In this document: piece by piece, positions 1 to 64,000 of the stretch
Layout: each line of letters starts with the position of its first letter
Numbering within the stretch: position 1 is the first letter of the stretch
NCBI RefSeq assembly: GCF_014192335.1
Contig: NZ_JACHXU010000001.1
Location: 600,802-664,801 of the forward strand
Origin: Aporhodopirellula rubra
Lineage (GTDB): Bacteria > Planctomycetota > Planctomycetia > Pirellulales > Pirellulaceae
DNA: 64,000 nt
Direction: 5' to 3'
The notes under the pieces: model-generated
Seen by the model: the letters and a program-made list of their open reading frames with translations, nothing else
What the model was told of the DNA's origin: nothing
Database searches by the model: none
Made by a program: the position numbers and the translations under genes

Positions 1-6
1 GCACTG

Positions 7-816
7 ATGGCAAACGAAATTGTTAAAGAGATGATCGAGTCGGGCGTCCACTTCGGGCACCGCACCAGTCTCTGGAACCCGAAGATGGCCCCGTACATTT
101 TCGGCAAGAAGAACCAGATCCACATTCTCGACATTCGCGAAACACTCCGCGGACTTCTGCGGGCCAAGAAATATCTTTCGCAAGTCGCAGCGGGCGGCAG
201 CCTGATTCTGTTCGTCGGAACCAAGCGTCAAGCTGGTGAAGCCGTCGAAGAGCAGTCGCTGCGTGCCGGCATGCCTTTCGTCAGCGAACGCTGGCTCGGT
301 GGTACGTTGACCAACTTCCGTACCATTCGCAGCCGTCTGGGCCGATTGGAAGAACTCGAAGCACTCCGCAGCGGCGACCGTATCAACGAATACAGCAAGA
401 AAATGCAATCCTCGCTCAACCGCGAGTATCGCAAGATGTACCGCAACCTCAACGGTCTGCGGACCATGAACCGTTTGCCCGAAGTGATGTTCATCGTCGA
501 CCCAGGCAAAGAGCGTAATGCGGTTCGCGAAGCCAAGCGTCTCGGCATCACCACCGTTGCCTTGATCGATACCGACAGCGATCCGAGCCTGATCGATTTG
601 CCGATTCCAGGTAACGATGACGGTATCCGCAGCGTTGAGATGATCATGCGAGAACTCGCTGATGCGGTCATCGCGGGCAAGGGCCAAGCTCAAACGCAGG
701 CTGCCGACACTCCCGCTCCTGCAGCGGCCGCAGCACCCGAAGCTGCCGCACCGGCGTCGGAACCAGCCGCCGAAGAGGCCGCTGCTGCCCCAGCGACTGA
801 ACCTGCTGCCGAGTAG
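7..816 (+). CDS. rpsB: 30S ribosomal protein S2
   Basis: Structural protein of the small ribosomal subunit. The 269-residue product begins [18 protein letters not shown] and carries the S2 landmarks: [12 protein letters not shown] near the N-terminus, [18 protein letters not shown] and [12 protein letters not shown]. The core ends near residue 225. After it comes a tail of about 45 residues made almost only of Ala, Pro and Glu, longer than in E. coli S2 and probably disordered. The ATG lies 7 bases from the window edge, so its ribosome-binding site and promoter cannot be seen. tsf follows on the same strand, the usual partner order, but after a gap of nearly 300 bp. Family assignment is certain; the role of the tail is unknown. 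Confidence 0.98.
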
Positions 817-1113
817 TTCGTGTCTCTCGTGGGAGTCAAAACGGCTTCCTGAATAATATCGCGGTAATCATTCGATTGCCGCGATTCGTTGGCCCGGAAT
901 CGGGGCGATCACGAGTTTCGTAAAACGAAGATTTCGTGAACCGGCGAACCAAAATTCTACGGCGCCGTTACTCATGGCGGGGGTGATTTCACAGCCTCAT
1001 CTTGCCGGCAGCAATGCGGGCGGCCGCCGGCGCAGGCGGGCACCCGCACCGATTCACCAACCCATCTCCCCAATCAATACAGTTGACTCTCTAAAATTAG
1101 TTAGGAACAAAGA
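817..1113 (+). other. rpsB-tsf intergenic region
   Basis: About 297 bp without a convincing reading frame. The end of the gap has a plausible ribosome-binding site for tsf (TTAGGAAC, roughly 9 bases before its ATG). A very GC-rich stretch near 1015-1050 can fold, but it has no T-run, so I do not call it a terminator. It may hold a tsf promoter or leader; nothing specific is recognisable. Confidence 0.4.
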
Positions 1114-2091
1114 ATGAGCATTTCTGCAAAAGACGTTAGCGAGTTGAGAAAATCAACCGGCGCTGGCATGATGGATTGCAAGAAGGCGTTGGAGGAATCC
1201 GGCGGCGACATGGAAGGTGCCCTCGATTACCTTCGCAAAAAAGGTCAAAAAGTTGCTGAGAAGCGTGCCGATCGTGATGCCAACGAAGGCGTCGTTGTCG
1301 CGTTGACCGAAGGCAAGAAGGGCATGTTGTTGGCTCTGAGCTGCGAAACGGACTTCGTCGCCAAGAACGAAAACTTCATCGCGCTGACCGAGCGAATCGC
1401 TAAGCTCGCAATGGAAAATGGCGCCTCGACGGTCGACGAAGTTAACGCGTTGAGCATCGAAGGCACGACCGTCAAAGAACACCTCGTGACTGAAACCGGT
1501 CGTACCGGTGAGAAGATCGAAGTCTCTGACGTTCAAGTCGTCGAAGGCGATAACATCGCGTCCTACATTCACGCCGGCAGCAAAATCGGCGTGTTGGTTT
1601 CTTACAAAGACGGCGGCAAGGAAGAAGCTCCTCAATTCTTCCGCGGCGTGTCGATGCACATCGCAGCGATGAAGCCATCGATCCTGCACCCCGATGAATT
1701 CGATGCCGAACTGGTTGAGAAAGAAACCGAGGCTCTGCGGGCTCAGATCATCGCCGAAAATGAACTCAACGAAAAAGAGAACCTCGGCAAGCCGGTCAAG
1801 AACGTTCCTCAGTTCGCCAGCCGTCGTCAGTTGACTCCCGAAGTCATGGCAGCGACCGAAGAAGCGATCAAAGCTGAACTCAAGGCCGAAGGCAAACCAG
1901 AAAAGATCTGGGACAAGATCATTCCTGGGAAACTCGAACGATTCATCGCGGACAACACCGCGTTGGACCAAGAGCGTTGCCTGTTGAGCCAGTTCTACGC
2001 ACTCGATGACACCAAGACAGTCGAAGCGGCTGTGAAAGAACTCAGCCCTGAAGCTGAAATCGTCGAATTCAAACGCGTGGCCGTGAACTAG
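1114..2091 (+). CDS. tsf: translation elongation factor Ts
   Basis: Guanine-nucleotide exchange factor that regenerates EF-Tu-GTP in the cytoplasm. The 325-residue protein starts MSISAKDVSELRKSTGAGM, the typical UBA-like N-terminal domain, with the diagnostic RKSTGAGMMDCKKAL and LRKKGQKVAEKRADR motifs. The exchange core follows with LLALSCETDFVAKN and MHIAAMKP. The length is normal for two-copy core EF-Ts proteins and longer than the E. coli protein. An AGGAAC ribosome-binding site supports the ATG. It is the second gene after rpsB and is followed directly by an intrinsic terminator. The usual pyrH and frr genes are absent downstream. Confidence 0.98.
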   Translation: MSISAKDVSELRKSTGAGMMDCKKALEESGGDMEGALDYLRKKGQKVAEKRADRDANEGVVVALTEGKKGMLLALSCETDFVAKNENFIALTERIAKLAMENGASTVDEVNALSIEGTTVKEHLVTETGRTGEKIEVSDVQVVEGDNIASYIHAGSKIGVLVSYKDGGKEEAPQFFRGVSMHIAAMKPSILHPDEFDAELVEKETEALRAQIIAENELNEKENLGKPVKNVPQFASRRQLTPEVMAATEEAIKAELKAEGKPEKIWDKIIPGKLERFIADNTALDQERCLLSQFYALDDTKTVEAAVKELSPEAEIVEFKRVAVN

Positions 2092-2132
2092 TCCAGCGAC
2101 ACGTTCACAGTCGTGTAACGATGAAAGACACA

Positions 2133-2164
2133 AAACGGTTCCAGTTCGCTGGGACCGTTTTTTT
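2133..2164 (+). terminator. intrinsic terminator of tsf
   Basis: A 12-bp stem (AAACGGTTCCAG with CTGGGACCGTTT, one G-U pair) closed by a TTCG tetraloop and running into seven Ts, about 40 bp after the tsf stop. This is a textbook Rho-independent terminator. Confidence 0.9.
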
Positions 2165-2259
2165 GTGCCATGATCAGAAACGCTTCCTTCGCCGGAGCAA
2201 ACAAAAAGGAATCAGCAAACGATTCCGAACCTCCGCCCATCTTCAGTCGGTGACATCCT

Positions 2260-4560
2260 ATGAATCCCACACAAACTTACGACCTCATCGCCGTGTGTGC
2301 CTTCGGCCTCGAAGCGGTCGTGAAGCGGGAACTCGCGGCACTCGGGATCGAAGCGACCATCGGTGAATCCGGGCGGGTGCATTTCCAAGGCACGTCGGAG
2401 ACGATCGCAAAAACGAATCTCTGGTTGCGCTGCGCCGACCGCGTGACCATTCGCGTTGCCGAGTTTCCCGCCGCGGATTTTGACGCGTTGTTCGAAACAA
2501 CGAAAGCGATCCCGTGGGGCGATTGGTTGCCCGTGGATGCGGAGTTTCCGGTGACCGGACGCAGTGTGAAGTCAACATTGACGAGCGTCCCGGCGTGCCA
2601 GCGGGCGGTCAAGCGAGCCATCGTGGATGCACTGCAGCGTGATCACAAAACCGAAACGCTGCCTGAGACGGGGACGCAGTACAAGGTTGACATCGCGTTG
2701 CTCAAAGACACCGCGACGATCACGATCGATACAACGGGGCGTGGTTTGCATCGCCGCGGGTATCGCGCTCACGTGACAGCCGCGCCGCTTAAAGAGACAC
2801 TTGCCGCCGCGATGGTGATGCTGAGTTATTGGAAGCGTGACCGGCCTCTCGTCGATCCCTTCTGCGGCAGCGGAACGATACTGATCGAAGCGGCCATGAT
2901 TGGGCGAAACATGGCTCCGGGGCAATCCCGTGAATTTGCATTTGAGCAATGGGCCGGAGCACCTCGCGAGGCGATGTTGCAACTGCGTAGTGACGCACTG
3001 CAAAACGTTCTTGACCCCTTGCCGCAGAGACTGCTGGGCAGTGACACCGACTTTCGAGTCCTGCGTTTTGCTCGCGAGAATTCCGAAGCCGCGGGGGTGA
3101 CCGCCGATGTGCATTTCGAAACGGCCGATGTCCGCGACCTTAAGAGCAGTCGTCGATTCGGATGTTTGATCACCAACCCGCCCTACGGAATGCGGATCGG
3201 GCGTGATTGGGAGATTGAAGAACTCTATGCCGCGATCCCGCATGTGCTGCGACACTTGCCAACCTGGTCGTTTTATTTTCTGACCGCGTACGGTGGTTTC
3301 GAGCAGGTGTTGGGGCGTAAAGCTGATCGGCGTCGTAAGCTCTATAACGGGCGGATTGAGTGTACCTATTACCAGTTCCAAGGTCCAAAGCCGGTGCTCG
3401 GGGAATCCGGGAGAACGGCAGCGCCGCCGGAAGAGGTGGCCGCTCCGGCGCCGGAGTCTGAACCGGATGTTGAACCGGCGACCGTGGCTAATCCGTGGAG
3501 CAGCAAGTCCGTAACGCAAGAGAGTGAGCCGAGTAAACCGACATCGGATCCGCCACGCGCCGCGAAGCCGTATGTGCATGCCGTTGGCGATGCCGCGTTT
3601 GGTGCATTGCCCGGCAACGCTCAACATCAGGCCGATCTGTTTGCGACGCGTCTGCGGAAACGGGCGAAGCATTTTCGTCGGATGATGTCGCGACGAAACA
3701 TCACGTGCTACCGGATTTACGAACGTGACGTGCCCGAGATCCCACTCGTGGTGGATCGCTATGAAAACTATTTGCACTTGAGCGAGTTCGAGCGTCCTCA
3801 TGACCGAGACGCGGCCAGTCACGCGAGTTGGCTCGACCTGATGGCGGAGACGGCGGGTGAGGCACTCGATGTCCCCAAACAGAACGTTTTCCTGAAGCGT
3901 CGATCACGCCAGCGTGGAAAAACGCAGCACGAAAAGGTGGCGGAGACGGACCGGAAGATTCCCGTTCAGGAAAGCGGGCTGACGTTTCTTGTTAACCTGG
4001 CCGACTACATCGATACAGGATTGTTCCTGGATCACCGTGTGACCCGGCAAATGGTCCGTGAAGAGGCTGCGGGAAAACACTTCCTGAACCTTTTTGCATA
4101 TACCGGTTCGTTCACGACGTACGCGGCGTCCGGTGGTGCCGCCTCCACCACGAGCGTGGATTTATCGCAGACGTACCTGGATTGGGCTCAAGAAAATTTA
4201 CAAGCCAACGGTCTCGCGGGATCCCAGCATCAGTTCGCCGCGATGGATATTGGGGAGTTCATTCGTCGTCATAAACCGGGCGAAGTCTACGACCTCGTCG
4301 TTTGCGATCCGCCGACGTTTTCGAACAGCAAGCGAACGGACCAGGATTGGAACGTTCAGACCGATGCGGTCCCGCTTTTAAACAACGTGTTGAAGCTGGT
4401 TCGACCAGGCGGCGTTATTTATTTCTCAACGAACTTCCGTCGGTTCAAGTTTGACTCAGAAGCGTTAACCGCGTCGACGGTTCACGAGATTTCCAAACAA
4501 ACGGTGCCCGACGAATATCGAAATCGCCGTATCCACCGTTGTTGGAAAATCGTGAAGTAG
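2260..4560 (+). CDS. rlmL: bifunctional 23S rRNA methyltransferase RlmKL
   Basis: Fused methyltransferase expected to modify 23S rRNA at G2445 (N2) and G2069 (N7) with S-adenosylmethionine. The 766 residues show the family order: an N-terminal ferredoxin-like/THUMP region, then the RlmL-type domain with DPFCGSGTILIEAAMI and the NPPYG catalytic motif, then the RlmK-type domain with LNLFAYTGSFTTYAASGGA and CDPPTFSNSKR. Between the halves (about residues 385-450) lies a Pro/Glu-rich linker, which accounts for most of the extra length over E. coli RlmL (about 700 residues). The ATG is chosen because the frame matches the family from MNPTQTYDLIAVCAFGLE onward. It is a single-gene unit after the tsf terminator. 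Confidence 0.95.
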   Translation: MNPTQTYDLIAVCAFGLEAVVKRELAALGIEATIGESGRVHFQGTSETIAKTNLWLRCADRVTIRVAEFPAADFDALFETTKAIPWGDWLPVDAEFPVTGRSVKSTLTSVPACQRAVKRAIVDALQRDHKTETLPETGTQYKVDIALLKDTATITIDTTGRGLHRRGYRAHVTAAPLKETLAAAMVMLSYWKRDRPLVDPFCGSGTILIEAAMIGRNMAPGQSREFAFEQWAGAPREAMLQLRSDALQNVLDPLPQRLLGSDTDFRVLRFARENSEAAGVTADVHFETADVRDLKSSRRFGCLITNPPYGMRIGRDWEIEELYAAIPHVLRHLPTWSFYFLTAYGGFEQVLGRKADRRRKLYNGRIECTYYQFQGPKPVLGESGRTAAPPEEVAAPAPESEPDVEPATVANPWSSKSVTQESEPSKPTSDPPRAAKPYVHAVGDAAFGALPGNAQHQADLFATRLRKRAKHFRRMMSRRNITCYRIYERDVPEIPLVVDRYENYLHLSEFERPHDRDAASHASWLDLMAETAGEALDVPKQNVFLKRRSRQRGKTQHEKVAETDRKIPVQESGLTFLVNLADYIDTGLFLDHRVTRQMVREEAAGKHFLNLFAYTGSFTTYAASGGAASTTSVDLSQTYLDWAQENLQANGLAGSQHQFAAMDIGEFIRRHKPGEVYDLVVCDPPTFSNSKRTDQDWNVQTDAVPLLNNVLKLVRPGGVIYFSTNFRRFKFDSEALTASTVHEISKQTVPDEYRNRRIHRCWKIVK

Positions 4561-4632
4561 TCGATCCGTCGGGCGAGTCTCGCTACGTTAAAACGAGGGT
4601 GCTCTAGGGTGCCGTTTCGTTGTGGCGAGGCA

Positions 4633-5316
4633 CTAGAACGTTCCTTGGTAACCGTAGCGATGGTGGATCGCTTGGCATTCGGGACCGGTGATGTGCAGGC
4701 ACTCGGCGAGCTGTTGTAGGTAGGCCACTTCGGCTCGCGTGTCGACATCGATCGCCATCAGCGAGACGCTGTACACCTCATATTCCATGCCTTGGGGGAC
4801 CGCGTGGGCGAATGCGTGTAGGTCGTGAGGTCGTCGGAATTCACGCCTCAGGAATTCGGCTTCGCTGGCGTCGAGCGGTTGGAGTTGGGAGATGATCTCC
4901 TCCTGTTCGCGGGGATCAATGCGACCGTCGGCCTGTGCGGCCATGATCATCGCGGTGATCAGGAGTTGTGCGCGGGCGTCGTAGGCGAGACCGGAGTGGT
5001 GATCGTGATGATGTCGGTCGTGCTGAGGCGGTGGAGCGGGAATTCCGCGGCCCCGGTCGTTAATCCAGTTCGTCGCCTGAGACGGGAAATGACCACCCTG
5101 GCGATGGCGTCTTGCGACGCTGTCGCGAACCATGTGCTCAAACGGCGAGTGATGCGACGGCGGAAAACGACCGGGCGGGCCGGGCCGCGACGTCGGTTGG
5201 GCCGAGCGGGTGATTGCCGCGACACCGTTGAGCACCTCGCCGAGAATTTGACCGTTGCGGGGCGTTCGACCCGCCCGATTACCGAGCATGGCACCGAGAA
5301 CTCTGACTGCGTCCAT
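4633..5316 (-). CDS. TerB-like / DUF533 protein
   Basis: 227-residue protein with a C-terminal all-helical domain (from about residue 125) that reads like the DUF533/YebE and TerB-like group: AQLLITAMIMAAQADGRID, then EQEEI, then MAIDVDTRAEVAYLQQLA. The N-terminal half is low complexity, rich in Pro, His and Arg (HDRHHHDHH near residue 105). The frame stays open 43 codons upstream, but I start at MDAVRVLGAMLGNRAGR because that is where family-like sequence begins and an AGGAAA site precedes the ATG. TerB-like domains occur in stress-linked membrane systems; no specific function is claimed. It converges with rlmL. Confidence 0.75.
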   Translation of the reverse strand: MDAVRVLGAMLGNRAGRTPRNGQILGEVLNGVAAITRSAQPTSRPGPPGRFPPSHHSPFEHMVRDSVARRHRQGGHFPSQATNWINDRGRGIPAPPPQHDRHHHDHHSGLAYDARAQLLITAMIMAAQADGRIDPREQEEIISQLQPLDASEAEFLRREFRRPHDLHAFAHAVPQGMEYEVYSVSLMAIDVDTRAEVAYLQQLAECLHITGPECQAIHHRYGYQGTF

Positions 5317-5570
5317 CGAGATTTCCTGTGGGGAAAATGAATTACTGCGAAATGATGTGTACATCAGGATACCATTTTGGCCGGGGGAGTGCGCGTTCCG
5401 GATATGCCGCGGGGAGGTCCGTCGATTGTGGTGAAGTGCCGGCAAAACCGTTTCAATTCCTTATCTCGGCGGGTATTCTGAGCGGATGCATGCTGAAACC
5501 ACTCACCGTAATCAACGCAAATCGCTCGATCGCCCACCGGCGTTCCCGGGATGGGGAGCGTAACGCCGGT

Positions 5571-7031
5571 ATGCCGCAATTTTTCAAATTTGTGATCACG
5601 ACCTTGCTCTGGCTATCGATCGCCGGGACCGGGAAGGTCACCGTCGCGGAGACGGTGACTCGCGAGGGCGTGCATTTGCGTTTGACCAGTGACATTCCCG
5701 ATGCCCGTTTGCTCGACGACCTGGTCTCATCGTTCGATGCCGCGGTCCCTCAGTGGTTGGCATTTTGGGGATTCCCGCCCGAGCGTGGCTCGGGGTGGCG
5801 GATCGACGGATATCTGATGGCGGACTCCGACGCGTTTCGGCGCAGCGGTGATTTGCCGGCGAGCGTTCCCAACTTTAAGAACGGGTTTGCGACTCCCACC
5901 GCGATTTGGGTCAACCGGCAATCGAGTGATTACTACAACCGGCATTTGATCCTGCACGAAGGCGTGCACGCTCTCGCGTTTGAGTTGTTTGGTGGAGGCG
6001 GGCCGAGTTGGTACATGGAAGGGACGGCTGAATTGCTAGCCACTCACCGTGACCGTCCGGCATCGTTTTACTTACCAAATTCAGACCCTGGTGAAGGAAA
6101 CGGTGCCGCCAACGGCATGCTCGCCCAGGCGGACACTCAGTTCGAAATCAATGAATTGCCACGCAGTCGAGACGAATCCTCGATGTGGGGGCGTTATCGG
6201 GTGATCGAGCAACGCCGCAACGCCGACACGCTGCCGACTCTCGCGAGTGTGATGCGATTGCCGAACAATCTCGAAGGCGACGTGGACTCGTACACTTGGT
6301 GTTGGGCGGCTTCGCTGATGTTCACCTCGTATCCGGACACGCAAGACGCCTTCATCGCGGCAGCCAAAAATGGCCGCGATCAGTCGCCTTCCTTCACGAC
6401 GCGTTTTTTTCGCGAGATTGGTGACCAATGGCCTGCCCTCCGCGCCAGATGGCAGTTGTGGATTCACGATTTGGAATACGGTTTTGACCGGGATCGGTAT
6501 CGAGTCGAGCTTTCGACCGATGACCCCCGTTACGATGATGTTCCCAAAATATTGGCGATCGATTCGCGGAAAGGGTGGCAGTCCGCGGGAGTTTGGTTTC
6601 CCGCAGGAACGATTCGTCTTCGACCGAGTGGCCAATGTGTGATCGTCGCCAAGGAGAGTCTGGGCAACGATGCCGGGCGAGATGAGGAGGCCACCTTATT
6701 GCAGCGAGATTGGGTCAGTACTCCGGCGGGTATCACAGTGCATTTCCATCGTGGGGCCCCGATCGGCCAGTTGCAGGTTTGTGTCCTGCCGGTTCCGTCG
6801 GCGGATCTCAAGGAAGTCAACGCGTTGGACATCCGCCCGTTGGATTCCCGAAACGCCACCGCGGTCCATTCGGCCTCTGCCGGGGTTACATCGTCTGCGG
6901 AAGCGGTCCACACGGTGCAAATCGATCGTCCGAGTTGGCTGTTGTTTCGTGTCCACGACGTCCCAGGTGATGACGGTCGGTATCAGCGGGCGGACAACCG
7001 TGGCGGGTACCAGGTTCAAGTTTCCCGATAG
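5571..7031 (+). CDS. secreted HExxH protein, putative metallopeptidase
   Basis: 486-residue exported protein. The N-terminus MPQFFKFVITTLLWLSIAG followed by a short polar stretch looks like a Sec signal peptide, which decides this start although the frame is open further upstream. HEGVH at residues 129-133 fits the zinc-peptidase HExxH motif, and a following WYMEGTAELLA (Glu150 or Glu154) fits the third ligand of the gluzincin or peptidase-MA-like clan. This resembles the DUF1570-type proteins common in planctomycetes. The C-terminal half is probably beta-rich and is unassigned. It lies 126 bp upstream of the GspK-like gene on the same strand; a link to secretion is only positional. Confidence 0.7.
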   Translation: MPQFFKFVITTLLWLSIAGTGKVTVAETVTREGVHLRLTSDIPDARLLDDLVSSFDAAVPQWLAFWGFPPERGSGWRIDGYLMADSDAFRRSGDLPASVPNFKNGFATPTAIWVNRQSSDYYNRHLILHEGVHALAFELFGGGGPSWYMEGTAELLATHRDRPASFYLPNSDPGEGNGAANGMLAQADTQFEINELPRSRDESSMWGRYRVIEQRRNADTLPTLASVMRLPNNLEGDVDSYTWCWAASLMFTSYPDTQDAFIAAAKNGRDQSPSFTTRFFREIGDQWPALRARWQLWIHDLEYGFDRDRYRVELSTDDPRYDDVPKILAIDSRKGWQSAGVWFPAGTIRLRPSGQCVIVAKESLGNDAGRDEEATLLQRDWVSTPAGITVHFHRGAPIGQLQVCVLPVPSADLKEVNALDIRPLDSRNATAVHSASAGVTSSAEAVHTVQIDRPSWLLFRVHDVPGDDGRYQRADNRGGYQVQVSR

Positions 7032-7157
7032 CGGGCCGGTTTGTATTTGGTTCGTGTGTTGCCCCGTTGAGTCCAGTTTGCCCCCTCCGCCGTATACTTT
7101 GTTTCTCCAGCGTATCGTGCGAGATGCCCCGCTCCTTCTCGATGACAGATAGCCCCG

Positions 7158-8912
7158 ATGAATCATAGCCGCCTCCGTCGCCGACACGGTTTTTTCTTGA
7201 TACTCGTTTTGGTCGTTGTCGCGGTGGCGACGATGGCGGTTTATTCGTTCACGGAACTGATGTTGGCCGCGGATGAGACTGCGTACCTGCAAGGTGATCT
7301 GGTGCAGGCGAGGTTGAACGTGGACACCGGGGTCGAGGCGATGCGATTGATCTTGGCGAGTCCGCCGGCGGATCGCGACGCGATGGGAGGCGTTTACAAC
7401 AACGCGGCCCGTTTCCGCGGAGTCGCGATTACCAACAGCGTCGATGGGTCGGTACAGCGGTTCACGGTGATTGCACCTGGGATCGGTGACACCGGGGCGT
7501 ACGGCGGGATCCGGTTTGGTTTGCAGAACGAATCGGCGCGAATCAACGTCAACGCGTTATTGGTTTTGGAAGAAAATTCCGAGGCGATCGGGATGCTGAC
7601 ATCGTTATCAGGCGGCGATGTGGATGCCGGTGGTATCCTCGGTGATGCGATCGGCGTTGGCTCCGGTGCAGCGTCTGGTGACGATGAGATGTTGGATGCG
7701 GACAACATTGCGGTGCAACTGTTGATGACATTGCCGGGGATGGATGAGTCGACCGCCGACGCGATTTTGGATTGGATCGACACGGATTCCGACCCGCGCC
7801 CGTTGGGATGCGAAGACGAATACTATTCGTCATTAACGACGCCTTACGCGTGCCCGAACGAGCCCCTCAAGAGTGTGGAAGAATTGCTGTTGGTCCGTGG
7901 TGTGACACCGCAACTGTTGTTCGGGGCCGATACCAATCGCAACGGGGTTTTGGATCTCGACGAACAACAGCGGACCGCCGCGAGCATCGATACCGCGGGC
8001 GTGCTCGGTTGGGCATCCTACCTGACCGTTCACGGTGGTGAGAACAACAAGACCGCTGCGGGTGATGAACGTGTCAATGTCAACGACGAAGACCTCGAGG
8101 TTCTCTATGACGAGCTGCTGACGGCGCTCGGCGACGAAACCTATGCATCCTTTATTGTCGCTTACCGGATGGCGGGCAAATCGTCGATCGAAGATTCGGC
8201 GGCATTGATGGCTGTTGCGGCAGTCGGTGGTGGCGACGGCGGTGACGAAGTCACGTCACCTACCGGAGGAGGTTCCGAGGACGATTCAGAGAAAGAGTTG
8301 TGGACCGGGGAAGCGATCGCGGACCTCGATCTCACCGCCGGCGCGGGAGTGGAGATCAATCAGATTTTGGACCTCATTGATGCGGAGGTCACGATCGGTG
8401 AGGGGGACAACGCAGTGGTGTACATGTCCCCTTTTATTGGCGACCCGGCTTTGATGGCCGAGTACCTGCCTTTGTTGGTGGATCAATTGACGACGCAGGA
8501 CGTCGATGTGTTGCCCGGACGCATCAATCTGAACGAGGCACCGGCAGAAATTTTGGCTGGGATTTCGCTGGTCGATGTCGACACGATGGCGGCGATTCTC
8601 GAGGCCCGAAATGCGGGAGGTGCCGGTGGTGGGTCTCTCGAGAGCGGATCTTCGACCGACCGCACCCACGAAACCTGGCCCCTGACCGAAGGGATCATCA
8701 CGCTGGATCAGATGCGAGCATTGATGCCACTGGTAACCGCTGGCGGGGACGTATTTCGGGCCCAGGTGGTCGGGTTTGACGAAACGACGGGCTTGGCCGC
8801 TCGCGGTGAAGCGATCATTGACGCCACGACGGTCAACCCGCGGGTGGTCGCGTATCGAGACCTGACTCATCTGGGACGAGGGTTTGAACTGTCGGTTTTG
8901 GGCGGATACTAG
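7158..8912 (+). CDS. gspK: type II secretion minor pseudopilin GspK-like protein
   Basis: 584-residue protein with a class III (prepilin-like) N-terminus: basic RLRRRHG, then a hydrophobic helix from FFLILVLVVVAVAT. Glu5, present in major pilins, is absent, as is typical for GspK, which caps the pseudopilus tip. The body contains two helix-hairpin-helix-like segments (MDESTADAILDWIDTDSD and a later LNEAPAEILAGI), the signature of the GspK periplasmic domain. It is nearly twice the length of enterobacterial GspK because of acidic Gly/Ser insertions around residues 350-380. It heads a same-strand run with the GspL-like and GspM-like genes, supporting a role in the secretion platform. Confidence 0.85.
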   Translation: MNHSRLRRRHGFFLILVLVVVAVATMAVYSFTELMLAADETAYLQGDLVQARLNVDTGVEAMRLILASPPADRDAMGGVYNNAARFRGVAITNSVDGSVQRFTVIAPGIGDTGAYGGIRFGLQNESARINVNALLVLEENSEAIGMLTSLSGGDVDAGGILGDAIGVGSGAASGDDEMLDADNIAVQLLMTLPGMDESTADAILDWIDTDSDPRPLGCEDEYYSSLTTPYACPNEPLKSVEELLLVRGVTPQLLFGADTNRNGVLDLDEQQRTAASIDTAGVLGWASYLTVHGGENNKTAAGDERVNVNDEDLEVLYDELLTALGDETYASFIVAYRMAGKSSIEDSAALMAVAAVGGGDGGDEVTSPTGGGSEDDSEKELWTGEAIADLDLTAGAGVEINQILDLIDAEVTIGEGDNAVVYMSPFIGDPALMAEYLPLLVDQLTTQDVDVLPGRINLNEAPAEILAGISLVDVDTMAAILEARNAGGAGGGSLESGSSTDRTHETWPLTEGIITLDQMRALMPLVTAGGDVFRAQVVGFDETTGLAARGEAIIDATTVNPRVVAYRDLTHLGRGFELSVLGGY

Positions 8913-9091
8913 TCCACCGATGTTCGCTTCTCGGTCGATTTCTCGATGTTCCTGCGAGTCACTGAGACTAGACTGGGGTTTACCCAGTATCTCACGCGAA
9001 AAGACGCGAAAAATGCCGTTTTTGGCAACGAATGAAACCAGGGACTGAACACCCTGCCGACGAAACTTTTAGCACTCAGCCGTACACTTTT

Positions 9092-10678
9092 ATGCTTCGA
9101 ATTGCACTCGATTGGGATGACGAACAGATCCGGATGGTGGCCGCCGACCTCACGGGGCGGCAATTCAAGCTGCGCGCCGCCGCGGTGGTGCCCATTGGCG
9201 ACCGGGATCTTCCGACGGCACTCCGCGATCTGATCCGGGATCACTCGCTCGAAAAAGGCGAGTGCTTGGTCGCCATTGGACGCGATCGGGCGGAACTACG
9301 CCAAATGGATTTTCCTCCGGTACCGATGGAGGAATTACCCGAAATCGTTCGCTTCCAAGCGATCCGGCAATTCGCGTCGGCCGGCGACAGTGCCGCGATC
9401 GATTACATGACCACGCATGTCGACGCCGACGGGATCAAGGCGATCGTCGCGGCGACGGGCCCGGCTCAATTGAATCCGATTCAAAAGACCATCGAGGCGG
9501 CCGGTTGGACGTTGCACCGGGTCGCGCTGCGGCCAATCGCTGCGGCAGCACTGTACCGGATGAAGGTCGCCGACACGCCGCCACCGGTTGATGACGAAAC
9601 ACAACCGACAATCGCATTGATCGATTTGGTCGCCGACGAAGCTGAAATCGTGTTACTACGCGGAGGCGAAATTGTCTTCGTGCGTTCGGTCCGATTGCCA
9701 CCTCATGCTCCTGTTTCCGCTCCAACCTCGCATGCTCGGACGAATTCACTCGCTGGTGAAATTCGTCGTAGCTTGATCGCCTGCGGGGCGGTCGCGTCTC
9801 AGTGCAATGTGGTCATGTGGGGTACCGAAGAACGGCACGGCGAAGAGATGACGTTGTTGGCCGAACGCATCGGTCAGCATCAAGACACGCCTTGTCAAAC
9901 ACGTCTGATCGACCCGCTCGAATTGGTCGGTGCCGATCCGAGTATTCGAGCGTCGACTGGTTCTTTGGTCGGTCGTTTGGCGCCGTTGGTCGGCTTGCTC
10001 GTCGCCGATGCGAGCAGCCCTGATGAGTTGATCGATTTTCTCAATCCGCGGAAAACGATCGAAGCCAAAACGGACACTCGCAAGGTCGCCGCGATGGTTG
10101 GCATCCCGGCGGCGTTGGTCTTGGCCGTCGTTTGGATGTTGTGGGGAAACCTTTCCCGACTCGATGAGCAAATCGATAAACAGACTGCCGCCAATTCAGA
10201 GCTGCGATCGAAGACGAAAACGTCTGACAAGATGATCGAACGGACCGAGTTGATTGATCAATTTCTCGATAGCGATGTGAACTGGATCGATGAGTTCGAA
10301 CGTTTGGCAAAAACAATGCCCGCAGCCGACGAATTGATCGTCAAGGAGGTCACCGCGGTAGCGAACCCGAGAGACGGTGGAGGGCGTATCGTCATTTCCG
10401 GTTTGGTGACATCGCCCGAAGTAATTGATGCTTTCGAAACCGCGATGCGTGATGAGTTCCACCAAGTCACCGGTGACAAGGTCACGCAGTTGGCAACCGA
10501 TGACTCGTACCGATGGCAGATGATCGAAACGATCGCCGTTGCTCAGTCCGCGGTTCGTGAAAAACGATACGAACGCATGCGAGCCCTGCAACAAGAGACG
10601 ACTGCGGACGAAGCATCCCAGAGCGAGAACACGAGCGATGACGAGACGACCGAACCCACCGCAACGGAGGCCACCTAA
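9092..10678 (+). CDS. GspL/PilM-PilN-like inner-membrane platform protein
   Basis: 528 residues from the ATG at MLRIALDWDD; the frame also allows a start 20 codons earlier, but that extension has no family-like sequence. The N-terminal 320 residues resemble the actin-like PilM/GspL cytoplasmic domain (RIALDWDDEQIRM, LPEIVRFQAIRQF, ALIDLVADEAEIVLL). One membrane helix follows (GIPAALVLAVVWMLWG), then a coiled-coil and a PilN/GspL-like periplasmic domain. This is the PilM+PilN arrangement in one chain, as in GspL. The C-terminus is Glu/Thr-rich. Its stop overlaps the next start (TAATG), implying translational coupling with the GspM-like protein. Confidence 0.75.
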   Translation: MLRIALDWDDEQIRMVAADLTGRQFKLRAAAVVPIGDRDLPTALRDLIRDHSLEKGECLVAIGRDRAELRQMDFPPVPMEELPEIVRFQAIRQFASAGDSAAIDYMTTHVDADGIKAIVAATGPAQLNPIQKTIEAAGWTLHRVALRPIAAAALYRMKVADTPPPVDDETQPTIALIDLVADEAEIVLLRGGEIVFVRSVRLPPHAPVSAPTSHARTNSLAGEIRRSLIACGAVASQCNVVMWGTEERHGEEMTLLAERIGQHQDTPCQTRLIDPLELVGADPSIRASTGSLVGRLAPLVGLLVADASSPDELIDFLNPRKTIEAKTDTRKVAAMVGIPAALVLAVVWMLWGNLSRLDEQIDKQTAANSELRSKTKTSDKMIERTELIDQFLDSDVNWIDEFERLAKTMPAADELIVKEVTAVANPRDGGGRIVISGLVTSPEVIDAFETAMRDEFHQVTGDKVTQLATDDSYRWQMIETIAVAQSAVREKRYERMRALQQETTADEASQSENTSDDETTEPTATEAT

Positions 10679-11931
10679 TGACTCAGCGTGAACGCATTTT
10701 GTCGATCGCGATCGGCGGTCTATTCGTGGCCCTCGCGTTTCAGTGGGCATTCAACCAATATCGTTCGGCGGTTCGGTTTCGTCAAAACCGTTTGAATTCG
10801 CTCGCCAACGAAACCGAAGAGCTGCAGGCACAATGGCTCGCCGGTGCCGAGGCCGAACGGCAACTCGGTGAGTACAAAGTCCGCTCGTTGTCGAGCGATT
10901 CGGAAGTCGCCAAGAGTGCGTACCAGTCATGGTTGCTCGAAACGGTTGGACGCATCGGGGTTGTCGACGCCGTCGTTGACCCGGTGGGCGAAGTCCCCGT
11001 TGGTGACCTGTACACTCGGTTTGGGTTTCGCGTATCTGGAAAGACGAATCTTCAAGGGCTCGTTGATTTGGTTTATGCGATTCAAGCCCGTGATCAATTG
11101 CACCGCATCCGTGAGCTTCAGTTCGCGCCGTCGCGGCAGGGCGTTCGGCGTACCGACGCCAAGAGCGAAAACGGCGAAACGTTGAGTGTGGTGTTAACGC
11201 TCGATGCGGTTTCGATGGCGATCGCCGAGGCATCACCGCCTCCGCCATCGAGTGATCCGTCATGGCGAATCACTCGCACACTCGCTCAAACGCGGGACAT
11301 CATTCTGAACCGCAACCTTTTCCAACCGCCGAATCAACCGCCACTGTATCGAGGCGACGAGCAAATCGTCGCTTACCGAGGGCAGAAGAACCCCGTCGAT
11401 TTTTCGTTCACCGATCCCGAGAATGACTCGGTCAGTGTTCGCGTGGAAGGTTACTTTCCTGAATGGGTCGAGTGGGATAGCGAGTCGGAGCGATTGATCG
11501 TGAGTCCGCCGGTCGATGGCGAGAGTGCGAAGGATGAGGACGGAAAACTGATCGAGCAATTTGAGGTGCAGGTCATCGCCAGCGACAACGGTTATCCACG
11601 TCGTCAAACGGCATTTCCGTTGGTTGTCAAAATGCAATCGCCGCCGCCTCCACCGGCTCCCGAAACGCCACCGCCTGGATTTGACGACGCGACACAGACG
11701 TTCCTGACCGCGCTCGTGCAGGGCCGTGATGACTGGACCGCGTGGATGAACGTCCGAACGCGAGGGAAGACGTTGAAGCTCAAAATCGGCGATGAGTTCG
11801 AAATCGGTTCGATCCGCGGCAAAGTCACTGGCGTTTCCGCACGACGAGTGACGCTCGAAATCGATGGCCAGACGTATGAATTGCGTCCCGCCGGAAAACT
11901 CAGCGACGTGCTCGTCGACGACGAGTCCTAG
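10678..11931 (+). CDS. GspM/PilO-like protein with C-terminal GspC/PilP-like domain
   Basis: 417-residue bitopic protein. An N-terminal membrane helix (LSIAIGGLFVALAFQWAF) is followed by a coiled-coil and a ferredoxin-like region typical of GspM/PilO (residues about 30-190). Residues about 195-330 contain NRNLFQP, reminiscent of the PilP/GspC linker, and a segment that looks like an Ig/cadherin-type fold (DFSFTDPENDSVSVRVEGYF). The final 60 residues (LKIGDEFEIGSIRGKVTGVS and a short beta-rich end) resemble the small beta domain of PilP/GspC. It is coupled to the GspL-like gene by a one-base overlap. The domain reading is inference from motifs; the platform role is fairly secure from context. 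Confidence 0.65.
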   Translation: MTQRERILSIAIGGLFVALAFQWAFNQYRSAVRFRQNRLNSLANETEELQAQWLAGAEAERQLGEYKVRSLSSDSEVAKSAYQSWLLETVGRIGVVDAVVDPVGEVPVGDLYTRFGFRVSGKTNLQGLVDLVYAIQARDQLHRIRELQFAPSRQGVRRTDAKSENGETLSVVLTLDAVSMAIAEASPPPPSSDPSWRITRTLAQTRDIILNRNLFQPPNQPPLYRGDEQIVAYRGQKNPVDFSFTDPENDSVSVRVEGYFPEWVEWDSESERLIVSPPVDGESAKDEDGKLIEQFEVQVIASDNGYPRRQTAFPLVVKMQSPPPPPAPETPPPGFDDATQTFLTALVQGRDDWTAWMNVRTRGKTLKLKIGDEFEIGSIRGKVTGVSARRVTLEIDGQTYELRPAGKLSDVLVDDES

Positions 11932-11935
11932 CGCG

Positions 11936-14644
11936 TCACGACGACGAGACGCTCGTTCGATCCACCGCCTCGGTTGCTTCGGCAGCAGGGCGGTCGATCG
12001 TGACGTGACGCAAGATCGCACCGGCCATCGCGGCTCCGCTGAGGAACGCGCCTTCGACCCGTGGGCCACCGCACCAATCGCCGCACGCACCCAACATCGT
12101 TGTCCGGTCCCAAAGGCAACGATCGGGTAACGCTTGTTTGGTGTTGGCGTATCGCCAACGGTGAACGGCAACGTGATGGACACTGCCCAGCGTTCGACCG
12201 AGGATGGTTTGCAACGCGTCGATGAGTTGTTCGCGGACATCTTCAGTGTCGCTCTCGAGGTGCTCGGCCGACCAGTTCTCTGACGCGTGCAACACCCAAC
12301 TCGACGAGGACTCGGGAGCCGGTTTCGCTCGTCCCGGTTTGGCATCGTTGCGAGCGATCCATCGCAGCGGACCGTCGTTCACGAACGCACCTTCGAACGG
12401 CAAGTCCGATAGTCCCTCGCAGTGCAACATCACTGTCCAGCAAGGAACCATGGGCACCGACGCGGCGATTTCGGCGAGATCAGTATGTCCATCAAGTAAC
12501 GCGGCGGACTGCAACGGTGGGCAGTTCATCACTACCGCATCGAAACGCCCGAGTGACTCGTCGCTCTCATCGATCAGTTCCCAGGCATTGGAGTCGCGGA
12601 CGATTTTGCCAACGCGGCAACCGAGCGAGACGTTGAGATCCGTGGCTAAATGTTTGGCGATGGAGTTCATCGCGGGCGAACCGACATAGCGCGATTGCGA
12701 GCGTTTTTCGGCGACGACTTCGCCGCCGGGTATCAGCTCGACAATACGGCCCATCCACGGAGCGGCCTTTCCGCCAGCGATCCAGCTCCGAACGTACCGG
12801 GCGAACCGGTCGTCGCGAACGGTGAAGTATTGGGCGCCATGATCGAACGAGGGAATGCCGTCGCCTCGCCGCGTCGCCATTCGTCCGCCGACCCCGCGAG
12901 ACTTATCGAAAACGCGAACGTCGAGCCCGTGGTCGGTCATCGTTCGGGCAGCGGTCAAACCTCCTATGCCGGCGCCAATTACGGCAACGCGGGGCAGTTT
13001 CGCCGCGATCGCACGATCACAGCGGGCGGCATAACGGTCGAGGTCGATCCGGTCTGTGTGTTCGCTGATTGATCGCGGACGTACCAGTCCGAACACCGGA
13101 GCTGCCGGTTTGAAAGGTCTGTCGAATTGACCAAAGCACCACAGGATCCCACCGTAGCTCGCCGGGCTGCGACCATCGAGAGCGTATCGGTGGTTCAGGT
13201 CGACGAGACAACACATCGCTTGTTCGGGGCATTTCGTCATCGGCAGGAACGCTTTACCCCACGTCATCCGGACGTTGTTGTGTAACTCGCCGTGCCGCAC
13301 CAGGCTTCGCTGAGCCGCGTCCCATAACGGGATATCCGTTTTGCCTCGAGCGAGTGTTTCCCAGTCGCGGGGGTGTTCCCGTTCATCTTTGCTGTGATCG
13401 CAAAGAGTTTCTTGGGCCCACCCGGGGCACGCCTCCAACGTGTCGAGTTTCTCGGCGTGCAACTCGCAGAAGTGAAACGACATCTCTCGCCAAATCAGGA
13501 ATTCGTCGAGGAATTTTTGAGCCGCTGGGTTTTGGGATGCCAGGTTTTGAGATGTCGGGTCTTGAGTCGCCGAATCATTTGTTGCTGGAGTTCCCACTTC
13601 CGCCGAATCCGCTGCCGCGAGTGCTTCGCGGGCGATGCGGAACGGACTGACCATACCGTAATGAAGGTAGGCACTCATGCGGCTGCCGGCGAGCGGATCG
13701 GCGGAGTCGTTGCGTCGCTGGTCGTAGACGTGCAGTCCTTCCTCGCGGAATGCGTCCCAGCGTGCGTACCCTGCTCGCGATCCACCGGGAGAATCAGGCA
13801 CCGGTGCGATCGAATGGTCGATCTTGCATTGACCGATCAACTCCACCAGGCACGCGTCCTGAAGATCGAGCGGTTCTAAACCGAGAGGACCGACGTAAGC
13901 CTCCGGCAATGCGGTCTCGTTGTTCGGGTGATCGGACGACGTTGAAAAGTCGTAGGCCGTTTCGGTTCGCTGTTCGTAGGCGGCGGAGGTCAGATCGCGG
14001 TATCGGAATGCTCGACATACCCACGGTTCGAGTTTGGAATAATCAATCACCGTGGCATCGCCAGCAGTCGTGACTCCGCAATCGGAGTCGTTCGGATCGG
14101 GGGCGCGACTGGGAGCGTTCGGCTCGTCGATGCCCGGTCGTTTCGAAGCCAGTGCGGCGATGACCGAAAGCGGCAGGACACAGGTCGTGTCGACGCTGAC
14201 CATCGGTGTCGAAGTGATGCAGCGTAAACGTTCGGTCCACTGCACCAACGGGGCCACCGGCATGGTCTCGGTGACGACGACGGCGGCGCGTCGGGCGAGG
14301 TCTCGCAGGTGGGCCCCGCGATGTCCTGCACGCTCGAGATGAAAGACGTACGTGTATCCCGCCGCGGCCATTTCTCGTTGAACGTCGCGGGCGCCCTGCA
14401 AGATGAACGCGTGATGGCGATCGCAGGCGTAGGGGTACTTTTCGGACAATCCGTGATAGATCAACAGCGGCAGACCGTTTTGGCGAGCCAGGGTCGCGGC
14501 GACGTCGAGGGCCGGGTTCTCGTGTGCTCGTAGGGCGTTGTGCATCCAGTACAGCACAAAGTCCCCCGGAGGGTGACTCGTCTGGTCAGGGGCGAGACAC
14601 CAATGGCAACGTTCGGAGAGCGGGGTGGGGAGTTGGTGATCCAA
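11936..14644 (-). CDS. class II-type photolyase fused to renalase-like FAD oxidoreductase
   Basis: 902 residues in two parts. Residues 1 to about 545 resemble class II CPD photolyases, the light-driven flavoenzymes that split pyrimidine dimers: an N-terminal Rossmann domain (GDFVLYWMHNALRAHENPAL, LPLLIYHGLS) and a FAD domain ending in HNNVRMTWGKAFLP and LDGRSPASYGGILWCFGQFD. Residues about 552-895 form a separate FAD/NAD(P)-binding oxidoreductase with VAVIGAGIGGLTAARTM, the dinucleotide GxGxxG motif, and DKSRGVGGRMATRR, the renalase/RenW-like pattern. Residues 349-376 are a low-complexity insertion of repeated Ser-Gln-Asn-Pro-Ala-like units. The frame is uninterrupted. It converges with the GspM-like gene, with only four bases between them. 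Confidence 0.85.
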   Translation of the reverse strand: MDHQLPTPLSERCHWCLAPDQTSHPPGDFVLYWMHNALRAHENPALDVAATLARQNGLPLLIYHGLSEKYPYACDRHHAFILQGARDVQREMAAAGYTYVFHLERAGHRGAHLRDLARRAAVVVTETMPVAPLVQWTERLRCITSTPMVSVDTTCVLPLSVIAALASKRPGIDEPNAPSRAPDPNDSDCGVTTAGDATVIDYSKLEPWVCRAFRYRDLTSAAYEQRTETAYDFSTSSDHPNNETALPEAYVGPLGLEPLDLQDACLVELIGQCKIDHSIAPVPDSPGGSRAGYARWDAFREEGLHVYDQRRNDSADPLAGSRMSAYLHYGMVSPFRIAREALAAADSAEVGTPATNDSATQDPTSQNLASQNPAAQKFLDEFLIWREMSFHFCELHAEKLDTLEACPGWAQETLCDHSKDEREHPRDWETLARGKTDIPLWDAAQRSLVRHGELHNNVRMTWGKAFLPMTKCPEQAMCCLVDLNHRYALDGRSPASYGGILWCFGQFDRPFKPAAPVFGLVRPRSISEHTDRIDLDRYAARCDRAIAAKLPRVAVIGAGIGGLTAARTMTDHGLDVRVFDKSRGVGGRMATRRGDGIPSFDHGAQYFTVRDDRFARYVRSWIAGGKAAPWMGRIVELIPGGEVVAEKRSQSRYVGSPAMNSIAKHLATDLNVSLGCRVGKIVRDSNAWELIDESDESLGRFDAVVMNCPPLQSAALLDGHTDLAEIAASVPMVPCWTVMLHCEGLSDLPFEGAFVNDGPLRWIARNDAKPGRAKPAPESSSSWVLHASENWSAEHLESDTEDVREQLIDALQTILGRTLGSVHHVAVHRWRYANTKQALPDRCLWDRTTMLGACGDWCGGPRVEGAFLSGAAMAGAILRHVTIDRPAAEATEAVDRTSVSSS

Positions 14645-14794
14645 TCGAATTCCGTCGTTCCAACGGGTCCTTCGTGGTTTGGAAAAAGTCAGCGGCGTTT
14701 TCGTCTCGCCACTTGCAGGTTAGGGTTTTGGCAACGGTCGGGAACCTCCCGCGACCGAATGACCGCCCGGTTGGCAGGTCAAGTTTTCTCGCCG

Positions 14795-15502
14795 ATGGAG
14801 ACGCTCGCGTTCATGGACACCCCGCTCATCCGACCGTACCGCAACGTTTTGATCGCCGTTGCAGGGGTGTGGTTGATTGTCGCAGTTGCCTCGGTCGGGT
14901 TCGAGTGGTCTGCCCGGCCGGCACAGCGCGACGCCGCGAACACGGTGCTTTCCACACCCGATATCGTATTGATTGCTGTCGTCAGCGGTATGGTAGCGAT
15001 CGGTTCCATCATGCCGGGGTGGTCGATCACGATTCCTCCCGAGGAGGATGCCGAATCTCACGTCGATGGTATTGGTCCCGGTGGCGTCGTTGGGGCGGGC
15101 TCTAGGGAGGTTTCGGGTGCTTTGGCGTCAGGCGAGACGGGACCACAGGAGCCGGTGGAGCGAATTCCGGCCGTGAACGAGCCACCGGACGCGGTCGCGG
15201 AGGGCAGTTCCGAAGGCCCTGCGGGTGGTGCTTCCGAGGGGAGTGCGGGTGATTCCGAGGAGGAGGCCGTGCCGGTGCCGTTGTCGCCCCGGGCGATGGC
15301 GATCGAGCGTCTCGGGCACGCTTTTCTGATCGGAATGATGATTCGCATCGCTGGCACCGTTGCTTTGTTTTTATTCAGCAGTTATTACATGGACGCGTCA
15401 TCGACGAGGATCGGAATTTGGGTGTTAGCATGGCACTTGGTTCTCTTGATGACTGAAGTGATTACGCTATCTCGCGAGATCCAATTGCCGACGCAGAGTT
15501 AG
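14795..15502 (+). CDS. AtpI-like four-helix membrane protein
   Basis: 235 residues from METLAFMDTPLIRP; the frame is open upstream but without plausible protein sequence, and MDTPL (14813) is a second possible start. Four hydrophobic helices occur as two hairpins: NVLIAVAGVWLIVAVASVGF and IVLIAVVSGMVAIGSIM, then AFLIGMMIRIAGTVALFLF and IGIWVLAWHLVLLMTEVIT. An acidic Pro/Gly/Glu-rich segment of about 90 residues separates the pairs. This four-helix layout, ending 19 bp before atpB, is that of AtpI, the helper of c-ring assembly. The long central insertion is not typical. The assignment rests on topology and position, not on a strong motif. Confidence 0.55.
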   Translation: METLAFMDTPLIRPYRNVLIAVAGVWLIVAVASVGFEWSARPAQRDAANTVLSTPDIVLIAVVSGMVAIGSIMPGWSITIPPEEDAESHVDGIGPGGVVGAGSREVSGALASGETGPQEPVERIPAVNEPPDAVAEGSSEGPAGGASEGSAGDSEEEAVPVPLSPRAMAIERLGHAFLIGMMIRIAGTVALFLFSSYYMDASSTRIGIWVLAWHLVLLMTEVITLSREIQLPTQS

Positions 15503-15521
15503 CCCAAAAAGCCCGATTTTG

Positions 15522-16640
15522 ATGCCGCTGGCGAATCTGCCGGCGAGCTCCCCACCCGCATTTCTCGGTTCACCTCCGCCTTTCCAACATTCCATGTTCT
15601 ATTTTCTTGCCGCCGGACACGACCCGACCGACCACGCGATCCCGCACGCATTGCACCATTCGCCTTTGCTGAAGATCCCCGCTGGCGGTGCCGAAACGAA
15701 CATCCCGGCGCTCGGGATCCGAGACGGCTACTACGAGTTTTTCATCACGAATCACTTGATGATGTCCGCGTTCGTCGGTTTGTGCCTGATCGTCGCCGGT
15801 GTGCTTTGCTCGCGGAAGATCAGCATCTACCACGGCGAAGGTCTCGGCCGCTATCAAACCCGTGGACGCATTTCGCAGTTGTTTGAAACGATCTGCGCGT
15901 TCATTCGTGACGAAGTCGCCTATCCGAACCTGCGTGGGCTCACCGACAAGTACATTTACTACATTTGGACGGTGTTCTTCTTCATCCTGTTTGCCAACAT
16001 TCTGGGTGTGATTCCGTTCGGTTACATGTTGCAACTCATCACCGGTGACACGCACTTTTCCCACTGGGGCGGAAGTGCGACCGGAAACCTTTCATTGACC
16101 GGTGTTTTGGCGATCACCTCTCTGTTCGCGATCGTGTTCATCGGCATCCGTGAAACGAGCGTCAAAGACTTTTTGAACCACTTCAACCCGATCGGTTGGG
16201 ACGGCGGGATTGCGATGTTGCCAATCGCTCTGTTGCTCTACGTCCTCGAGGTTCTCAGCCTCCTGATCAAGTGCTTCGTGTTGGCGATGAGGCTCTTCGG
16301 CACGATGATGGCCGGGCACTTGGTGCTCGCGGCGTTCGTCGGTCTGATTTTCGCCGCTCGTGCTGCGGGCGATGGAACTGCCTACGCGGTCAGCCTGCCT
16401 GTCGTGTTGGTCGGTACCGGTTTGACGTTGCTCGAACTGTTCGTCTGCTGTCTGCAAGCGTTCATCTTCACGTTCTTGACCGTGCTGTTTATCTCATCGA
16501 TGGCCGTTCACGAGCATGACGAGCATCTCGATGATGACCCGCACGCGATGGAAGACGCCTACCAAATGGATCCCGACAAAGCTTTCGATCCAGGCCGTAT
16601 CAGCCCTTCGGTCGGCGCCAGTCATCCTGCGACCAGCTAG
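15522..16640 (+). CDS. atpB: F0F1 ATP synthase subunit a
   Basis: Membrane subunit that forms the proton half-channels against the c-ring. Key sequence is VLAMRLFGTMMAGHLVLAA, which contains the essential Arg of helix 5 (E. coli Arg210 context RLFGNMYAGE). Other family segments are YIWTVFFFILFANILGVIP and the C-terminal FIFTFLTVLFISSMAVHEH. The 372 residues are about 100 more than E. coli, with a His-rich N-terminus (HDPTDHAIPHALHH) and an acidic C-terminal tail. The ATG at 15522 is the longest standard start; ATG 15594 is also possible, and neither has a clear ribosome-binding site. No atpE, F, H, A, G, D or C follows: the next gene is an amidohydrolase. Confidence 0.93.
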   Translation: MPLANLPASSPPAFLGSPPPFQHSMFYFLAAGHDPTDHAIPHALHHSPLLKIPAGGAETNIPALGIRDGYYEFFITNHLMMSAFVGLCLIVAGVLCSRKISIYHGEGLGRYQTRGRISQLFETICAFIRDEVAYPNLRGLTDKYIYYIWTVFFFILFANILGVIPFGYMLQLITGDTHFSHWGGSATGNLSLTGVLAITSLFAIVFIGIRETSVKDFLNHFNPIGWDGGIAMLPIALLLYVLEVLSLLIKCFVLAMRLFGTMMAGHLVLAAFVGLIFAARAAGDGTAYAVSLPVVLVGTGLTLLELFVCCLQAFIFTFLTVLFISSMAVHEHDEHLDDDPHAMEDAYQMDPDKAFDPGRISPSVGASHPATS

Positions 16641-16809
16641 AGCGGGTCTCTAGGAATTTATAGCCACCGGTGCCCGGCGGTGCCCACGTTTTGACGAACG
16701 TAGCAACCTTCGCCAAAGGTCGTTAACCAACGGCGGCATCGCGACGGATCTCTCGAAAGGTCCGCCTGACGCGATGAAGAAGAGTCAATCATTGAGCGTT
16801 GACTGACGC

Positions 16810-18105
16810 GTGGCGATCTCAAGATTGTCGAATCCACCGACGGAGCCTCCTACGGAGTGTGAACTCATTGACGGTGAAGTGACCCTGCGAGCCCGGTGGG
16901 TTGTCCCGATCAGCGGGCCGCCAATTGAGAACGGATTCGTTGTCGTGTCGGGCGGCCGAGTCGTTCGGGTCGGTCAGGTGCCGCAGAGCCAACCCGTTGT
17001 CGATGGGAGCGTGAAAGACCTCGGTGATGTCGCCGTATTGCCCGGCCTCGTCAACGCGCACACGCACCTCGAGTTCAGTGACCTGGACGCACCGATCGGT
17101 AATCCGGGCATGGAGTTAGCAGAATGGATCGTGCAGGTCGTGCGTGCCCGCCGCGAGGCGTTGTCGCGTGCTCCTGATGTGTTGACGCCTCGTACGACGG
17201 TGGCTCAGGGCGTCAGCGAGGCGTTGGCCAGTGGAACGGCCCTGATCGGCGAGATCGCGTCCACGCCTTGGCCTGGGGGCGATTCGCGGTGGGATGATCA
17301 GCAGGCGATAACGGTGGTCGCGTTCGCGGAGGTGCTCGGTCTGACGCCTGAACGTGCCGCGGAGAAGTTCGCCCTCGCTCGCGAGCATGTCGATTCGATC
17401 AGACCGTTTTCCGGCGTGAGTCCACACGCACCCTATTCGACGCCTCTCGAATTGATCAGCCGTTGTATTGAATTGGCTGTCCAGGTCGATTGCCCGCTCG
17501 CGATGCATGTGGCGGAGTCTCCGGCCGAGCGAGAGCTGTTGACCCAGGGCACCGGTCCGTTCGCCGAGAATCTCACGAGTCTTGGGTTCGATGTTGCGAA
17601 AATGTTCCCTTGGCGGCAGGCTGAGCCGATTCAAACGTTGATTGAATTGCTCGCCCGAGCACCCGCCTCGCTGCTCGTTCATGGCAACGGCTTGCAGCCT
17701 CATGAGATCGCGTGCCTTGCCGAGCATCCATCGATTAGTGTGGTTTACTGCCCGCGAACGCACGCCTTTTTCGGTCACGCCCGGCATCCGGTCGCGGATC
17801 TCATTGCGGCGGGTGTGAACGTGGCATTGGGCACCGATTCGCGAGCCAGCAATCCTGATCTGCAGTTATGGCGTGAGGTCCGACACTTGCTGAATCATCG
17901 GCAAGACCTTTTGCCCGCGACGGTATTGGAAATGGCGACGCTCGCGGGAGCCCGGGCGATGCGGCAAGACGATCGGTACGGGACGATCGCGCCCGGGCGA
18001 GCGGCAGCGTTTGCCTGTGTGCCGACGACGGCCGCCGACGTCGAAACGCTCTATGCCGACTTTGCGTCCTTGGATGCTTCTTCCGCGGCCGCGCTCCAAA
18101 GCTGA
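16810..18105 (+). CDS. amidohydrolase-family deaminase-like protein
   Basis: 431-residue metal-dependent hydrolase of the amidohydrolase superfamily, in the ATZ/TRZ-MtaD-like branch. Visible active-site elements in order: VLPGLVNAHTHLEF (His84 and His86 metal ligands), SPHAPYSTP, LAMHVAESPAE (metal ligand His), LLVHGNGL, and VALGTDSRASNP (catalytic Asp). Such enzymes deaminate S-adenosylhomocysteine, methylthioadenosine, aminofutalosine or cytosine-like bases; the substrate cannot be read here. The start is GTG, selected because the product aligns as a whole from the small N-terminal beta domain (GEVTLRARWVVPISGP). Its last 55 bases overlap the convergent protease gene. Confidence 0.85.
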   Translation: MAISRLSNPPTEPPTECELIDGEVTLRARWVVPISGPPIENGFVVVSGGRVVRVGQVPQSQPVVDGSVKDLGDVAVLPGLVNAHTHLEFSDLDAPIGNPGMELAEWIVQVVRARREALSRAPDVLTPRTTVAQGVSEALASGTALIGEIASTPWPGGDSRWDDQQAITVVAFAEVLGLTPERAAEKFALAREHVDSIRPFSGVSPHAPYSTPLELISRCIELAVQVDCPLAMHVAESPAERELLTQGTGPFAENLTSLGFDVAKMFPWRQAEPIQTLIELLARAPASLLVHGNGLQPHEIACLAEHPSISVVYCPRTHAFFGHARHPVADLIAAGVNVALGTDSRASNPDLQLWREVRHLLNHRQDLLPATVLEMATLAGARAMRQDDRYGTIAPGRAAAFACVPTTAADVETLYADFASLDASSAAALQS

Positions 18106-18842
18106 ATCGCATCGTAGAGAGCATGAGCGATGATCGGAATCATCAGGTTCCCGGTCAGGATTAAGAGTGCCCCAAAATACAAACCCATCAACCCGGTCAC
18201 GCCGATGTACAGCTTGCTGATCGGATGAACAAATCCGAATCCGATCGACGAGAGGATCCACGCGACAGTCATTTCCCAACCGATCGAGTTGGACCACCAC
18301 TGCGTTAGTCCCGACCAGGTGACCGCCGCTGATTCTCCGGCAGCGGATGAGTTGCGGCTGAGTTCGTTGGCGATTTCAGACGTCCATCCTCCGAACGCCC
18401 ACCAGGGCCGAACGATCGATGGATCTCCGCTGAGCAGGCTGACCGGGTCGCCGTGAAGCAATTGTGCAATCGCCGGCATCAGCCAGCCGCGAAACAGTAA
18501 CTCTTCCCCGACGCCCGCGCATAGGCTGATCACCAGCAGTTCGGCCGGCCCGAGTTTCAGCATCAACTCGATCATCGGGTGTTCGCTCAATTGATCGAGC
18601 TGTTCCACGGCCGGGTGTTTGATCCGGCGGATCACTGCCATCAATAGCAGCAGCGGAAACGTGGCCAGGATACCGAGGCCGACACCGCCGAGAAGGGCGG
18701 GCAGTTGGTTGAACGCGGGGACGAGTTCCCGGGCGTCTGGACCTAGGAAATACCCCAGCGTGAGAGCCAGCACGCCCAAACCGCCTTCCACTCCGACGGC
18801 GGTATGGAAAAGTGTTTCGGGTGTCTGCGGCTCGTCGTCCAT
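18051..18842 (-). CDS. CPBP-family intramembrane metalloprotease
   Basis: 263-residue multispanning protein with the CAAX/CPBP (Abi) motifs: CAGVGEELLFRGWLMP (motif 1, the Glu-Glu and Arg), SSIGFGFVHPISK (motif 2 His) and IIAHALYDAIQLW (motif 3 His). These form the membrane-embedded active site of Rce1-like proteases; bacterial members act in protein processing or peptide self-immunity. I chose the ATG at MDDEPQTPE; a TTG five codons earlier is an alternative. The C-terminus is encoded opposite the last 55 bases of the amidohydrolase gene, so the two genes converge and overlap. No bacteriocin genes are nearby. Confidence 0.85.
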   Translation of the reverse strand: MDDEPQTPETLFHTAVGVEGGLGVLALTLGYFLGPDARELVPAFNQLPALLGGVGLGILATFPLLLLMAVIRRIKHPAVEQLDQLSEHPMIELMLKLGPAELLVISLCAGVGEELLFRGWLMPAIAQLLHGDPVSLLSGDPSIVRPWWAFGGWTSEIANELSRNSSAAGESAAVTWSGLTQWWSNSIGWEMTVAWILSSIGFGFVHPISKLYIGVTGLMGLYFGALLILTGNLMIPIIAHALYDAIQLWSAAAEEASKDAKSA

Positions 18843-18908
18843 GTCCGAATCCGTCAAAGCTTTCTCGATCCGAGTGAAGTGGTAGAAGCTGGCGAGTGAG
18901 CGGCGATT

Positions 18909-20807
18909 CTAGTTGCCGCTACGGTGACGGTAGGGATTGAACAAGAGGTAGTTCAAGTGCCGATACAAATCGCTGGAATTGAGCAGTTCGGTGTGGCCGC
19001 CCTCTCCAACCAAGTTAGCGCCATTGAGTAGCACGACGCGATCGCATTGGCGGAGCGTCTGCAGTCGGTGTGGTAGCACTAATACCAACGCGCCGGAAGC
19101 GGCGAGGGTTTTCATCGCTTTCAAACACGGGTCGTTCGAAAGATGTTCTGTCGGGGCCGGTGGTTCTTTCGCGAGAATAATCGGTGGTCGGTGCAGCAGC
19201 GCCCGCGCAATGCCGAGCATGTAGCGGGCGTTCATCGACAACCCATCGCTCGAACGCCCGTCTCGCAGATCGGTAACGGGGCCAACCATCGTTTCGAGGC
19301 CGTCGCTGAGCCGCGTGATCTGTTCGTAGATGCCCAGTTCTTCGAGCACGTTCACCATGTCGCGTTTGTCGACCGATTTGCTCAATCCAGCCATCAGGTT
19401 TTCGGTGATCGTGCCTTCCCATAGCGGGCCATCGGGAGCGATCCACATCACCTGTTTGGCGAGTGCCTGTGGGTGAACGTCTCGCAGCGAGATCCCGTCG
19501 ATTTCGACGATCCCGCGTTGAGGTCGGCCGAATCCCATCAGCAATTCGGTGAGCGATTGGGTGGAGACGTCGTCGGTGCCGAGCACCGCGACGAGCGACT
19601 TCGGCCGCAGCGATAGGCTGAGGTCACGGAGGATCGGTTTGCCGCCGGCGTCTTGCAGCGAAACGTCACGGAGGTCGACGGATTCACGCAGTCCTGCGAG
19701 CCCGACGAGGCGTTCGCTCGGTGCGACGTCGTCTCCGCGTTGCAAGTACAGATAAATCGATTCACAGGCACGGGAACTTCGTCGCAGCTGACGGGCGAGT
19801 TCGCTCAAGCGGGCTGCCGAAAATGCCGACGCGGTCAACGCAAGGCCCAGCACCAGTGATGCGGGCAGGCTCAGGCCCTGTTGCCCGTGCAGGATGTTGG
19901 CTCCCAAACCCATCACCAACAGGGCGATCGCGATACTGCCGGCGAACATCAACACCGGCCACAATCGACCACGACGAGCGTCGTCACCGGCGACCCATCG
20001 ATCCAGTGCATCGAGTTCCGCCTGGAACGCTTGATCGGCCAAGCCTCCGGCCTGCAGTCTCGCCATCATCGGCGCGTCTCCGATCAGGGACACCAATCTT
20101 TCGCGGATTTTGGGGATCTCGAATCTCGACATCTGCAACCAGTCGGGGCTGCGCATCCATGAGTACAAACGCCACAGTCCGGCGCCGCTGATCACCGCAA
20201 GGATCGCCAACCAAACGTTGACGAGCAGTGCCAACACGACGCATCCGCCCAGCATCAAAACGCTGCGAGGGATCACGCGATGCCAGAGCGATAATCCGAT
20301 TCCGAGTTCAGGGAGGTCGTTGCTGATCAATTGTCGGGCCCGCGATCGCTGTGCCGCGGCGCCCTCGCTCTCGGCTCTGCGGAGGCTCTGTTGCAGCAGA
20401 CGTTGGTGCAGGTTCTTAACGACTTCGCGGGTGCGGTGATCCGATGATCGTCGGTTCATCCAAACGGCGAAACAGAAGATACCTGAAATCGCAATCGCGA
20501 TGATGACCAGTTCTGTGAGTTGGGCGAACGGGGCCTGGGTCGCGAACGCGGACGGTACCGGAATGTTCAGGTACGTACCGAGTTCGACGGAATGTTGGTT
20601 TCCCGTTTCGCGAGCAAAGCTCGCGGTCGTTCGTGGCAATTCGCCGTACTCGATCAGTGCGGCAACCATCCCGAAAATGACGATCAGTATCGGGACGGAA
20701 AACCCGGCAATGATCGCCCAAAACCAATGGAACGCGGATCCCGAAGAGGTCGCTTCGTGGCGGGGTTGAGCTAAAGTTGCAAATCGATTCACGTTCACCA
20801 GCCTCAT
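18909..20807 (-). CDS. ABC-type half-transporter with eroded ATPase motifs
   Basis: 632 residues with an N-terminal membrane domain (helices near 28-52, 98-117, 183-210, 287-304 and 312-332) and a C-terminal domain that aligns throughout with an ABC ATPase (VDLRDVSLQDAGGKPILRD, GIVEIDGISLRDVHPQALA, GTITENLMAGL, MLGIARALLHRPP, CDRVVLLNGANLV). The catalytic motifs are degraded: the Walker A site is GTDDVSTQSL (410-419), with no Gly-Lys-Ser; the signature is SSDGLS instead of LSGGQ; Walker B reads IILAKEP, with Lys for the Asp. The switch His580 remains. The frame is intact and codons look normal, so this is not a decayed pseudogene by appearance. It lies 91 bp downstream of the ABC-2 permease gene. 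Function unknown. Confidence 0.75.
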   Translation of the reverse strand: MRLVNVNRFATLAQPRHEATSSGSAFHWFWAIIAGFSVPILIVIFGMVAALIEYGELPRTTASFARETGNQHSVELGTYLNIPVPSAFATQAPFAQLTELVIIAIAISGIFCFAVWMNRRSSDHRTREVVKNLHQRLLQQSLRRAESEGAAAQRSRARQLISNDLPELGIGLSLWHRVIPRSVLMLGGCVVLALLVNVWLAILAVISGAGLWRLYSWMRSPDWLQMSRFEIPKIRERLVSLIGDAPMMARLQAGGLADQAFQAELDALDRWVAGDDARRGRLWPVLMFAGSIAIALLVMGLGANILHGQQGLSLPASLVLGLALTASAFSAARLSELARQLRRSSRACESIYLYLQRGDDVAPSERLVGLAGLRESVDLRDVSLQDAGGKPILRDLSLSLRPKSLVAVLGTDDVSTQSLTELLMGFGRPQRGIVEIDGISLRDVHPQALAKQVMWIAPDGPLWEGTITENLMAGLSKSVDKRDMVNVLEELGIYEQITRLSDGLETMVGPVTDLRDGRSSDGLSMNARYMLGIARALLHRPPIILAKEPPAPTEHLSNDPCLKAMKTLAASGALVLVLPHRLQTLRQCDRVVLLNGANLVGEGGHTELLNSSDLYRHLNYLLFNPYRHRSGN

Positions 20808-20898
20808 GATCCTGATCGTGGAATAGGCACTCGCAGGGGACCTGCCTGTGAACCGAGTTTACACCAAAAGATTGGGTTATTCAGCGAAGCCCTAATTG

Positions 20899-22707
20899 CT
20901 ACGCCAGATCGCGATCCTCAAACAGCAACATTGCCAACATCCATACCGCGATCACAAACACGACCAGGTAGTTGAACACGCCCGCTAGGTAGATCAGCGG
21001 CACCGCATTCCCAGAGTCGACCGCCGCCTGGACGTTAAACGAGTTCAGGTTCGGCACCACCACCGCAATCAGTTTGCCGACAAAGCCGACTAGTTCAGTG
21101 TTCTCCTTCGCAGACGCCACCAAGGGGCTGGTCAGGTTACCGATCACATAGATCGAGAAGCATGTGATGAAGTTCGCCAGCAACGGCAAACGGGTTGCCA
21201 GAGCCACGGCCACACCACCGATTGCCATCGTCTCCATGAAATACAGGCCCAGAACCGGCAGGGTTGTCATGATCTCTTCATGTCCCACCTGCCACACGGG
21301 GAGTTTTTCGCTCGTCTCCCGGGCGTCATAGATCGGTTTGTAACTCAGCACCACCAACAACACAGCCGACAAGATCACGAACAGGACCAACACGCTCAGC
21401 ATGATGCCCGTGTACTTGCCCAGGATGAACGAACGCCGGCTGACCGGTTTGCTCAAGACGGTCAACGCGGTCCGGCCTTCGATCTCTTCGCTGACCGACG
21501 TGCCCGCACTCCAAACAGCCAACAACATGCCCATGATCATGATCAGGGTCACGCCGCTGTCTTTGAGCAAACGGATGTCATCGCCGAGCGTGTTGAACGG
21601 GAAAATTCCAAACAGCAGCACGCCAAAGATGCCCAACGCGAGCAACAGCAGGTACAGCGGTTGAGCCATTTCGTTCTTCGCCGTCGAGAGAGCCAACGCC
21701 CAAACGCGTGGTGCGGCTTGGCGTGTCGCCATCAGCGCGGTCAGCGTCAGGAAGAAGATGATTGCGATGAAGACGATCGACGAGGCCTGTGGAATTTGCG
21801 GAAGGTTCTTGAATGTGAACACCACGCGGGCGGGGTCGATTTCTTGGTTGTAGATATGCAGTTTGCCCGGATCGCCTGGGATCGGTGGTTGTTCACGATC
21901 TTGGTAGCGGTACTTGATCGCCTCGCTGCTGCCCGGGTTCAGTTCCACCGGTGAACGGCTGAACGCGGCAGGATCCGCAGAGTCGGCCAGGAAGACTTTC
22001 TTGTCGCTCTCGATGGTCAGTTCGGCCACGTTGCGGAAGTTGTATTCGATTCCGGCGGCAAAGAATTCGGGTTCGTCCGAAGATGCCGGATCGATCGTGG
22101 CGACTTCCACTTGCGTGCCGTCGCTCATGACGTTGACCGAAGGGATGCTCTCGAGAATGCCTCGTGGGTTTTCGACAAACGGCGTCAGCACTAAACCGAG
22201 TACCGCGAATACCGCGGCTGTTCCGAGCAGGTAAGGAACCACGCCTTCGGTCAGCATCGAGAACCATTCATCGCGGGTCCGGTGCCACATGCCATAGATG
22301 AAGCCGAATCCCAGTCCGACGCCGATCGTGATCAGCGGCAGTAGCAGCAGTTGGCGGTTGTCACCCCCCTGCGGTAGATAGATTACACACAGGATTGCCG
22401 AGAAGATGGCTCCCGCAATCAGGGAAAGCGTGACGCCCTGCCGGGGACGGTCCGCGATCGTGCCGAGTGCCGGGACGAACGAGAGGATCGCCAAAACGCC
22501 GTAGGCTACCGCGGCCATCAAAACGCCGAGCAGCAATCCGATCGACAGTACCCAAATCGGCGTCGCGAACGTGGGCATCCATTTGCCCATCTGTCCAAGG
22601 ACCAAAAACGAGTCCATCGAGCTGGTCGACAAAGAATCAACGAGTGAAATCGATTGTTCCCGGCCGAACGACAAGGACGAAAAGGCATCAGGTAGGCCAG
22701 CGATCAT
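20899..22707 (-). CDS. ABC-2 family transporter permease
   Basis: 602-residue polytopic membrane protein. The C-terminal half has the ABC-2 permease pattern: a first helix ([20 protein letters not shown]), then [38 protein letters not shown] (a coupling-helix-like motif) and several further helices. The N-terminal part has four to five helices and an extracytoplasmic segment of about 130 residues. I start at [18 protein letters not shown]; the open frame extends 83 codons upstream but enters the divergent promoter region and lacks coding character. The next gene on this strand is an ABC-like protein with degenerate ATP-binding motifs, so the working ATPase partner is probably encoded elsewhere. 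Confidence 0.8.
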
Positions 22708-22955
22708 GCTCGGCAACTCAAAACGAGGGGAAGATTGCAAAAATAAGGTACCCATCGCGAATCGGGTTCGCGAAACCGGAGGTCTCGAAGCTACGCAGCG
22801 TTCCGGGTTTTGGTTTGCCGAAAAACTGCCATCTGTCGAATTCCGTTTCCGGCCTAGGCGATCCGGTAAGATGCCGTTGGCCGCCCCAAGGCCGCCTTTC
22901 GTTGAACCGTCCGAGTTTGCTTTCCTTTTCCCGAGACCGCCCCGTGAGTTCCACA

Positions 22956-24368
22956 ATGGCCCCCCCGGCTGCCACTAACCTCCGCGATCTTCTCAGCCAA
23001 GGCTGGAAATCTAAAACCGTGAAGGAGGAGATCCGAGACAACTTTTCTCGCATGCTCGCCGCCGGTGAAGAGCTGTACCCGGGGATCGTTGGCTACGAGG
23101 ATACGGTGATTCCCGAAATCAACCTCGCCCTGTTGGCCGGCCACGACGTGTTGTTTCTCGGTGAGAAGGGGCAGGCGAAGAGCCGGCTGATGCGGCAACT
23201 CGTGCAATTTCTTGATCCGTTCGTGCCTTACATCGATCATCCCGACCTTCCGATTCACGAGGACCCTCTCAAGCCGATCTCATCGCTCGGTCGGCGTATC
23301 GTCGAGCAGAACGCGCCCGAAGACATCGCGATCGCATGGTGGCCTCGCGATGAACGGTACGCCGAACGTCTCAGCCCCGGGACCAAGTTCGCCGACATTA
23401 TCGGTGAAATCGATCCCGCCAAACTGACCGGCGGAGTCAGCATGAGCGCCGAGGAAGCTCTTTCGTTCGGTTTGATCCCGCGAATGCACCGCGGCATCTT
23501 TGCGATGAACGAATTGCCCGAACTCGACGATCTCGTCCAGGTCGGTCTGTTCAACATTCTCGAAGAACGCGATGTGCAGATCCGAGGTTATCCGATCCGC
23601 TTTGACGTCGACGTGATGATTCTGTTCTCGGCCAACCCGGCAACGTACAACCGCAGCGGCAAGGTGATCCCTCAGCTCAAAGACCGTATCGGCACGATCG
23701 TTCAAACACACTACCCGCGCGAACGCGATCAAGGGATCGAGATTCTGCAGCAGGAAATCGGCGGCGATCTCGGTGGCGATTATCCGGTCCATGTTCCGTT
23801 GTTCATGTATCAGATCATTGAAGAGATCACCAACCGTGCTCGGAAAAGCAAATACATCGATCAGGCGTCGGGGGTCTCGGCTCGCTTCTCGTTGGCGAAC
23901 TTCCGAACGATTGTTGCCTCGGCACGGCAGCGTGGAATCGTCCACGGTGAGTCACCGGCCGTCCCTCGAATCAGTGATCTCGGTCACCTCTACGCCAGTT
24001 CGCTCGGCAAGCTCGAGTTGGATTTGATGGGGACGCATCAAATGAGCGAACGGCAAGTCCTCGATAATGTGGTCGCGGAAGCGATTCAGATCGTGTTCAG
24101 CGAATACATCGAGGAGCACGGACTCGCCGAAATTGCGGAGATCTTTCGAGGAGGAGTGCGAGTCGAAGTCGGCGATATGCTACCGAGTCGCCTTTACGCC
24201 GAACGACTGCAGCACGTGCCACCGGCGTGGGACCGGGCGTTCGAGGTCAATGCGAGCGAGAACGAAGCGATGCGAGCTTCTTGCGTCGAATTTATTCTGG
24301 CGGGCCTCTACAGCCTCGACAAAATCAGTCGCTCGCAGAAGCACGGCAAGATTCATTACGAAACCTGA
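22956..24368 (+). CDS. ChlI/MoxR-like AAA+ ATPase
   Basis: 470-residue AAA+ protein of the magnesium-chelatase-I/MoxR type. The ATP-binding site is [14 protein letters not shown] (Walker A, residues 69-76). The Walker B-like segment is [15 protein letters not shown], with Asn-Glu in place of Asp-Glu, and the pore and sensor regions follow in [19 protein letters not shown] and [19 protein letters not shown]. MoxR-type ATPases usually act as chaperones with a VWA-domain partner, but none is adjacent: the next gene is a convergent threonine aldolase. The ATG at [10 protein letters not shown] is used; an in-frame GTG four codons earlier (22944) is also possible. It is transcribed divergently from the ABC-2 permease. 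Confidence 0.8.
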
Positions 24369-24408
24369 TATGCGGCCGCGTCGCGGCACGGTAACGGCGC
24401 TCCAGTGA

Positions 24409-25452
24409 TCAGTGGATGCTGCCTGCCATGGCCATCACGTCACGTAAGATGCAGCTCGCCCGTTGGATTTGTTCGGGCGTGATATTCATGTGTGTCACGA
24501 AACGGATCGCTTGATCATCGATCGCAAAGCAATCGATGCCGGATGCAAACAGCCGTGATTGCAACTCCGACGCTGTGCCCCACATCGGATCGATATCCAG
24601 GATGACGATGTTTGTGTCAACACGTCCTCCGCGGATCGACAACGCCGGTAAGTGCGAGGCCGTGTAGGCGAGTTGTTGAGCGGCTTCGTGGTCGAAGTGC
24701 AATCGGGCGCGATGATTGTGGATCGCGTGCAACGCACCGGCGGCGATGATTCCGGCTTGACGCACTCCGCCACCGAACAATTTCCGGGCGCGGCGTGCTT
24801 CGTCGATGAACGCTTGAGACCCGACCAAGGCTGAACCAACCGGTGCACCGAGACCTTTGCTGAAACAAACGCTGACCGAATCGAACGGAGCGGCCATGCG
24901 AGCGACGTCGATTCCGGTCGCCGCGGACGCGTTCCAGATTCGTGCGCCGTCGAGGTGTGTTTTGAGAGAATGCTCATGTGCCCACAGACAGGCCGCGTCG
25001 ATCGACTCTTGTGGGATCACTCGACCTCCCCAGCGGTTGTGGGTGTTTTCCAGACACAGCAATTGGGTGCGGACCATGTGGTCGTTTTCAGGACGGATCG
25101 TTCCGACGAGATGCTCCACACCGAGCTCGCCTCGATCGCCCGTAATTGTTCGAGCGACCAAGCCTGATAATTGAGCGAATGCCCCTTGTTCATAATGATA
25201 AATATGACAGTCCGTCTCGCAGAGGAATTCGGAACCCCGTTCGCAGTGCGTTCGCACGCCGACTTGGTTCGCCATCGTGCCGCTGGGCATGAACAGGGCG
25301 GCCGCTTTGCCGAGCAACGCTGCCGTTTCGCGTTCGAGTTGATCGACGGTAGGATCAACGTCGATGACGCCGTCGCCGACGATCGCGTTGGCCATGGCTC
25401 GCCGCATTTCCGCGGTGGGTTGGGTGACGGTGTCACTTCGCAGGTCGATCAT
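24409..25452 (-). CDS. ltaE: low-specificity threonine aldolase
   Basis: PLP-dependent enzyme splitting L-threonine or L-allo-threonine to glycine and acetaldehyde. The 347-residue product begins [20 protein letters not shown], the family N-terminus, which fixes the start although the frame is open 35 codons upstream. Other motifs: [44 protein letters not shown], and [16 protein letters not shown], which contains the PLP-binding Lys. Length is standard. It converges with the AAA ATPase and is divergent from hisD with about 200 bp between them, which must hold both promoters. Confidence 0.93.
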
Positions 25453-25659
25453 GGCAGAGTTCTTGTGCAATTGCCGGGAAAGGTTGGGAAGAATACCGTT
25501 CTCGCAAGAGATGCCTGGCGATCGGTGTGCCCCCATGCTCTGGCGAAAGCCCGCCACTGGGTTTAGCTTAACGATTCGCCTCCTGGCTGAGACGGCCTCG
25601 AGACGGCTTCAGACTATCACAAAACGTATCCGAAATCCGACATCATACGACGAATTTTC

Positions 25660-27027
25660 ATGACCTCCGAAACAGTCGACTCTTTGATCCGATTCGTGGA
25701 CGCACGCGAAGGCGGGATGGACGTCCTCGCCGACCTTCGCGAGAAACTCAGCCCACGAGGTGATTTGGTCAGCCCCCGTGGTCGTGAATTGACGGCCGCC
25801 GTGTTCGGCAAACCGCTCACCCCCGTCGAAGTGGTCGAGACGATTTGTCGAGACGTGCAGTCCGAAGGAACCGCGGCGTTGCTGCGATATACCGAGTCGC
25901 TCGACCGAACCACATTGACCGGCGAAACGCTGCGGGTGCCCGCCGCAGACCTGGAGGCTGCCCACGCGGGGGCGGACCCGGATTTCCTCGCGTCGGTCCG
26001 TCGGATTCGCGACAACATCGTCGAATTTCAGACCGCGATCCGGCATCAGGATGTCACGATCCAACCGAGACCGGGCGTTCGATTGACCCAGCGATATGTC
26101 CCAATGCGGCGGGTCGGCATTTGCGTCCCCGGTGGCGCCGCGGCATATCCGTCGACAGTTTTGATGACCGCCGTGCCCGCCCAAGTTGCGGGCGTCGACG
26201 AAATCGTGGTGGTCGCGCCGCCGACGCCCTTTGGTGCGTACAACAAGGACATGCTCGCCACCTGTCATGAACTCGGAATCACCGAAGTCTACCGGTGCGG
26301 CGGCGCGCAAGCGGTCGCGGCGATGGCGTTCGGGTGCAACGCATTACCGGCGGTCGACAAAATCGTCGGCCCCGGCAACCTGTTCGTTGCTTTGGCCAAG
26401 AAACAAGTGTTTGGCACCGTGGACATCGATTCGTTCGCCGGGCCGAGCGAGGTGATCGTGATCGCGGATTCGACCGCGTCGCCCGCCTACGTCGCGGCCG
26501 ATCTGCTCGCCCAAGCCGAACACTCGCCGGGGTCGGCGATCCTAATCACATGGGACGAATCGTTGATCGATTCGGTACGCGGTGAACTGCAAACGCAGCT
26601 CGCTAAACTCGAACGCAGTGACCTGACGCGTGACGCGCTCGCGGACTTCGGTGCGTTGATCTTGGTGCGTGATTCCGAGCAAGCGTGTGAGCTGACCGAT
26701 TCCTTCGCTCCCGAACACTTGCATATCGAAACAGCGGATCCCGACAGCCAAATCGCTCGCATTCGCAACAGCGGCGCCGCCTTCCTAGGGCATCACACCC
26801 CTGTCGCATTGGGCGATTATGCGGCCGGACCGAGCCACGTGTTGCCGACCGGTGGGACGTGCAAGTGGGCGGCCGGGTTGTCGGTGAACAGTTTCTTGCG
26901 ATCAGGCAGCGTGACGATGTTCAGCGAAGAGGCAACGAAAGAGATCGCCGGCGACGTGATCCGAATCGCCGAGAAAGAAGGCCTGACCGCTCACGCCCGA
27001 AGCGTTTCGATCCGAACGGACGCGTAA
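25660..27027 (+). CDS. hisD: histidinol dehydrogenase
   Basis: NAD-dependent, zinc-containing enzyme of the last two steps of histidine synthesis (L-histidinol to L-histidine). The 455 residues include the family signatures [64 protein letters not shown], and [13 protein letters not shown] with its catalytic Glu-His. [20 protein letters not shown] near the C-terminus is also typical. The N-terminus is 15-20 residues longer than in E. coli. No other his gene is adjacent; planctomycete his genes are often dispersed, so this fits. Confidence 0.96.
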
Positions 27028-27103
27028 GCGTTGAGGGCCCCGCCTCGCAATCGCTGAAGCGTCCAAAGCGTCTGACGCGTCGTCTTTTTCGCCCTCGGGA
27101 TCA

Positions 27104-27143
27104 CGAAACGAAAACAGCCGGTCCACCTGAGTGGATCGGCTGT
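27104..27143 (-). terminator. putative terminator for the minus-strand gene at 27.2-28.4 kb
   Basis: A 13-bp stem (ACAGCCGATCCAC with GTGGACCGGCTGT on the minus strand, one G-U pair) with a 4-base loop. On the minus strand it is followed by TTTTCGTTTC, about 100 bp after the stop of the acidic hypothetical gene. On the plus strand there is no T-run, so I assign it to the minus strand. It may still stop hisD transcripts from the other side. Confidence 0.6.
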
Positions 27144-27245
27144 TGGTGTGTTCGGCGAGCGAGCGATTGGCGAAGTGTTCTGAACGGAGAAGCTTCGCTC
27201 ATGCCGGCGGTATTTGCGACGGCGTCGACCCAAAACGATTGGGTG

Positions 27246-28445
27246 TTACGATTCGAGCAACATTTTCACGGCATCGAGGTAACGTCGAATCACGTCCGCG
27301 TCGACCTCTTCGAACCCGGCGGTCTTGTGTCGCAGCACTGATAATTTGAGCGACTCGATCACGTCGGCCAAATCATCCGGCAGTTCGGGCAATCCCGCGA
27401 AGGGCTGCATCGGCGAAGGCGAGGCCTCTTCGGCGACACCCACTCCGCCACCGCCTTCGGCTTGGTTGGCGTCGTTCATGTTGTTGCCTTCGGGCAACGC
27501 AGCAAGTTCGGTTTCTTCGCCGAAGTCGGGAGCCTCGTAGGCGGGACCGGCCGCAATGCCGTCGGTGTCGCCGTCGTAGTCTCGGGTCGAACTGCCGCCT
27601 TGGGCCGGTGCGGTACCGAGGTCAGGGGTGTCTTCGTCGAGGTCGACTTCGATGATCTGGCTTCCACCCGGTCGATCCGATTCGACGGCTCCGTTGGCCT
27701 TCCAGCGTTGTTCACGCATGATCGAGACGGACCATTTCTCCTCAACCGCCCCTTGTAACCAGAGGGCGGCATCGTCCCAGTCCAGGGCGGCGAGGAAGTG
27801 GCTCCAGTACAGCGATGGGTAAGTCTTGGCTTGCTCGCCGAAGCGATCGTGCACCCGTCGGAGTCGTCCGACGTGAGGTGACGTGACGCCGCCGACTCGC
27901 GACGCCCAGGCTTCGTCGGAGTAATCCGTGACAGGTGCACCGGCTTCGATGAGGGCTTCACGCCACTCGCTAATGATGCGGCCCTTTTCCCAGTTCGTCG
28001 TGCTGATCAACGAGTTCCATTGCCCAACGAAGGGTTGCTGCAACTCGATCAGTTCTTCGTCGCTGCCGGCGGGTTTGAAACCTGCGGCGGGATCAGTCGA
28101 CTCGGCCGATTCGTCCACCGCTTCGAGTGCGGCGGGGGCTTCCTCGATCGTCGCCGTGGCGTCGGTGACGTCTTCGTATTGGTCGGCATCGCTATCGTCG
28201 GCGCTGTTTGGGTCAACGCTGCTTTCGTCTGACATTGCCGGCGAATCATCGACTGAATCGCTCACTTCGGCAGTGGCAACGGCCGCAGTTTCTTCGTCTG
28301 GCACGTCTTCGTAGACTTCCGATGCGTCAAAACGAGGGTGCGTGGTTGCTGGAGTCGCCGAGACATCCGACGACGCGGCGACATCGGTTTGGGCGGAATC
28401 AGCAGTGTTATCAGGGGCGGAGGCGTCAAAGTCGTCTTGGGTCAT
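27246..28445 (-). CDS. acidic protein of unknown function with helical core
   Basis: 399 residues, unrecognised. Residues 1 to about 135 are disordered-looking and very acidic (Asp, Glu, Ser, Ala, Thr). Residues about 138-250 form a Trp-rich helical region: WNSLISTTNWEKGRIISEWR, then GVTSPHVGRLRRVHDRFG, SLYWSHFLAALDWDDAALWL, then VEEKWSVSIMREQRW. This pattern of Trp-Ser-His, a coupling helix and WSVSxMREQ recalls DNA-binding domains of the DUF1016/YhcG and ParB-like kind, but I claim only a resemblance. A second acidic Gly-rich linker precedes a short C-terminal helix pair (ADVIESLKLSVLRH, ADVIRRYLDAVKMLLES). It is a single-gene unit with its own terminator. Confidence 0.7.
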   Translation of the reverse strand: MTQDDFDASAPDNTADSAQTDVAASSDVSATPATTHPRFDASEVYEDVPDEETAAVATAEVSDSVDDSPAMSDESSVDPNSADDSDADQYEDVTDATATIEEAPAALEAVDESAESTDPAAGFKPAGSDEELIELQQPFVGQWNSLISTTNWEKGRIISEWREALIEAGAPVTDYSDEAWASRVGGVTSPHVGRLRRVHDRFGEQAKTYPSLYWSHFLAALDWDDAALWLQGAVEEKWSVSIMREQRWKANGAVESDRPGGSQIIEVDLDEDTPDLGTAPAQGGSSTRDYDGDTDGIAAGPAYEAPDFGEETELAALPEGNNMNDANQAEGGGGVGVAEEASPSPMQPFAGLPELPDDLADVIESLKLSVLRHKTAGFEEVDADVIRRYLDAVKMLLES

Positions 28446-29055
28446 CGGCTTCTGCTTACGGGGTTAAGATTGGGCTCCATCACGTCGCCGCATACGCTAC
28501 CCTGCCGCCGCCCCGATCGTGAAGATTCGATGTCGAATTTCGTCGATTCTCAGCCGTATCGGTATCCAATCGCACGGGCGAGGAAAGCAGTGCGGTGTGG
28601 GAAAACTGTCCGGAGTATGGGGCCGGGTGGATGTTCGGGTTGAGACCGCCTTGCGAGAGCTCGACGAACCACCCGTTAATCCGTGATTTAGCGATCCCTT
28701 CTCGAGAGGGTGAGGCGCGAGCGAGTTGCGATGGCTCGGTCGTGCCGGAGCCGCACGCGGACGGCTGGATTCAACTGATGCTCTCTCGCCGTGTGTTCTC
28801 TGAGCGTGGCACGCGCTGCCCTCAAAATTGATGTGCTGCCCTCAAAATTGATGTGTTCGATTCAACTCGAACCGTTCTGCGGCCAATTTGGGGCATTCAC
28901 GGGCCGGCGCGGCAGGTTTTCGAAGGGTTTGATTGCGTTTTTGTTGCCCATATGAATCGGTCGAGCTATCCTGAGTCTCATTCACACATGCTGTCGCTGA
29001 CCGCCCCCACCGTCCGCCGTGACGATGGTCTCTTCCACGCCGAATCTGCTCTCTC
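28446..29055. other. long intergenic region with a 20-bp tandem duplication
   Basis: About 610 bp between two divergent genes. No reading frame here looks coding. The stretch must contain promoters for both flanking genes. The only clear structure is a perfect tandem 20-bp duplication at 28815-28854, listed separately. Confidence 0.5.
28815..28854. repeat. perfect tandem 20-bp duplication
   Basis: GCTGCCCTCAAAATTGATGT occurs twice head-to-tail without a mismatch, about 200 bp upstream of the DUF1598-type gene. It is AT-richer than its surroundings. It may be a recent slippage event or a doubled regulatory site. Confidence 0.9.
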
Positions 29056-30510
29056 ATGAACGCAACCTTCCGCCGTTTCCTGCCCGCCCCGGTTTCCTGC
29101 GGCCTTTCGAATTCAATCGTCCGCTCGGCCGGATGCTTAATCGCTGGTCTCATCCTGTCGCTGAGCGGTTCGATCGCGATGGCTCAAGACGGCGGTGGTG
29201 GCGATGGTGGGGACACGATCATTTTCGGTAACCCGATTGCCGGGGTTGATGTGGACGCGACCGGTGTTTTGAAGGTCCGTACGGTCGACCCGCGACTGGC
29301 ACGTCAGCGAATGATGCAGGCACAGCAGGCGGCCAAGACCGAGGACGTGATGCGTCGCAGCGATCTGCGGAAAGTTTCGCTCAACCGTCTCGAAAAGGTC
29401 GTTGCCGAGCACGTCGCCGCCGATCGTCGGCTGCCCGACGATATTCTCGCGGTGGCGGGTTTGACGACGGTGAAATACGTCTTTTTCTATCCTGACACGC
29501 AAGACATTGTGATCGCAGGCCCCGCCGAAGGTTTTGTTGCCGACCCAACCGAGCGTTTTGTCGGCATGAATACCGGCCGCCCGACGATCCTGCTCGAAGA
29601 CCTCGCGACGGCCCTTCGTGCCTATCCACCCTCTGCACCACCAACCCGCGTGATCTCCGTTTCGATCGACCCAACTCCCGAGGGGCTCGCTCGGATGCAG
29701 CAGTTCTTGCGTTCGGTCGGTGGGCGTGCCAATCGCGGCGATACCATGCGTTTGGTGCAAGGTCTCAAACAAAACCTGGGGCTGCAAACGGTCACGATCA
29801 AAGGGATCCCGGCGGCGACTCACTTCGCCCGCGTGCTCGTCGAAGCCGATTATCGCATGAAATTGATCGGGATCGGGCTCGAACAGTTGCCTGTTCCCGT
29901 TCGCAGCTATGTGTCCCGCACCAGTCCCCAAGCCGTCGCGGCCAACGCACTCGAGCGTTGGTATTTCCAGCCGAACTACGACGGCGTTTCGGTCAGCGAT
30001 GACCGCATGGCGATGCGAATTAACGAACGTGGCGTCCAATTGGTCGGCGAAGGCGAACGCGTCATGGGCGATGGAAAACGTGTCATGGCAGGTCGTGGAA
30101 ACCGAGCTAGCCAAGCGTTTACCAAAGAGTTCACCGACAAATACCCGCTGATCGCAAGTAAAGTTCGTGTCTACGCGGAGCTGCAACAGTTGATCGACCT
30201 CGCGATTGCTGCCGCTTACATCCAAGAGCAAGACTTCTACGCACAGGCCGATTGGAACATGCCGGTACTCGGTGATGAATCGCAGTTGACCGTCGAAACG
30301 TACACCGCGCCGGAGAAGGTCGAGACCGCAGTGAACGCCATTTGGCGTGGCAATACGTTGATGACGCCGCTCGGTGGTGGAGTCAACATGCAACCACGCG
30401 TGGCATTTAACAGCGATCGAATGCAAGTCGACGCCAGCGGCGAGAACGTTGAAACCAAGAACGCAGCCGGACCGACTGATCTCGAACCCGGACAATGGTG
30501 GTGGGACTGA
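29056..30510 (+). CDS. secreted planctomycete protein, DUF1598-like
   Basis: 484-residue exported protein of unknown function. The N-terminus has a long signal peptide (CLIAGLILSLSGSIAMAQ, cleavage probably after MAQ), followed by a Gly/Asp-rich spacer. The mature part contains VSLNRLEKVVAEHVAADRR, LPDDILAVAGLTTVKYVFF, DIVIAGPAEGF and SIDPTPEGLARMQQFLR, then a second conserved domain (GIPAATHFARVLVEADYRMK, ERWYFQPNYDGVSVSDDRM). I recognise this as the planctomycete-restricted DUF1598 type with moderate confidence. The long upstream region suggests its own regulation, and no operon partner is evident. Confidence 0.75.
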   Translation: MNATFRRFLPAPVSCGLSNSIVRSAGCLIAGLILSLSGSIAMAQDGGGGDGGDTIIFGNPIAGVDVDATGVLKVRTVDPRLARQRMMQAQQAAKTEDVMRRSDLRKVSLNRLEKVVAEHVAADRRLPDDILAVAGLTTVKYVFFYPDTQDIVIAGPAEGFVADPTERFVGMNTGRPTILLEDLATALRAYPPSAPPTRVISVSIDPTPEGLARMQQFLRSVGGRANRGDTMRLVQGLKQNLGLQTVTIKGIPAATHFARVLVEADYRMKLIGIGLEQLPVPVRSYVSRTSPQAVAANALERWYFQPNYDGVSVSDDRMAMRINERGVQLVGEGERVMGDGKRVMAGRGNRASQAFTKEFTDKYPLIASKVRVYAELQQLIDLAIAAAYIQEQDFYAQADWNMPVLGDESQLTVETYTAPEKVETAVNAIWRGNTLMTPLGGGVNMQPRVAFNSDRMQVDASGENVETKNAAGPTDLEPGQWWWD

Positions 30511-30675
30511 TCGGCTAACACCCCCCGGAGAACAGCGTGATTCGTTCGCGTGTTGGACTTGTGGCCGGACAATCTCATCCTATGATGGAGCAAGGTTTGC
30601 GTTCAAATTGAACGTTTCCGCGTCGCCCCGATTTCGCCATCCCCACTTCCACTCTCCAGCACAAGGACTCCCCCA

Positions 30676-30858
30676 GTGTTAACTGAATCCACCGTCGAAA
30701 GCATGTTCCGCGAAATCGTTTCGGTACCTAACCCAACCGAAGAAACGTTTGACCGTGCGGAAGATCTTCTGGAAGCAGAACTTCGCGACGAAAGTCCTTT
30801 GCGTCATCGCCTCAGCGTCGAACTCGACGAATTGCGTTCACTCGCAGCCGCCAAGTAA
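30676..30858 (+). CDS. small acidic protein of unknown function
   Basis: A 60-residue protein starting at GTG with a strong AAGGA site eight bases upstream, and followed eight bases after its stop by an intrinsic terminator. Both signals support a real gene. The sequence is helical and Glu-rich (EETFDRAEDLLEAELRDESP, SVELDELRSLAAAK). It has no Cys or Trp, no signal peptide and no membrane helix. Function unknown; it could be an adaptor or regulatory small protein. Confidence 0.7.
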   Translation: MLTESTVESMFREIVSVPNPTEETFDRAEDLLEAELRDESPLRHRLSVELDELRSLAAAK

Positions 30859-30865
30859 AAAATAG

Positions 30866-30886
30866 CCCTCCACGAAGGAGGGTTTT
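30866..30886 (+). terminator. intrinsic terminator of the 60-residue protein gene
   Basis: CCCTCC, a 5-base loop and GGAGGG, followed by TTTT, directly after the small gene. Confidence 0.85.
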
Positions 30887-31276
30887 CGCTGTTCACGCAT
30901 GTCGTATCAGCGAACATTCAATCAATCAGGTTCTTCGCTCGCTCAATCGATGCGAAGTCACCTCTTCTCTTGTTTTGCCTCGTTTACCAAACGGGGCCCG
31001 CGTTCTGTTGATCTTCTCGCATCAGGCGAGTGGAATTTACACGATTGCGGTCTCTCAAAGCCGGTCTCCATGCACCGGTTGATTGGTGACTACGTGACTG
31101 CCGATCACGTGTTACTGGCCCCTTTCGTGTCACGGGCTCTTCTGCCGTCACAAAAGTGAAGCATCGGTTGGGTTCGGCACCTCGCTGGGCGACCGTCTAC
31201 AATCAGGTGTCGTTGCTGAGGAATGGTCTCCTGCTGATCATGCAGTCAACTTGCTTGTCGCGTTCCCGCTCTCTCT
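30887..31276 (+). other. 390-bp gap without a supported gene
   Basis: An 86-codon frame at 30899-31159 is present but has no ribosome-binding site, no recognisable motif and irregular composition. Nothing else stands out apart from the expected promoter for the membrane protein gene that follows. Confidence 0.4.
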
Positions 31277-32074
31277 ATGCCGAACGAATCTGATTCCGTC
31301 GATCGTCGTCAGCAATTCCTTGCGGAGTTTGGTTCCAAACCGCGTTGGTTTGTGCGTGGGTTGGCCGTGGGGATGTTGTTCATGGCGAGCCTCAACGCAC
31401 TGTCTTACTTCGTGCGTTCAGAACACTGGGGCAGCCTCGTTGGGAAGGCGCAACCGCGCGGTGAATCGATCGGGTTTCCGTTTGAAATTTGGGAATCCGG
31501 CAACATGTATGGTGGGCTGTTTGCGGACTACCCCATGATCGGAATCAATATTCTGGTGGCCGTTGTGGTCAGTATGCCGATCGCTATTTTGACGACGATG
31601 AAGGCCGATTGGCTCAACCAGTTGATGCTCGACAGCTTTGAAAGCGAAATCAACGAAGATGCGGGCGACTCGGAGACGCAGCCGATTCAGTTCAGTATCC
31701 AGAGCCTGATGATTGCGACGACGGTCGCGGCGGTGTTCGCGATGATCGCGAGCCGATTTGCTGCACGCAAGGAAACGTTGGTCGTCATCTACGCACTCGG
31801 GCCACTTTGTCTGGTGCTCATCGCCATGCTGCCGCGGAGGCTATCGTGGCAACAACGCGTTGTCATCCTGATGCCGTGCACGTTTGCATTGATCGCTGTC
31901 GCGCTGGTGGTCGGTCAAGCGTTGAGCATTGATTTCGACAAAGTGTTGATGGGGATCTTTCTCTGTTGGACCCCGCAAAGTGCCATTGCGGCAATCGTAT
32001 TAACGATCACCGTTTTCGTGCAATTATCGCGAAGCCGATCAAAATCAGCGACGGAACCAACTGCCGTAATCTAG
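31277..32074 (+). CDS. hypothetical membrane protein
   Basis: 265 residues with about six membrane helices: WFVRGLAVGMLFMASLNALS, IGINILVAVVVSMPIAIL, LMIATTVAAVFAMIASRFA, VIYALGPLCLVLIAML, VVILMPCTFALIAVALVVG and SAIAAIVLTITVFVQL. The phrase IQFSIQSLMIATTVAAVFA resembles the recurring QFSL(R/Q)xLL signature of many short Pirellulaceae membrane proteins, whose function is unknown. A hydrophilic acidic loop separates helices 2 and 3. No partner genes are adjacent. Confidence 0.7.
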   Translation: MPNESDSVDRRQQFLAEFGSKPRWFVRGLAVGMLFMASLNALSYFVRSEHWGSLVGKAQPRGESIGFPFEIWESGNMYGGLFADYPMIGINILVAVVVSMPIAILTTMKADWLNQLMLDSFESEINEDAGDSETQPIQFSIQSLMIATTVAAVFAMIASRFAARKETLVVIYALGPLCLVLIAMLPRRLSWQQRVVILMPCTFALIAVALVVGQALSIDFDKVLMGIFLCWTPQSAIAAIVLTITVFVQLSRSRSKSATEPTAVI

Positions 32075-32353
32075 ACCGCAGAAGCGGCAAAGAACGTGGT
32101 TTGGCAATCGGATGAGCAGTCTTAGGTTGCTGCTGTAGCAGCCGTCGCCAGACGGCGGGGTAAGTTCTAAACAACTCACCTCCCCATTCAGGAATGCTCT
32201 ATTCGCTGAGCCTTGTTAACTGCCTAACGTTTGGGACTGCCGATAACCTGCCCCGCTAACACTCCACCCTACGCCCGATTCGCTGAGATCACCCTCGGGA
32301 GGGTGAAGGAGAAAGCAGGGACAAGAATGATCGGTGATGGACCGGATTGAGGG

Positions 32354-35300
32354 TTAGCCTAATTTGGCTTTGAGGCGAGCGATGTCGTTGAGAATACTGG
32401 CGTATTGCTCGCGGAGCACGGCGAGTGATTCGCGTTCCTTTTCGACGATCTCTTTCGGAGCCCGGCTAACGAAACTCTCGTTGTTGAGTTTGTTTTCTTT
32501 CGCCGTAATCTGGCCCGCAATTTGAGCTTTGGATTTTTCCAATCGCGCGAGTTCCGCTTCGGGGTCGATGAACTTGTCGAGGTCGACGTGCACGTCAACG
32601 TTCACATCGGCCAGTCCGATGTGGGCGTCGGTTTCGAACGGTTTGACGTCTGATCCGATTGCCATGATGTCGGCCGAGGCGAGGCCCTTGAAATAGGCGG
32701 CCATCGGTTCGAGCAGTTCACGTGACGATTCATCGCAACGGATTGCGACCGGCACGGTATCGCTCGGTTTGATGTTCTGCGACGCGCGGATTTGACGGAT
32801 CGCGGCAACGATCTGTTGAAATTCGCTGAATTGGCGTTCGATCTGAACGTCGTGGTGTTCGGTGTGTGCGACCGGCCATGAACTCGTCATGACAAAGCGT
32901 TCCGCTTCGATGGGCTCGGGCACACCGCGGCTCGGTGCGAGTTCGCCGAGGTATCCCCAAACCGATTCGGTGACAAATGGCATGATCGGATGCAGCAAAC
33001 GCAGCAATTGATCGAGGCCGTGTGCGATCACGTTTTGGGTGACCTGTTTTTGCTCAGGATCACTCAGTCGTGGTTTTGCGATCTCGACGTAGAAACTGCA
33101 GAATTCGTCCCACGCAAAGTTGTAGAGGATGCGTGCGACTTCGCTGTATTGGTAGCGATCGATCCCTTCGCTGACCTGCTGCGTGACGCTCGCCAATCGG
33201 CTCAGCAACCATTTGTCTTCGATCGGAAGTGTTGCCACATCGATCGGTTGTGGCGTGAAGCCTTCGAGGTTCATCAGTACAAACCGCGATGCGTTCCAAA
33301 GCTTGTTTACGAAGTTTCGTGCGGTCTCGAATCGTTCGCTGACAACGGCGCCCTTCGGCAGGGCTTTGTCCTCTTCCGTTTCTGCCCACTGGGTCGAGAA
33401 AGGTTTGCCGCATGAGGGGCAATCGAGTTTCGGCAGCGACCGATTTTTCTTCGTTTGGTCGATCAGTTTTTCGCAGGCAGGGCATTCGTACTGCACGGGC
33501 ATGCGAACGTCTTGCGTGTCGCCGGCGAGACGGGCGAGTCCGAAACGCAATGCGTCGGGGCCGAACTTGTCGATCACGTCGTTCGGGTCAACGCCGTTGC
33601 CTTTCGACTTCGACATGGTTTCGCCGAGACCGTCGAGGATCTTCGGATGAATGAAGACTTCTTTGAACGGGATTTCGCCGACGTTGTTGAGTCCCATCAA
33701 CACCATTCGTGCGACCCACAGCGTGATGATGTCTCGCGAGGTGATCAATGTTGATGTGGGATAGAACTTCGCCAGTTCAGCGGTTTCGGCAGGCCAACCC
33801 AGCGTGCTGTGTGGCCACAATGCGGACGAGAACCAGGTGTCCAAAACGTCTGGATCTTGTTCGAGTCCGAGTGCTTCGACGTCGGCTTCCACCGTGGCGT
33901 CTTCGTCGCGGATGCAAACGAAAATTGCGACAGTCTCTTCGCCGTCGGGATCGATGCGGTGGCTGATTTGGTCGGGATGTTGTTCGGCGAGCTTTTCCAG
34001 TTTGCTCGACAATTCGTTCGCATCGGTTTGCGATAAACCGCCACATGACCAGATCGGAATGCGATGTCCCCACCACAATTGGCGACTGACGGGCCAATCT
34101 CGTTTCTCGCTCAACCAGTCGAGATAGCCCTTGCGATATCGTTCAGGATAGATCTGCACGCGTTCATCGGTCACCGCATCCATCGCCGATTGAGCGAGCG
34201 TGTCCATCGCGACGAACCACTGGTCGGCGAGGTAGGGTTCGATCGGCGTTTTACTGCGGTCGCTGATCGGAAGTTCGATCTCGCGATCTTCGACTTCTCC
34301 GAGCAATCCTAATTCATCGAGGTCCGCGATGACGGCCTTGCGTGCCTTGGGAATGGTGAGTCCTTCGTACTTGCCACCGTCGGCGTTGATCGTGCCGTCG
34401 GGGTTCAGCACGTTGATCATTGGCAGTTCGCAGCGAAGTCCGACTTCGTAATCGTTCGGGTCGTGAGCCGGTGTGATTTTGACGCAACCGGTACCCATTT
34501 CGGGTTTGGCCCATTCGTCGGCGACGATCGGAATCTCGCGATCGAGTAGCGGCAAACGGATGTGTCGACCGTCGGCGGCCATGTCACGCAGTTGGATCAA
34601 CGCGGGCAGCATTTGCGTGCGACGTTTCTCCAGTGCAGTGATTTGTTTTTCGATCGCGGGTTTTTCTTTTTCGCTCGCTTCGGCGAGCTTCTCCTTCAAC
34701 GCTTCGCCGACGCGGTCGAATGCCGATGCGGGATCGGGATGCACCGCAACGGCGGTGTCACCGAGCATCGTCTCGGGACGCGTGGTCGCGATTTCGATAG
34801 TTTTGGGTTCGCCGGGTTTGGGATCGATAACGGGATATTTCAGATGATAGAAGTGGCCTTTCTTGGTTTCGTTGAACACCTCGTCATCGGAAACGGCGGT
34901 TTGTAAAAACGTGTCCCAGTTAACGAGACGTTTGCCTCGATAGATGAATTGTTTTCCGAACAGGTCAAAGAATGTCGCTCGAACCGCGGCAGCGCAAATC
35001 GGATCGAGGGTGAACCGCAATCGTTCCCAATCGCAACTGCAGCCCATTCGTTTGAGTTGATCCAGGATACGTTGTTCGTACTGGTCTTTCCATTGCCAGA
35101 TCCGCTCGACGAGGGCTTCGCGTCCGAGGTCATGCCGCGTTTGGTTTTCGTTCTCTTTAAGACGTCGCTCCACAACCGCTTGGGTAGCGATTCCCGCATG
35201 GTCGGTGCCGGGCATCCAGAGGGTTTCGAATCCCTGCATGCGTTTGCGACGGACGACGATGTCCTGCAGCGTGTTGTTAAGGCCGTGCCCGAGGTGCAAC

Positions 35301-35443
35301 GCGCCGGTCACGTTGGGTGGCGGGATGACAACCGAGAACGGCGGTTTGTCGCTGGACGCTTCGGCGTGCGAACATTTCGCGGCTTCCCACTGTTGAAGGA
35401 TTCCAGAAGCGGCGTCGGCGTGATCAAAACGAATCGGAATCAT
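32354..35443 (-). CDS. valS: valine-tRNA ligase
   Basis: Class I aminoacyl-tRNA synthetase charging tRNA-Val, with editing of mischarged threonine. The 1029 residues carry the HIGH motif (GALHLGHGLNNTLQD), the KMSKS motif (GETMSKSKGNGVDPND), the valine-specific VLDTWFSSALWPHSTLGWP and editing-domain sequence (ATTRPETMLGDTAVAVHP). The C-terminus has the ValS coiled-coil arm (KFIDPEAELARLEKSKAQIA). After the KMSKS region an extra zinc-ribbon-like stretch interrupts the usual join to the anticodon domain: CPAC and CPSCG pairs, encoded near 33405-33490. The ATG gives MIPIRFDHADAASGILQQWE; the N-terminus aligns late compared with E. coli. Confidence 0.97.
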   Translation of the reverse strand: MIPIRFDHADAASGILQQWEAAKCSHAEASSDKPPFSVVIPPPNVTGALHLGHGLNNTLQDIVVRRKRMQGFETLWMPGTDHAGIATQAVVERRLKENENQTRHDLGREALVERIWQWKDQYEQRILDQLKRMGCSCDWERLRFTLDPICAAAVRATFFDLFGKQFIYRGKRLVNWDTFLQTAVSDDEVFNETKKGHFYHLKYPVIDPKPGEPKTIEIATTRPETMLGDTAVAVHPDPASAFDRVGEALKEKLAEASEKEKPAIEKQITALEKRRTQMLPALIQLRDMAADGRHIRLPLLDREIPIVADEWAKPEMGTGCVKITPAHDPNDYEVGLRCELPMINVLNPDGTINADGGKYEGLTIPKARKAVIADLDELGLLGEVEDREIELPISDRSKTPIEPYLADQWFVAMDTLAQSAMDAVTDERVQIYPERYRKGYLDWLSEKRDWPVSRQLWWGHRIPIWSCGGLSQTDANELSSKLEKLAEQHPDQISHRIDPDGEETVAIFVCIRDEDATVEADVEALGLEQDPDVLDTWFSSALWPHSTLGWPAETAELAKFYPTSTLITSRDIITLWVARMVLMGLNNVGEIPFKEVFIHPKILDGLGETMSKSKGNGVDPNDVIDKFGPDALRFGLARLAGDTQDVRMPVQYECPACEKLIDQTKKNRSLPKLDCPSCGKPFSTQWAETEEDKALPKGAVVSERFETARNFVNKLWNASRFVLMNLEGFTPQPIDVATLPIEDKWLLSRLASVTQQVSEGIDRYQYSEVARILYNFAWDEFCSFYVEIAKPRLSDPEQKQVTQNVIAHGLDQLLRLLHPIMPFVTESVWGYLGELAPSRGVPEPIEAERFVMTSSWPVAHTEHHDVQIERQFSEFQQIVAAIRQIRASQNIKPSDTVPVAIRCDESSRELLEPMAAYFKGLASADIMAIGSDVKPFETDAHIGLADVNVDVHVDLDKFIDPEAELARLEKSKAQIAGQITAKENKLNNESFVSRAPKEIVEKERESLAVLREQYASILNDIARLKAKLG

Positions 35444-35589
35444 GTGAAAAACGAGATAGCAAAGGAAGAATAGCGTTGGGCTACTAGCGACGAGCTACTA
35501 GCGTCCTGCTCTTGGTATGCGAGTGAGAGGAAAGCGAACGGCTTTCACGATCGTTCATGCCGAGGTGGCACTGCGATCTGACGCGAATT

Positions 35590-37217
<1,628 letters not shown>

Positions 37218-37221
<4 letters not shown>

Positions 37222-37796
37222 TTCGGGGTGTGATCGGTCAGTTTGCTGGAAGGAGCGGGCGTCGGGGGCGAGATGGAAGCCGGGGCGTCCAAAATCGCGG
37301 GCGTCTTGTAAGGATTTTCGTTGTCGCCACGGGCCCGGGTCACGGCGGCAGACGGGTCAACGTTCTCGGCAGCGGAGGTCGCCGATTCGATCGTCGTAGT
37401 TGCAGAGGATAATGCGGATGACTTAGCGGCGTTTTCGCTGCGACGTCGATTTCGCCGCCACCGCTCGGCGACAATCACAAACACGCCACCGATGATCGTC
37501 ATTCCGGCGACGAGGCGTACCGAGAGCGGGTTGATGTGTTCGCCCGCCATCCATGCGAAGCCCAACGAGATCAGACGTCCACCACCGAGGATGGTGCATA
37601 ACAGAGCGAGCAACAACGCGACGAAAACAGACTCGCCCCGTCGATGCGGGTTCAACGCGACAACCCCGAGAAACAACAGCGGGATGCCGAACATCATCGG
37701 GATGAATTGCGTGTACGTTTTCTGCGAGGTCGTGCTGAGGCCCGCGATCGTCAGACCGAAAAGTAGCAATCCGAAAACGATTCCGATTCTCGCCAT
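37218..37796 (-). CDS. hypothetical membrane protein coupled to cimA
   Basis: 192 residues with four membrane helices (IGIVFGLLLFGLTIAGLS, FIPMMFGIPLLFLGVVAL, VFVALLLALLCTILGGGRL, LVAGMTIIGGVFVIVAERW) and a basic then Ser/Ala/Thr-rich cytoplasmic tail of about 75 residues. The TGA stop overlaps the ATG of cimA (ATGA), so translation is likely coupled. I do not recognise the family; the pairing with cimA is positional evidence only. Confidence 0.7.
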
Positions 37797-37983
37797 GGTG
37801 TTGAAATGCTACTCAGGCCGGTTTTAAGGGGGACCACCGAACGATTTTGGCCGCGGAACGCCCGCGTTGGAGTGCTTGTTGTACCCTGCGACGTGGTTTT
37901 TCTGTAGGGCCATGTTAGACTCCCGGCCCTAGCAGGCGGTCAGGACGCCGCCGTCAAATTGACTCGCAGTCGAGGATAAATGC

Positions 37984-38721
37984 GTGGGGATCCATTGGAC
38001 CGTCTACCCTAATCATCACGAAGCGTCGCTTGCGGTCGCGGACACGATTTCCGCTGTTCTGATCGAAAAACCCGCATGTGTCCTGGGATTGGCGACCGGG
38101 TCGACCCCGTTGGAAGTCTATGCGGAGTTGGCCCGAAGGCATCGCGAGGAAGCCCTCGATTTCGGAAAGGCGACGACGGTCAATTTAGATGAATACATCG
38201 GGCTGCCTCCCGGGCACCCGCAAAGCTACGTGCATTATATGCATGAGCACTTGTTCAGACACATCAACATCGACCGTGACCGAACCCATTTGCCCAACGT
38301 TCACGCCGCCGACCTGAGCGAGTCGGCGAACGACTTCGAGCGGCTGGTCGAGTCGACGGGCGGCGTGGATCTGCAATTGCTCGGTATCGGTACCAATGGT
38401 CATATCGGATTCAACGAGCCCGGGGCTGAAGAAGATTCCGTGACCCGCGTTGTCGATTTGGCCCCCGGAACGATCCACAGCAATTCGCGTTTCTTCGAAT
38501 CCGAAAGCGACGTGCCGCGTCGAGCGATCACGATGGGCATCGCCACGATCCTGCGTGCCCGGAAAATTGTGCTGTTGGCGACCGGAGACTCGAAGGCCGA
38601 GGCCGTTGCCGAGGCGATCAACGGTCCGATCTCCCGCGACAACCCGGCCTCGTTTTTACAAACGCACGCGAACGTTCACTTTGTGCTCGACTCGGCCGCG
38701 GCGGTAGGGCTCGCAAACTAA
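37984..38721 (+). CDS. nagB: glucosamine-6-phosphate deaminase
   Basis: Converts glucosamine-6-phosphate to fructose-6-phosphate and ammonia in amino-sugar use. The 245-residue protein has the family motifs LGLATGSTPLEVYAEL, VNLDEYIGLPPGHPQSY (catalytic Asp) and LLGIGTNGHIGFNEPG (active-site His and Glu). Length is close to the Bacillus-type enzyme. The start is GTG with an AGGA site seven bases upstream; a nearby ATG at 37980 is in another frame. A sulfatase gene converges on it, which hints at sulfated amino-sugar catabolism but is not proof. Confidence 0.93.
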   Translation: MGIHWTVYPNHHEASLAVADTISAVLIEKPACVLGLATGSTPLEVYAELARRHREEALDFGKATTVNLDEYIGLPPGHPQSYVHYMHEHLFRHINIDRDRTHLPNVHAADLSESANDFERLVESTGGVDLQLLGIGTNGHIGFNEPGAEEDSVTRVVDLAPGTIHSNSRFFESESDVPRRAITMGIATILRARKIVLLATGDSKAEAVAEAINGPISRDNPASFLQTHANVHFVLDSAAAVGLAN

Positions 38722-38741
38722 TTTGGAGCTCGCAGATTGAT

Positions 38742-38771
38742 TCGGCGATCGCGAATTCGGCGATCGCGAAC
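38742..38771. repeat. two perfect 15-bp repeats containing GCGATCGC
   Basis: ATTCGGCGATCGCGA is repeated head-to-tail in the 53-bp gap between convergent nagB and sulfatase genes. Each copy contains the palindrome GCGATCGC. No T-run follows, so a normal intrinsic terminator is not evident. Confidence 0.85.
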
Positions 38772-38774
38772 GGA

Positions 38775-40433
38775 TCATGGGTTCGTGAGGTCGATTACCC
38801 ACTTGCGAGTTTTGACGGCGGGGCGACCGTCTTCGGGAATGCCTCGGGCGATCTCTTTGCGAAGCATGTTTGAAAGTTTTTGGATCGTCGCCAACGTGTC
38901 GGCGTCGCGGGTCATCGAATCAGTTTGATCGCCGTCGAAGGCCAAGTTGTTTTTCTCGGTCGGGTCGGTCTGATGATTGTAGAGCTCGACGCCATTCTTG
39001 CCGTCGTCCCAAAGCGTCAGCCGATACTGAGGCGTGCGGATGGTGTAGCCGAAGAAACGCGACTTCTGTTTCGGCAATTTTCGGGTGACTTGGGAAATCG
39101 TGAATCCGCGTCCGGGTTCGTCGACGTCATCGATCATCGGTCGCAGTGATTGGCCCTGCAGATTGGCGGGCGGTTTGACATCGCACAGTTCGGCGAGGGT
39201 CGGGTACAAATCGATTAACCCCACGGGCGATGTTGCTGTCTCGCCACGGCTGGTTCCTTCGGGTGTTGCGATGATCAACGGCACGCGAGCGGACTCCTCG
39301 AACAAACTCATCTTTTGCCACAACCCTTTGGCGCCGAGGTGATACCCGTGGTCGCTGGTGAAGACGATCACTGTGTTGTCGGCGAGCCCGTGTTTTTCGA
39401 GGGAATCGAGCACTTTGCCGACCTGCGCGTCCATAAACGTGATGCTGGCGTAGTAGGCCTGAATGGCTTCCCGTCGGAGTTGGTCGGTTAACAGGTCGTG
39501 ATCAGCCTTATGGCTCAGCAGGCTCGCCGGAGGTAAGTCGACGCGATCTTCCTCGACGTCATCTACGATTGGCATGTTGTCGAGATCGTAGGATTCGAAA
39601 TACTTTTTCGGCGCCACGTACGGCGTGTGGGGACGATAAAAACCGACGGCGAGAAAGAACGGACGGTCCGCTCGCTTCGCACATCGTTCGAGTACCCAGT
39701 CGGCTTCCTCGGCCAACATCGCGTCGGTGTGCATTTCTTCGCTGCGAGGCGACGCATACCAGGACAACGTTCCGCCAAAACTGCCTTTCCTAAGTGAGAA
39801 GATCTCGGACTCTTCGAGTGATCGATCGCAACCCATCGGATTGATCTCCATCTCCCATGATGCCGGGTCGTCATGCCCGTTCGTTCCCACACTGCGTGGA
39901 ACGTTATAGTGATAGAGTTTGCCGATCCGCGCCGCAAAATAACCGTCGAGTCGAAACGCGTGAGGCAACGATTGGTGCTGCGGAATCGTTTCGCGAAAGA
40001 TCTGTGAGTTTGCCAAAATCCCGGTCGAGTCGGGGTAGAGACCGCATAACATCGAATTGCGTGAGGGGCCGCAGAGCGGGAATTGGCAGTACGCGTTTTC
40101 AAACCGCACGCCCCGCGCGGCGAGCCGATCCAGGTTCGGTGTTTGGACGTTTGGGTCTCCGTAGCAACCGATTCGGCAATTCAGGTCATCCGAAATCAGG
40201 AACAACACGTTCGGCCGATCGGCTGAGGTGGTCGTGGCGGAGGTTTCAGTCGTTACGGGGTCGGACGCGTTCGCCCCGACATGGCCGACCGCGGTCAACA
40301 ACGCGGCCAAGACGAGGATGAGGTTGCGATTTGTGGCTGCGGGAGGCTTCGTTGTTGTGGGAGATGTTGTTGTGGGAGATGTTGTTGTGGGAGATGAGGT
40401 CAGGTGGGACAACCGGCGGGAAAGCTGGGGCAT
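38775..40433 (-). CDS. secreted type I sulfatase, iduronate-2-sulfatase-like
   Basis: Hydrolyses sulfate esters, probably of marine polysaccharides, in the periplasm or outside. The 552 residues contain the maturation motif FPLCGPSRNSMLCG, in which the Cys of CxPSR becomes formylglycine; RPNVLFLISDDLNCRIGCYG, which provides the metal-binding Asp-Asp; and FTSDHGYHLGAKGLWQKMS, the second metal site. The order resembles iduronate-2-sulfatase. The N-terminus is unusual: about 35 residues with three SPTTT repeats precede the hydrophobic export segment (LILVLAALLTAVGHVGANA). An anaerobic or FGE-type maturase gene is not in the window. Confidence 0.93.
   Translation of the reverse strand: MPQLSRRLSHLTSSPTTTSPTTTSPTTTKPPAATNRNLILVLAALLTAVGHVGANASDPVTTETSATTTSADRPNVLFLISDDLNCRIGCYGDPNVQTPNLDRLAARGVRFENAYCQFPLCGPSRNSMLCGLYPDSTGILANSQIFRETIPQHQSLPHAFRLDGYFAARIGKLYHYNVPRSVGTNGHDDPASWEMEINPMGCDRSLEESEIFSLRKGSFGGTLSWYASPRSEEMHTDAMLAEEADWVLERCAKRADRPFFLAVGFYRPHTPYVAPKKYFESYDLDNMPIVDDVEEDRVDLPPASLLSHKADHDLLTDQLRREAIQAYYASITFMDAQVGKVLDSLEKHGLADNTVIVFTSDHGYHLGAKGLWQKMSLFEESARVPLIIATPEGTSRGETATSPVGLIDLYPTLAELCDVKPPANLQGQSLRPMIDDVDEPGRGFTISQVTRKLPKQKSRFFGYTIRTPQYRLTLWDDGKNGVELYNHQTDPTEKNNLAFDGDQTDSMTRDADTLATIQKLSNMLRKEIARGIPEDGRPAVKTRKWVIDLTNP
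40351..40395 (-). repeat. three perfect 15-bp repeats inside the sulfatase N-terminus
   Basis: The plus-strand unit GTTGTTGTGGGAGAT is repeated three times without mismatch and encodes Ser-Pro-Thr-Thr-Thr in frame on the minus strand. Being a multiple of three, copy-number change would lengthen or shorten the leader without a frameshift. Confidence 0.95.
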
Positions 40434-40556
40434 GGGTCGCTCGGAATCATCGTGGGGGATTTAGAAATTGCTATCCTGGTATCTTAGTGGCACGTTACGC
40501 GATCGTTTGGGGTGAACGTTTGCAGGCTTTCAATTTTCTCGACTATCATCGTGGGC

Positions 40557-43500
40557 ATGAACATCATCGATTTCTCGTGTCGGATTGAACGTGTCCGGCG
40601 AATCGTCGCCACGGGGGCCGCATTTCTGTTTGCGGCCGGAACCTTTGTGGTGTGCGACGGCGCCGATCAGGTGACCGCGAACACGCGTCCGCCCAGCGCT
40701 GTGGGCAACGAGGGCGTGGATCCGGATGCATCCGGGCCGCTCGGTGGACGGGATTTTTCACTTCGCCGTCGCTCGACGCTGGATCTTTGGCTCGACCGAG
40801 ATCGATATCGCGATGCGGTCTTGGCAGCCGCTCGCAGCGAGGAGTTGGAAACGGCCGAGCGGGCGCGATGGGTGTTGGGGCGATGGCAGCGTGGGATCTT
40901 AGCGGACACACCTCCGGATCTCGCCAAACAACTCGCGATTCTGCCGCCGGTCGAAGCGATCGAATTGTTGCTCGAGGAAAGCCATTTTACCGCGGCGACG
41001 ATCGCGATGCAGGAAGCAACCGGGACGTTGGAGTTTGAGTCCGTCGCTGCGCGTGTATCGATGACGCTCGACCAGCGGTTTCCGATCTACGCACGTGCTG
41101 CGGTCGTGACGGATCAAACCTCGCAATTACTCGCGTTCTTGGATGTTGCCTGCAGCACGAAAGAGATGGCAGTTTGTCGTCGTGATTGGGCGAAACTGTT
41201 CTCACACGATGACATCGATAACGATGGAGCGGAGGCGTCGAGCAATCCGAATCGGCGACGACTGCCCCCGGCAATGGAAGCATGGGATCCCGAACTGGTC
41301 GCTCAAACCGAATGCCTGCTGCATCTGCTCGATGGCGACATTGAGATAGCGATGGATGTCGCCAAGCGGGCCGATCGAGAACTTCAACAACGCGAAATGG
41401 CAGCGGGAAATCGCGGCGGCGATCCCGTCACGGGCTTGCTGTCGCGGAAACAGCAACCACTCGTTCGCGTCGTCCGCATGGTCACCTCGCGATGGAACGC
41501 CATCGCAGCGGCAGCCTCCTCATCGGCACGAGACTTTGAACGCGCCGCTGAACGGCTTAGCCCTGTCAAGGACGGCGGTAACCAAGGTGACAGCAATCAG
41601 AGTAAGGAGTCGAAACCTGACGGCGCGAAACGTGATGCCAGGCACCAATTGGCGAACATCGCTCAGATCACCCTCTACCGCGAGGAAGCCGTTCGGCACT
41701 GGTCCGACGCGTTAATTGCCGCAGATCGCTGCAATAACGACGAAATCCGCGCTGCCGCCGTCGAGGGTTTGATCACCAATGGCAGCGATGAATCGGTATC
41801 GATCGCAGCGGACGTGAAGGCCCTCCTTTGGCGAACGTTGTTGATCCACGGCGAAGTCGACGCGGCGCTCGATGTGGTCAGGGAGACCGATCCGTCCGGT
41901 GCGGCGGTGATCGCTGTCGATGGCTCGCGTGCGGCCGATGCCCTTTCGGGGCTCGGGTTTCCTGCCGATCAAATCGACACGCAACTGGAGTCGTGGATCG
42001 ACGCCGCCATCGAGGCTCAACGAGATCTCTATGACGCGGCAACCTCCGACGATCCCGCGAAACTCGCTGAGGCGGCCCGGGTCAGTGAAACCGGATTGGC
42101 GCCCGAGATCGAAACGATGTTCACGCTGATCCGATTGTTTGACGAGGTCAGCCGCGACGACGCGGCGTGGCGAATCGCCGACCGGTTGTCGCTCGAAGAT
42201 CTGCACGCCAAACGTGTCAACCGATCGAGCGAATACTTGGTACGTGACTACGTGTTGTTGGCCCTTTTGTGGACAACGCACTCGGACTGGATGATTGAAT
42301 TGGGGATGCGTGACTGGGAGATCGAGCCCTCCGTGGTGAGTCAAAGTCTGATCAGCCGGATCGCGGTCACCGATGAGTTTCAATTGCTCGCGATTCTTTC
42401 TCACTTTGTCGAATTGCAGAAACCGACGACGTCGGCGAAAGCGGCGTTTCGGATCGCGTGTGAGATCGCGCGGGCGGAGGAGCAGGACCGGCGACGTCAT
42501 GGTCAACGTGTCGCGGATTTGTCCCAGGCGTTGCGTGACGGTTCGCTGCGTCGAAAGGTCAGTCCAGATCCGGATCTCGAAGAGTTTTTTGAAGGCACGC
42601 CGCGCGTCTGGAGCGATTTGTTTCTCGCTCACGGCCGGCCTGATCTCGCCGAACCGTTCCTGGAACAGCAGGCTGCCACGGGGGATCTCGAGGCGACGTT
42701 CACGCTCGCGAAGGAATACCGACTCGGCGGGACGATCACAGCAGATTTCGACACCTTTGAGGAAGTCTGGGACGCGGTTGCCTCCGCCCACACGGACGGA
42801 AATCTCCGATTCCGTGACGATGTGATGACCGGCGTCAAAGCGGTCGGTGAACAGTTTCGGTTGGCACGCGATCGAGGCGATTCGAACACCGCCGACGCGA
42901 TTTTTAAACAAATCCGAGCAATGGCCTGCACGCCATCGACCGACATGCGGCAACAGATCGCCGACGTGTTGGCTGATTGTGGGCAATGGGAGATCGCCGA
43001 TTCGGTTTACCAGTCGTTATTGATGATGACCGCGATCACGTCCGACGAAACGCAATCTCTGATCGATATCGCTCGCAAATATCAACGCTTTGCGGTCAAA
43101 GCGACGGCGGCGGAGGTTTCGACGACCGAGTCCGCGATGCGGGCCAATCAGATTGAAAAACTCGCACCTGACGATCTCGATCTGCGTCGCCGTGCCGTGA
43201 CCTGGTTTGACACCGCGTTCGCGGGAACGCTCACGGGCGTCGAATTCCGGCCGCAGCTCTATCTCGTTTATCCGCGGCTAATCGCCCGCGAGCAACTCGA
43301 ACTGACCGTCATCGACATTGTTCAGACGGAGGACGAATCACTGGGGCAGCGTGCTCGCGGTTTGCTCGAACGGTTGCACCAACTCGATCGGATGGACATC
43401 ACGACCGCCGAGTCAATTCTGCCCAAAATGCAGCAAATCGGGATGAAGGAAGAGGTGAGAGCCTCCCTCCGCCGAATGTTGGACGTCGCGGACGAACACT

Positions 43501-43784
43501 TGAAGGCTTTCCCTGCCGACGCGGTCACCGCGAACAACATTGCTTGGGGAGCGGCGATGAATAACGTCGAATTGCCTCGAGCCCTCAATTTGGCTCGTCA
43601 CGCGGTCTTTTTCGAACCCGAAAGCGCGATTTACCGTGACACGCTCGCGGAAATCCTGGCACGCTCGGGTAACCCTGCCCAAGCCCTCATGATTGAGCGA
43701 GGATGCCTCATCGACGACCCGGGGCAATGGCACCTGCACGAGCAGATCGAACGTTTCGAGAAGAATTCCTCAAACCAGCGTTGA
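40557..43784 (+). CDS. large secreted protein with helical repeat region
   Basis: 1075 residues, unrecognised. It begins with an export signal (IVATGAAFLFAAGTFVVCDG). The rest is helical, Ala/Asp/Glu-rich and lacks long hydrophobic stretches. Segments such as SLIDIARKYQRFAVKATAAE and the C-terminal NNIAWGAAMNNVELPRALNL, then RDTLAEILARSGNPAQAL, read as TPR-type helix pairs. The final repeats are the clearest; the first two-thirds may be diverged Sel1 or HEAT-like solenoid. The frame is also open from a GTG at 40512, but ATG 40557 gives a better signal peptide. It is divergent from the sulfatase, with a 123-bp shared promoter region. A scaffold role is inference. Confidence 0.75.
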   Translation: MNIIDFSCRIERVRRIVATGAAFLFAAGTFVVCDGADQVTANTRPPSAVGNEGVDPDASGPLGGRDFSLRRRSTLDLWLDRDRYRDAVLAAARSEELETAERARWVLGRWQRGILADTPPDLAKQLAILPPVEAIELLLEESHFTAATIAMQEATGTLEFESVAARVSMTLDQRFPIYARAAVVTDQTSQLLAFLDVACSTKEMAVCRRDWAKLFSHDDIDNDGAEASSNPNRRRLPPAMEAWDPELVAQTECLLHLLDGDIEIAMDVAKRADRELQQREMAAGNRGGDPVTGLLSRKQQPLVRVVRMVTSRWNAIAAAASSSARDFERAAERLSPVKDGGNQGDSNQSKESKPDGAKRDARHQLANIAQITLYREEAVRHWSDALIAADRCNNDEIRAAAVEGLITNGSDESVSIAADVKALLWRTLLIHGEVDAALDVVRETDPSGAAVIAVDGSRAADALSGLGFPADQIDTQLESWIDAAIEAQRDLYDAATSDDPAKLAEAARVSETGLAPEIETMFTLIRLFDEVSRDDAAWRIADRLSLEDLHAKRVNRSSEYLVRDYVLLALLWTTHSDWMIELGMRDWEIEPSVVSQSLISRIAVTDEFQLLAILSHFVELQKPTTSAKAAFRIACEIARAEEQDRRRHGQRVADLSQALRDGSLRRKVSPDPDLEEFFEGTPRVWSDLFLAHGRPDLAEPFLEQQAATGDLEATFTLAKEYRLGGTITADFDTFEEVWDAVASAHTDGNLRFRDDVMTGVKAVGEQFRLARDRGDSNTADAIFKQIRAMACTPSTDMRQQIADVLADCGQWEIADSVYQSLLMMTAITSDETQSLIDIARKYQRFAVKATAAEVSTTESAMRANQIEKLAPDDLDLRRRAVTWFDTAFAGTLTGVEFRPQLYLVYPRLIAREQLELTVIDIVQTEDESLGQRARGLLERLHQLDRMDITTAESILPKMQQIGMKEEVRASLRRMLDVADEHLKAFPADAVTANNIAWGAAMNNVELPRALNLARHAVFFEPESAIYRDTLAEILARSGNPAQALMIERGCLIDDPGQWHLHEQIERFEKNSSNQR

Positions 43785-44092
43785 CAGCCGATTGCCGCAA
43801 TTGATACCCACCAACATGAGTAACCAAGACATAGGTTTTCGTTGTTGAGTCGTTGATTTGCGGGAATTGCTTCTCGATCAGCTCTGCTGACGGAAATATT
43901 TATCCTGTCGCGAAGATTACTGGGTCAATCGTCCCGGCAGTTCAGTTTCCCAACGAAATCCGCTGATGCATCGGGGTGTCGATTCGTCGACACCCCGATG
44001 CACCGATACAAAAATCTGCCGCTGCGACCGCCAATGCGACCGGCGGGACTTCCTTTTGACGTCCGATAGCGCGTGACGCTAATTTAGTTTTC
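43785..44092. other. 308-bp gap containing a long perfect hairpin
   Basis: No coding frame is supported. The only clear structure is the hairpin at 43967-44002, given separately; the promoter of the leucine-rich-repeat gene is probably nearby. Confidence 0.5.
43967..44002. other. perfect 16-bp hairpin with TTCG loop
   Basis: TGCATCGGGGTGTCGA and its exact reverse complement flank TTCG. There is no T-run on either side, so it is not a standard intrinsic terminator. It lies about 180 bp after the large secreted protein gene and 90 bp before the next gene, so it could stabilise an mRNA end, block transcription, or be a protein-binding palindrome. Confidence 0.9.
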
Positions 44093-45112
44093 ATGAACGC
44101 GCCCCCTGACGATGTCGAAGCAACGCCACCGGAGTCCGAAGAGGCACCCAAACCCGGACTCAAGGCACGCCTGCGTGAGCATACCAAGCCGCTGATTGGG
44201 ATGGCGATCTTCGGATCCATCGCCGTTTTGGCCGTAATCGTATGGTACGCGTGGCAGGCCGATGTCCCCGTCGCTGAGCAAACGGCACCGCTGGTCCAAA
44301 CGTCGGACAAGGAACAATTCACCGAGCAGGTGGATCTGGTGCTCAAGGGGAAAGCCACTCGGTTGTATTTTTCCGATCTCGTCATCACCGACGAACTGCT
44401 CGATGAGTTGCCGTTGGACACTCTTCTCCAAGAGTCCATCGATGCTGCCGAAGAAAATCGAAAAACTAGCGAAATTCTTGCCCAACAATCCGAACTGGAT
44501 GACGACGGCGAGTCCCGGTTCGAGACGGCGCGCCAAAAGGACACTTCAGCCGACGATCAGGTCCGGTCACGCGGCAATTCGGGCGATAAAGCACAGACCA
44601 AACCAACGTTTGCACGCCTCGATACCGTGCTGATTGACCAAGGCGTTGTCACGGACAAAGGGCTCGATGTGATCTCGCAATTGCCTGATCTGGAGCATTT
44701 GCGGCTGCGTCTTTCTCCGATCACCGACAACGGGATTGCCAGTCTCGCGGCCTGTAACAAGCTCTGGCTGCTTAATTTGCCCCATTGCCGAGTCTCCACC
44801 GAGGGAATACGGAAACTCAAAAAGTTGCCAAAGTTGAAACAACTGCGTCTTGGCTCGCCGAATTTGAGTAATGAATGCTGCCGAGCAATTGCCGAATTGA
44901 CGACACTCCGTGGATTGCATTTGATTGGGGTGCCGGTCACCGACGAAGGGCTGAAAGTGCTCACCACACTCCCGAGGTTGGAGTCGCTGTATCTCGACGA
45001 TCCTGCCATTACAGACATCGGATGGATGTGGTTGTTCCGCAATCACCCGCAACTGCATGTGCACGTGAATCAGAAACATCACGACCATGATCCGCACGCA
45101 CATGTGCACTAA
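44093..45112 (+). CDS. membrane-anchored leucine-rich-repeat protein with His-rich tail
   Basis: 339 residues. A charged N-terminus of about 35 residues precedes one membrane helix (LIGMAIFGSIAVLAVIVWYAW), so most of the protein is likely periplasmic. From about residue 185 the sequence has RNI-type leucine-rich repeats: DKGLDVISQLPDLEHLRL, DNGIASLAACNKLWLLNL, TEGIRKLKKLPKLKQLRL, then DEGLKVLTTLPRLESLYL and TDIGWMWLFRNHPQLHVHV. The last 15 residues are rich in His and Asp (NQKHHDHDPHAHVH), a probable metal-binding tail. Similar LRR proteins are frequent in planctomycetes; the ligand is unknown. A Cys-rich secreted protein gene follows. Confidence 0.8.
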   Translation: MNAPPDDVEATPPESEEAPKPGLKARLREHTKPLIGMAIFGSIAVLAVIVWYAWQADVPVAEQTAPLVQTSDKEQFTEQVDLVLKGKATRLYFSDLVITDELLDELPLDTLLQESIDAAEENRKTSEILAQQSELDDDGESRFETARQKDTSADDQVRSRGNSGDKAQTKPTFARLDTVLIDQGVVTDKGLDVISQLPDLEHLRLRLSPITDNGIASLAACNKLWLLNLPHCRVSTEGIRKLKKLPKLKQLRLGSPNLSNECCRAIAELTTLRGLHLIGVPVTDEGLKVLTTLPRLESLYLDDPAITDIGWMWLFRNHPQLHVHVNQKHHDHDPHAHVH

Positions 45113-45211
45113 CGCTCCTTAATGGACGAGTTAAGTTCTTACTGTGTTTGAACTTGAATGAACGTTCCGCTATTGGAGGGGTGATTTGCGAGGTGCGGGC
45201 ATTTTGCCTAG

Positions 45212-45239
45212 TTGACGCAGCGACTTCAGGCCGTAAACT
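45212..45239 (+). promoter_or_regulatory. sigma-70-like promoter of the Cys-Pro repeat gene
   Basis: TTGACG, a 16-bp spacer and TAAACT lie about 60-85 bp before the ATG of the Cys-rich protein. The match and spacing are reasonable, but planctomycete promoter consensus is poorly defined, so this remains tentative. Confidence 0.4.
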
Positions 45240-45297
45240 CTCCCCAAATTGCCTCGTCGTCCGACGAGAGATACACCCCCATTTGGAGAGAGTTAAA

Positions 45298-45711
45298 ATG
45301 ATTCGTACGATCTTGGCTGTTGCTTTGCTTGCTGTCGTCAGTTCCGTCGCCGCTCCTCAAGCCGAAGCTGGCTTGTTTGGCTGCTTCAAGAAGAAGGCTG
45401 ACTGCTGCGAGCCAGTTTGTTGCCCAGCACCAGTTTGCTGTCCAGAGCCAGCACCTGTCTGCTGCCCAGAGCCAGCTCCCGTTTGCTGCCCAGAGCCAGC
45501 ACCTGTCTGCTGCCCAGAACCAGCACCCGTTTGCTGCCCAGCTCCAGCACCTGTTTGCTGCCCAGAACCAGCTCCAGTTTGCTGCGATCCTTGTGATCCT
45601 TGCTGCGAACCACCACGCAAGGGCTTCTTCGCTCGTTTGCGTGAAAAGTGTGCCGCACGTCGTGCAGCTAAGTGCTGCGAGCCAGTTTGCTGTGATCCTT
45701 GCTGCTACTAA
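45298..45711 (+). CDS. small secreted cysteine-proline repeat protein
   Basis: 137 residues. The ATG follows a GGAGAG site and starts a clear signal peptide (MIRTILAVALLAVVSSVAAP, cleavage likely after QAEA); a longer frame upstream is non-coding leader. The mature protein has about 29 Cys in 113 residues by my count. The centre is six 8-residue units of Cys-Cys-Pro-Glu/Ala-Pro-Ala-Pro-Val, flanked by CCEPVCC and CDPCDPCC. A short basic segment (PRKGFFARLREKCAARRAAK) precedes a final CCEPVCCDPCCY. It could be a disulfide-linked wall or envelope component, or a metal binder; planctomycete cell walls are Cys-rich protein in some species, but that link is inference. It has its own terminator. 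Confidence 0.85.
   Translation: MIRTILAVALLAVVSSVAAPQAEAGLFGCFKKKADCCEPVCCPAPVCCPEPAPVCCPEPAPVCCPEPAPVCCPEPAPVCCPAPAPVCCPEPAPVCCDPCDPCCEPPRKGFFARLREKCAARRAAKCCEPVCCDPCCY
45436..45579 (+). repeat. six 24-bp coding repeats
   Basis: Six consecutive 24-bp units, each coding CCPEPAPV or CCPAPAPV, with only synonymous or single Glu/Ala differences. Near-identity at the DNA level points to recent expansion by slippage or unequal recombination. Confidence 0.95.
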
Positions 45712-45743
45712 GCCGCAACGACCCACACGCAGAGACGAACAGA

Positions 45744-45778
45744 GCGGGCGACACATCATTGATGTCGTCCGCTTTTTT
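45744..45778 (+). terminator. intrinsic terminator of the Cys-Pro repeat gene
   Basis: GCGGGCGACA pairs with TGTCGTCCGC (one G-U) around a small internal palindrome, followed by seven Ts, about 30 bp after the stop. Confidence 0.88.
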
Positions 45779-45935
45779 TATGCGCCGAGCCAGCCCGTGC
45801 CGGCGTCGATGACACGCCCGAGGGCCTGATCGCTCGCCGGGGATCGATCGTCAAGGCGTTGTCGTCGAGACGCATCGCGATTCTAATCCCGCACGATCGT
45901 TTCCCATTTCCTCGACACTGTCCTTTGAACCACCT

Positions 45936-48803
45936 ATGGTCCGCTACAACCCCAACGAGATCGAACCCCGCTGGCAATCCTATTGGGACGAACACAACAC
46001 ATTCGCGACGCCCGGTCCCGCAGACCTCGGCGGCGATGTGGCCAAACGATATGTGCTGGACATGTTTCCCTATCCGAGCGGCGACGGTTTGCACGTCGGG
46101 CACCCGGAAGGATATACGGCCACGGACATCGTTTCCCGGTTCGCCCGCGCTCGCGGCGAGCGAGTCTTGCACCCGATGGGATTTGACGCGTTCGGTTTGC
46201 CTGCGGAAGAGCACGCGATCCGGACCGGCGAACATCCCCGGGTTCAAACACAACGGAACATCGACAACTTCACTCGCCAACTGAAGATGCTCGGTTTCAG
46301 TTACGACTGGGACCGTGTCCTCGCGACCACCGACGAAAATTACTTTCGCTGGACGCAGTGGATCTTCTTGGTCTTGTACGACACCTGGTTCGATACCGAA
46401 ACACAGAAGGGACGCGCGATCGCCGAGTTGCCGATTCCGCCGGAGGTGTCCGCGGAGGGAGACCATGCCGTCGAACTGTATCGCGATTCTCGACGCTTGG
46501 CTTACCAAGACGACGCGTTAGTGAATTGGTGTGCGAACCTCGGCACGGTGCTCGCCAACGAAGAAGTCGTTGATGGTAAAAGCGAAGTCGGCGGTCACCC
46601 TGTCAAACGAATTCCGCTTCGGCAGTGGATGCTGCGAATCACCGATTACGCAGAACGGTTGATTGAAGGTCTCGATGAACTCGATTGGCCGGCCGGAATC
46701 AAGAAGCTGCAGTACGACTGGATCGGACGCAGCACCGGAGCGGAGGTCGATTTCTATCTGCAGTCGGGAGCCTCGTCGGGCGAGGATGCGACCGGTCCGT
46801 TTACCGCATGGAAGCGTGCTCGGGCAACCAGCGGTTTCTCCGGAGAATCGCAGGACGACAGTTTGCGTGTTTACACGACACGGCCGGACACCCTGTTCGG
46901 AGCGACCTACATGGTGGTCTCGCCCGAACACCCGTTGATCGACCGACTCGTAACTCCCGAGCAGAAGGCCGAAGTCGACACGTACTGCGAGAAGGCTTCA
47001 TTCAAGAGTGACCGTGAACGCACCGATGGTGATCGTGCGAAGACCGGTGTCTTCACGGGATCGTTTGCGATCAATCCCGCCGACGGACGTGCGATTCCGG
47101 TTTGGGTCGCTGACTACGTGCTCGCTGGCTACGGGACGGGTGCGATCATGGCGGTTCCTGCGCACGACGTTCGTGACTTTGAGTTCGCGGTCGCATTCGA
47201 TTTGCCCGTGATCCCAGTGGTGAACCCACCGGCCGACCATGAACAACGCGATGATATTCTCGCGGGGAAGGCCTGTTTTGCGGCCGAGGGCGAAGCGATT
47301 AACAGTGGTGAGTTCGACGGGAAAACGACCGCCGAAGTCAAATCCGCGTTGACGTCTCGATTGGCCGAAGAAGGTCTCGCCCGCGAAGCGGTCAACTTCA
47401 AACTGCGCGATTGGTTATTCAGTCGCCAACGATTCTGGGGTGAACCGTTTCCGATCCTTCACGAGATCGATGCCGACGGAAATCCGACCGGGATCAAACG
47501 CGGTGTGCCGGACGAGCAACTGCCCGTCACCCTGCCCGAGCTCGAAGATTTCAAACCGCACGGACGTCCGGAACCGCCGCTGGCGAAAGCGGACGATGAT
47601 TGGTTGATCGTTGAACTCGATGGCAAACGGTATCGCCGCGAGACCAACACGATGCCTCAATGGGCGGGATCGTGCTGGTACTACCTTCGATACATCGACC
47701 CCAAAAACACGCAGCAACTGATCGATCCAGAGCTCGAAAAAGCCTGGATGCCGGTCGACCTGTACGTCGGCGGTGCCGAGCACGCGGTGCTGCACCTGCT
47801 GTACTCGCGTTTCTGGCACAAGGTGCTCTACGACCGTGGCCACGTGTCGTGTCCCGAGCCGTTCCGAAAACTGGTTAACCAGGGCATGATCCTCGGCGAA
47901 GTCGAATTTACGGGCTATGTCGACGAAGCGGGCAAGCCGGTGTCGACCAAGAACGTTCGCCGTGATGCCGAAGGAAATCGTGTCACCAAAGACGGACGTG
48001 TGGTCGAAACGGTCAAGATCGCCGAAGAAGATGTTGAAAAGAAAGGCGAAGGGTTTGTTCTCAAATCCGATCCGTCGATCAAGATCGACAGCCGTGCATT
48101 CAAGATGAGCAAGACTCGCGGCAACGTGGTCAATCCCGATGGCGTCGTTCGCGACTATGGTGCCGACTCGTTGCGTTTGTATGAGATGTTCATGGGACCG
48201 CTTGAGGCGACGAAGCCGTGGGTGATGACGGGTGTCGGTGGCGTTCGCGGCTTCCTCGATCGCGTGTGGCGATTGATGGTCGACGAGAAAGCTGATGATT
48301 TACGACTGTCCGATGCGATCGTTGACGAGCCCTGCGACGAGGAACAACTCCGTGTGTTGCATCAAACCATTCGCAAGGTCACCGAAGACACCGAGGCGAT
48401 GAGTTTCAACACCGCGATTGCCAAGATGATGGAGTTTTCAAATCACTTCACGCGATGCGATAAGCGTCCCCGTGATGCGATGGAAACTTTCCTCGTCTTG
48501 CTGCACCCTTATGCTCCGCACATCGCTGAAGAATTGTGGCGTTTGCTCGGTCATCAGGAATCGATCTCGAAGCAAGCGTGGCCGCAATGGGATGAGGCAG
48601 CGTTGACGGAATCGAGTATCGAGATCCCGGTTCAGATCAATGGTAAATTGAAGGCGAAAATCAATGTTTCGCCGGACGCAACGAAAGACCAAATGATCGA
48701 AGCGGCAACGGGTGACGAGCAAGTTCAAAAAGCGATCGGTGACAAGCAAATCGTCAAACAGATTGCGGTCCCCGGACGGATGGTGAACTTGGTCGTGAAA
48801 TAG
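45936..48803 (+). CDS. leuS: leucine-tRNA ligase
   Basis: Class I synthetase charging tRNA-Leu with post-transfer editing. The 955 residues begin [20 protein letters not shown]. The HIGH motif is [16 protein letters not shown], the KMSKS motif is [15 protein letters not shown], and the editing domain has [16 protein letters not shown] and [19 protein letters not shown]. The leucine-specific [13 protein letters not shown] and [19 protein letters not shown] are present. It is longer than E. coli LeuS (860), with short insertions in the editing region and ahead of KMSKS ([17 protein letters not shown]). It stands alone between terminator-bounded genes. Confidence 0.98.
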
Positions 48804-49106
48804 TGGTCGTGATAGACCACCGCGAAACAGACGCGGATTGTATCCGTCCTCTCATCGCTGTCGTCGATGGACATGTGCTTAATCATCAGGCCTGGTTTGC
48901 TCGGACGTTCGTCCGCTCGGGCCTTGAGATTCGAGCATGGAGGGTGAATTCCTGGGCCATACGACCTCTTTGTGGGGACAACGGCACGAGGATCAGGAGG
49001 CTGGTGGGAAACGGTGCATGACGTTGATGTTGGAATTCGTTAGGTTGGGTGCAACAAACCTCTTTTTGTTGTCACGTTAAACCGCAACTCCCACGGCTCA
49101 CATCGG
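48804..49106 (+). other. 303-bp gap between leuS and the antiporter gene
   Basis: No supported gene. A small stem (GTGGTC with GACCAC) directly follows the leuS stop, without a T-run. Confidence 0.4.
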
Positions 49107-50780
49107 TTGGATTACGGATACACCAGTCTGCTGCCGCCACTGCTCGCGATCGCATTGGCGTTGTTAACACGGCATGTGTTGTTGCCGTTGGCGGCGGGGA
49201 TTTTGGTTGGCGCCGGATTGCTGGCGTGGGGGCAGACGGACGCTGGTTTTTTGATTTCAACTGGCGAAATCTTTATCCGCAGCATCGTTGATTCGGTACG
49301 TGATTCCGACCACCTCCGTGTGCTCGTCTTTACGTTGCTGCTCGGCATGATGGTTGGAGTGATCGAGGTGTCCGGCGCGATGCGGCGAACGATCGCGAGG
49401 CTCGCTCGGCGGGTTCGTGATCGACGGGGGACGCAATGTTTGATTGCGGCAACCGGGCTGGCTGTGTTCTTTGACGACTATGCGAACACATTGCTCGTCG
49501 GCGGCACGATGCGTTCGACGTCGGATCGGTTCGGGATTTCGCGAGCCAAGCTCGCGTATTTGGTCGACAGTACTGCCGCACCGGTCGCCGGGCTGGCCCT
49601 CGTCAGTACTTGGGTGGCAACCGAACTGAGTTACTTGCAAGCCGGAATCGATGCGTCCCGCTATGCCGAAACTGCGGATGGAGCGTCGATTCAAGTTTTC
49701 GACATCTTCATCCAGAGCATCCCGTATCGGTTTTATCCTTGGTTCGCGTTGATCCTCGTGTTTGTTATTGCCAGAACGGGGAGAGACTTTGGGCCGATGC
49801 GAGTCGCCGAACAGGAAGCGACAACGCGACTGATCGCGGAGAAGGAGAAGCCATCCGAGACGGCGACGAAGGACGCGATTGCGGGAAATTCGATCGCGGA
49901 TACCTTGGCCGCGTTGTTGCCGATCGCCGGATGCCTTGTCGCAGTACTCGCGACATTGATCGTCACGGGACGCGCGAGCGTATCAGGGGGCGGTCTTGCG
50001 GAGAGCGAGGTGACTGAGGCGACCCTGCCCCCGACTGATACCGGTTTCATGAGCGGTCTTCGGATTGCCGGTGATGTGATCGGTTCGGGCGATTCTTACT
50101 TAGCGCTGATGGTCGGCGGCGGTAGTGGTCTCGTGATCGCGTTGGTGATCGCGTTCGCGGTCTCGAAGCTTTCTGGATCCAAAGTCGGCAAGGGGTTGCT
50201 CGATGGTGCGATGCAAATGATGCCGGCGATGACGGTCCTGTGGTTAGCTTGGTCGTTGTCCGCGATGACCGGGAAAGAATCGCTCGATACCGGAGGATTT
50301 CTTTCGAGCGTGCTCAGCGACGCGATCGATATCCGACTGATGCCGACCTGCGTGTTTATCCTCGCAGGGGCGATCGCCTTTGCAACGGGCACGAGTTGGG
50401 GCACGATGGCGATTGTGACACCGATCGCCGTCAGTCTCGTACTGGATATGCAAGCCGACGCGGCGGCGGGAATCGCCAACGTGGCTGTCAATTCACCGAT
50501 CGCTTTGGCGACGTTCAGTGGTGTGCTCGCGGGGGCAATCTTTGGTGATCACTGTTCGCCAATCTCCGACACGACGGTTTTGTCGAGTCGGGCATGCGGA
50601 TGCGATCATGTGCTGCACGTTCGGACGCAGATGCCATACGCGCTGTTGGCGGGGGCCGTTTGCGTGGTCACGGGGACACTTCCGGTCGCCTTTGGCGTCC
50701 CGGTTTGGTTGTGTCTGGCCGTTGGCACCGCCAGCCTAATTGCGATCGTCCGGTGGCTCGGCGTGCGTCCGGTTGCCTGA
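49107..50780 (+). CDS. NhaC-family Na+/H+ antiporter-like protein
   Basis: 557-residue inner-membrane transporter with about 11-13 helices. It starts at TTG with DYGYTSLLPPLLAIALALLT, the usual N-terminus of the NhaC-like group, so TTG is preferred although no strong ribosome-binding site is visible. Diagnostic segments are LFTLLLGMMVGVIEVSG-like sequence, AVFFDDYANTLLVGGTMR, DSTAAPVAGLALVSTWV, and near the C-terminus FATGTSWGTMAIVTP and GAIFGDHCSPISDTTVLSS. The likely role is Na+ (or other cation) extrusion against H+, fitting a marine host. It converges with the second sulfatase, 31 bp apart. Substrate is inferred from family only. Confidence 0.88.
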   Translation: MDYGYTSLLPPLLAIALALLTRHVLLPLAAGILVGAGLLAWGQTDAGFLISTGEIFIRSIVDSVRDSDHLRVLVFTLLLGMMVGVIEVSGAMRRTIARLARRVRDRRGTQCLIAATGLAVFFDDYANTLLVGGTMRSTSDRFGISRAKLAYLVDSTAAPVAGLALVSTWVATELSYLQAGIDASRYAETADGASIQVFDIFIQSIPYRFYPWFALILVFVIARTGRDFGPMRVAEQEATTRLIAEKEKPSETATKDAIAGNSIADTLAALLPIAGCLVAVLATLIVTGRASVSGGGLAESEVTEATLPPTDTGFMSGLRIAGDVIGSGDSYLALMVGGGSGLVIALVIAFAVSKLSGSKVGKGLLDGAMQMMPAMTVLWLAWSLSAMTGKESLDTGGFLSSVLSDAIDIRLMPTCVFILAGAIAFATGTSWGTMAIVTPIAVSLVLDMQADAAAGIANVAVNSPIALATFSGVLAGAIFGDHCSPISDTTVLSSRACGCDHVLHVRTQMPYALLAGAVCVVTGTLPVAFGVPVWLCLAVGTASLIAIVRWLGVRPVA

Positions 50781-50811
50781 ATTTAGTTGTCGCAGACGAT
50801 TTGACGTAACA

Positions 50812-52293
50812 CTATTTCGCCTGGGCTTTGAGTTCCGCGAAACGGGTTCGCATCTCGACGAGTTTGCTTTCGTGTTCGGGATTGGCCGCGAGGTCGTTTT
50901 CTTCATGAGGATCGTTAGCGATATCGAACAACTGCTCGCGATCGGACTCGGGCCAGTAGAAGTATTTCCAGTCCTTGCGAACGAGAGCTTCCGAACAGGG
51001 AATGAAGTCTTTGTTGCGAATGGTCGGATGCTCATAGAAGAACTCCGTTCGCCATGGTTCTGCGTCGTGTGAAGGATCATCGCCCATGTATAGCGGACTG
51101 ATGTCGCGTCCTTGCATCTGCTGGGGAGTTTCGACGCCGACCGCGGAAAGGATCGTCGGCGCCAGATCGATGCTGAGTGTAAAGTCTTCGTTCGTTTGAC
51201 CACGTTGGCTGTCGGGCATCCGGGGGTCGCTGATCATCAGGGGGACACGAATGCTTTCTTGGTGCGGGTACCACTTGTCGGCGAGTCCGTGTTCGGCATG
51301 GTAGTAGCCGTTGTCGGTGGTGAAGATCACGAGGGTGTGATCGAGTATGCCGTCCTTTTCGAGTTGGCTCAGGATGCGTCCACATGTGGCGTCCACTTCG
51401 CTGGCGAGACGGTAGTAATTTTTCATCATCCGTTGGTACTTTTCCGGAGTGTCGAATCGCCAATGCCACCGGTTTCGGCCCTCGTTCTTCTCATTTCCAA
51501 CGAAGTCGGGAAGACGCTCGAACGATTCCTGAGTCGCGTTGACGGGGACCGGGATTTCAACGTCCTGGTATAGCGACATGCTTTCGGGTTGCGGCAGGAA
51601 TTGATCGGGGTGGCTGTCCTCGGCGTGTGTGGCGAAGAATGCCACGGTCAGGCAGAACGGTTTGTCGTCGGGACGTGTCTCAAGGAATTCGAGAGCGTCG
51701 TTTTCATTTTTCTGCGTGACGTGAATCTTGGTTCCGTTGGGTTCTGTCATCCAATGACGGCCGAAATACGATCGGCCAAAATCGAAGTGCTCCGCAGGGA
51801 ATTTCCCGTTGTGCCATTTGCCCACGTGCCCGACGTAGTAGCCGTTCTCGCGGAGCAGTCCGGGGTAGGTTTCCGACCACGGCGTCTTGAAGGCTTTGAA
51901 GCCGAAGCAACCGTGCCGCGACATCATCTGTCCGGTGAACAAGCACGCTCGACTGACCCCGCAGATTGCGGTCGTGACGCAGTTCTGCGTGAACCGCATC
52001 GAACGAGTCGCGAGTTCGTCGAGGTGCGGTGTTTTGATGATCGGATTGCCCGCCACCCCGAGCGTGTCGAAACGCCAATCGTCCGCATAAAGAACGAGGA
52101 TGTTGAGAGGTTGAGGTGCCGCCTCGGACGCATTGAGTGACTGCGTGGTTTCAGAATCATCCGCTGACGCTATGCGACCGGGAGAAGTGATTCCGCCACC
52201 GGTGATGCTGATGAGCGTTAGCGCCGTGAAGAGGAAGCGGAGCATGCGTCGCGAGCGATTGGTCGCGGGTGGGCTGAGTGCGGCGCGAGACAT
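50812..52293 (-). CDS. secreted sulfatase with CGVSR active-site motif
   Basis: 493-residue arylsulfatase-type enzyme. A twin-hydrophobic N-terminus ([19 protein letters not shown] after an Arg-rich start) indicates export. [19 protein letters not shown] gives the metal-binding Asp pair, and [19 protein letters not shown] gives the second metal site. The maturation motif is [14 protein letters not shown]: Cys and Arg are kept, but Val replaces the Pro or Ala of CxPSR. Some N-sulfoglucosamine or N-acetylglucosamine-6-sulfatase-like proteins show such variants, so activity is still likely. Length is normal for the family. Confidence 0.9.
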
Positions 52294-52482
52294 CGGTGCC
52301 TGGGCGGGATCGAGAGCGGAAGGCGGGAAGCCAACAGCTTAATCGATAGATTTTGTCGTGGTCTACGTTGAGGCCACGCAATGTTGTCCAGGTGATTGAC
52401 GCGTTCGATTCCGCAGAACGGTCTCGCGTTCGAGTTCGAATGCATGAATCAGCCAGTGGCGGTCTGCAGAATCCTCCGCCCG

Positions 52483-53865
52483 TTAGGACGCTTTGCGAAT
52501 CCAAACGGCCGAGGCTTGACCTTGTGGCGTGACGTTGATGCTGATGAAGCTGTCTCCCGCCGGGGTGCCGGCGGTCGTCACGGCGTTAATGGGGCAGTTT
52601 TCGTCGAGCGACTCGAGGTTCCGGATTGGGAACAGATCGCCGCCGAGGCTCTTCAAACTGGCGATGATTTCGACCATCCCGCCACCGGCACCGAGGTTAC
52701 CGAAGTGGCCTTTTGCGGTCGTTACCGGTGGTTGTGATGAGACATCGCCGAAGACGTCTTGGATTGCCGCGGCTTCATCACGATCGATGTCAACGTCGGA
52801 CAGACCGTGGGCATGAATGTGTCCAACGGGCGTTTCGCCATGGCCGGCGTTTTGGGCCGAACGGAGCGTTGCCCGCAATGCGTTGGAAATTGCAATTTGA
52901 ATCGGACGTGGGCCGCCTGATTCACCAACGGCGCTGGTGCCGTACCCGATCACTTCACCGTAAATCTGGGCGCCCCGGGCTTCGGCGTGTTCGCGCGATT
53001 CGCATAACATCGACGCCGCCCCTTCGCCCAACACGCTTCCGTCTCGGGTTGAATCGAACGGTCGCGACATCTCGCCGCAGTTTTCTCGGTCGGCCGCCAA
53101 TTTTTCTTGCATTGACGCGTGCAGCGTTCGGAGTGGGTGGACACGCGAGCCCGTCGCACCCACCACGAGAGCATCCGCGTGGCCACGCAGAATCGTCGAG
53201 GTCGCTTCGGCAATGGCCGCGCCGCTGGAGGCTTCGCGCAACGTTAACGAATTGTTTGGTCCACGCAAATCGTTGTAGATCGCGATGTGTGAGGCGGGCA
53301 TATTGGGCAGGTATTTCAATAACCACAGTGGGTTCACCTTTGGCAAACCCGTTTCGCCCCATTTGGCGAAGTTGAATTTGCCGTCTTCGATGCAGGCGGC
53401 GATTCCCGCGCTGTATTCCTCCGGCAGCGACATGATGTAGTCGGACCCGAAGAGCACACCGATGCGGTCTCGGTCGAACACCTCGCTGTTGAATCCGCCG
53501 TGATGCAGTGCGAGTTGGGCCGATGCGACGCCCATTTCGATCTCGCGGCACATCACCTTGCTGCCTTTGCGAATGGTCCGCTGCAGTGCTTTTTCGAGCG
53601 GTCCGTAATCGTCGATGTGCCCAGTGAACTTAGTCGCTTCGGCGCCATGGCTAGCGGAAAACGCCTCAGTCGGAATGAGCGTGAAAGCGGCAATCCCCGA
53701 TTGTCCGGCGTGCAACGCGTCCAGCAATTCGTCCGGAGTGTTGCCCAACGGGCTAATCACCCCCAAACCGGTGACCACAACACTCGTCGCGGGACGGCGG
53801 GGAGATCCGTTTGGAACAACCGAAGTGTCGACAGCGGGGGAGTTTACAGGTGGGGATGCGGACAT
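52483..53865 (-). CDS. ketosynthase-like protein lacking the catalytic Cys
   Basis: 460 residues with the FabF/KAS fold: VVVTGLGVISPLGNTPDELL at the N-terminus, GVLFGSDYIMSLPEEYSAGI, FDSTRDGSVLGEGAASMLCE and HIHAHGLSDVDIDRDEAAAI (first active-site His). The position of the nucleophile, normally TACAS, reads TLREASSGAAIAEA, with Glu211 where Cys is expected. The second His motif KSxxGHxxGAAG reads KGHFGNLGAGGG, with Asn390. The frame is intact. It therefore probably does not condense acyl chains like FabF; a decarboxylase, chain-length-factor-like partner or structural role is possible. The start at MSASPPVNSP is chosen over a 93-codon upstream extension. Confidence 0.85.
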   Translation of the reverse strand: MSASPPVNSPAVDTSVVPNGSPRRPATSVVVTGLGVISPLGNTPDELLDALHAGQSGIAAFTLIPTEAFSASHGAEATKFTGHIDDYGPLEKALQRTIRKGSKVMCREIEMGVASAQLALHHGGFNSEVFDRDRIGVLFGSDYIMSLPEEYSAGIAACIEDGKFNFAKWGETGLPKVNPLWLLKYLPNMPASHIAIYNDLRGPNNSLTLREASSGAAIAEATSTILRGHADALVVGATGSRVHPLRTLHASMQEKLAADRENCGEMSRPFDSTRDGSVLGEGAASMLCESREHAEARGAQIYGEVIGYGTSAVGESGGPRPIQIAISNALRATLRSAQNAGHGETPVGHIHAHGLSDVDIDRDEAAAIQDVFGDVSSQPPVTTAKGHFGNLGAGGGMVEIIASLKSLGGDLFPIRNLESLDENCPINAVTTAGTPAGDSFISINVTPQGQASAVWIRKAS

Positions 53866-54202
53866 GAAGTAATGACGCTGGCAAAGGAGGCGGAATTCAC
53901 AACGACGCGAAGATAGCAAATCCCGCCGACGGAAGGAACGTCGCTCAAAAGTTGAGATGACGGCAGAGTTCCGTGAAAGTTGCCCAGGCGGGAGTGGCCG
54001 AGCCGAATGCGTTCGAAAAACGACTTTCTGACAGACGATAGCGATCGGCAAACCACCAACCTGTGCGTTTTTCGGCCACTGAATCGCGTTTGATCTCCTT
54101 CTAGCGATTCTTTTCGGGCTTGGCACGCCGAATGCAACCTCCATGTTGCCGGCTCAAAACGCCGTAGCCAAAACCGCACACTCGATAATGAAGGAGATAC
54201 CG
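53866..54202. other. 337-bp divergent regulatory region
   Basis: Separates the ketosynthase-like gene from the CsbD-type operon. It contains the sigma-54 promoter listed next and, 45-100 bp further upstream, a 9-bp inverted pair (CGAAAAACG at 54014-54022 and CGTTTTTCG at 54066-54074) that could serve as an activator-binding site. No coding frame is supported. Confidence 0.5.
54121..54136 (+). promoter_or_regulatory. sigma-54 (RpoN) -24/-12 promoter
   Basis: TGGCACG followed by CCGA and ATGCA. The invariant GG (54122-54123) and GC (54134-54135) are separated by exactly 10 bases, as required for RpoN promoters; only the first T of the TTGC element differs. Transcription should begin near 54147, leaving a leader of about 55 bases before the operon's first ATG, which has an AAGGAG site. 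An RpoN-type activator is encoded 2.2 kb downstream. Confidence 0.7.
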
Positions 54203-54634
54203 ATGACGAACCGTGAAGAAATCAAAGGCCATTGGAACGAAGTCAAAGGCCGCCTGAAGGAACATTGGGGACAACTCACCGACGACGACTTGAGCCAAGC
54301 CGAATGCAATGCCGAGCAGTTGGTCGGCGTCGTCCAGCAAAAGACCGGTGCGACCCGGCGAGAAATCGAAAACTTCATCGACGGGCTCTACAACGGCTCG
54401 GTTAGCGATCAGGCTGCCGAAACGGTGCAGCATTACGCCGATGCGGCTCACCGTTTGGCGGACGACGCGTCGCGATACGCTCGCGTGCAAGCCGACCGGA
54501 TCGCAGCCTGCTCGTCGGATTACTCTCAACGCGTCGCTCACACCGTTCGCACTCGCCCGGCCGAATCGATGGCAATCGCCTTCGGCTTGGGGATCGCAGC
54601 GGGAGCGTTGTTCTTCCTCGGTCGGAAGAAATAG
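54203..54634 (+). CDS. CsbD-like protein with ElaB/YqjD-type C-terminal anchor
   Basis: 143 residues in two parts. The N-terminal 60 residues match CsbD stress proteins ([33 protein letters not shown]). The C-terminal 80 residues are a helix followed by [20 protein letters not shown] and a short basic end, the Gly-zipper tail anchor of the ElaB/YqjD/YgaM family, proteins that tie ribosomes to the membrane in stationary phase in E. coli. An AAGGAG site sits six bases ahead of the ATG. First gene of a five-gene unit behind a sigma-54 promoter. The ribosome-tether role is inference from the family. Confidence 0.85.
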
Positions 54635-54636
54635 TC

Positions 54637-55047
54637 ATGGCTGTCACGAACGCAACGCGTCGGCAGTCCGAAGCAATTCGCGCCTCCATGCGTGAGATAC
54701 GCAGCGAACTGCCGTATGACGTTGACGATGCCCGCGAACGTGTGAAGCAATTGTCGGATTGGAAGTACCACATGTCGCGCCGGCCCGTTGCAGTAATGGC
54801 CGCCGCGGCAGTGGTCGGTTACCTGTTGGTACCCGCGAAGCGATCGTCATCGACGGTGATTCATCATCAACAGGCCGAAGCGTCTGCTCCACCTGCGAAG
54901 CGGAGCGTCTTCGGAGGAATCGCCGGAGCCGTCGCGACATTGCTGATTCGGCAAGCGGCGACAATGACCGCGAATCAAATTGCGAGCAAGTTCTCTGCAG
55001 GTCACGCCGTCCAACCATCGCTTTCTCGCCAAGAGGTTCATTCATGA
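54637..55047 (+). CDS. small membrane protein, DUF3618/DUF883-like
   Basis: 136 residues. An N-terminal Arg/Glu-rich helix (RRQSEAIRASMREIRSELPY, then DDARERVKQLSDWKYHMSRR) precedes a membrane helix (PVAVMAAAAVVGYLLVPAK) and a second amphipathic or membrane segment (GGIAGAVATLLIRQAATM). The helix-then-anchor layout resembles DUF3618/DUF883 proteins. It starts two bases after the previous stop, and its TGA overlaps the ATG of the next gene. Confidence 0.75.
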   Translation: MAVTNATRRQSEAIRASMREIRSELPYDVDDARERVKQLSDWKYHMSRRPVAVMAAAAVVGYLLVPAKRSSSTVIHHQQAEASAPPAKRSVFGGIAGAVATLLIRQAATMTANQIASKFSAGHAVQPSLSRQEVHS

Positions 55048-55229
55048 TCGCGCCAATCAAAGAACGACCGTATCCCGCACGTCAACACGCCATCGCGCTC
55101 GAAGAAGACGAACAACGCCCGGTACGGGTGCTGAGCCAGTTGATTGAAAAACAGCCTGCCGCTGCACTGACTGTGGCCCTGGCCTTCGGGCTGACCGTCG
55201 GTTGGCTCGTCAAACGTAAGAATTGGTAA
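55044..55229 (+). CDS. 61-residue tail-anchored small protein
   Basis: ATG overlaps the previous stop (ATGA). The charged N-terminus (EEDEQRPVRVLSQLIEK) is followed by one helix, QPAAALTVALAFGLTVGWLV, and a basic KRKNW end. The anchor resembles that of the CsbD-like first gene. Small size and tight coupling explain why it is easily overlooked. Confidence 0.75.
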   Translation: MIAPIKERPYPARQHAIALEEDEQRPVRVLSQLIEKQPAAALTVALAFGLTVGWLVKRKNW

Positions 55230-55233
55230 TCCG

Positions 55234-55758
55234 ATGCAAGAACAAACTTCCCGCCTGCCATCCAGTTTCCAGCGAGTCGCACGTGATGTCTGCGATCTCT
55301 TTGAATTGCAGATGCAGTTGATTTCGGTGGATTCCCAAGAGGCGAAGCGAAAGCTGACTCGATCGATCGTTTGCGGTTCGATTGCCGCGGTTCTCGCTGG
55401 TTCTGCCTTGACGGTATTGATGATCGCTTTGGGTCTGCTCCTCGGCGAGCTCACTGCGTTATCGACCGGTGCCGCGATGTTGATGGTTTGCCTTGCAGTG
55501 TTTGTCGTGGTCGCCGTGCTCGGCTGGATCGCATTGAAGGCAGTTACCGGTGCCGCAGACGCCATGGCAGAGACCAAGTCCGAGTTTGCCGAAAACTTGC
55601 GTTGGCTCAAAGCCACATTACTTGCCCCTGAATCATCGCCGCGGAACCAATTCCGCCGTGAGTCCTTCAGCGATCCGAACGCGACGTCTCGTCATGTTCA
55701 ACAGGAGTCGCACTATTCAGATCACTTTCTTGACCGTAGTTCCCTCTCACCCAGGTAA
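55234..55758 (+). CDS. YqjE/holin-X-like membrane protein
   Basis: 174 residues. An N-terminal amphipathic helix (FQRVARDVCDLFELQMQLIS) is followed by two membrane helices (SIAAVLAGSALTVLMIALGL and GAAMLMVCLAVFVVVAVLGW), then a helical cytoplasmic tail. This is the layout of the phage-holin-superfamily-III/YqjE (DUF1469) group, which accompanies YqjD in enterobacterial yqj operons. Starts four bases after the previous stop. Confidence 0.8.
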   Translation: MQEQTSRLPSSFQRVARDVCDLFELQMQLISVDSQEAKRKLTRSIVCGSIAAVLAGSALTVLMIALGLLLGELTALSTGAAMLMVCLAVFVVVAVLGWIALKAVTGAADAMAETKSEFAENLRWLKATLLAPESSPRNQFRRESFSDPNATSRHVQQESHYSDHFLDRSSLSPR

Positions 55759-55764
55759 ATAATC

Positions 55765-56010
55765 ATGTCTCAATCGATCAATCCAACCACGCCGCATGCC
55801 GAAACTGTGTCGGATCAAGCCCGCGAGACGGCGAGCCGCGCGGCCGCCCACGCCAGTGAAGTCGCGCAGGACGCAGCCCGCCACTTTGTCCGCGAACCTG
55901 CCCAAGATCTGTTCAGTTTGGCGAAGCAGTACGCACGCGAGAATCCAGACGTCGCCGCTTGCTGGGCATTCGGACTCGGCGTTGTGGTTGGATGGAAACT
56001 GAAACCGTAG
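55765..56010 (+). CDS. 81-residue membrane protein with YqjD-like anchor
   Basis: Ala/Glu-rich helix (DQARETASRAAAHASEVAQD, as in late-embryogenesis or apolipoprotein-like amphipathic helices) followed by ARENPDVAACWAFGLGVVVG and a short basic end. The RENP-hydrophobic-Gly pattern is that of the YqjD/ElaB tail anchor. Last gene of the unit, six bases after the previous one; a terminator lies about 160 bp downstream. Confidence 0.78.
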   Translation: MSQSINPTTPHAETVSDQARETASRAAAHASEVAQDAARHFVREPAQDLFSLAKQYARENPDVAACWAFGLGVVVGWKLKP

Positions 56011-56171
56011 TCTCGTTGGACGGGGGGCACGAACGTTTTGTCGAGTTCGAGCCCGAGCTCGGCGCATCCATAAGTACTCGCAGCCTGTCTTCAAAAAGGT
56101 TTCCGACGTGGCGAAAGTCGTTTCGCGTCACCTGAACATTTTATTGTTGACAAAGCAGTTGACAAAACAAC

Positions 56172-56206
56172 AGCGGTCGGAACTTACGAACTCCGATCGC
56201 TTTCTT
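56172..56206 (+). terminator. probable terminator of the CsbD-type operon
   Basis: AGCGGTCGGA pairs with TCCGATCGCT (one G-U) around a 10-base loop, followed by TTCTTC. The T-run is imperfect. Just upstream, GTTGACAAA occurs twice (56146-56154 and 56158-56166). Confidence 0.6.
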
Positions 56207-56395
56207 CATCTGACTCGATAATGCCACCGCAGTCATCGCAGGGCCGAGTGCGGTTGCCTGAAGTCGGTCGACATTCAATTGACTCATCGCGTAAACTCGC
56301 TAGGTACTACTATCATGTCCGCTGGAATTGCTTTTCCGCAGAGTCTGCCTTCAAAGGTGGACAAAACACAGCCACAATCCTCTTGGTGCAAGACC

Positions 56396-57856
56396 ATGCC
56401 GAGTTTGCTAGTCATTGACGACGACCGCCTTATTCTCACGTTGGCGCAGAAATCGCTCGCCTCGATAGCCGATGTCGAGACCGCTTCGTCTGCCTCCGAG
56501 GGAATCGAAAAATTGAAGGCAGGCGATTTCGACGCTGTCCTGCTTGATATCCAATTGCCCGATCAGAACGGGCTCGCCGTTTTCTGTGAGATTCGTGAGC
56601 ACGATCGCCGAATCCCCGTCATCTTCATGACCATCGAAGCGGCCAGTAATACCGCGATCGAAGCGATGCAGTTGGGAGCGTTCGACTACATTGCCAAACC
56701 GCTCGCCGTTGATCCGCTGCGTGATCTCGTTGAGAAGGCGATCGAACAGCGACAAATCAGCAGCGTGCCGGTCGCGATCTCGGCTGACGATGAGTCAGCG
56801 GATACCGGCGGTGAGCTGTTCATCGGTCGCTCACCGGCGATGCTCGATGTTTTCAAAGCAATCGGAAAGGTCGCCAAACAAGACGTGCCGATCCTCGTTC
56901 GCGGTGAGAGTGGAACGGGGAAGGAACTCGTCGCCCGTGCCTTGTACCAATACAGCAGACGAGGCGAAGAAACATTCTTGGCCGTCAACTGTGCCGCATT
57001 GCCCGACAATCTGCTCGAGAGTGAATTGTTCGGTCACGAAAAAGGGGCGTTCACGGGCGCTGAATCGCGTCGCATCGGTAAGTTCGAACAGTGCAACGGG
57101 GGAACTCTGTTCCTTGACGAAATCGGGGATATGGCGTCCACGGTTCAAGCCAAAGTGCTCCGTGTGTTGCAGGACCAGCGTTTCGAGCGGGTAGGCGGCA
57201 ACAAAGAGCTGAAGACCGACGTTCGAATCATTGCCGCCACCAACCGGCCACTCGAACAGATGGTCGACGATGGCGAGTACCGAGAGGATCTGCTCTACCG
57301 ACTCAATGGTGTGACGATCGAGTTGCCGCCACTTCGTGATCGACTCAGTGATGTGCCAGCATTGATTCGGTTTTTCCTCAGTGGCGCGAAACGAGAATTT
57401 AACAAACCGGACTTGGAAGGCCTTTCGCCCGAAGCGGTCGAGTTGTTGTCCGCATACGACTGGCCCGGAAATGTCCGGCAACTGCGAGCCGTGATCCGTC
57501 GCTGTGTGCTCGATACCGTGATGCCGGTAATCACACCGGACGGATTGCCACGAGAGGTTACCGGACACAAGGGAACGACAGTGGCAACGGGCGCGAGCGT
57601 GGATGCCGCCTCACCGGGGGCCGGTCTGCCTAAGCTGGTCCGTGAACTGCTAACGAACGGTTCCACCAACGTTTACGCGGAGGCAACTGAATACATGGAA
57701 CGGTACGTGATTACCGAGGTGCTGCGTGAAACGAACGGCAACCAAAGTCAAGCAGCCGAGATTTTAGGAATCACGCGAGGCAAACTTCGTGATCGGATCA
57801 ACTCATTCAACATCGTCTTGAAGAACGACGTCGAAGTAGGAGCAGCGGCAGGATGA
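56396..57856 (+). CDS. NtrC-type sigma-54-dependent response regulator
   Basis: 486 residues: receiver domain ([19 protein letters not shown], phosphorylation Asp51 in [11 protein letters not shown], and the conserved Lys in DYIAKPL), AAA+ domain (Walker A GESGTGKE at 170-177, the sigma-54 contact motif GAFTGA at 217-222, and [12 protein letters not shown]), and a C-terminal Fis-type helix-turn-helix ([20 protein letters not shown]). It should activate RpoN promoters when phosphorylated. ATG 56396 starts directly at the receiver fold; ATG 56315 would add 27 residues. No histidine kinase gene is adjacent. The last codons overlap the HPt gene. Confidence 0.93.
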
Positions 57857-58221
57857 ATGCGAAATCAGATATGTCAAAACTTTCGAGTGAGCAGCGGCAA
57901 CGTTTCGCCAGTGCGATTGAGCGGGTGGGCGATGATGAAGACATCTTGATCGTACTCGCCGAAATGGCGTCCGAGGATGCTCCCGTATTGATGAAGAAAC
58001 TTGAAGGAGAAATCTCCAACGGGTTCTTCGACGCCACCGCGCAGACTGCTCACGCGTTGAAGGGCTTGCTCAGCACTTTCGAAACCGGCGAACCGGTTGA
58101 AGGGCTGCAGTCGCTCATTGATTCGGCACGTCAAGGCGATGAGAAAGAGACGACACAACTTTTCAATACCTTGAAGCCGGAACTACTCAAACTTGTTGAT
58201 TTAGTGAGTCAACTTCCCTGA
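57853..58221 (+). CDS. HPt (histidine phosphotransfer) domain protein
   Basis: 122 residues of helical sequence with TAHALKGLLSTF (candidate His67), matching the AHxLKG phosphotransfer motif of free-standing HPt proteins. Its ATG overlaps the activator's stop (ATGA), so the two are translationally coupled. The likely role is to pass phosphate to or from the activator's Asp51; the kinase at the start of that relay is not in the window. A terminator follows. Confidence 0.82.
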   Translation: MNAKSDMSKLSSEQRQRFASAIERVGDDEDILIVLAEMASEDAPVLMKKLEGEISNGFFDATAQTAHALKGLLSTFETGEPVEGLQSLIDSARQGDEKETTQLFNTLKPELLKLVDLVSQLP

Positions 58222-58249
58222 CTCAGCTCTATCGAATGAGACAAGTCAC

Positions 58250-58282
58250 GCTCGGCGGCGTAAGTGGCCGGGCTATTTTTTT
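58250..58282 (+). terminator. intrinsic terminator of the activator-HPt operon
   Basis: GCTCGGC pairs with GCCGGGC (one G-U) around a 10-base loop, then TA and seven Ts, about 30 bp after the HPt stop. Confidence 0.82.
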
Positions 58283-58423
58283 GCCTCGATCGTTTTCAGA
58301 TTGACGTAGCTGGTGTCGCTCACTCAAAGTGGTCGAGCGGTGTTCGTGCGGTTCAACCACACGCATTGGTCTCGAACGTGTTGTACGCGCTCCCGAGCAT
58401 TTGCCATAAACTTTGGCATCGTC

Positions 58424-58765
58424 CTACGTCATCGTCCGTGGCGACATCGCTTGGTCGGTATCACCAGGTGCTTTGTCTTCGTAACGCGACGCACGTTCGT
58501 AAAGCGATTGCACTTCGCCGACCACTCCGTCGATCGCCGCACCACGATGAATTGCCGGTTCGGGGCATTCGGTTCGGATACGATCTTTCAAAATGTTCGA
58601 TAAAGGCGGTTGCCCTTCGGAATGACGCGACCAACCGTTTGTCGAGAGGTTAGCCGTCAATTGTTCGGCCCGCTCGTGGTTGAACTCACCGCCGTTCTTG
58701 ATCGCGTCGCAGCAGAGTTCGGTGAGGTGTTGAAGAGTGGTTTCGATTTCGGCGTTGGGCGACAT
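58424..58765 (-). CDS. small hypothetical protein
   Basis: 113 residues with an AGGAG site seven bases before the ATG, which supports a real start. The N-terminal half is helical (AEIETTLQHLTELCCDAIKN, then NHERAEQLTANL); the C-terminal half is Arg/Glu-rich and probably flexible. No membrane helix, signal or known motif is visible. It converges with the HPt operon and lies downstream of ftsK on the same strand with a 164-bp gap. Confidence 0.6.
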   Translation of the reverse strand: MSPNAEIETTLQHLTELCCDAIKNGGEFNHERAEQLTANLSTNGWSRHSEGQPPLSNILKDRIRTECPEPAIHRGAAIDGVVGEVQSLYERASRYEDKAPGDTDQAMSPRTMT

Positions 58766-58929
58766 GAGGTGCTCCTGAGAGTTCGGTAAAACGGACTTCT
58801 GAAGCAGACCTAGGTTGCAAACGCCGCGCCAAGTTTGAACGCGGGACTACCGGTCGTTGACGACACGAGCGAGGTTAATGTGAACTCACCGAGTGTCGAT
58901 TGTTTGCATCTTATCGACGAACGAGTTGC

Positions 58930-61713
58930 TTATTCGTCGACGTCTTCATATTCCCCGTCGTCCTCGTAGGACTCTTCGTACTCTTCATATTCCTCGGCTT
59001 CGTTGACCGGCGATGTGCTCGTCGCGGCCGTTTTCGTGACGGTCTCTTCCTCTTCATCCGCGTCGACGGGGAGCCCCTGCATTTGTTGCCACTGGGCCAT
59101 CGTTAGCAGGACTTCGCGGGATTTCGAACCGTTGTACTGACCGACGATTCCGTCCTCGGCCATGTAGTCCACCAGGCGTGCGGCGCGGCCGTAACCGATT
59201 CCGAGGCAACGTTGAATCAACGACAACGAACCACGTCCCTCGCGAACGACGACTTCGATCGCGCTCTCGTAAAGTTCGTCCTTCTTGCGCAGGTTTTCGA
59301 CGTTGAGTTCACCGCTTCCCGCTTCGCCATCGGCGTCGATCTTGAGGTTCATCAATTCGCCGATGAATCGTTGTTCGCCACCGTTGCTGCAGTGATCACA
59401 AACGCGATCGATTTCCGCGTCGGACAAATATGTGCCTTGTCCACGAATCAGCGTGCTCGTTCCCGGCCAAAGGAACAGCATGTCACCGTTGCCGAGCAGT
59501 TTGTCGGCACCGTTTTCATCGAGCACAACTCGGCTGTCGGTTTTGCTGGCGACCTGGAAACTCAAACGCGCCGGCAGGTTACTCTTAATCAAACCCGTAA
59601 TGACGTCGACGGTTGGTTTCTGCGTCGCGAGGATCAAGTGGATTCCGACGGCACGACTCTTTTGAGCCAATCGAATGATGTGCTGTTCGACGTCTTTTCC
59701 AGCCGTCATCATCAGGTCGGCCATCTCGTCGGCGATGATCACGATGAAGGGAAGTTTGTCGGGCACGTCGCTGCCGCCGTCTTCTTCGTCGACTTCGAGA
59801 CGCCGCAGGACTTCTTCGCGGCCCAGGTCGTTGTAGCTGTTGATGTGTCGCACGCCGGCTTTAGCGAGCAACGAGTAGCGTTCTTCCATTTTGTCGACGG
59901 CCCAACCGAGGATCGCCTCGGCTTTTTTCATGTCCGTGATCACCGGGTGCATCAGGTGCGGTAGGCGTCCATAGCCGCTCAGTTCGACCATCTTTGGGTC
60001 GATCATCAGCATCCGTACTTCATCCGGTTTGCAGCACATCAAAATGCTGACGATGATCGCGTTGAGACAAACCGATTTACCCGTACCGGTTCGTCCAGCG
60101 ATCAACAGGTGAGGCATCTTGGCGAGATCGACCGGCATCGGCGCCCCCGACACGTCTTGGCCGAGGAACACGGGGATGTTCATCTTGTGAACGCGTGAGT
60201 CGGATTGCTCGATGACGTCACGCAGCCGCACGACTTGGCGGATCTCGTTGGGAACTTCGATTCCGACAGTATTCTTTCCTGGAATCGGCGCGACGACGCG
60301 AACGCTCGGAACACGCAACGCGATCGCGAGGTCGTCGGCGAGGGCGCTGATTTTGTTCAAACGCAAACCCGCCTCGAGTTCAATTTCATACTGCGCGATG
60401 ACGGGGCCGAGTTGGATGTCGGTGACCCGAACGTTGCACCCGAAGTTGCAGATCGTTTCCTGCAAAAGGATGGCTTTGCGGCGTGCCTCGGCTTCCTGTT
60501 CGTCGTAGTCGAACCCGTCACTGCTCTCGAGCAACTCGAGGCTCGGCAGGTGGTAATCCGTGAGATCGTCGCTGGTATCTTGCACGGCATCGTCGAGTTG
60601 GGCACGCATGTCTTTTTTGCGTGGAATTTGAATGTTCGGCTCGGGGGTCTCTTCGTGTGCCTCGTCGTTGCGAAGTGCGTGTACTTCGTCTTCATATTCG
60701 AGTTCGCGCGTGACCGGCTCGGGGGCTTCCTCGACGTATTCTTCCTCCTCGTATTCCTCTTCCTCGGTAGCAGGTTCTTTCGCGGTGCTGAGGCCCGCGA
60801 CGGCTTTGAGGCCAGCGGTGATTGCAGCCGCTTTACCCAACGTTTTCTGCGCTGTGGTTGCTGTTTCGGCGGCGGCTTCTTCGGCAGGGGCCTCGGTGGT
60901 TTCTTCGGTTGGACGCAGCGGGCCACGGATTTGAATGTTGGGCTCGGGTGGATCGACGCGTTGCTCCGGAACCGGTGGCACTTCACCGTCGAGAAGGATC
61001 GGCGAGTCAACGTCGCTGAACGGTTGACGCCGTCGTTTGAGCGTTACGGGCATCGCTCCTGCCGCCTTGGCGATCCCTCGACGTGAGACCTTGGCTCCGC
61101 CGACGACCACTTTGTGGCCGGCATAGACCAGCATGTAATCCGTCGTCAGTAACAGTCCAACCGCCAAGGTCGTGAGCGTCAGAATCCACGAGCCTACCGG
61201 GTGAAAATGTTGCAACAGGAACGTCGATCCCATCGCACCGAGGTAACCGCCGTTGCCGACGACGGGCATGCCGGCCAATTCAATCGTGGTCATCGACGCC
61301 GCCGTGCACGCACCGACGATCATCACGCATCCGCCGAGCGAACGCAGCACAGGGGCATTCATGTGGCCCCGCACCAAGAGCGCCGTCGCGATCCCTCCGC
61401 CCGCACCGATCAACAGCGAAACGCCAATCCCCAGTGCGTCGAGTGTCACCGCCGAAATCAACGCGCCGAGCGAACCGCACGCGTTTTGGACGCTTTCGTT
61501 GACAGGATAGGCCGAGACGTCAGGCGTATAGAACAGCGAAACCGGCCACACGGACGTCGGCACCGGATCGGCCGAGTCATGGGTCAGTACGGCGACGAAA
61601 GTCAGCAACGTCATCGCCACAATCATCAAGGCCGGAACGTCACGGCGGAGCGATACCGTGCGGACCGGATCCACGGCACTGGATTTCGCATCGGCTTTCG
61701 CGGCTGTCGACAT
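58930..61713 (-). CDS. ftsK: FtsK/SpoIIIE DNA translocase
   Basis: Membrane-anchored hexameric motor that pumps chromosome termini through the division site. The 927 residues start MSTAAKADAKSSAVDPVRTV; an extension of 30 codons is open but not family-like. Four membrane helices lie in about residues 30-215. A long acidic Glu/Pro/Thr linker follows, then the motor with LIAGRTGTGKSVCLNAI (Walker A), KLPFIVIIADEMADLMMTAG (Walker B) and LILATQKPTVDVITGLIKS. The gamma winged-helix domain is ESAIEVVVREGRGSLSLIQR. After it comes an acidic tail of about 40 residues, which is unusual, as gamma normally ends the protein. Planctomycetes divide without FtsZ, so its presence is of interest. It is divergent from guaB. 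Confidence 0.95.
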   Translation of the reverse strand: MSTAAKADAKSSAVDPVRTVSLRRDVPALMIVAMTLLTFVAVLTHDSADPVPTSVWPVSLFYTPDVSAYPVNESVQNACGSLGALISAVTLDALGIGVSLLIGAGGGIATALLVRGHMNAPVLRSLGGCVMIVGACTAASMTTIELAGMPVVGNGGYLGAMGSTFLLQHFHPVGSWILTLTTLAVGLLLTTDYMLVYAGHKVVVGGAKVSRRGIAKAAGAMPVTLKRRRQPFSDVDSPILLDGEVPPVPEQRVDPPEPNIQIRGPLRPTEETTEAPAEEAAAETATTAQKTLGKAAAITAGLKAVAGLSTAKEPATEEEEYEEEEYVEEAPEPVTRELEYEDEVHALRNDEAHEETPEPNIQIPRKKDMRAQLDDAVQDTSDDLTDYHLPSLELLESSDGFDYDEQEAEARRKAILLQETICNFGCNVRVTDIQLGPVIAQYEIELEAGLRLNKISALADDLAIALRVPSVRVVAPIPGKNTVGIEVPNEIRQVVRLRDVIEQSDSRVHKMNIPVFLGQDVSGAPMPVDLAKMPHLLIAGRTGTGKSVCLNAIIVSILMCCKPDEVRMLMIDPKMVELSGYGRLPHLMHPVITDMKKAEAILGWAVDKMEERYSLLAKAGVRHINSYNDLGREEVLRRLEVDEEDGGSDVPDKLPFIVIIADEMADLMMTAGKDVEQHIIRLAQKSRAVGIHLILATQKPTVDVITGLIKSNLPARLSFQVASKTDSRVVLDENGADKLLGNGDMLFLWPGTSTLIRGQGTYLSDAEIDRVCDHCSNGGEQRFIGELMNLKIDADGEAGSGELNVENLRKKDELYESAIEVVVREGRGSLSLIQRCLGIGYGRAARLVDYMAEDGIVGQYNGSKSREVLLTMAQWQQMQGLPVDADEEEETVTKTAATSTSPVNEAEEYEEYEESYEDDGEYEDVDE

Positions 61714-61966
61714 GGGCGAGGAATGAGCTGAGGGGACGGGAAACGGTCGATACCTTCGACGTGTGATCAAAACGGGGACAACTCGGACGAACGGGGCCGT
61801 CACCGTGGAATGCTAATTGTCAGCAGCGAACCGCTAGTTGCCCGCTTCCAATCGCTTCTTCCCCTTTCTTCGTCATCTTCTCATCCCGCCCTACAACAGA
61901 CTTCGTTTTCGCGTCATAATCTCTCGCCTTCCCGACTCACCCTCTCTCGGAAACGGCATCCCCTCA

Positions 61967-63451
61967 ATGTTTCACGACAAAATCGGCGACCTCGGCATCA
62001 CCTTTGACGACGTGCTCCTGCTTCCTGCCTACAGCGAGGTGGTGCCCAGCGAAGTCGATGTCAGCAGCCAGTTAACGCAGCGGATTCGGCTGCAAATCCC
62101 GCTGATTTCCTCGCCGATGGACACGGTCACCGAAGCCGAAATGGCGATCGCGTTGGCGAAAGAGGGAGGATTAGGCATTGTCCACAAAAACCTCTCCGTG
62201 CGGCAGCAAACCGAGGAAGTCCTCAAGGTGAAGCGGTCCGCCAACGGCATCATCGTGGACCCCGTCACGCTCTCGCCGGAAGAACAGGTCGGCAAAGCGG
62301 CGGAATTGATGGACCGGGCCAACGTCTCCGGTATCCCCATTGTGACGGCCGACCGAACCCTCGTTGGCATTCTCACGCGGCGAGATTTGCGGTTCCTCGA
62401 GGACCCGAACCTGCCCGTTTCCGAGGTCATGACTAAAAATAATTTAGTAACGGCTGTGGGGAATGTGAGTCTTGCGCAAGCTGAGAAGATTTTAACGGAA
62501 AAAAGGGTAGAGAAACTTCTCCTGATTGACGAAGAAAGAAAACTGACGGGGTTAATCACGATTCGCGACATCGACATGATGAAGCGGTTCCCGCGGGCAT
62601 GTAAAGATCCGCAGGGCCGGCTGCGTGTGGGCGCTGCGATCGGAGTCGGAGATTTCGAACGAGCTGAAAAACTGATCGCCCAAGGCGTCGACCTACTCGT
62701 GGTCGATTCCGCTCACGGGCACAGCAAGAACGTGATCGACACCGTCAAAGAAATTAAAACGAACAAAGCATGGGACATCGATGTTGTGGCGGGGAACGTC
62801 GCGACAGCTCAGGGGGCAGCGGATTTGATCGCTGCGGGAGCTGACGCGGTGAAGGTCGGCATCGGACCCGGGTCGATTTGTACGACGCGCGTGATCAGTG
62901 GCATCGGAGTGCCGCAGGTGACCGCGATTTTAAACGCCGTTCAAGTCGCTCATAAACAAAACATTCCTGTCATCGCGGACGGCGGCATTCGCTTCAGCGG
63001 TGACATCACCAAAGCACTCGCCGCCGGGGCGAACACGGTCATGATTGGCAGCCTTTTTGCCGGTCTCGCCGAAAGTCCCGGCAAAATGATTCTCTACCAA
63101 GGTCGCACATTCAAAGCGTACCGAGGAATGGGATCCATGGGCGCAATGGTGAAAGGAAGTAGTGACCGGTACCGCCAAAAAGGCACTGACGCGGGCAAAC
63201 TTGTCCCCGAAGGTGTCGAAGGTCGTGTGCCGTTCAAAGGACCACTGTCGGACTACGCCTACCAACTCGTTGGCGGGCTCCGGGCCGGCATGGGTTACAT
63301 CGGTACAAGGACGATCGACGAACTACGTCGTGACGCGAAATTCCTTCGCGTTTCGGCAGCCACGGTGAGGGAGAACCACCCGCATGACATTGCGATCACC
63401 CAAGAAGCGCCCAACTACAGCCCCGATGTCCATTCGGGCGATTCGAACTAA
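61967..63451 (+). CDS. guaB: inosine-5'-monophosphate dehydrogenase
   Basis: NAD-dependent conversion of IMP to XMP, the committing step of GMP synthesis. The 494-residue protein begins [20 protein letters not shown]; upstream in-frame codons are not family-like. Key elements are [20 protein letters not shown], two CBS domains (residues about 95-205), [17 protein letters not shown] with catalytic Cys305, the same number as in E. coli, and [18 protein letters not shown] of the active-site flap. Codon use within the second CBS domain (bases 62431-62560) is unlike the rest, about 41% GC by hand count. The last 26 bases overlap the start of the next gene. Confidence 0.96.
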
Positions 63452-64000
63452 TTCGCACCCAACGCGGCGACGCTCCCGGGCGTCCCGTGCGGCGATCGTG
63501 ATCGCCGCCTGCGGCATGTGGTTCAGTGGTACCGCATTCTCGCCCGTGTCGGCCCAATATCCGGCGTCGACACAGTCTCCCGCGGCGTCCCCACGGTCGC
63601 TCTCCACGGGGCCCCCGAATTCTTTCTACGGCCAGAATTCGCAGAGCACATCGGCCGGCTCGATGAATCAGTCCCGTTCGATGCATCAAACGGGCACGAC
63701 GGGATGGAACGGGAACCCCGGTTTCCGTCCGGTCCCGAAGGTTCGCTCCTCGGCGATGTATCCGAGCACGATCAACAACGCATCGGCGGGTACCACGCCC
63801 ACGCAGCGACCAGGGTGGAACCTGAAGTGGCGGACGAGCCCGCAAATCGCGGCCGAACAAGCTCGTGAAATCAGCGATGCCGCGTTCGAGCAACCTGCTC
63901 AACCCTCGCGACAGCCACAAATCGTTGCGACCGCTGCCGACAGCGCCCGCGTCGATTCTCGCACAGCATCGCTCGCGATTCAGCCTAACCGGTTGCGTCA
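63426..64000 (+). CDS. secreted Ser/Gln/Asn-rich protein, 3' end beyond the window
   Basis: The frame opens at ATG 63426 inside the end of guaB and stays open to the last base (191 codons). The product begins with an Arg-rich stretch ([20 protein letters not shown]) and an export signal ([20 protein letters not shown], cleavage likely before QYP). The mature part is rich in Ser, Gln, Thr, Asn and Pro with no recognisable domain so far. An internal ATG at 63516 is a weaker alternative start because it cuts the signal peptide short. Overlap with guaB by 26 bases suggests co-transcription. Function unknown; the C-terminal part is missing. Confidence 0.7.

Follow-up and report, generated by a model that had tools for sequence, protein, structure and literature searches.

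In Escherichia coli, yqjD-yqjE, elaB, and ygaM are stationary-phase genes, and such stress-gene sets elsewhere are under RpoS, SigB, or AlgU. Opening of the sigma-54 polymerase by the AAA+ domain and its GAFTGA motif is the established mechanism of the EBP family of activators; one member, PspF, lacks a receiver domain and is kept in check by PspA. A sigma-54 regulon was reportedly predicted for Pirellula sp. strain 1 by Studholme and Dixon in 2004, a study cited in PMC12316311. The available text of the relevant sources places ElaB under OxyR and RpoS (PMC6389858), covers E. coli ElaB and YqjD (PMC5525287), and describes Pseudomonas aeruginosa PA3040-3042 as AlgU controlled and induced by envelope stress and in stationary phase (PMC11302039). 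Among the Planctomycetia, sigma-54 predictions in the available text of PMC12316311 cover EBPs as well as genes for MscS, chaperones, and UspA; its main text has no occurrence of CsbD, DUF883, holin, or Rhodopirellula. The available part of a microarray study of R. baltica reports that rpoH-, rpoE-, and rpoN-type genes were not seen to be regulated in heat shock, and its authors proposed a different cascade (PMC2754498). A literature search, with Studholme and Dixon 2004 outside its reach, returned no description of an operon, EBP, and sigma-54 wired as described below.

The window analyzed here is a 64,000-nt stretch of Aporhodopirellula rubra (GCF_014192335.1, contig NZ_JACHXU010000001.1, positions 600,802-664,801, forward), and all coordinates are positions within it. 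As originally predicted, a near-consensus RpoN promoter (GG-N10-GC) stands upstream of five packed small genes, g1 to g5, with gaps of 2, -4, 4, and 6 bp, and a hairpin after the operon is followed by an NtrC-type activator gene with GAFTGA, a coupled Hpt-like gene (g6/g7 overlap of 4 bp), and a terminator (Table 1). The convergent neighbor n8 is probably a further sigma-54 gene, and a box scoring at least 8 lies at -64 to -79 of n8 in 3/3 genomes (that of the window and its two closest).

Table 1. Predicted and annotated features of the locus, in window positions
Feature	Position	Strand	Description
Enhancer site 1 (predicted), CGATCGGCAAACCACCA	54042..54058	+	9/12 to TGGTCG-N5-CGACCA
Enhancer site 2 (predicted), TGTGCGTTTTTCGGCCA	54062..54078	+	9/12; exactly 20 bp from site 1
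Sigma-54 -24/-12 box, TGGCACGCCGAATGC	54121..54135	+	predicted start ~54147
g1, 143 aa	54203..54634	+	CsbD domain 6-56, helical linker, glycine-rich hydrophobic C-terminal tail
g2, 136 aa	54637..55047	+	single hydrophobic segment ~50-68; no family above cutoff
g3, 61 aa	55044..55229	+	C-tail-anchored; ends in ...GLTVGWLVKRKNW
g4, 174 aa	55234..55758	+	Phage_holin_3_6 (holin-X/YqjE-like) membrane protein
g5, 81 aa	55765..56010	+	C-terminal tail ...GLGVVVGWKLKP; marginal hydrophobicity, 19-residue mean 1.22
Hairpin between operon and activator gene	56172..56201	+	-15.4 kcal/mol, z -4.25; weak T tract
g6 (EBP)	56315..57856	+	NtrC-type response regulator: REC D78, AAA+ GAFTGA, Fis-type HTH
g7	57853..58221	+	free-standing Hpt-like protein, H67-x-L-K-G
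Terminator after g7	58250..58282	+	hairpin 58250-58273 (z -2.76), then T7 58276-58282
n8, 113 aa	58424..58765	-	conserved neighbor, no family match; convergent with g7
Sigma-54-like box, TGGCGCGGCGTTTGC	58817..58831	-	at -66 of n8

The operon box has one mismatch to TGGCAC-N5-TTGC, with GG at 54122-3 and GC at 54134-5 at a spacing of 10, and sigma-54 is encoded in the genome. The box alone proves nothing because matches are enriched neither in the window (48 with at most 2 mismatches versus a shuffled mean of 63) nor genome-wide (45 strict boxes versus 39 for the reversed pattern), and with both at background it was dropped as sole evidence. We take the box to be real because it is conserved upstream of csbD genes. 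It scores at least 8/10 in 48 of 75 distinct CsbD+tail upstreams (shuffles, mean 1.72 and maximum 5) and at least 9/10 in 30 of them (mean 0.22, maximum 2); kin species were tallied separately here and in the counts below, so the shuffle figures overstate independence. Control open reading frames (ORFs) of at least 250 codons from 57 of the loci have a box of at least 8 in 42/394 cases and at least 9 in 21/394. No box of at least 8 was found in the range tested in the remaining 27/75 csbD upstreams, including those of the Stieleria-type loci L183, L184, and L186. Related operons without a nearby box were looked for among the 18 upstreams closest to that of the window, which include two second copies; a box lies within 210 bp in 18/18 and at -55 to -160 in 17/18.

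Two 17-bp palindromes, TGGTCG-N5-CGACCA, lie 20 bp apart at 54042-54078, -79 and -59 from the box. The window sites are degenerate (9 + 9 of 24), and their tandem score of 18/24 at -79 is reached anywhere by 2/5000 shuffles and at -79 to -81 by 0/5000. Tandems of at least 17/24 occur in 15/18 close upstreams; that of L038 is weak (14), and L035 and L049 (2/18) have the box and no tandem. Scores for these 18 upstreams, 5 of which had served for motif discovery, sum to 301 versus 224 when shuffled (SD 4.8, maximum 241), the best spacing among 8-44 is 20 bp, and the single-site motif scores 173 versus at most 152 when its arm letters are rearranged in 59 other ways. In 43 held-out upstreams, the tandem sum was 667 versus 535 shuffled (SD 7.2, maximum 554), and at a fixed -80 offset it was 422 versus 354 (SD 10.6, maximum 388). 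Single sites of 12/12 precede csbD-locus boxes in three loci from other genera or families (L051, L058, and L060), where the partner site is weak (5-7). Upstreams of other ORFs, used as a control, had tandems of at least 17 in 19/434 cases, some of these true members. Conservation thus marks the tandem palindromes as sites, which the regulator would bind.

The EBP is tied to the site because the promoter of the EBP gene itself can carry the same tandem: it scores at least 17 in 8/20 distinct EBP upstreams, all from genomes other than that of the window, versus 7/4000 shuffles. The other 12/20, including the window's own (score 12), have no tandem of at least 17. Orthologs of csbD (at least 56%) and of the EBP (at least 70%), by cutoffs chosen after the lists were seen, occur in the same 16/60 genomes. 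A nearby activator was looked for at the 18 close loci as the box had been, and the EBP is in the same locus in 12/18 and the Hpt in 14/18; G001, G010, G018, and G025 encode the EBP away from the operon, elsewhere in the genome, with one stop codon in that of G025. The genome's best-scored EBP match is within 10 kb of csbD in G050, G054, and G055, and linkage recurs in K23_9, Stieleria sedimenti, and Roseiconus. On the other side, among the 14 csbD+tail genomes that are more distant, 3 show EBP linkage. Taken together, the box and tandem sites with their conservation, the linkage, the co-occurrence, and the sites at EBP promoters elsewhere strengthen both the prediction of RpoN control and the proposed pairing of the operon with the adjacent EBP and Hpt.

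The g6 product exceeds the Pfam cutoffs for Response_reg (91.1 bits), Sigma54_activat (237.3), and HTH_8 (40.9). It was rejected as NtrC (NR(I)) itself (NCBIfam TIGR01818, 466 bits versus an equivalog cutoff of 558.6) and as PspF (TIGR02974, 301.7 versus 443.55), and it falls below the ZraR cutoff (NCBIfam, 343 versus 760). Its recognition segment, ITRGKLRDR, is found in 16/16 rows of close orthologs. The g7 product is a candidate free-standing HPt protein: H-x-L-K-G is present in 16/16 homologs and 10/10 aligned members (the window protein and 9 of 16 extracted homologs) match Hpt at an E value of ≤0.1 (best, 1.3e-11), whereas g7 itself scores 21.3 bits, below the PF01627 cutoff of 24.6. The EBP query gave 110 first-look candidate EBP-like frames in the genome, of which 25 were scored. 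A 75%-identical paralog on contig C21 comes after an MscS gene that is itself preceded by a box and tandem site, and a hybrid kinase adjoins this paralog only; a query with that kinase gave 38 matches, and among those listed above 33% identity no close relative lies next to the operon of the window.

The tandem is found upstream of some MscS and DUF2383 genes as well. Both box and tandem are missing from the operon-adjoining MscS genes of the R. baltica-type loci L041-L045. Genome-wide site-plus-box patterns in 13 genomes numbered 17 versus 10 and 5 versus 4 for reversed controls, and a wide regulon was rejected on counts so little above the control. We claim no large regulon because few matches looked real, namely the csbD operons of G007 and G005, the DUF2383 gene on contig C7 of the window's genome, and a YeaQ/YmgE-like gene of G005 (named by eye). 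Chaperone genes were rejected as members, since the strict boxes before GroES-like and DnaK-like frames (by eye) come without tandem sites. The paralogous R. baltica operon RB10956-RB10958, matched by length, order, and strand, has no box of at least 7 within 300 bp.

If the box were a chance match, an ordinary or ECF sigma factor would run the operon and the EBP would serve nitrogen or other metabolism. The near-background genome-wide count of strict boxes fits this view, as does the stress responsiveness of R. baltica ECF sigma factors in the available text of PMC2754498. It is nevertheless most improbable, given a box kept at a similar distance in 48/75 upstreams, paired sites at set offsets, and an EBP score under the NtrC equivalog cutoff. 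A sigma-54-dependent operon could instead answer to another EBP with a similar Fis-type HTH, the main target of the adjacent EBP lying elsewhere. The genome offers many EBP-like frames, including the C21 paralog, and the sites are absent at the window's EBP gene; moreover, other activators must serve distant csbD genes because many boxes there come without recognizable tandem sites. We consider this arrangement unlikely in view of the EBP-operon linkage, the coincident presence of the two genes, and the shared tandem at EBP upstreams described above.

Rival accounts also concern what the operon products do. The g1 product matches CsbD (PF05532, 63.7 bits versus a cutoff of 40), as do 20/20 of its homologs, and g4 matches Phage_holin_3_6 (PF07332, YqjE/holin-X superfamily, 56.1 versus 28.4), in agreement with the expectation of one CsbD-like and one YqjE-like gene. 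The YqjD/ElaB Gly-zipper tails originally proposed are seen as a subthreshold resemblance to DUF883_C (PF19029) in g1 (15.2 bits) and g5 (13.8), below the cutoff of 27, and in 9/20 g1 homologs at an E value of ≤0.1, but g3 has no match. The predicted structure of g1, all helical, was too weak for use (mean pLDDT 58, pTM 0.33). That resemblance, the basic residues after the glycine-rich tail, and a YqjE-like operon partner, as in PA3040-3042 (available text of PMC11302039), would suit YqjD/ElaB-type ribosome tethers of stationary phase. However, the DUF883 N-terminal domain (PF05957) is absent from all five proteins and at an E value of ≤0.001 has no match in the genome (E. coli control positive), and g3 and g5 are barely more than tail, with scant cytosolic part. 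With no DUF883 match and tails below Pfam cutoffs, the predicted tethering is not supported, and we judge it quite unlikely.

Our preferred reading, drawn from sequence comparison, is that sigma-54 probably drives this stress operon through an activator dedicated to it. A sensor kinase outside the locus, probably hybrid, would donate phosphate via Hpt H67 to regulator D78. The regulator would then bind the two tandem palindromes, centered ~97 and ~77 bp upstream of the predicted start on one DNA face, and its AAA+ ring would open sigma-54 RNA polymerase at the -24/-12 box via GAFTGA. Of the five predicted products, one is a CsbD protein that carries a membrane tail, two are very small and tail-anchored, one has a single transmembrane segment, and one is YqjE/holin-X-like; together they probably coat or stabilize the cytoplasmic membrane in osmotic or general stress; that membrane stress is the signal, we infer. 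This regulator also appears, in certain related genomes, to recognize sites at MscS and DUF2383 stress genes and at its own promoter; the last overlap -12 to +1 and probably repress the EBP gene. The down-regulation of R. baltica rpoN in high salt, given in the available text of PMC2754498, counts against the operon reading.

A broader reading is possible and is offered tentatively, at a little under an even chance: a Pirellulaceae general/envelope stress regulon (the CsbD+tail operon, MscS, DUF2383, and probably n8) under sigma-54 and one phosphorelay-driven NtrC-type activator that reads 20-bp-spaced tandem palindromes and represses itself in several genomes, a stand-in for RpoS, SigB, or AlgU on an unrelated transcription mechanism. 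The general stress response of planctomycetes is poorly known; the finding supplies a candidate activator and DNA site, both defined, with a short, directly testable target list, and would place a stress-gene set under a sigma factor that requires an ATP-driven activator.

The E. coli yqjD-yqjE/elaB/ygaM genes likewise encode small C-tail-anchored proteins with glycine-rich tails and a stress role, with a YqjE-type neighbor in the yqj case, but the yqjD/elaB set has RpoS/OxyR control and the DUF883 N domain, whereas the operon here has predicted sigma-54 control, no DUF883 match, and CsbD fused to the tail. PA3040-3042 similarly combines YqjD-like, YqjE-like, and hypothetical proteins in one tight operon; according to the available text of PMC11302039, it has three genes, AlgU control, and DUF883 in PA3040, in contrast to five genes with CsbD and predicted sigma-54 control here. 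The PspF phage shock and ZraR systems likewise place envelope stress genes under sigma-54 and a dedicated EBP, whereas the EBP here scores below both cutoffs, comes with an Hpt, and would act on other genes. The sigma-54 predictions in the available text of PMC12316311 assign no enhancer site. The locus is best read as a sigma-54/NtrC-type version of the envelope/general stress operon run by RpoS or AlgU in Proteobacteria, in which the parts were already known, the tandem palindromes are new, and the wiring has no description in the literature searched.

Contig C1 carries the window at positions 600802 to 664801 in a genome of 8.5 Mb and 75 contigs that encodes one sigma-54 (Sigma54_AID, 62.4 bits). 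The original prediction described a sigma-54 promoter, packed small genes, and an adjacent activator with a phosphorelay protein, and gene, Pfam, and hairpin evidence confirmed this layout. A -24/-12 element of the TGGCAC-N5-TTGC type (the box, scored out of 10) precedes five genes, g1 to g5, with intergenic gaps of 2, -4, 4, and 6 bp. The predicted start near 54147 leaves 56 nt to the g1 ATG at 54203, which is preceded by AAGGAG. All five products contain a hydrophobic stretch, marginal in g5, and the C terminus of g1, g3, and g5 consists of a hydrophobic segment that includes glycine and, after it, a short tail of mostly basic character. Between g5 and g6 lies a hairpin (-15.4 kcal/mol, z -4.25). 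The g6 product is an NtrC-type enhancer-binding response regulator (EBP) whose receiver, AAA+, and Fis-type HTH domains each exceed the Pfam cutoff. Overlapping g6 by 4 bp is g7, whose Hpt-like product scores under the Pfam cutoff on its own; the Hpt match is found in 10/10 aligned family members and H-x-L-K-G in 16/16 homologs. A terminator-like hairpin with T7 lies downstream of g7. Among named genomes, csbD matched best in Rhodopirellula sallentina SM41, at 89%, and in Aporhodopirellula aestuarii, at 80%.

Coordinates of features in the window and on contig C21 of the same genome
Feature	Coordinates	Strand	Length	Description
Box	54121-54135			TGGCACGCCGAATGC, sigma-54 -24/-12 element upstream of g1
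Predicted site pair	54042-54058 and 54062-54078			tandem palindromes
g1			143 aa	CsbD, 63.7 bits
g2			136 aa	no family reaches the cutoff
g3			61 aa	
g4			174 aa	Phage_holin_3_6, 56.1 bits
g5			81 aa	
n8 and box	58424-58831	-	113 aa	matches no family, convergent with g7, sigma-54-like box at -66
Small membrane protein gene	L259:2529-2935 (C21 ~70028-70434; promoter C21:70421)	-	110 codons	box TGGCACACGCCGTGC, tandem 9 + 9 at -80
Stretch with second csbD operon (L032)	C21:108000-124000			
Stretch with EBP paralog (L132)	C21:70000-89500			

By itself, the box was not significant: weak matches were rarer in the window than in its shuffles, and strict boxes genome-wide were at the level of the reversed control (45 versus 39). 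Across homologous loci, flanks drift and the box is kept. GG-N10-GC scored at least 8 at -55 to -160 in 29 of 38 upstreams of full-length csbD homologs, the window included (shuffles mean 0.96, maximum 5). The set grew to 75 upstreams with 47 named loci, net of ten duplicates, and related species were treated as separate entries in the counts; 48 had a box of at least 8 (shuffles mean 1.72, maximum 5) and 30 of at least 9 (mean 0.22, maximum 2). Comparison open reading frames (ORFs) of at least 250 codons from 57 of the loci gave 42/394 and 21/394, respectively, some of them likely sigma-54 genes themselves.

An alignment of five close csbD upstreams yielded a conserved patch read as TGGTCG-N5-CGACCA, and 6-5-6 palindromes of this form resemble other NtrC-type sites. 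When the 18 close upstreams (g1 identity of at least 56%) were scanned, two copies were found exactly 20 bp apart, the best of spacings from 8 to 44. Scored out of 24 (12 per site), this tandem reached at least 17 in 15/18 upstreams (L038, 14; L035, 11; L049, 10), and the summed score was 301 versus 224 in shuffles (sd 4.8, maximum 241). Relative to the box, it lies near -80/-60 in eight upstreams, starts at -175 to -180 in six (Rhodopirellula baltica type) and at -90/-92 in two, both second copies, and is missing from two. The window score was matched by 2/5000 shuffles anywhere and 0/5000 at the same offset. In 43 held-out upstreams, all with a box and none used in motif finding, the sum was 667 versus 535 (sd 7.2, maximum 554), with the pair at -79/-80 in K23_9 (L182), Rubripirellula obstinata (L188), and L192. 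Single 12/12 sites with weak partners precede the csbD-locus boxes of L051, L058, and L060. The predicted regulation of the operon by sigma-54 and the EBP, as originally proposed, is strongly supported by comparison across genomes.

Among nine Isosphaeraceae/Singulisphaera/Aquisphaera loci, the box is at -75 to -85 in four (L198, L203, L208, and L209), at -212 in one, and absent from four. Those four Isosphaeraceae/Singulisphaera loci and three from unplaced Planctomycetota MAGs (L205, L206, and L213) have CsbD-plus-tail genes with a box at -75 to -96 and no recognizable tandem palindromes, so that a different activator probably serves them.

In the 18 close csbD loci, the EBP was present at the same locus in 12 and the Hpt gene in 14, with the EBP directly after the operon, ~3 kb after it, or tail to tail. 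At cutoffs chosen after the fact (csbD at least 56%, EBP at least 70%), the genomes with csbD and those with the EBP were identical, 16 of 60. Of 14 further genomes with CsbD-plus-tail (E of 1e-15 or better), G050, G054, and G055 had their best-scored EBP no more than 10 kb from csbD, eight had it at another place, and the remaining three gave no EBP match at the 1e-140 cutoff. The recognition segment ITRGKLRDR was found in 16/16 close EBP sequences, followed by I in 15 and V in one; 18 more distant ones had ITRGSLRNKI (eight) or variants. One distant csbD-linked EBP (L057:11989-13491) has GSFTGA in place of GAFTGA. In genome G025, the EBP frame (C2:403890-405374) contains one in-frame TAG and is 40 kb from the csbD operon (L035), where the box is displaced to -208 and there is no tandem site; circuit decay or a sequencing error is possible.

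The tandem also occurs at the EBP gene promoter in L040 to L042, L044, L045, and L189 (R. europaea 6C), all R. baltica type, as well as in Stieleria sedimenti (L186) and Rhodopirellula sp. JC639 (L187). Scores of at least 17 were found in 8/20 EBP upstreams versus 7/4000 shuffles; the window's own EBP upstream, among those 20, did not reach 17. In L040 to L042, L044, L045, L186, and L187, the tandem begins 12 bp past the start of the EBP gene's own box and therefore overlaps the -12 element and start of that promoter, which suggests autorepression of the EBP gene.

Among the 45 strict boxes in the genome, a tandem of at least 17 preceded two, both at csbD operons (the window and C21:116493). 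Looser boxes, scanned in selected stretches of this genome, added four hits: the promoter of the C21 small membrane protein gene, another candidate target; L132:16940 (tandem 17); a DUF2383 gene on C7 (16; a closely related gene in G008 scores 21 at -79/-59); and an MscS gene (box TGGTACGCAACCTGC, tandem 11 + 8 at -80) followed by an EBP paralog (75%). The MscS-EBP unit is divergent from a CHASE3-PAS-HisKA-HATPase-REC hybrid kinase gene. The paralog is 40 kb from the second csbD operon, and these two with the kinase are a candidate full relay. Of 11 distinct DUF2383 homolog upstreams, nine had a box of at least 8 (one at -319) and two a tandem of at least 17. Six of 12 MscS homologs (at least 60% identity) had such a box, five of these with a tandem of at least 16; among the 12, R. 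baltica-type loci had neither. In L183, L184, and L186, divergent MscS and csbD genes have one site in common, and csbD there lacks a box of at least 8. No tandem site accompanies the n8 box, which scores at least 8 at -64 to -79 both in the window and in the two genomes closest to it. Strict boxes also precede GroES-like and DnaK-like frames (L102 and L135) without a tandem, which suggests a second sigma-54 stress branch. Independently, PMC12316311 reports that sigma-54 targets predicted in Planctomycetia are enriched for MscS, chaperone, and UspA genes.

A link to stress comes from L067 (G003), where three neighboring ORFs on the plus strand, 117, 99, and 158 codons long, correspond by length, order, and strand to R. 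baltica RB10956, RB10957, and RB10958; the first is a 30% n8 homolog and the third a 23% g1 paralog. PMC2754498 places these genes among those induced by heat, cold, and salt and gives rpoN as down-regulated at high salt. The L067 operon has no near sigma-54 box and so shows a stress response of the paralogs, not sigma-54 as its cause.

A non-exhaustive search with one seed pattern gave 428 related stretches. Among the best 80 of these, full-length CsbD-plus-tail matches were from planctomycetes and a single unclassified bacterial MAG (L199), and matches from other phyla were confined to approximately the first 60 to 90 residues. The suggestion that the tail proteins tether ribosomes as YqjD/ElaB do was not supported: DUF883 had no match in this genome, which leaves that idea without its defining domain. 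Among papers found by literature searches, titles and abstract openings contained no description of this CsbD/sigma-54/EBP system, and Studholme and Dixon (2004) may list this EBP. We favor the reading that the products protect the membrane during osmotic or general stress, based on the company of MscS and DUF2383 and on the analogy with PA3040-3042 (PMC11302039).
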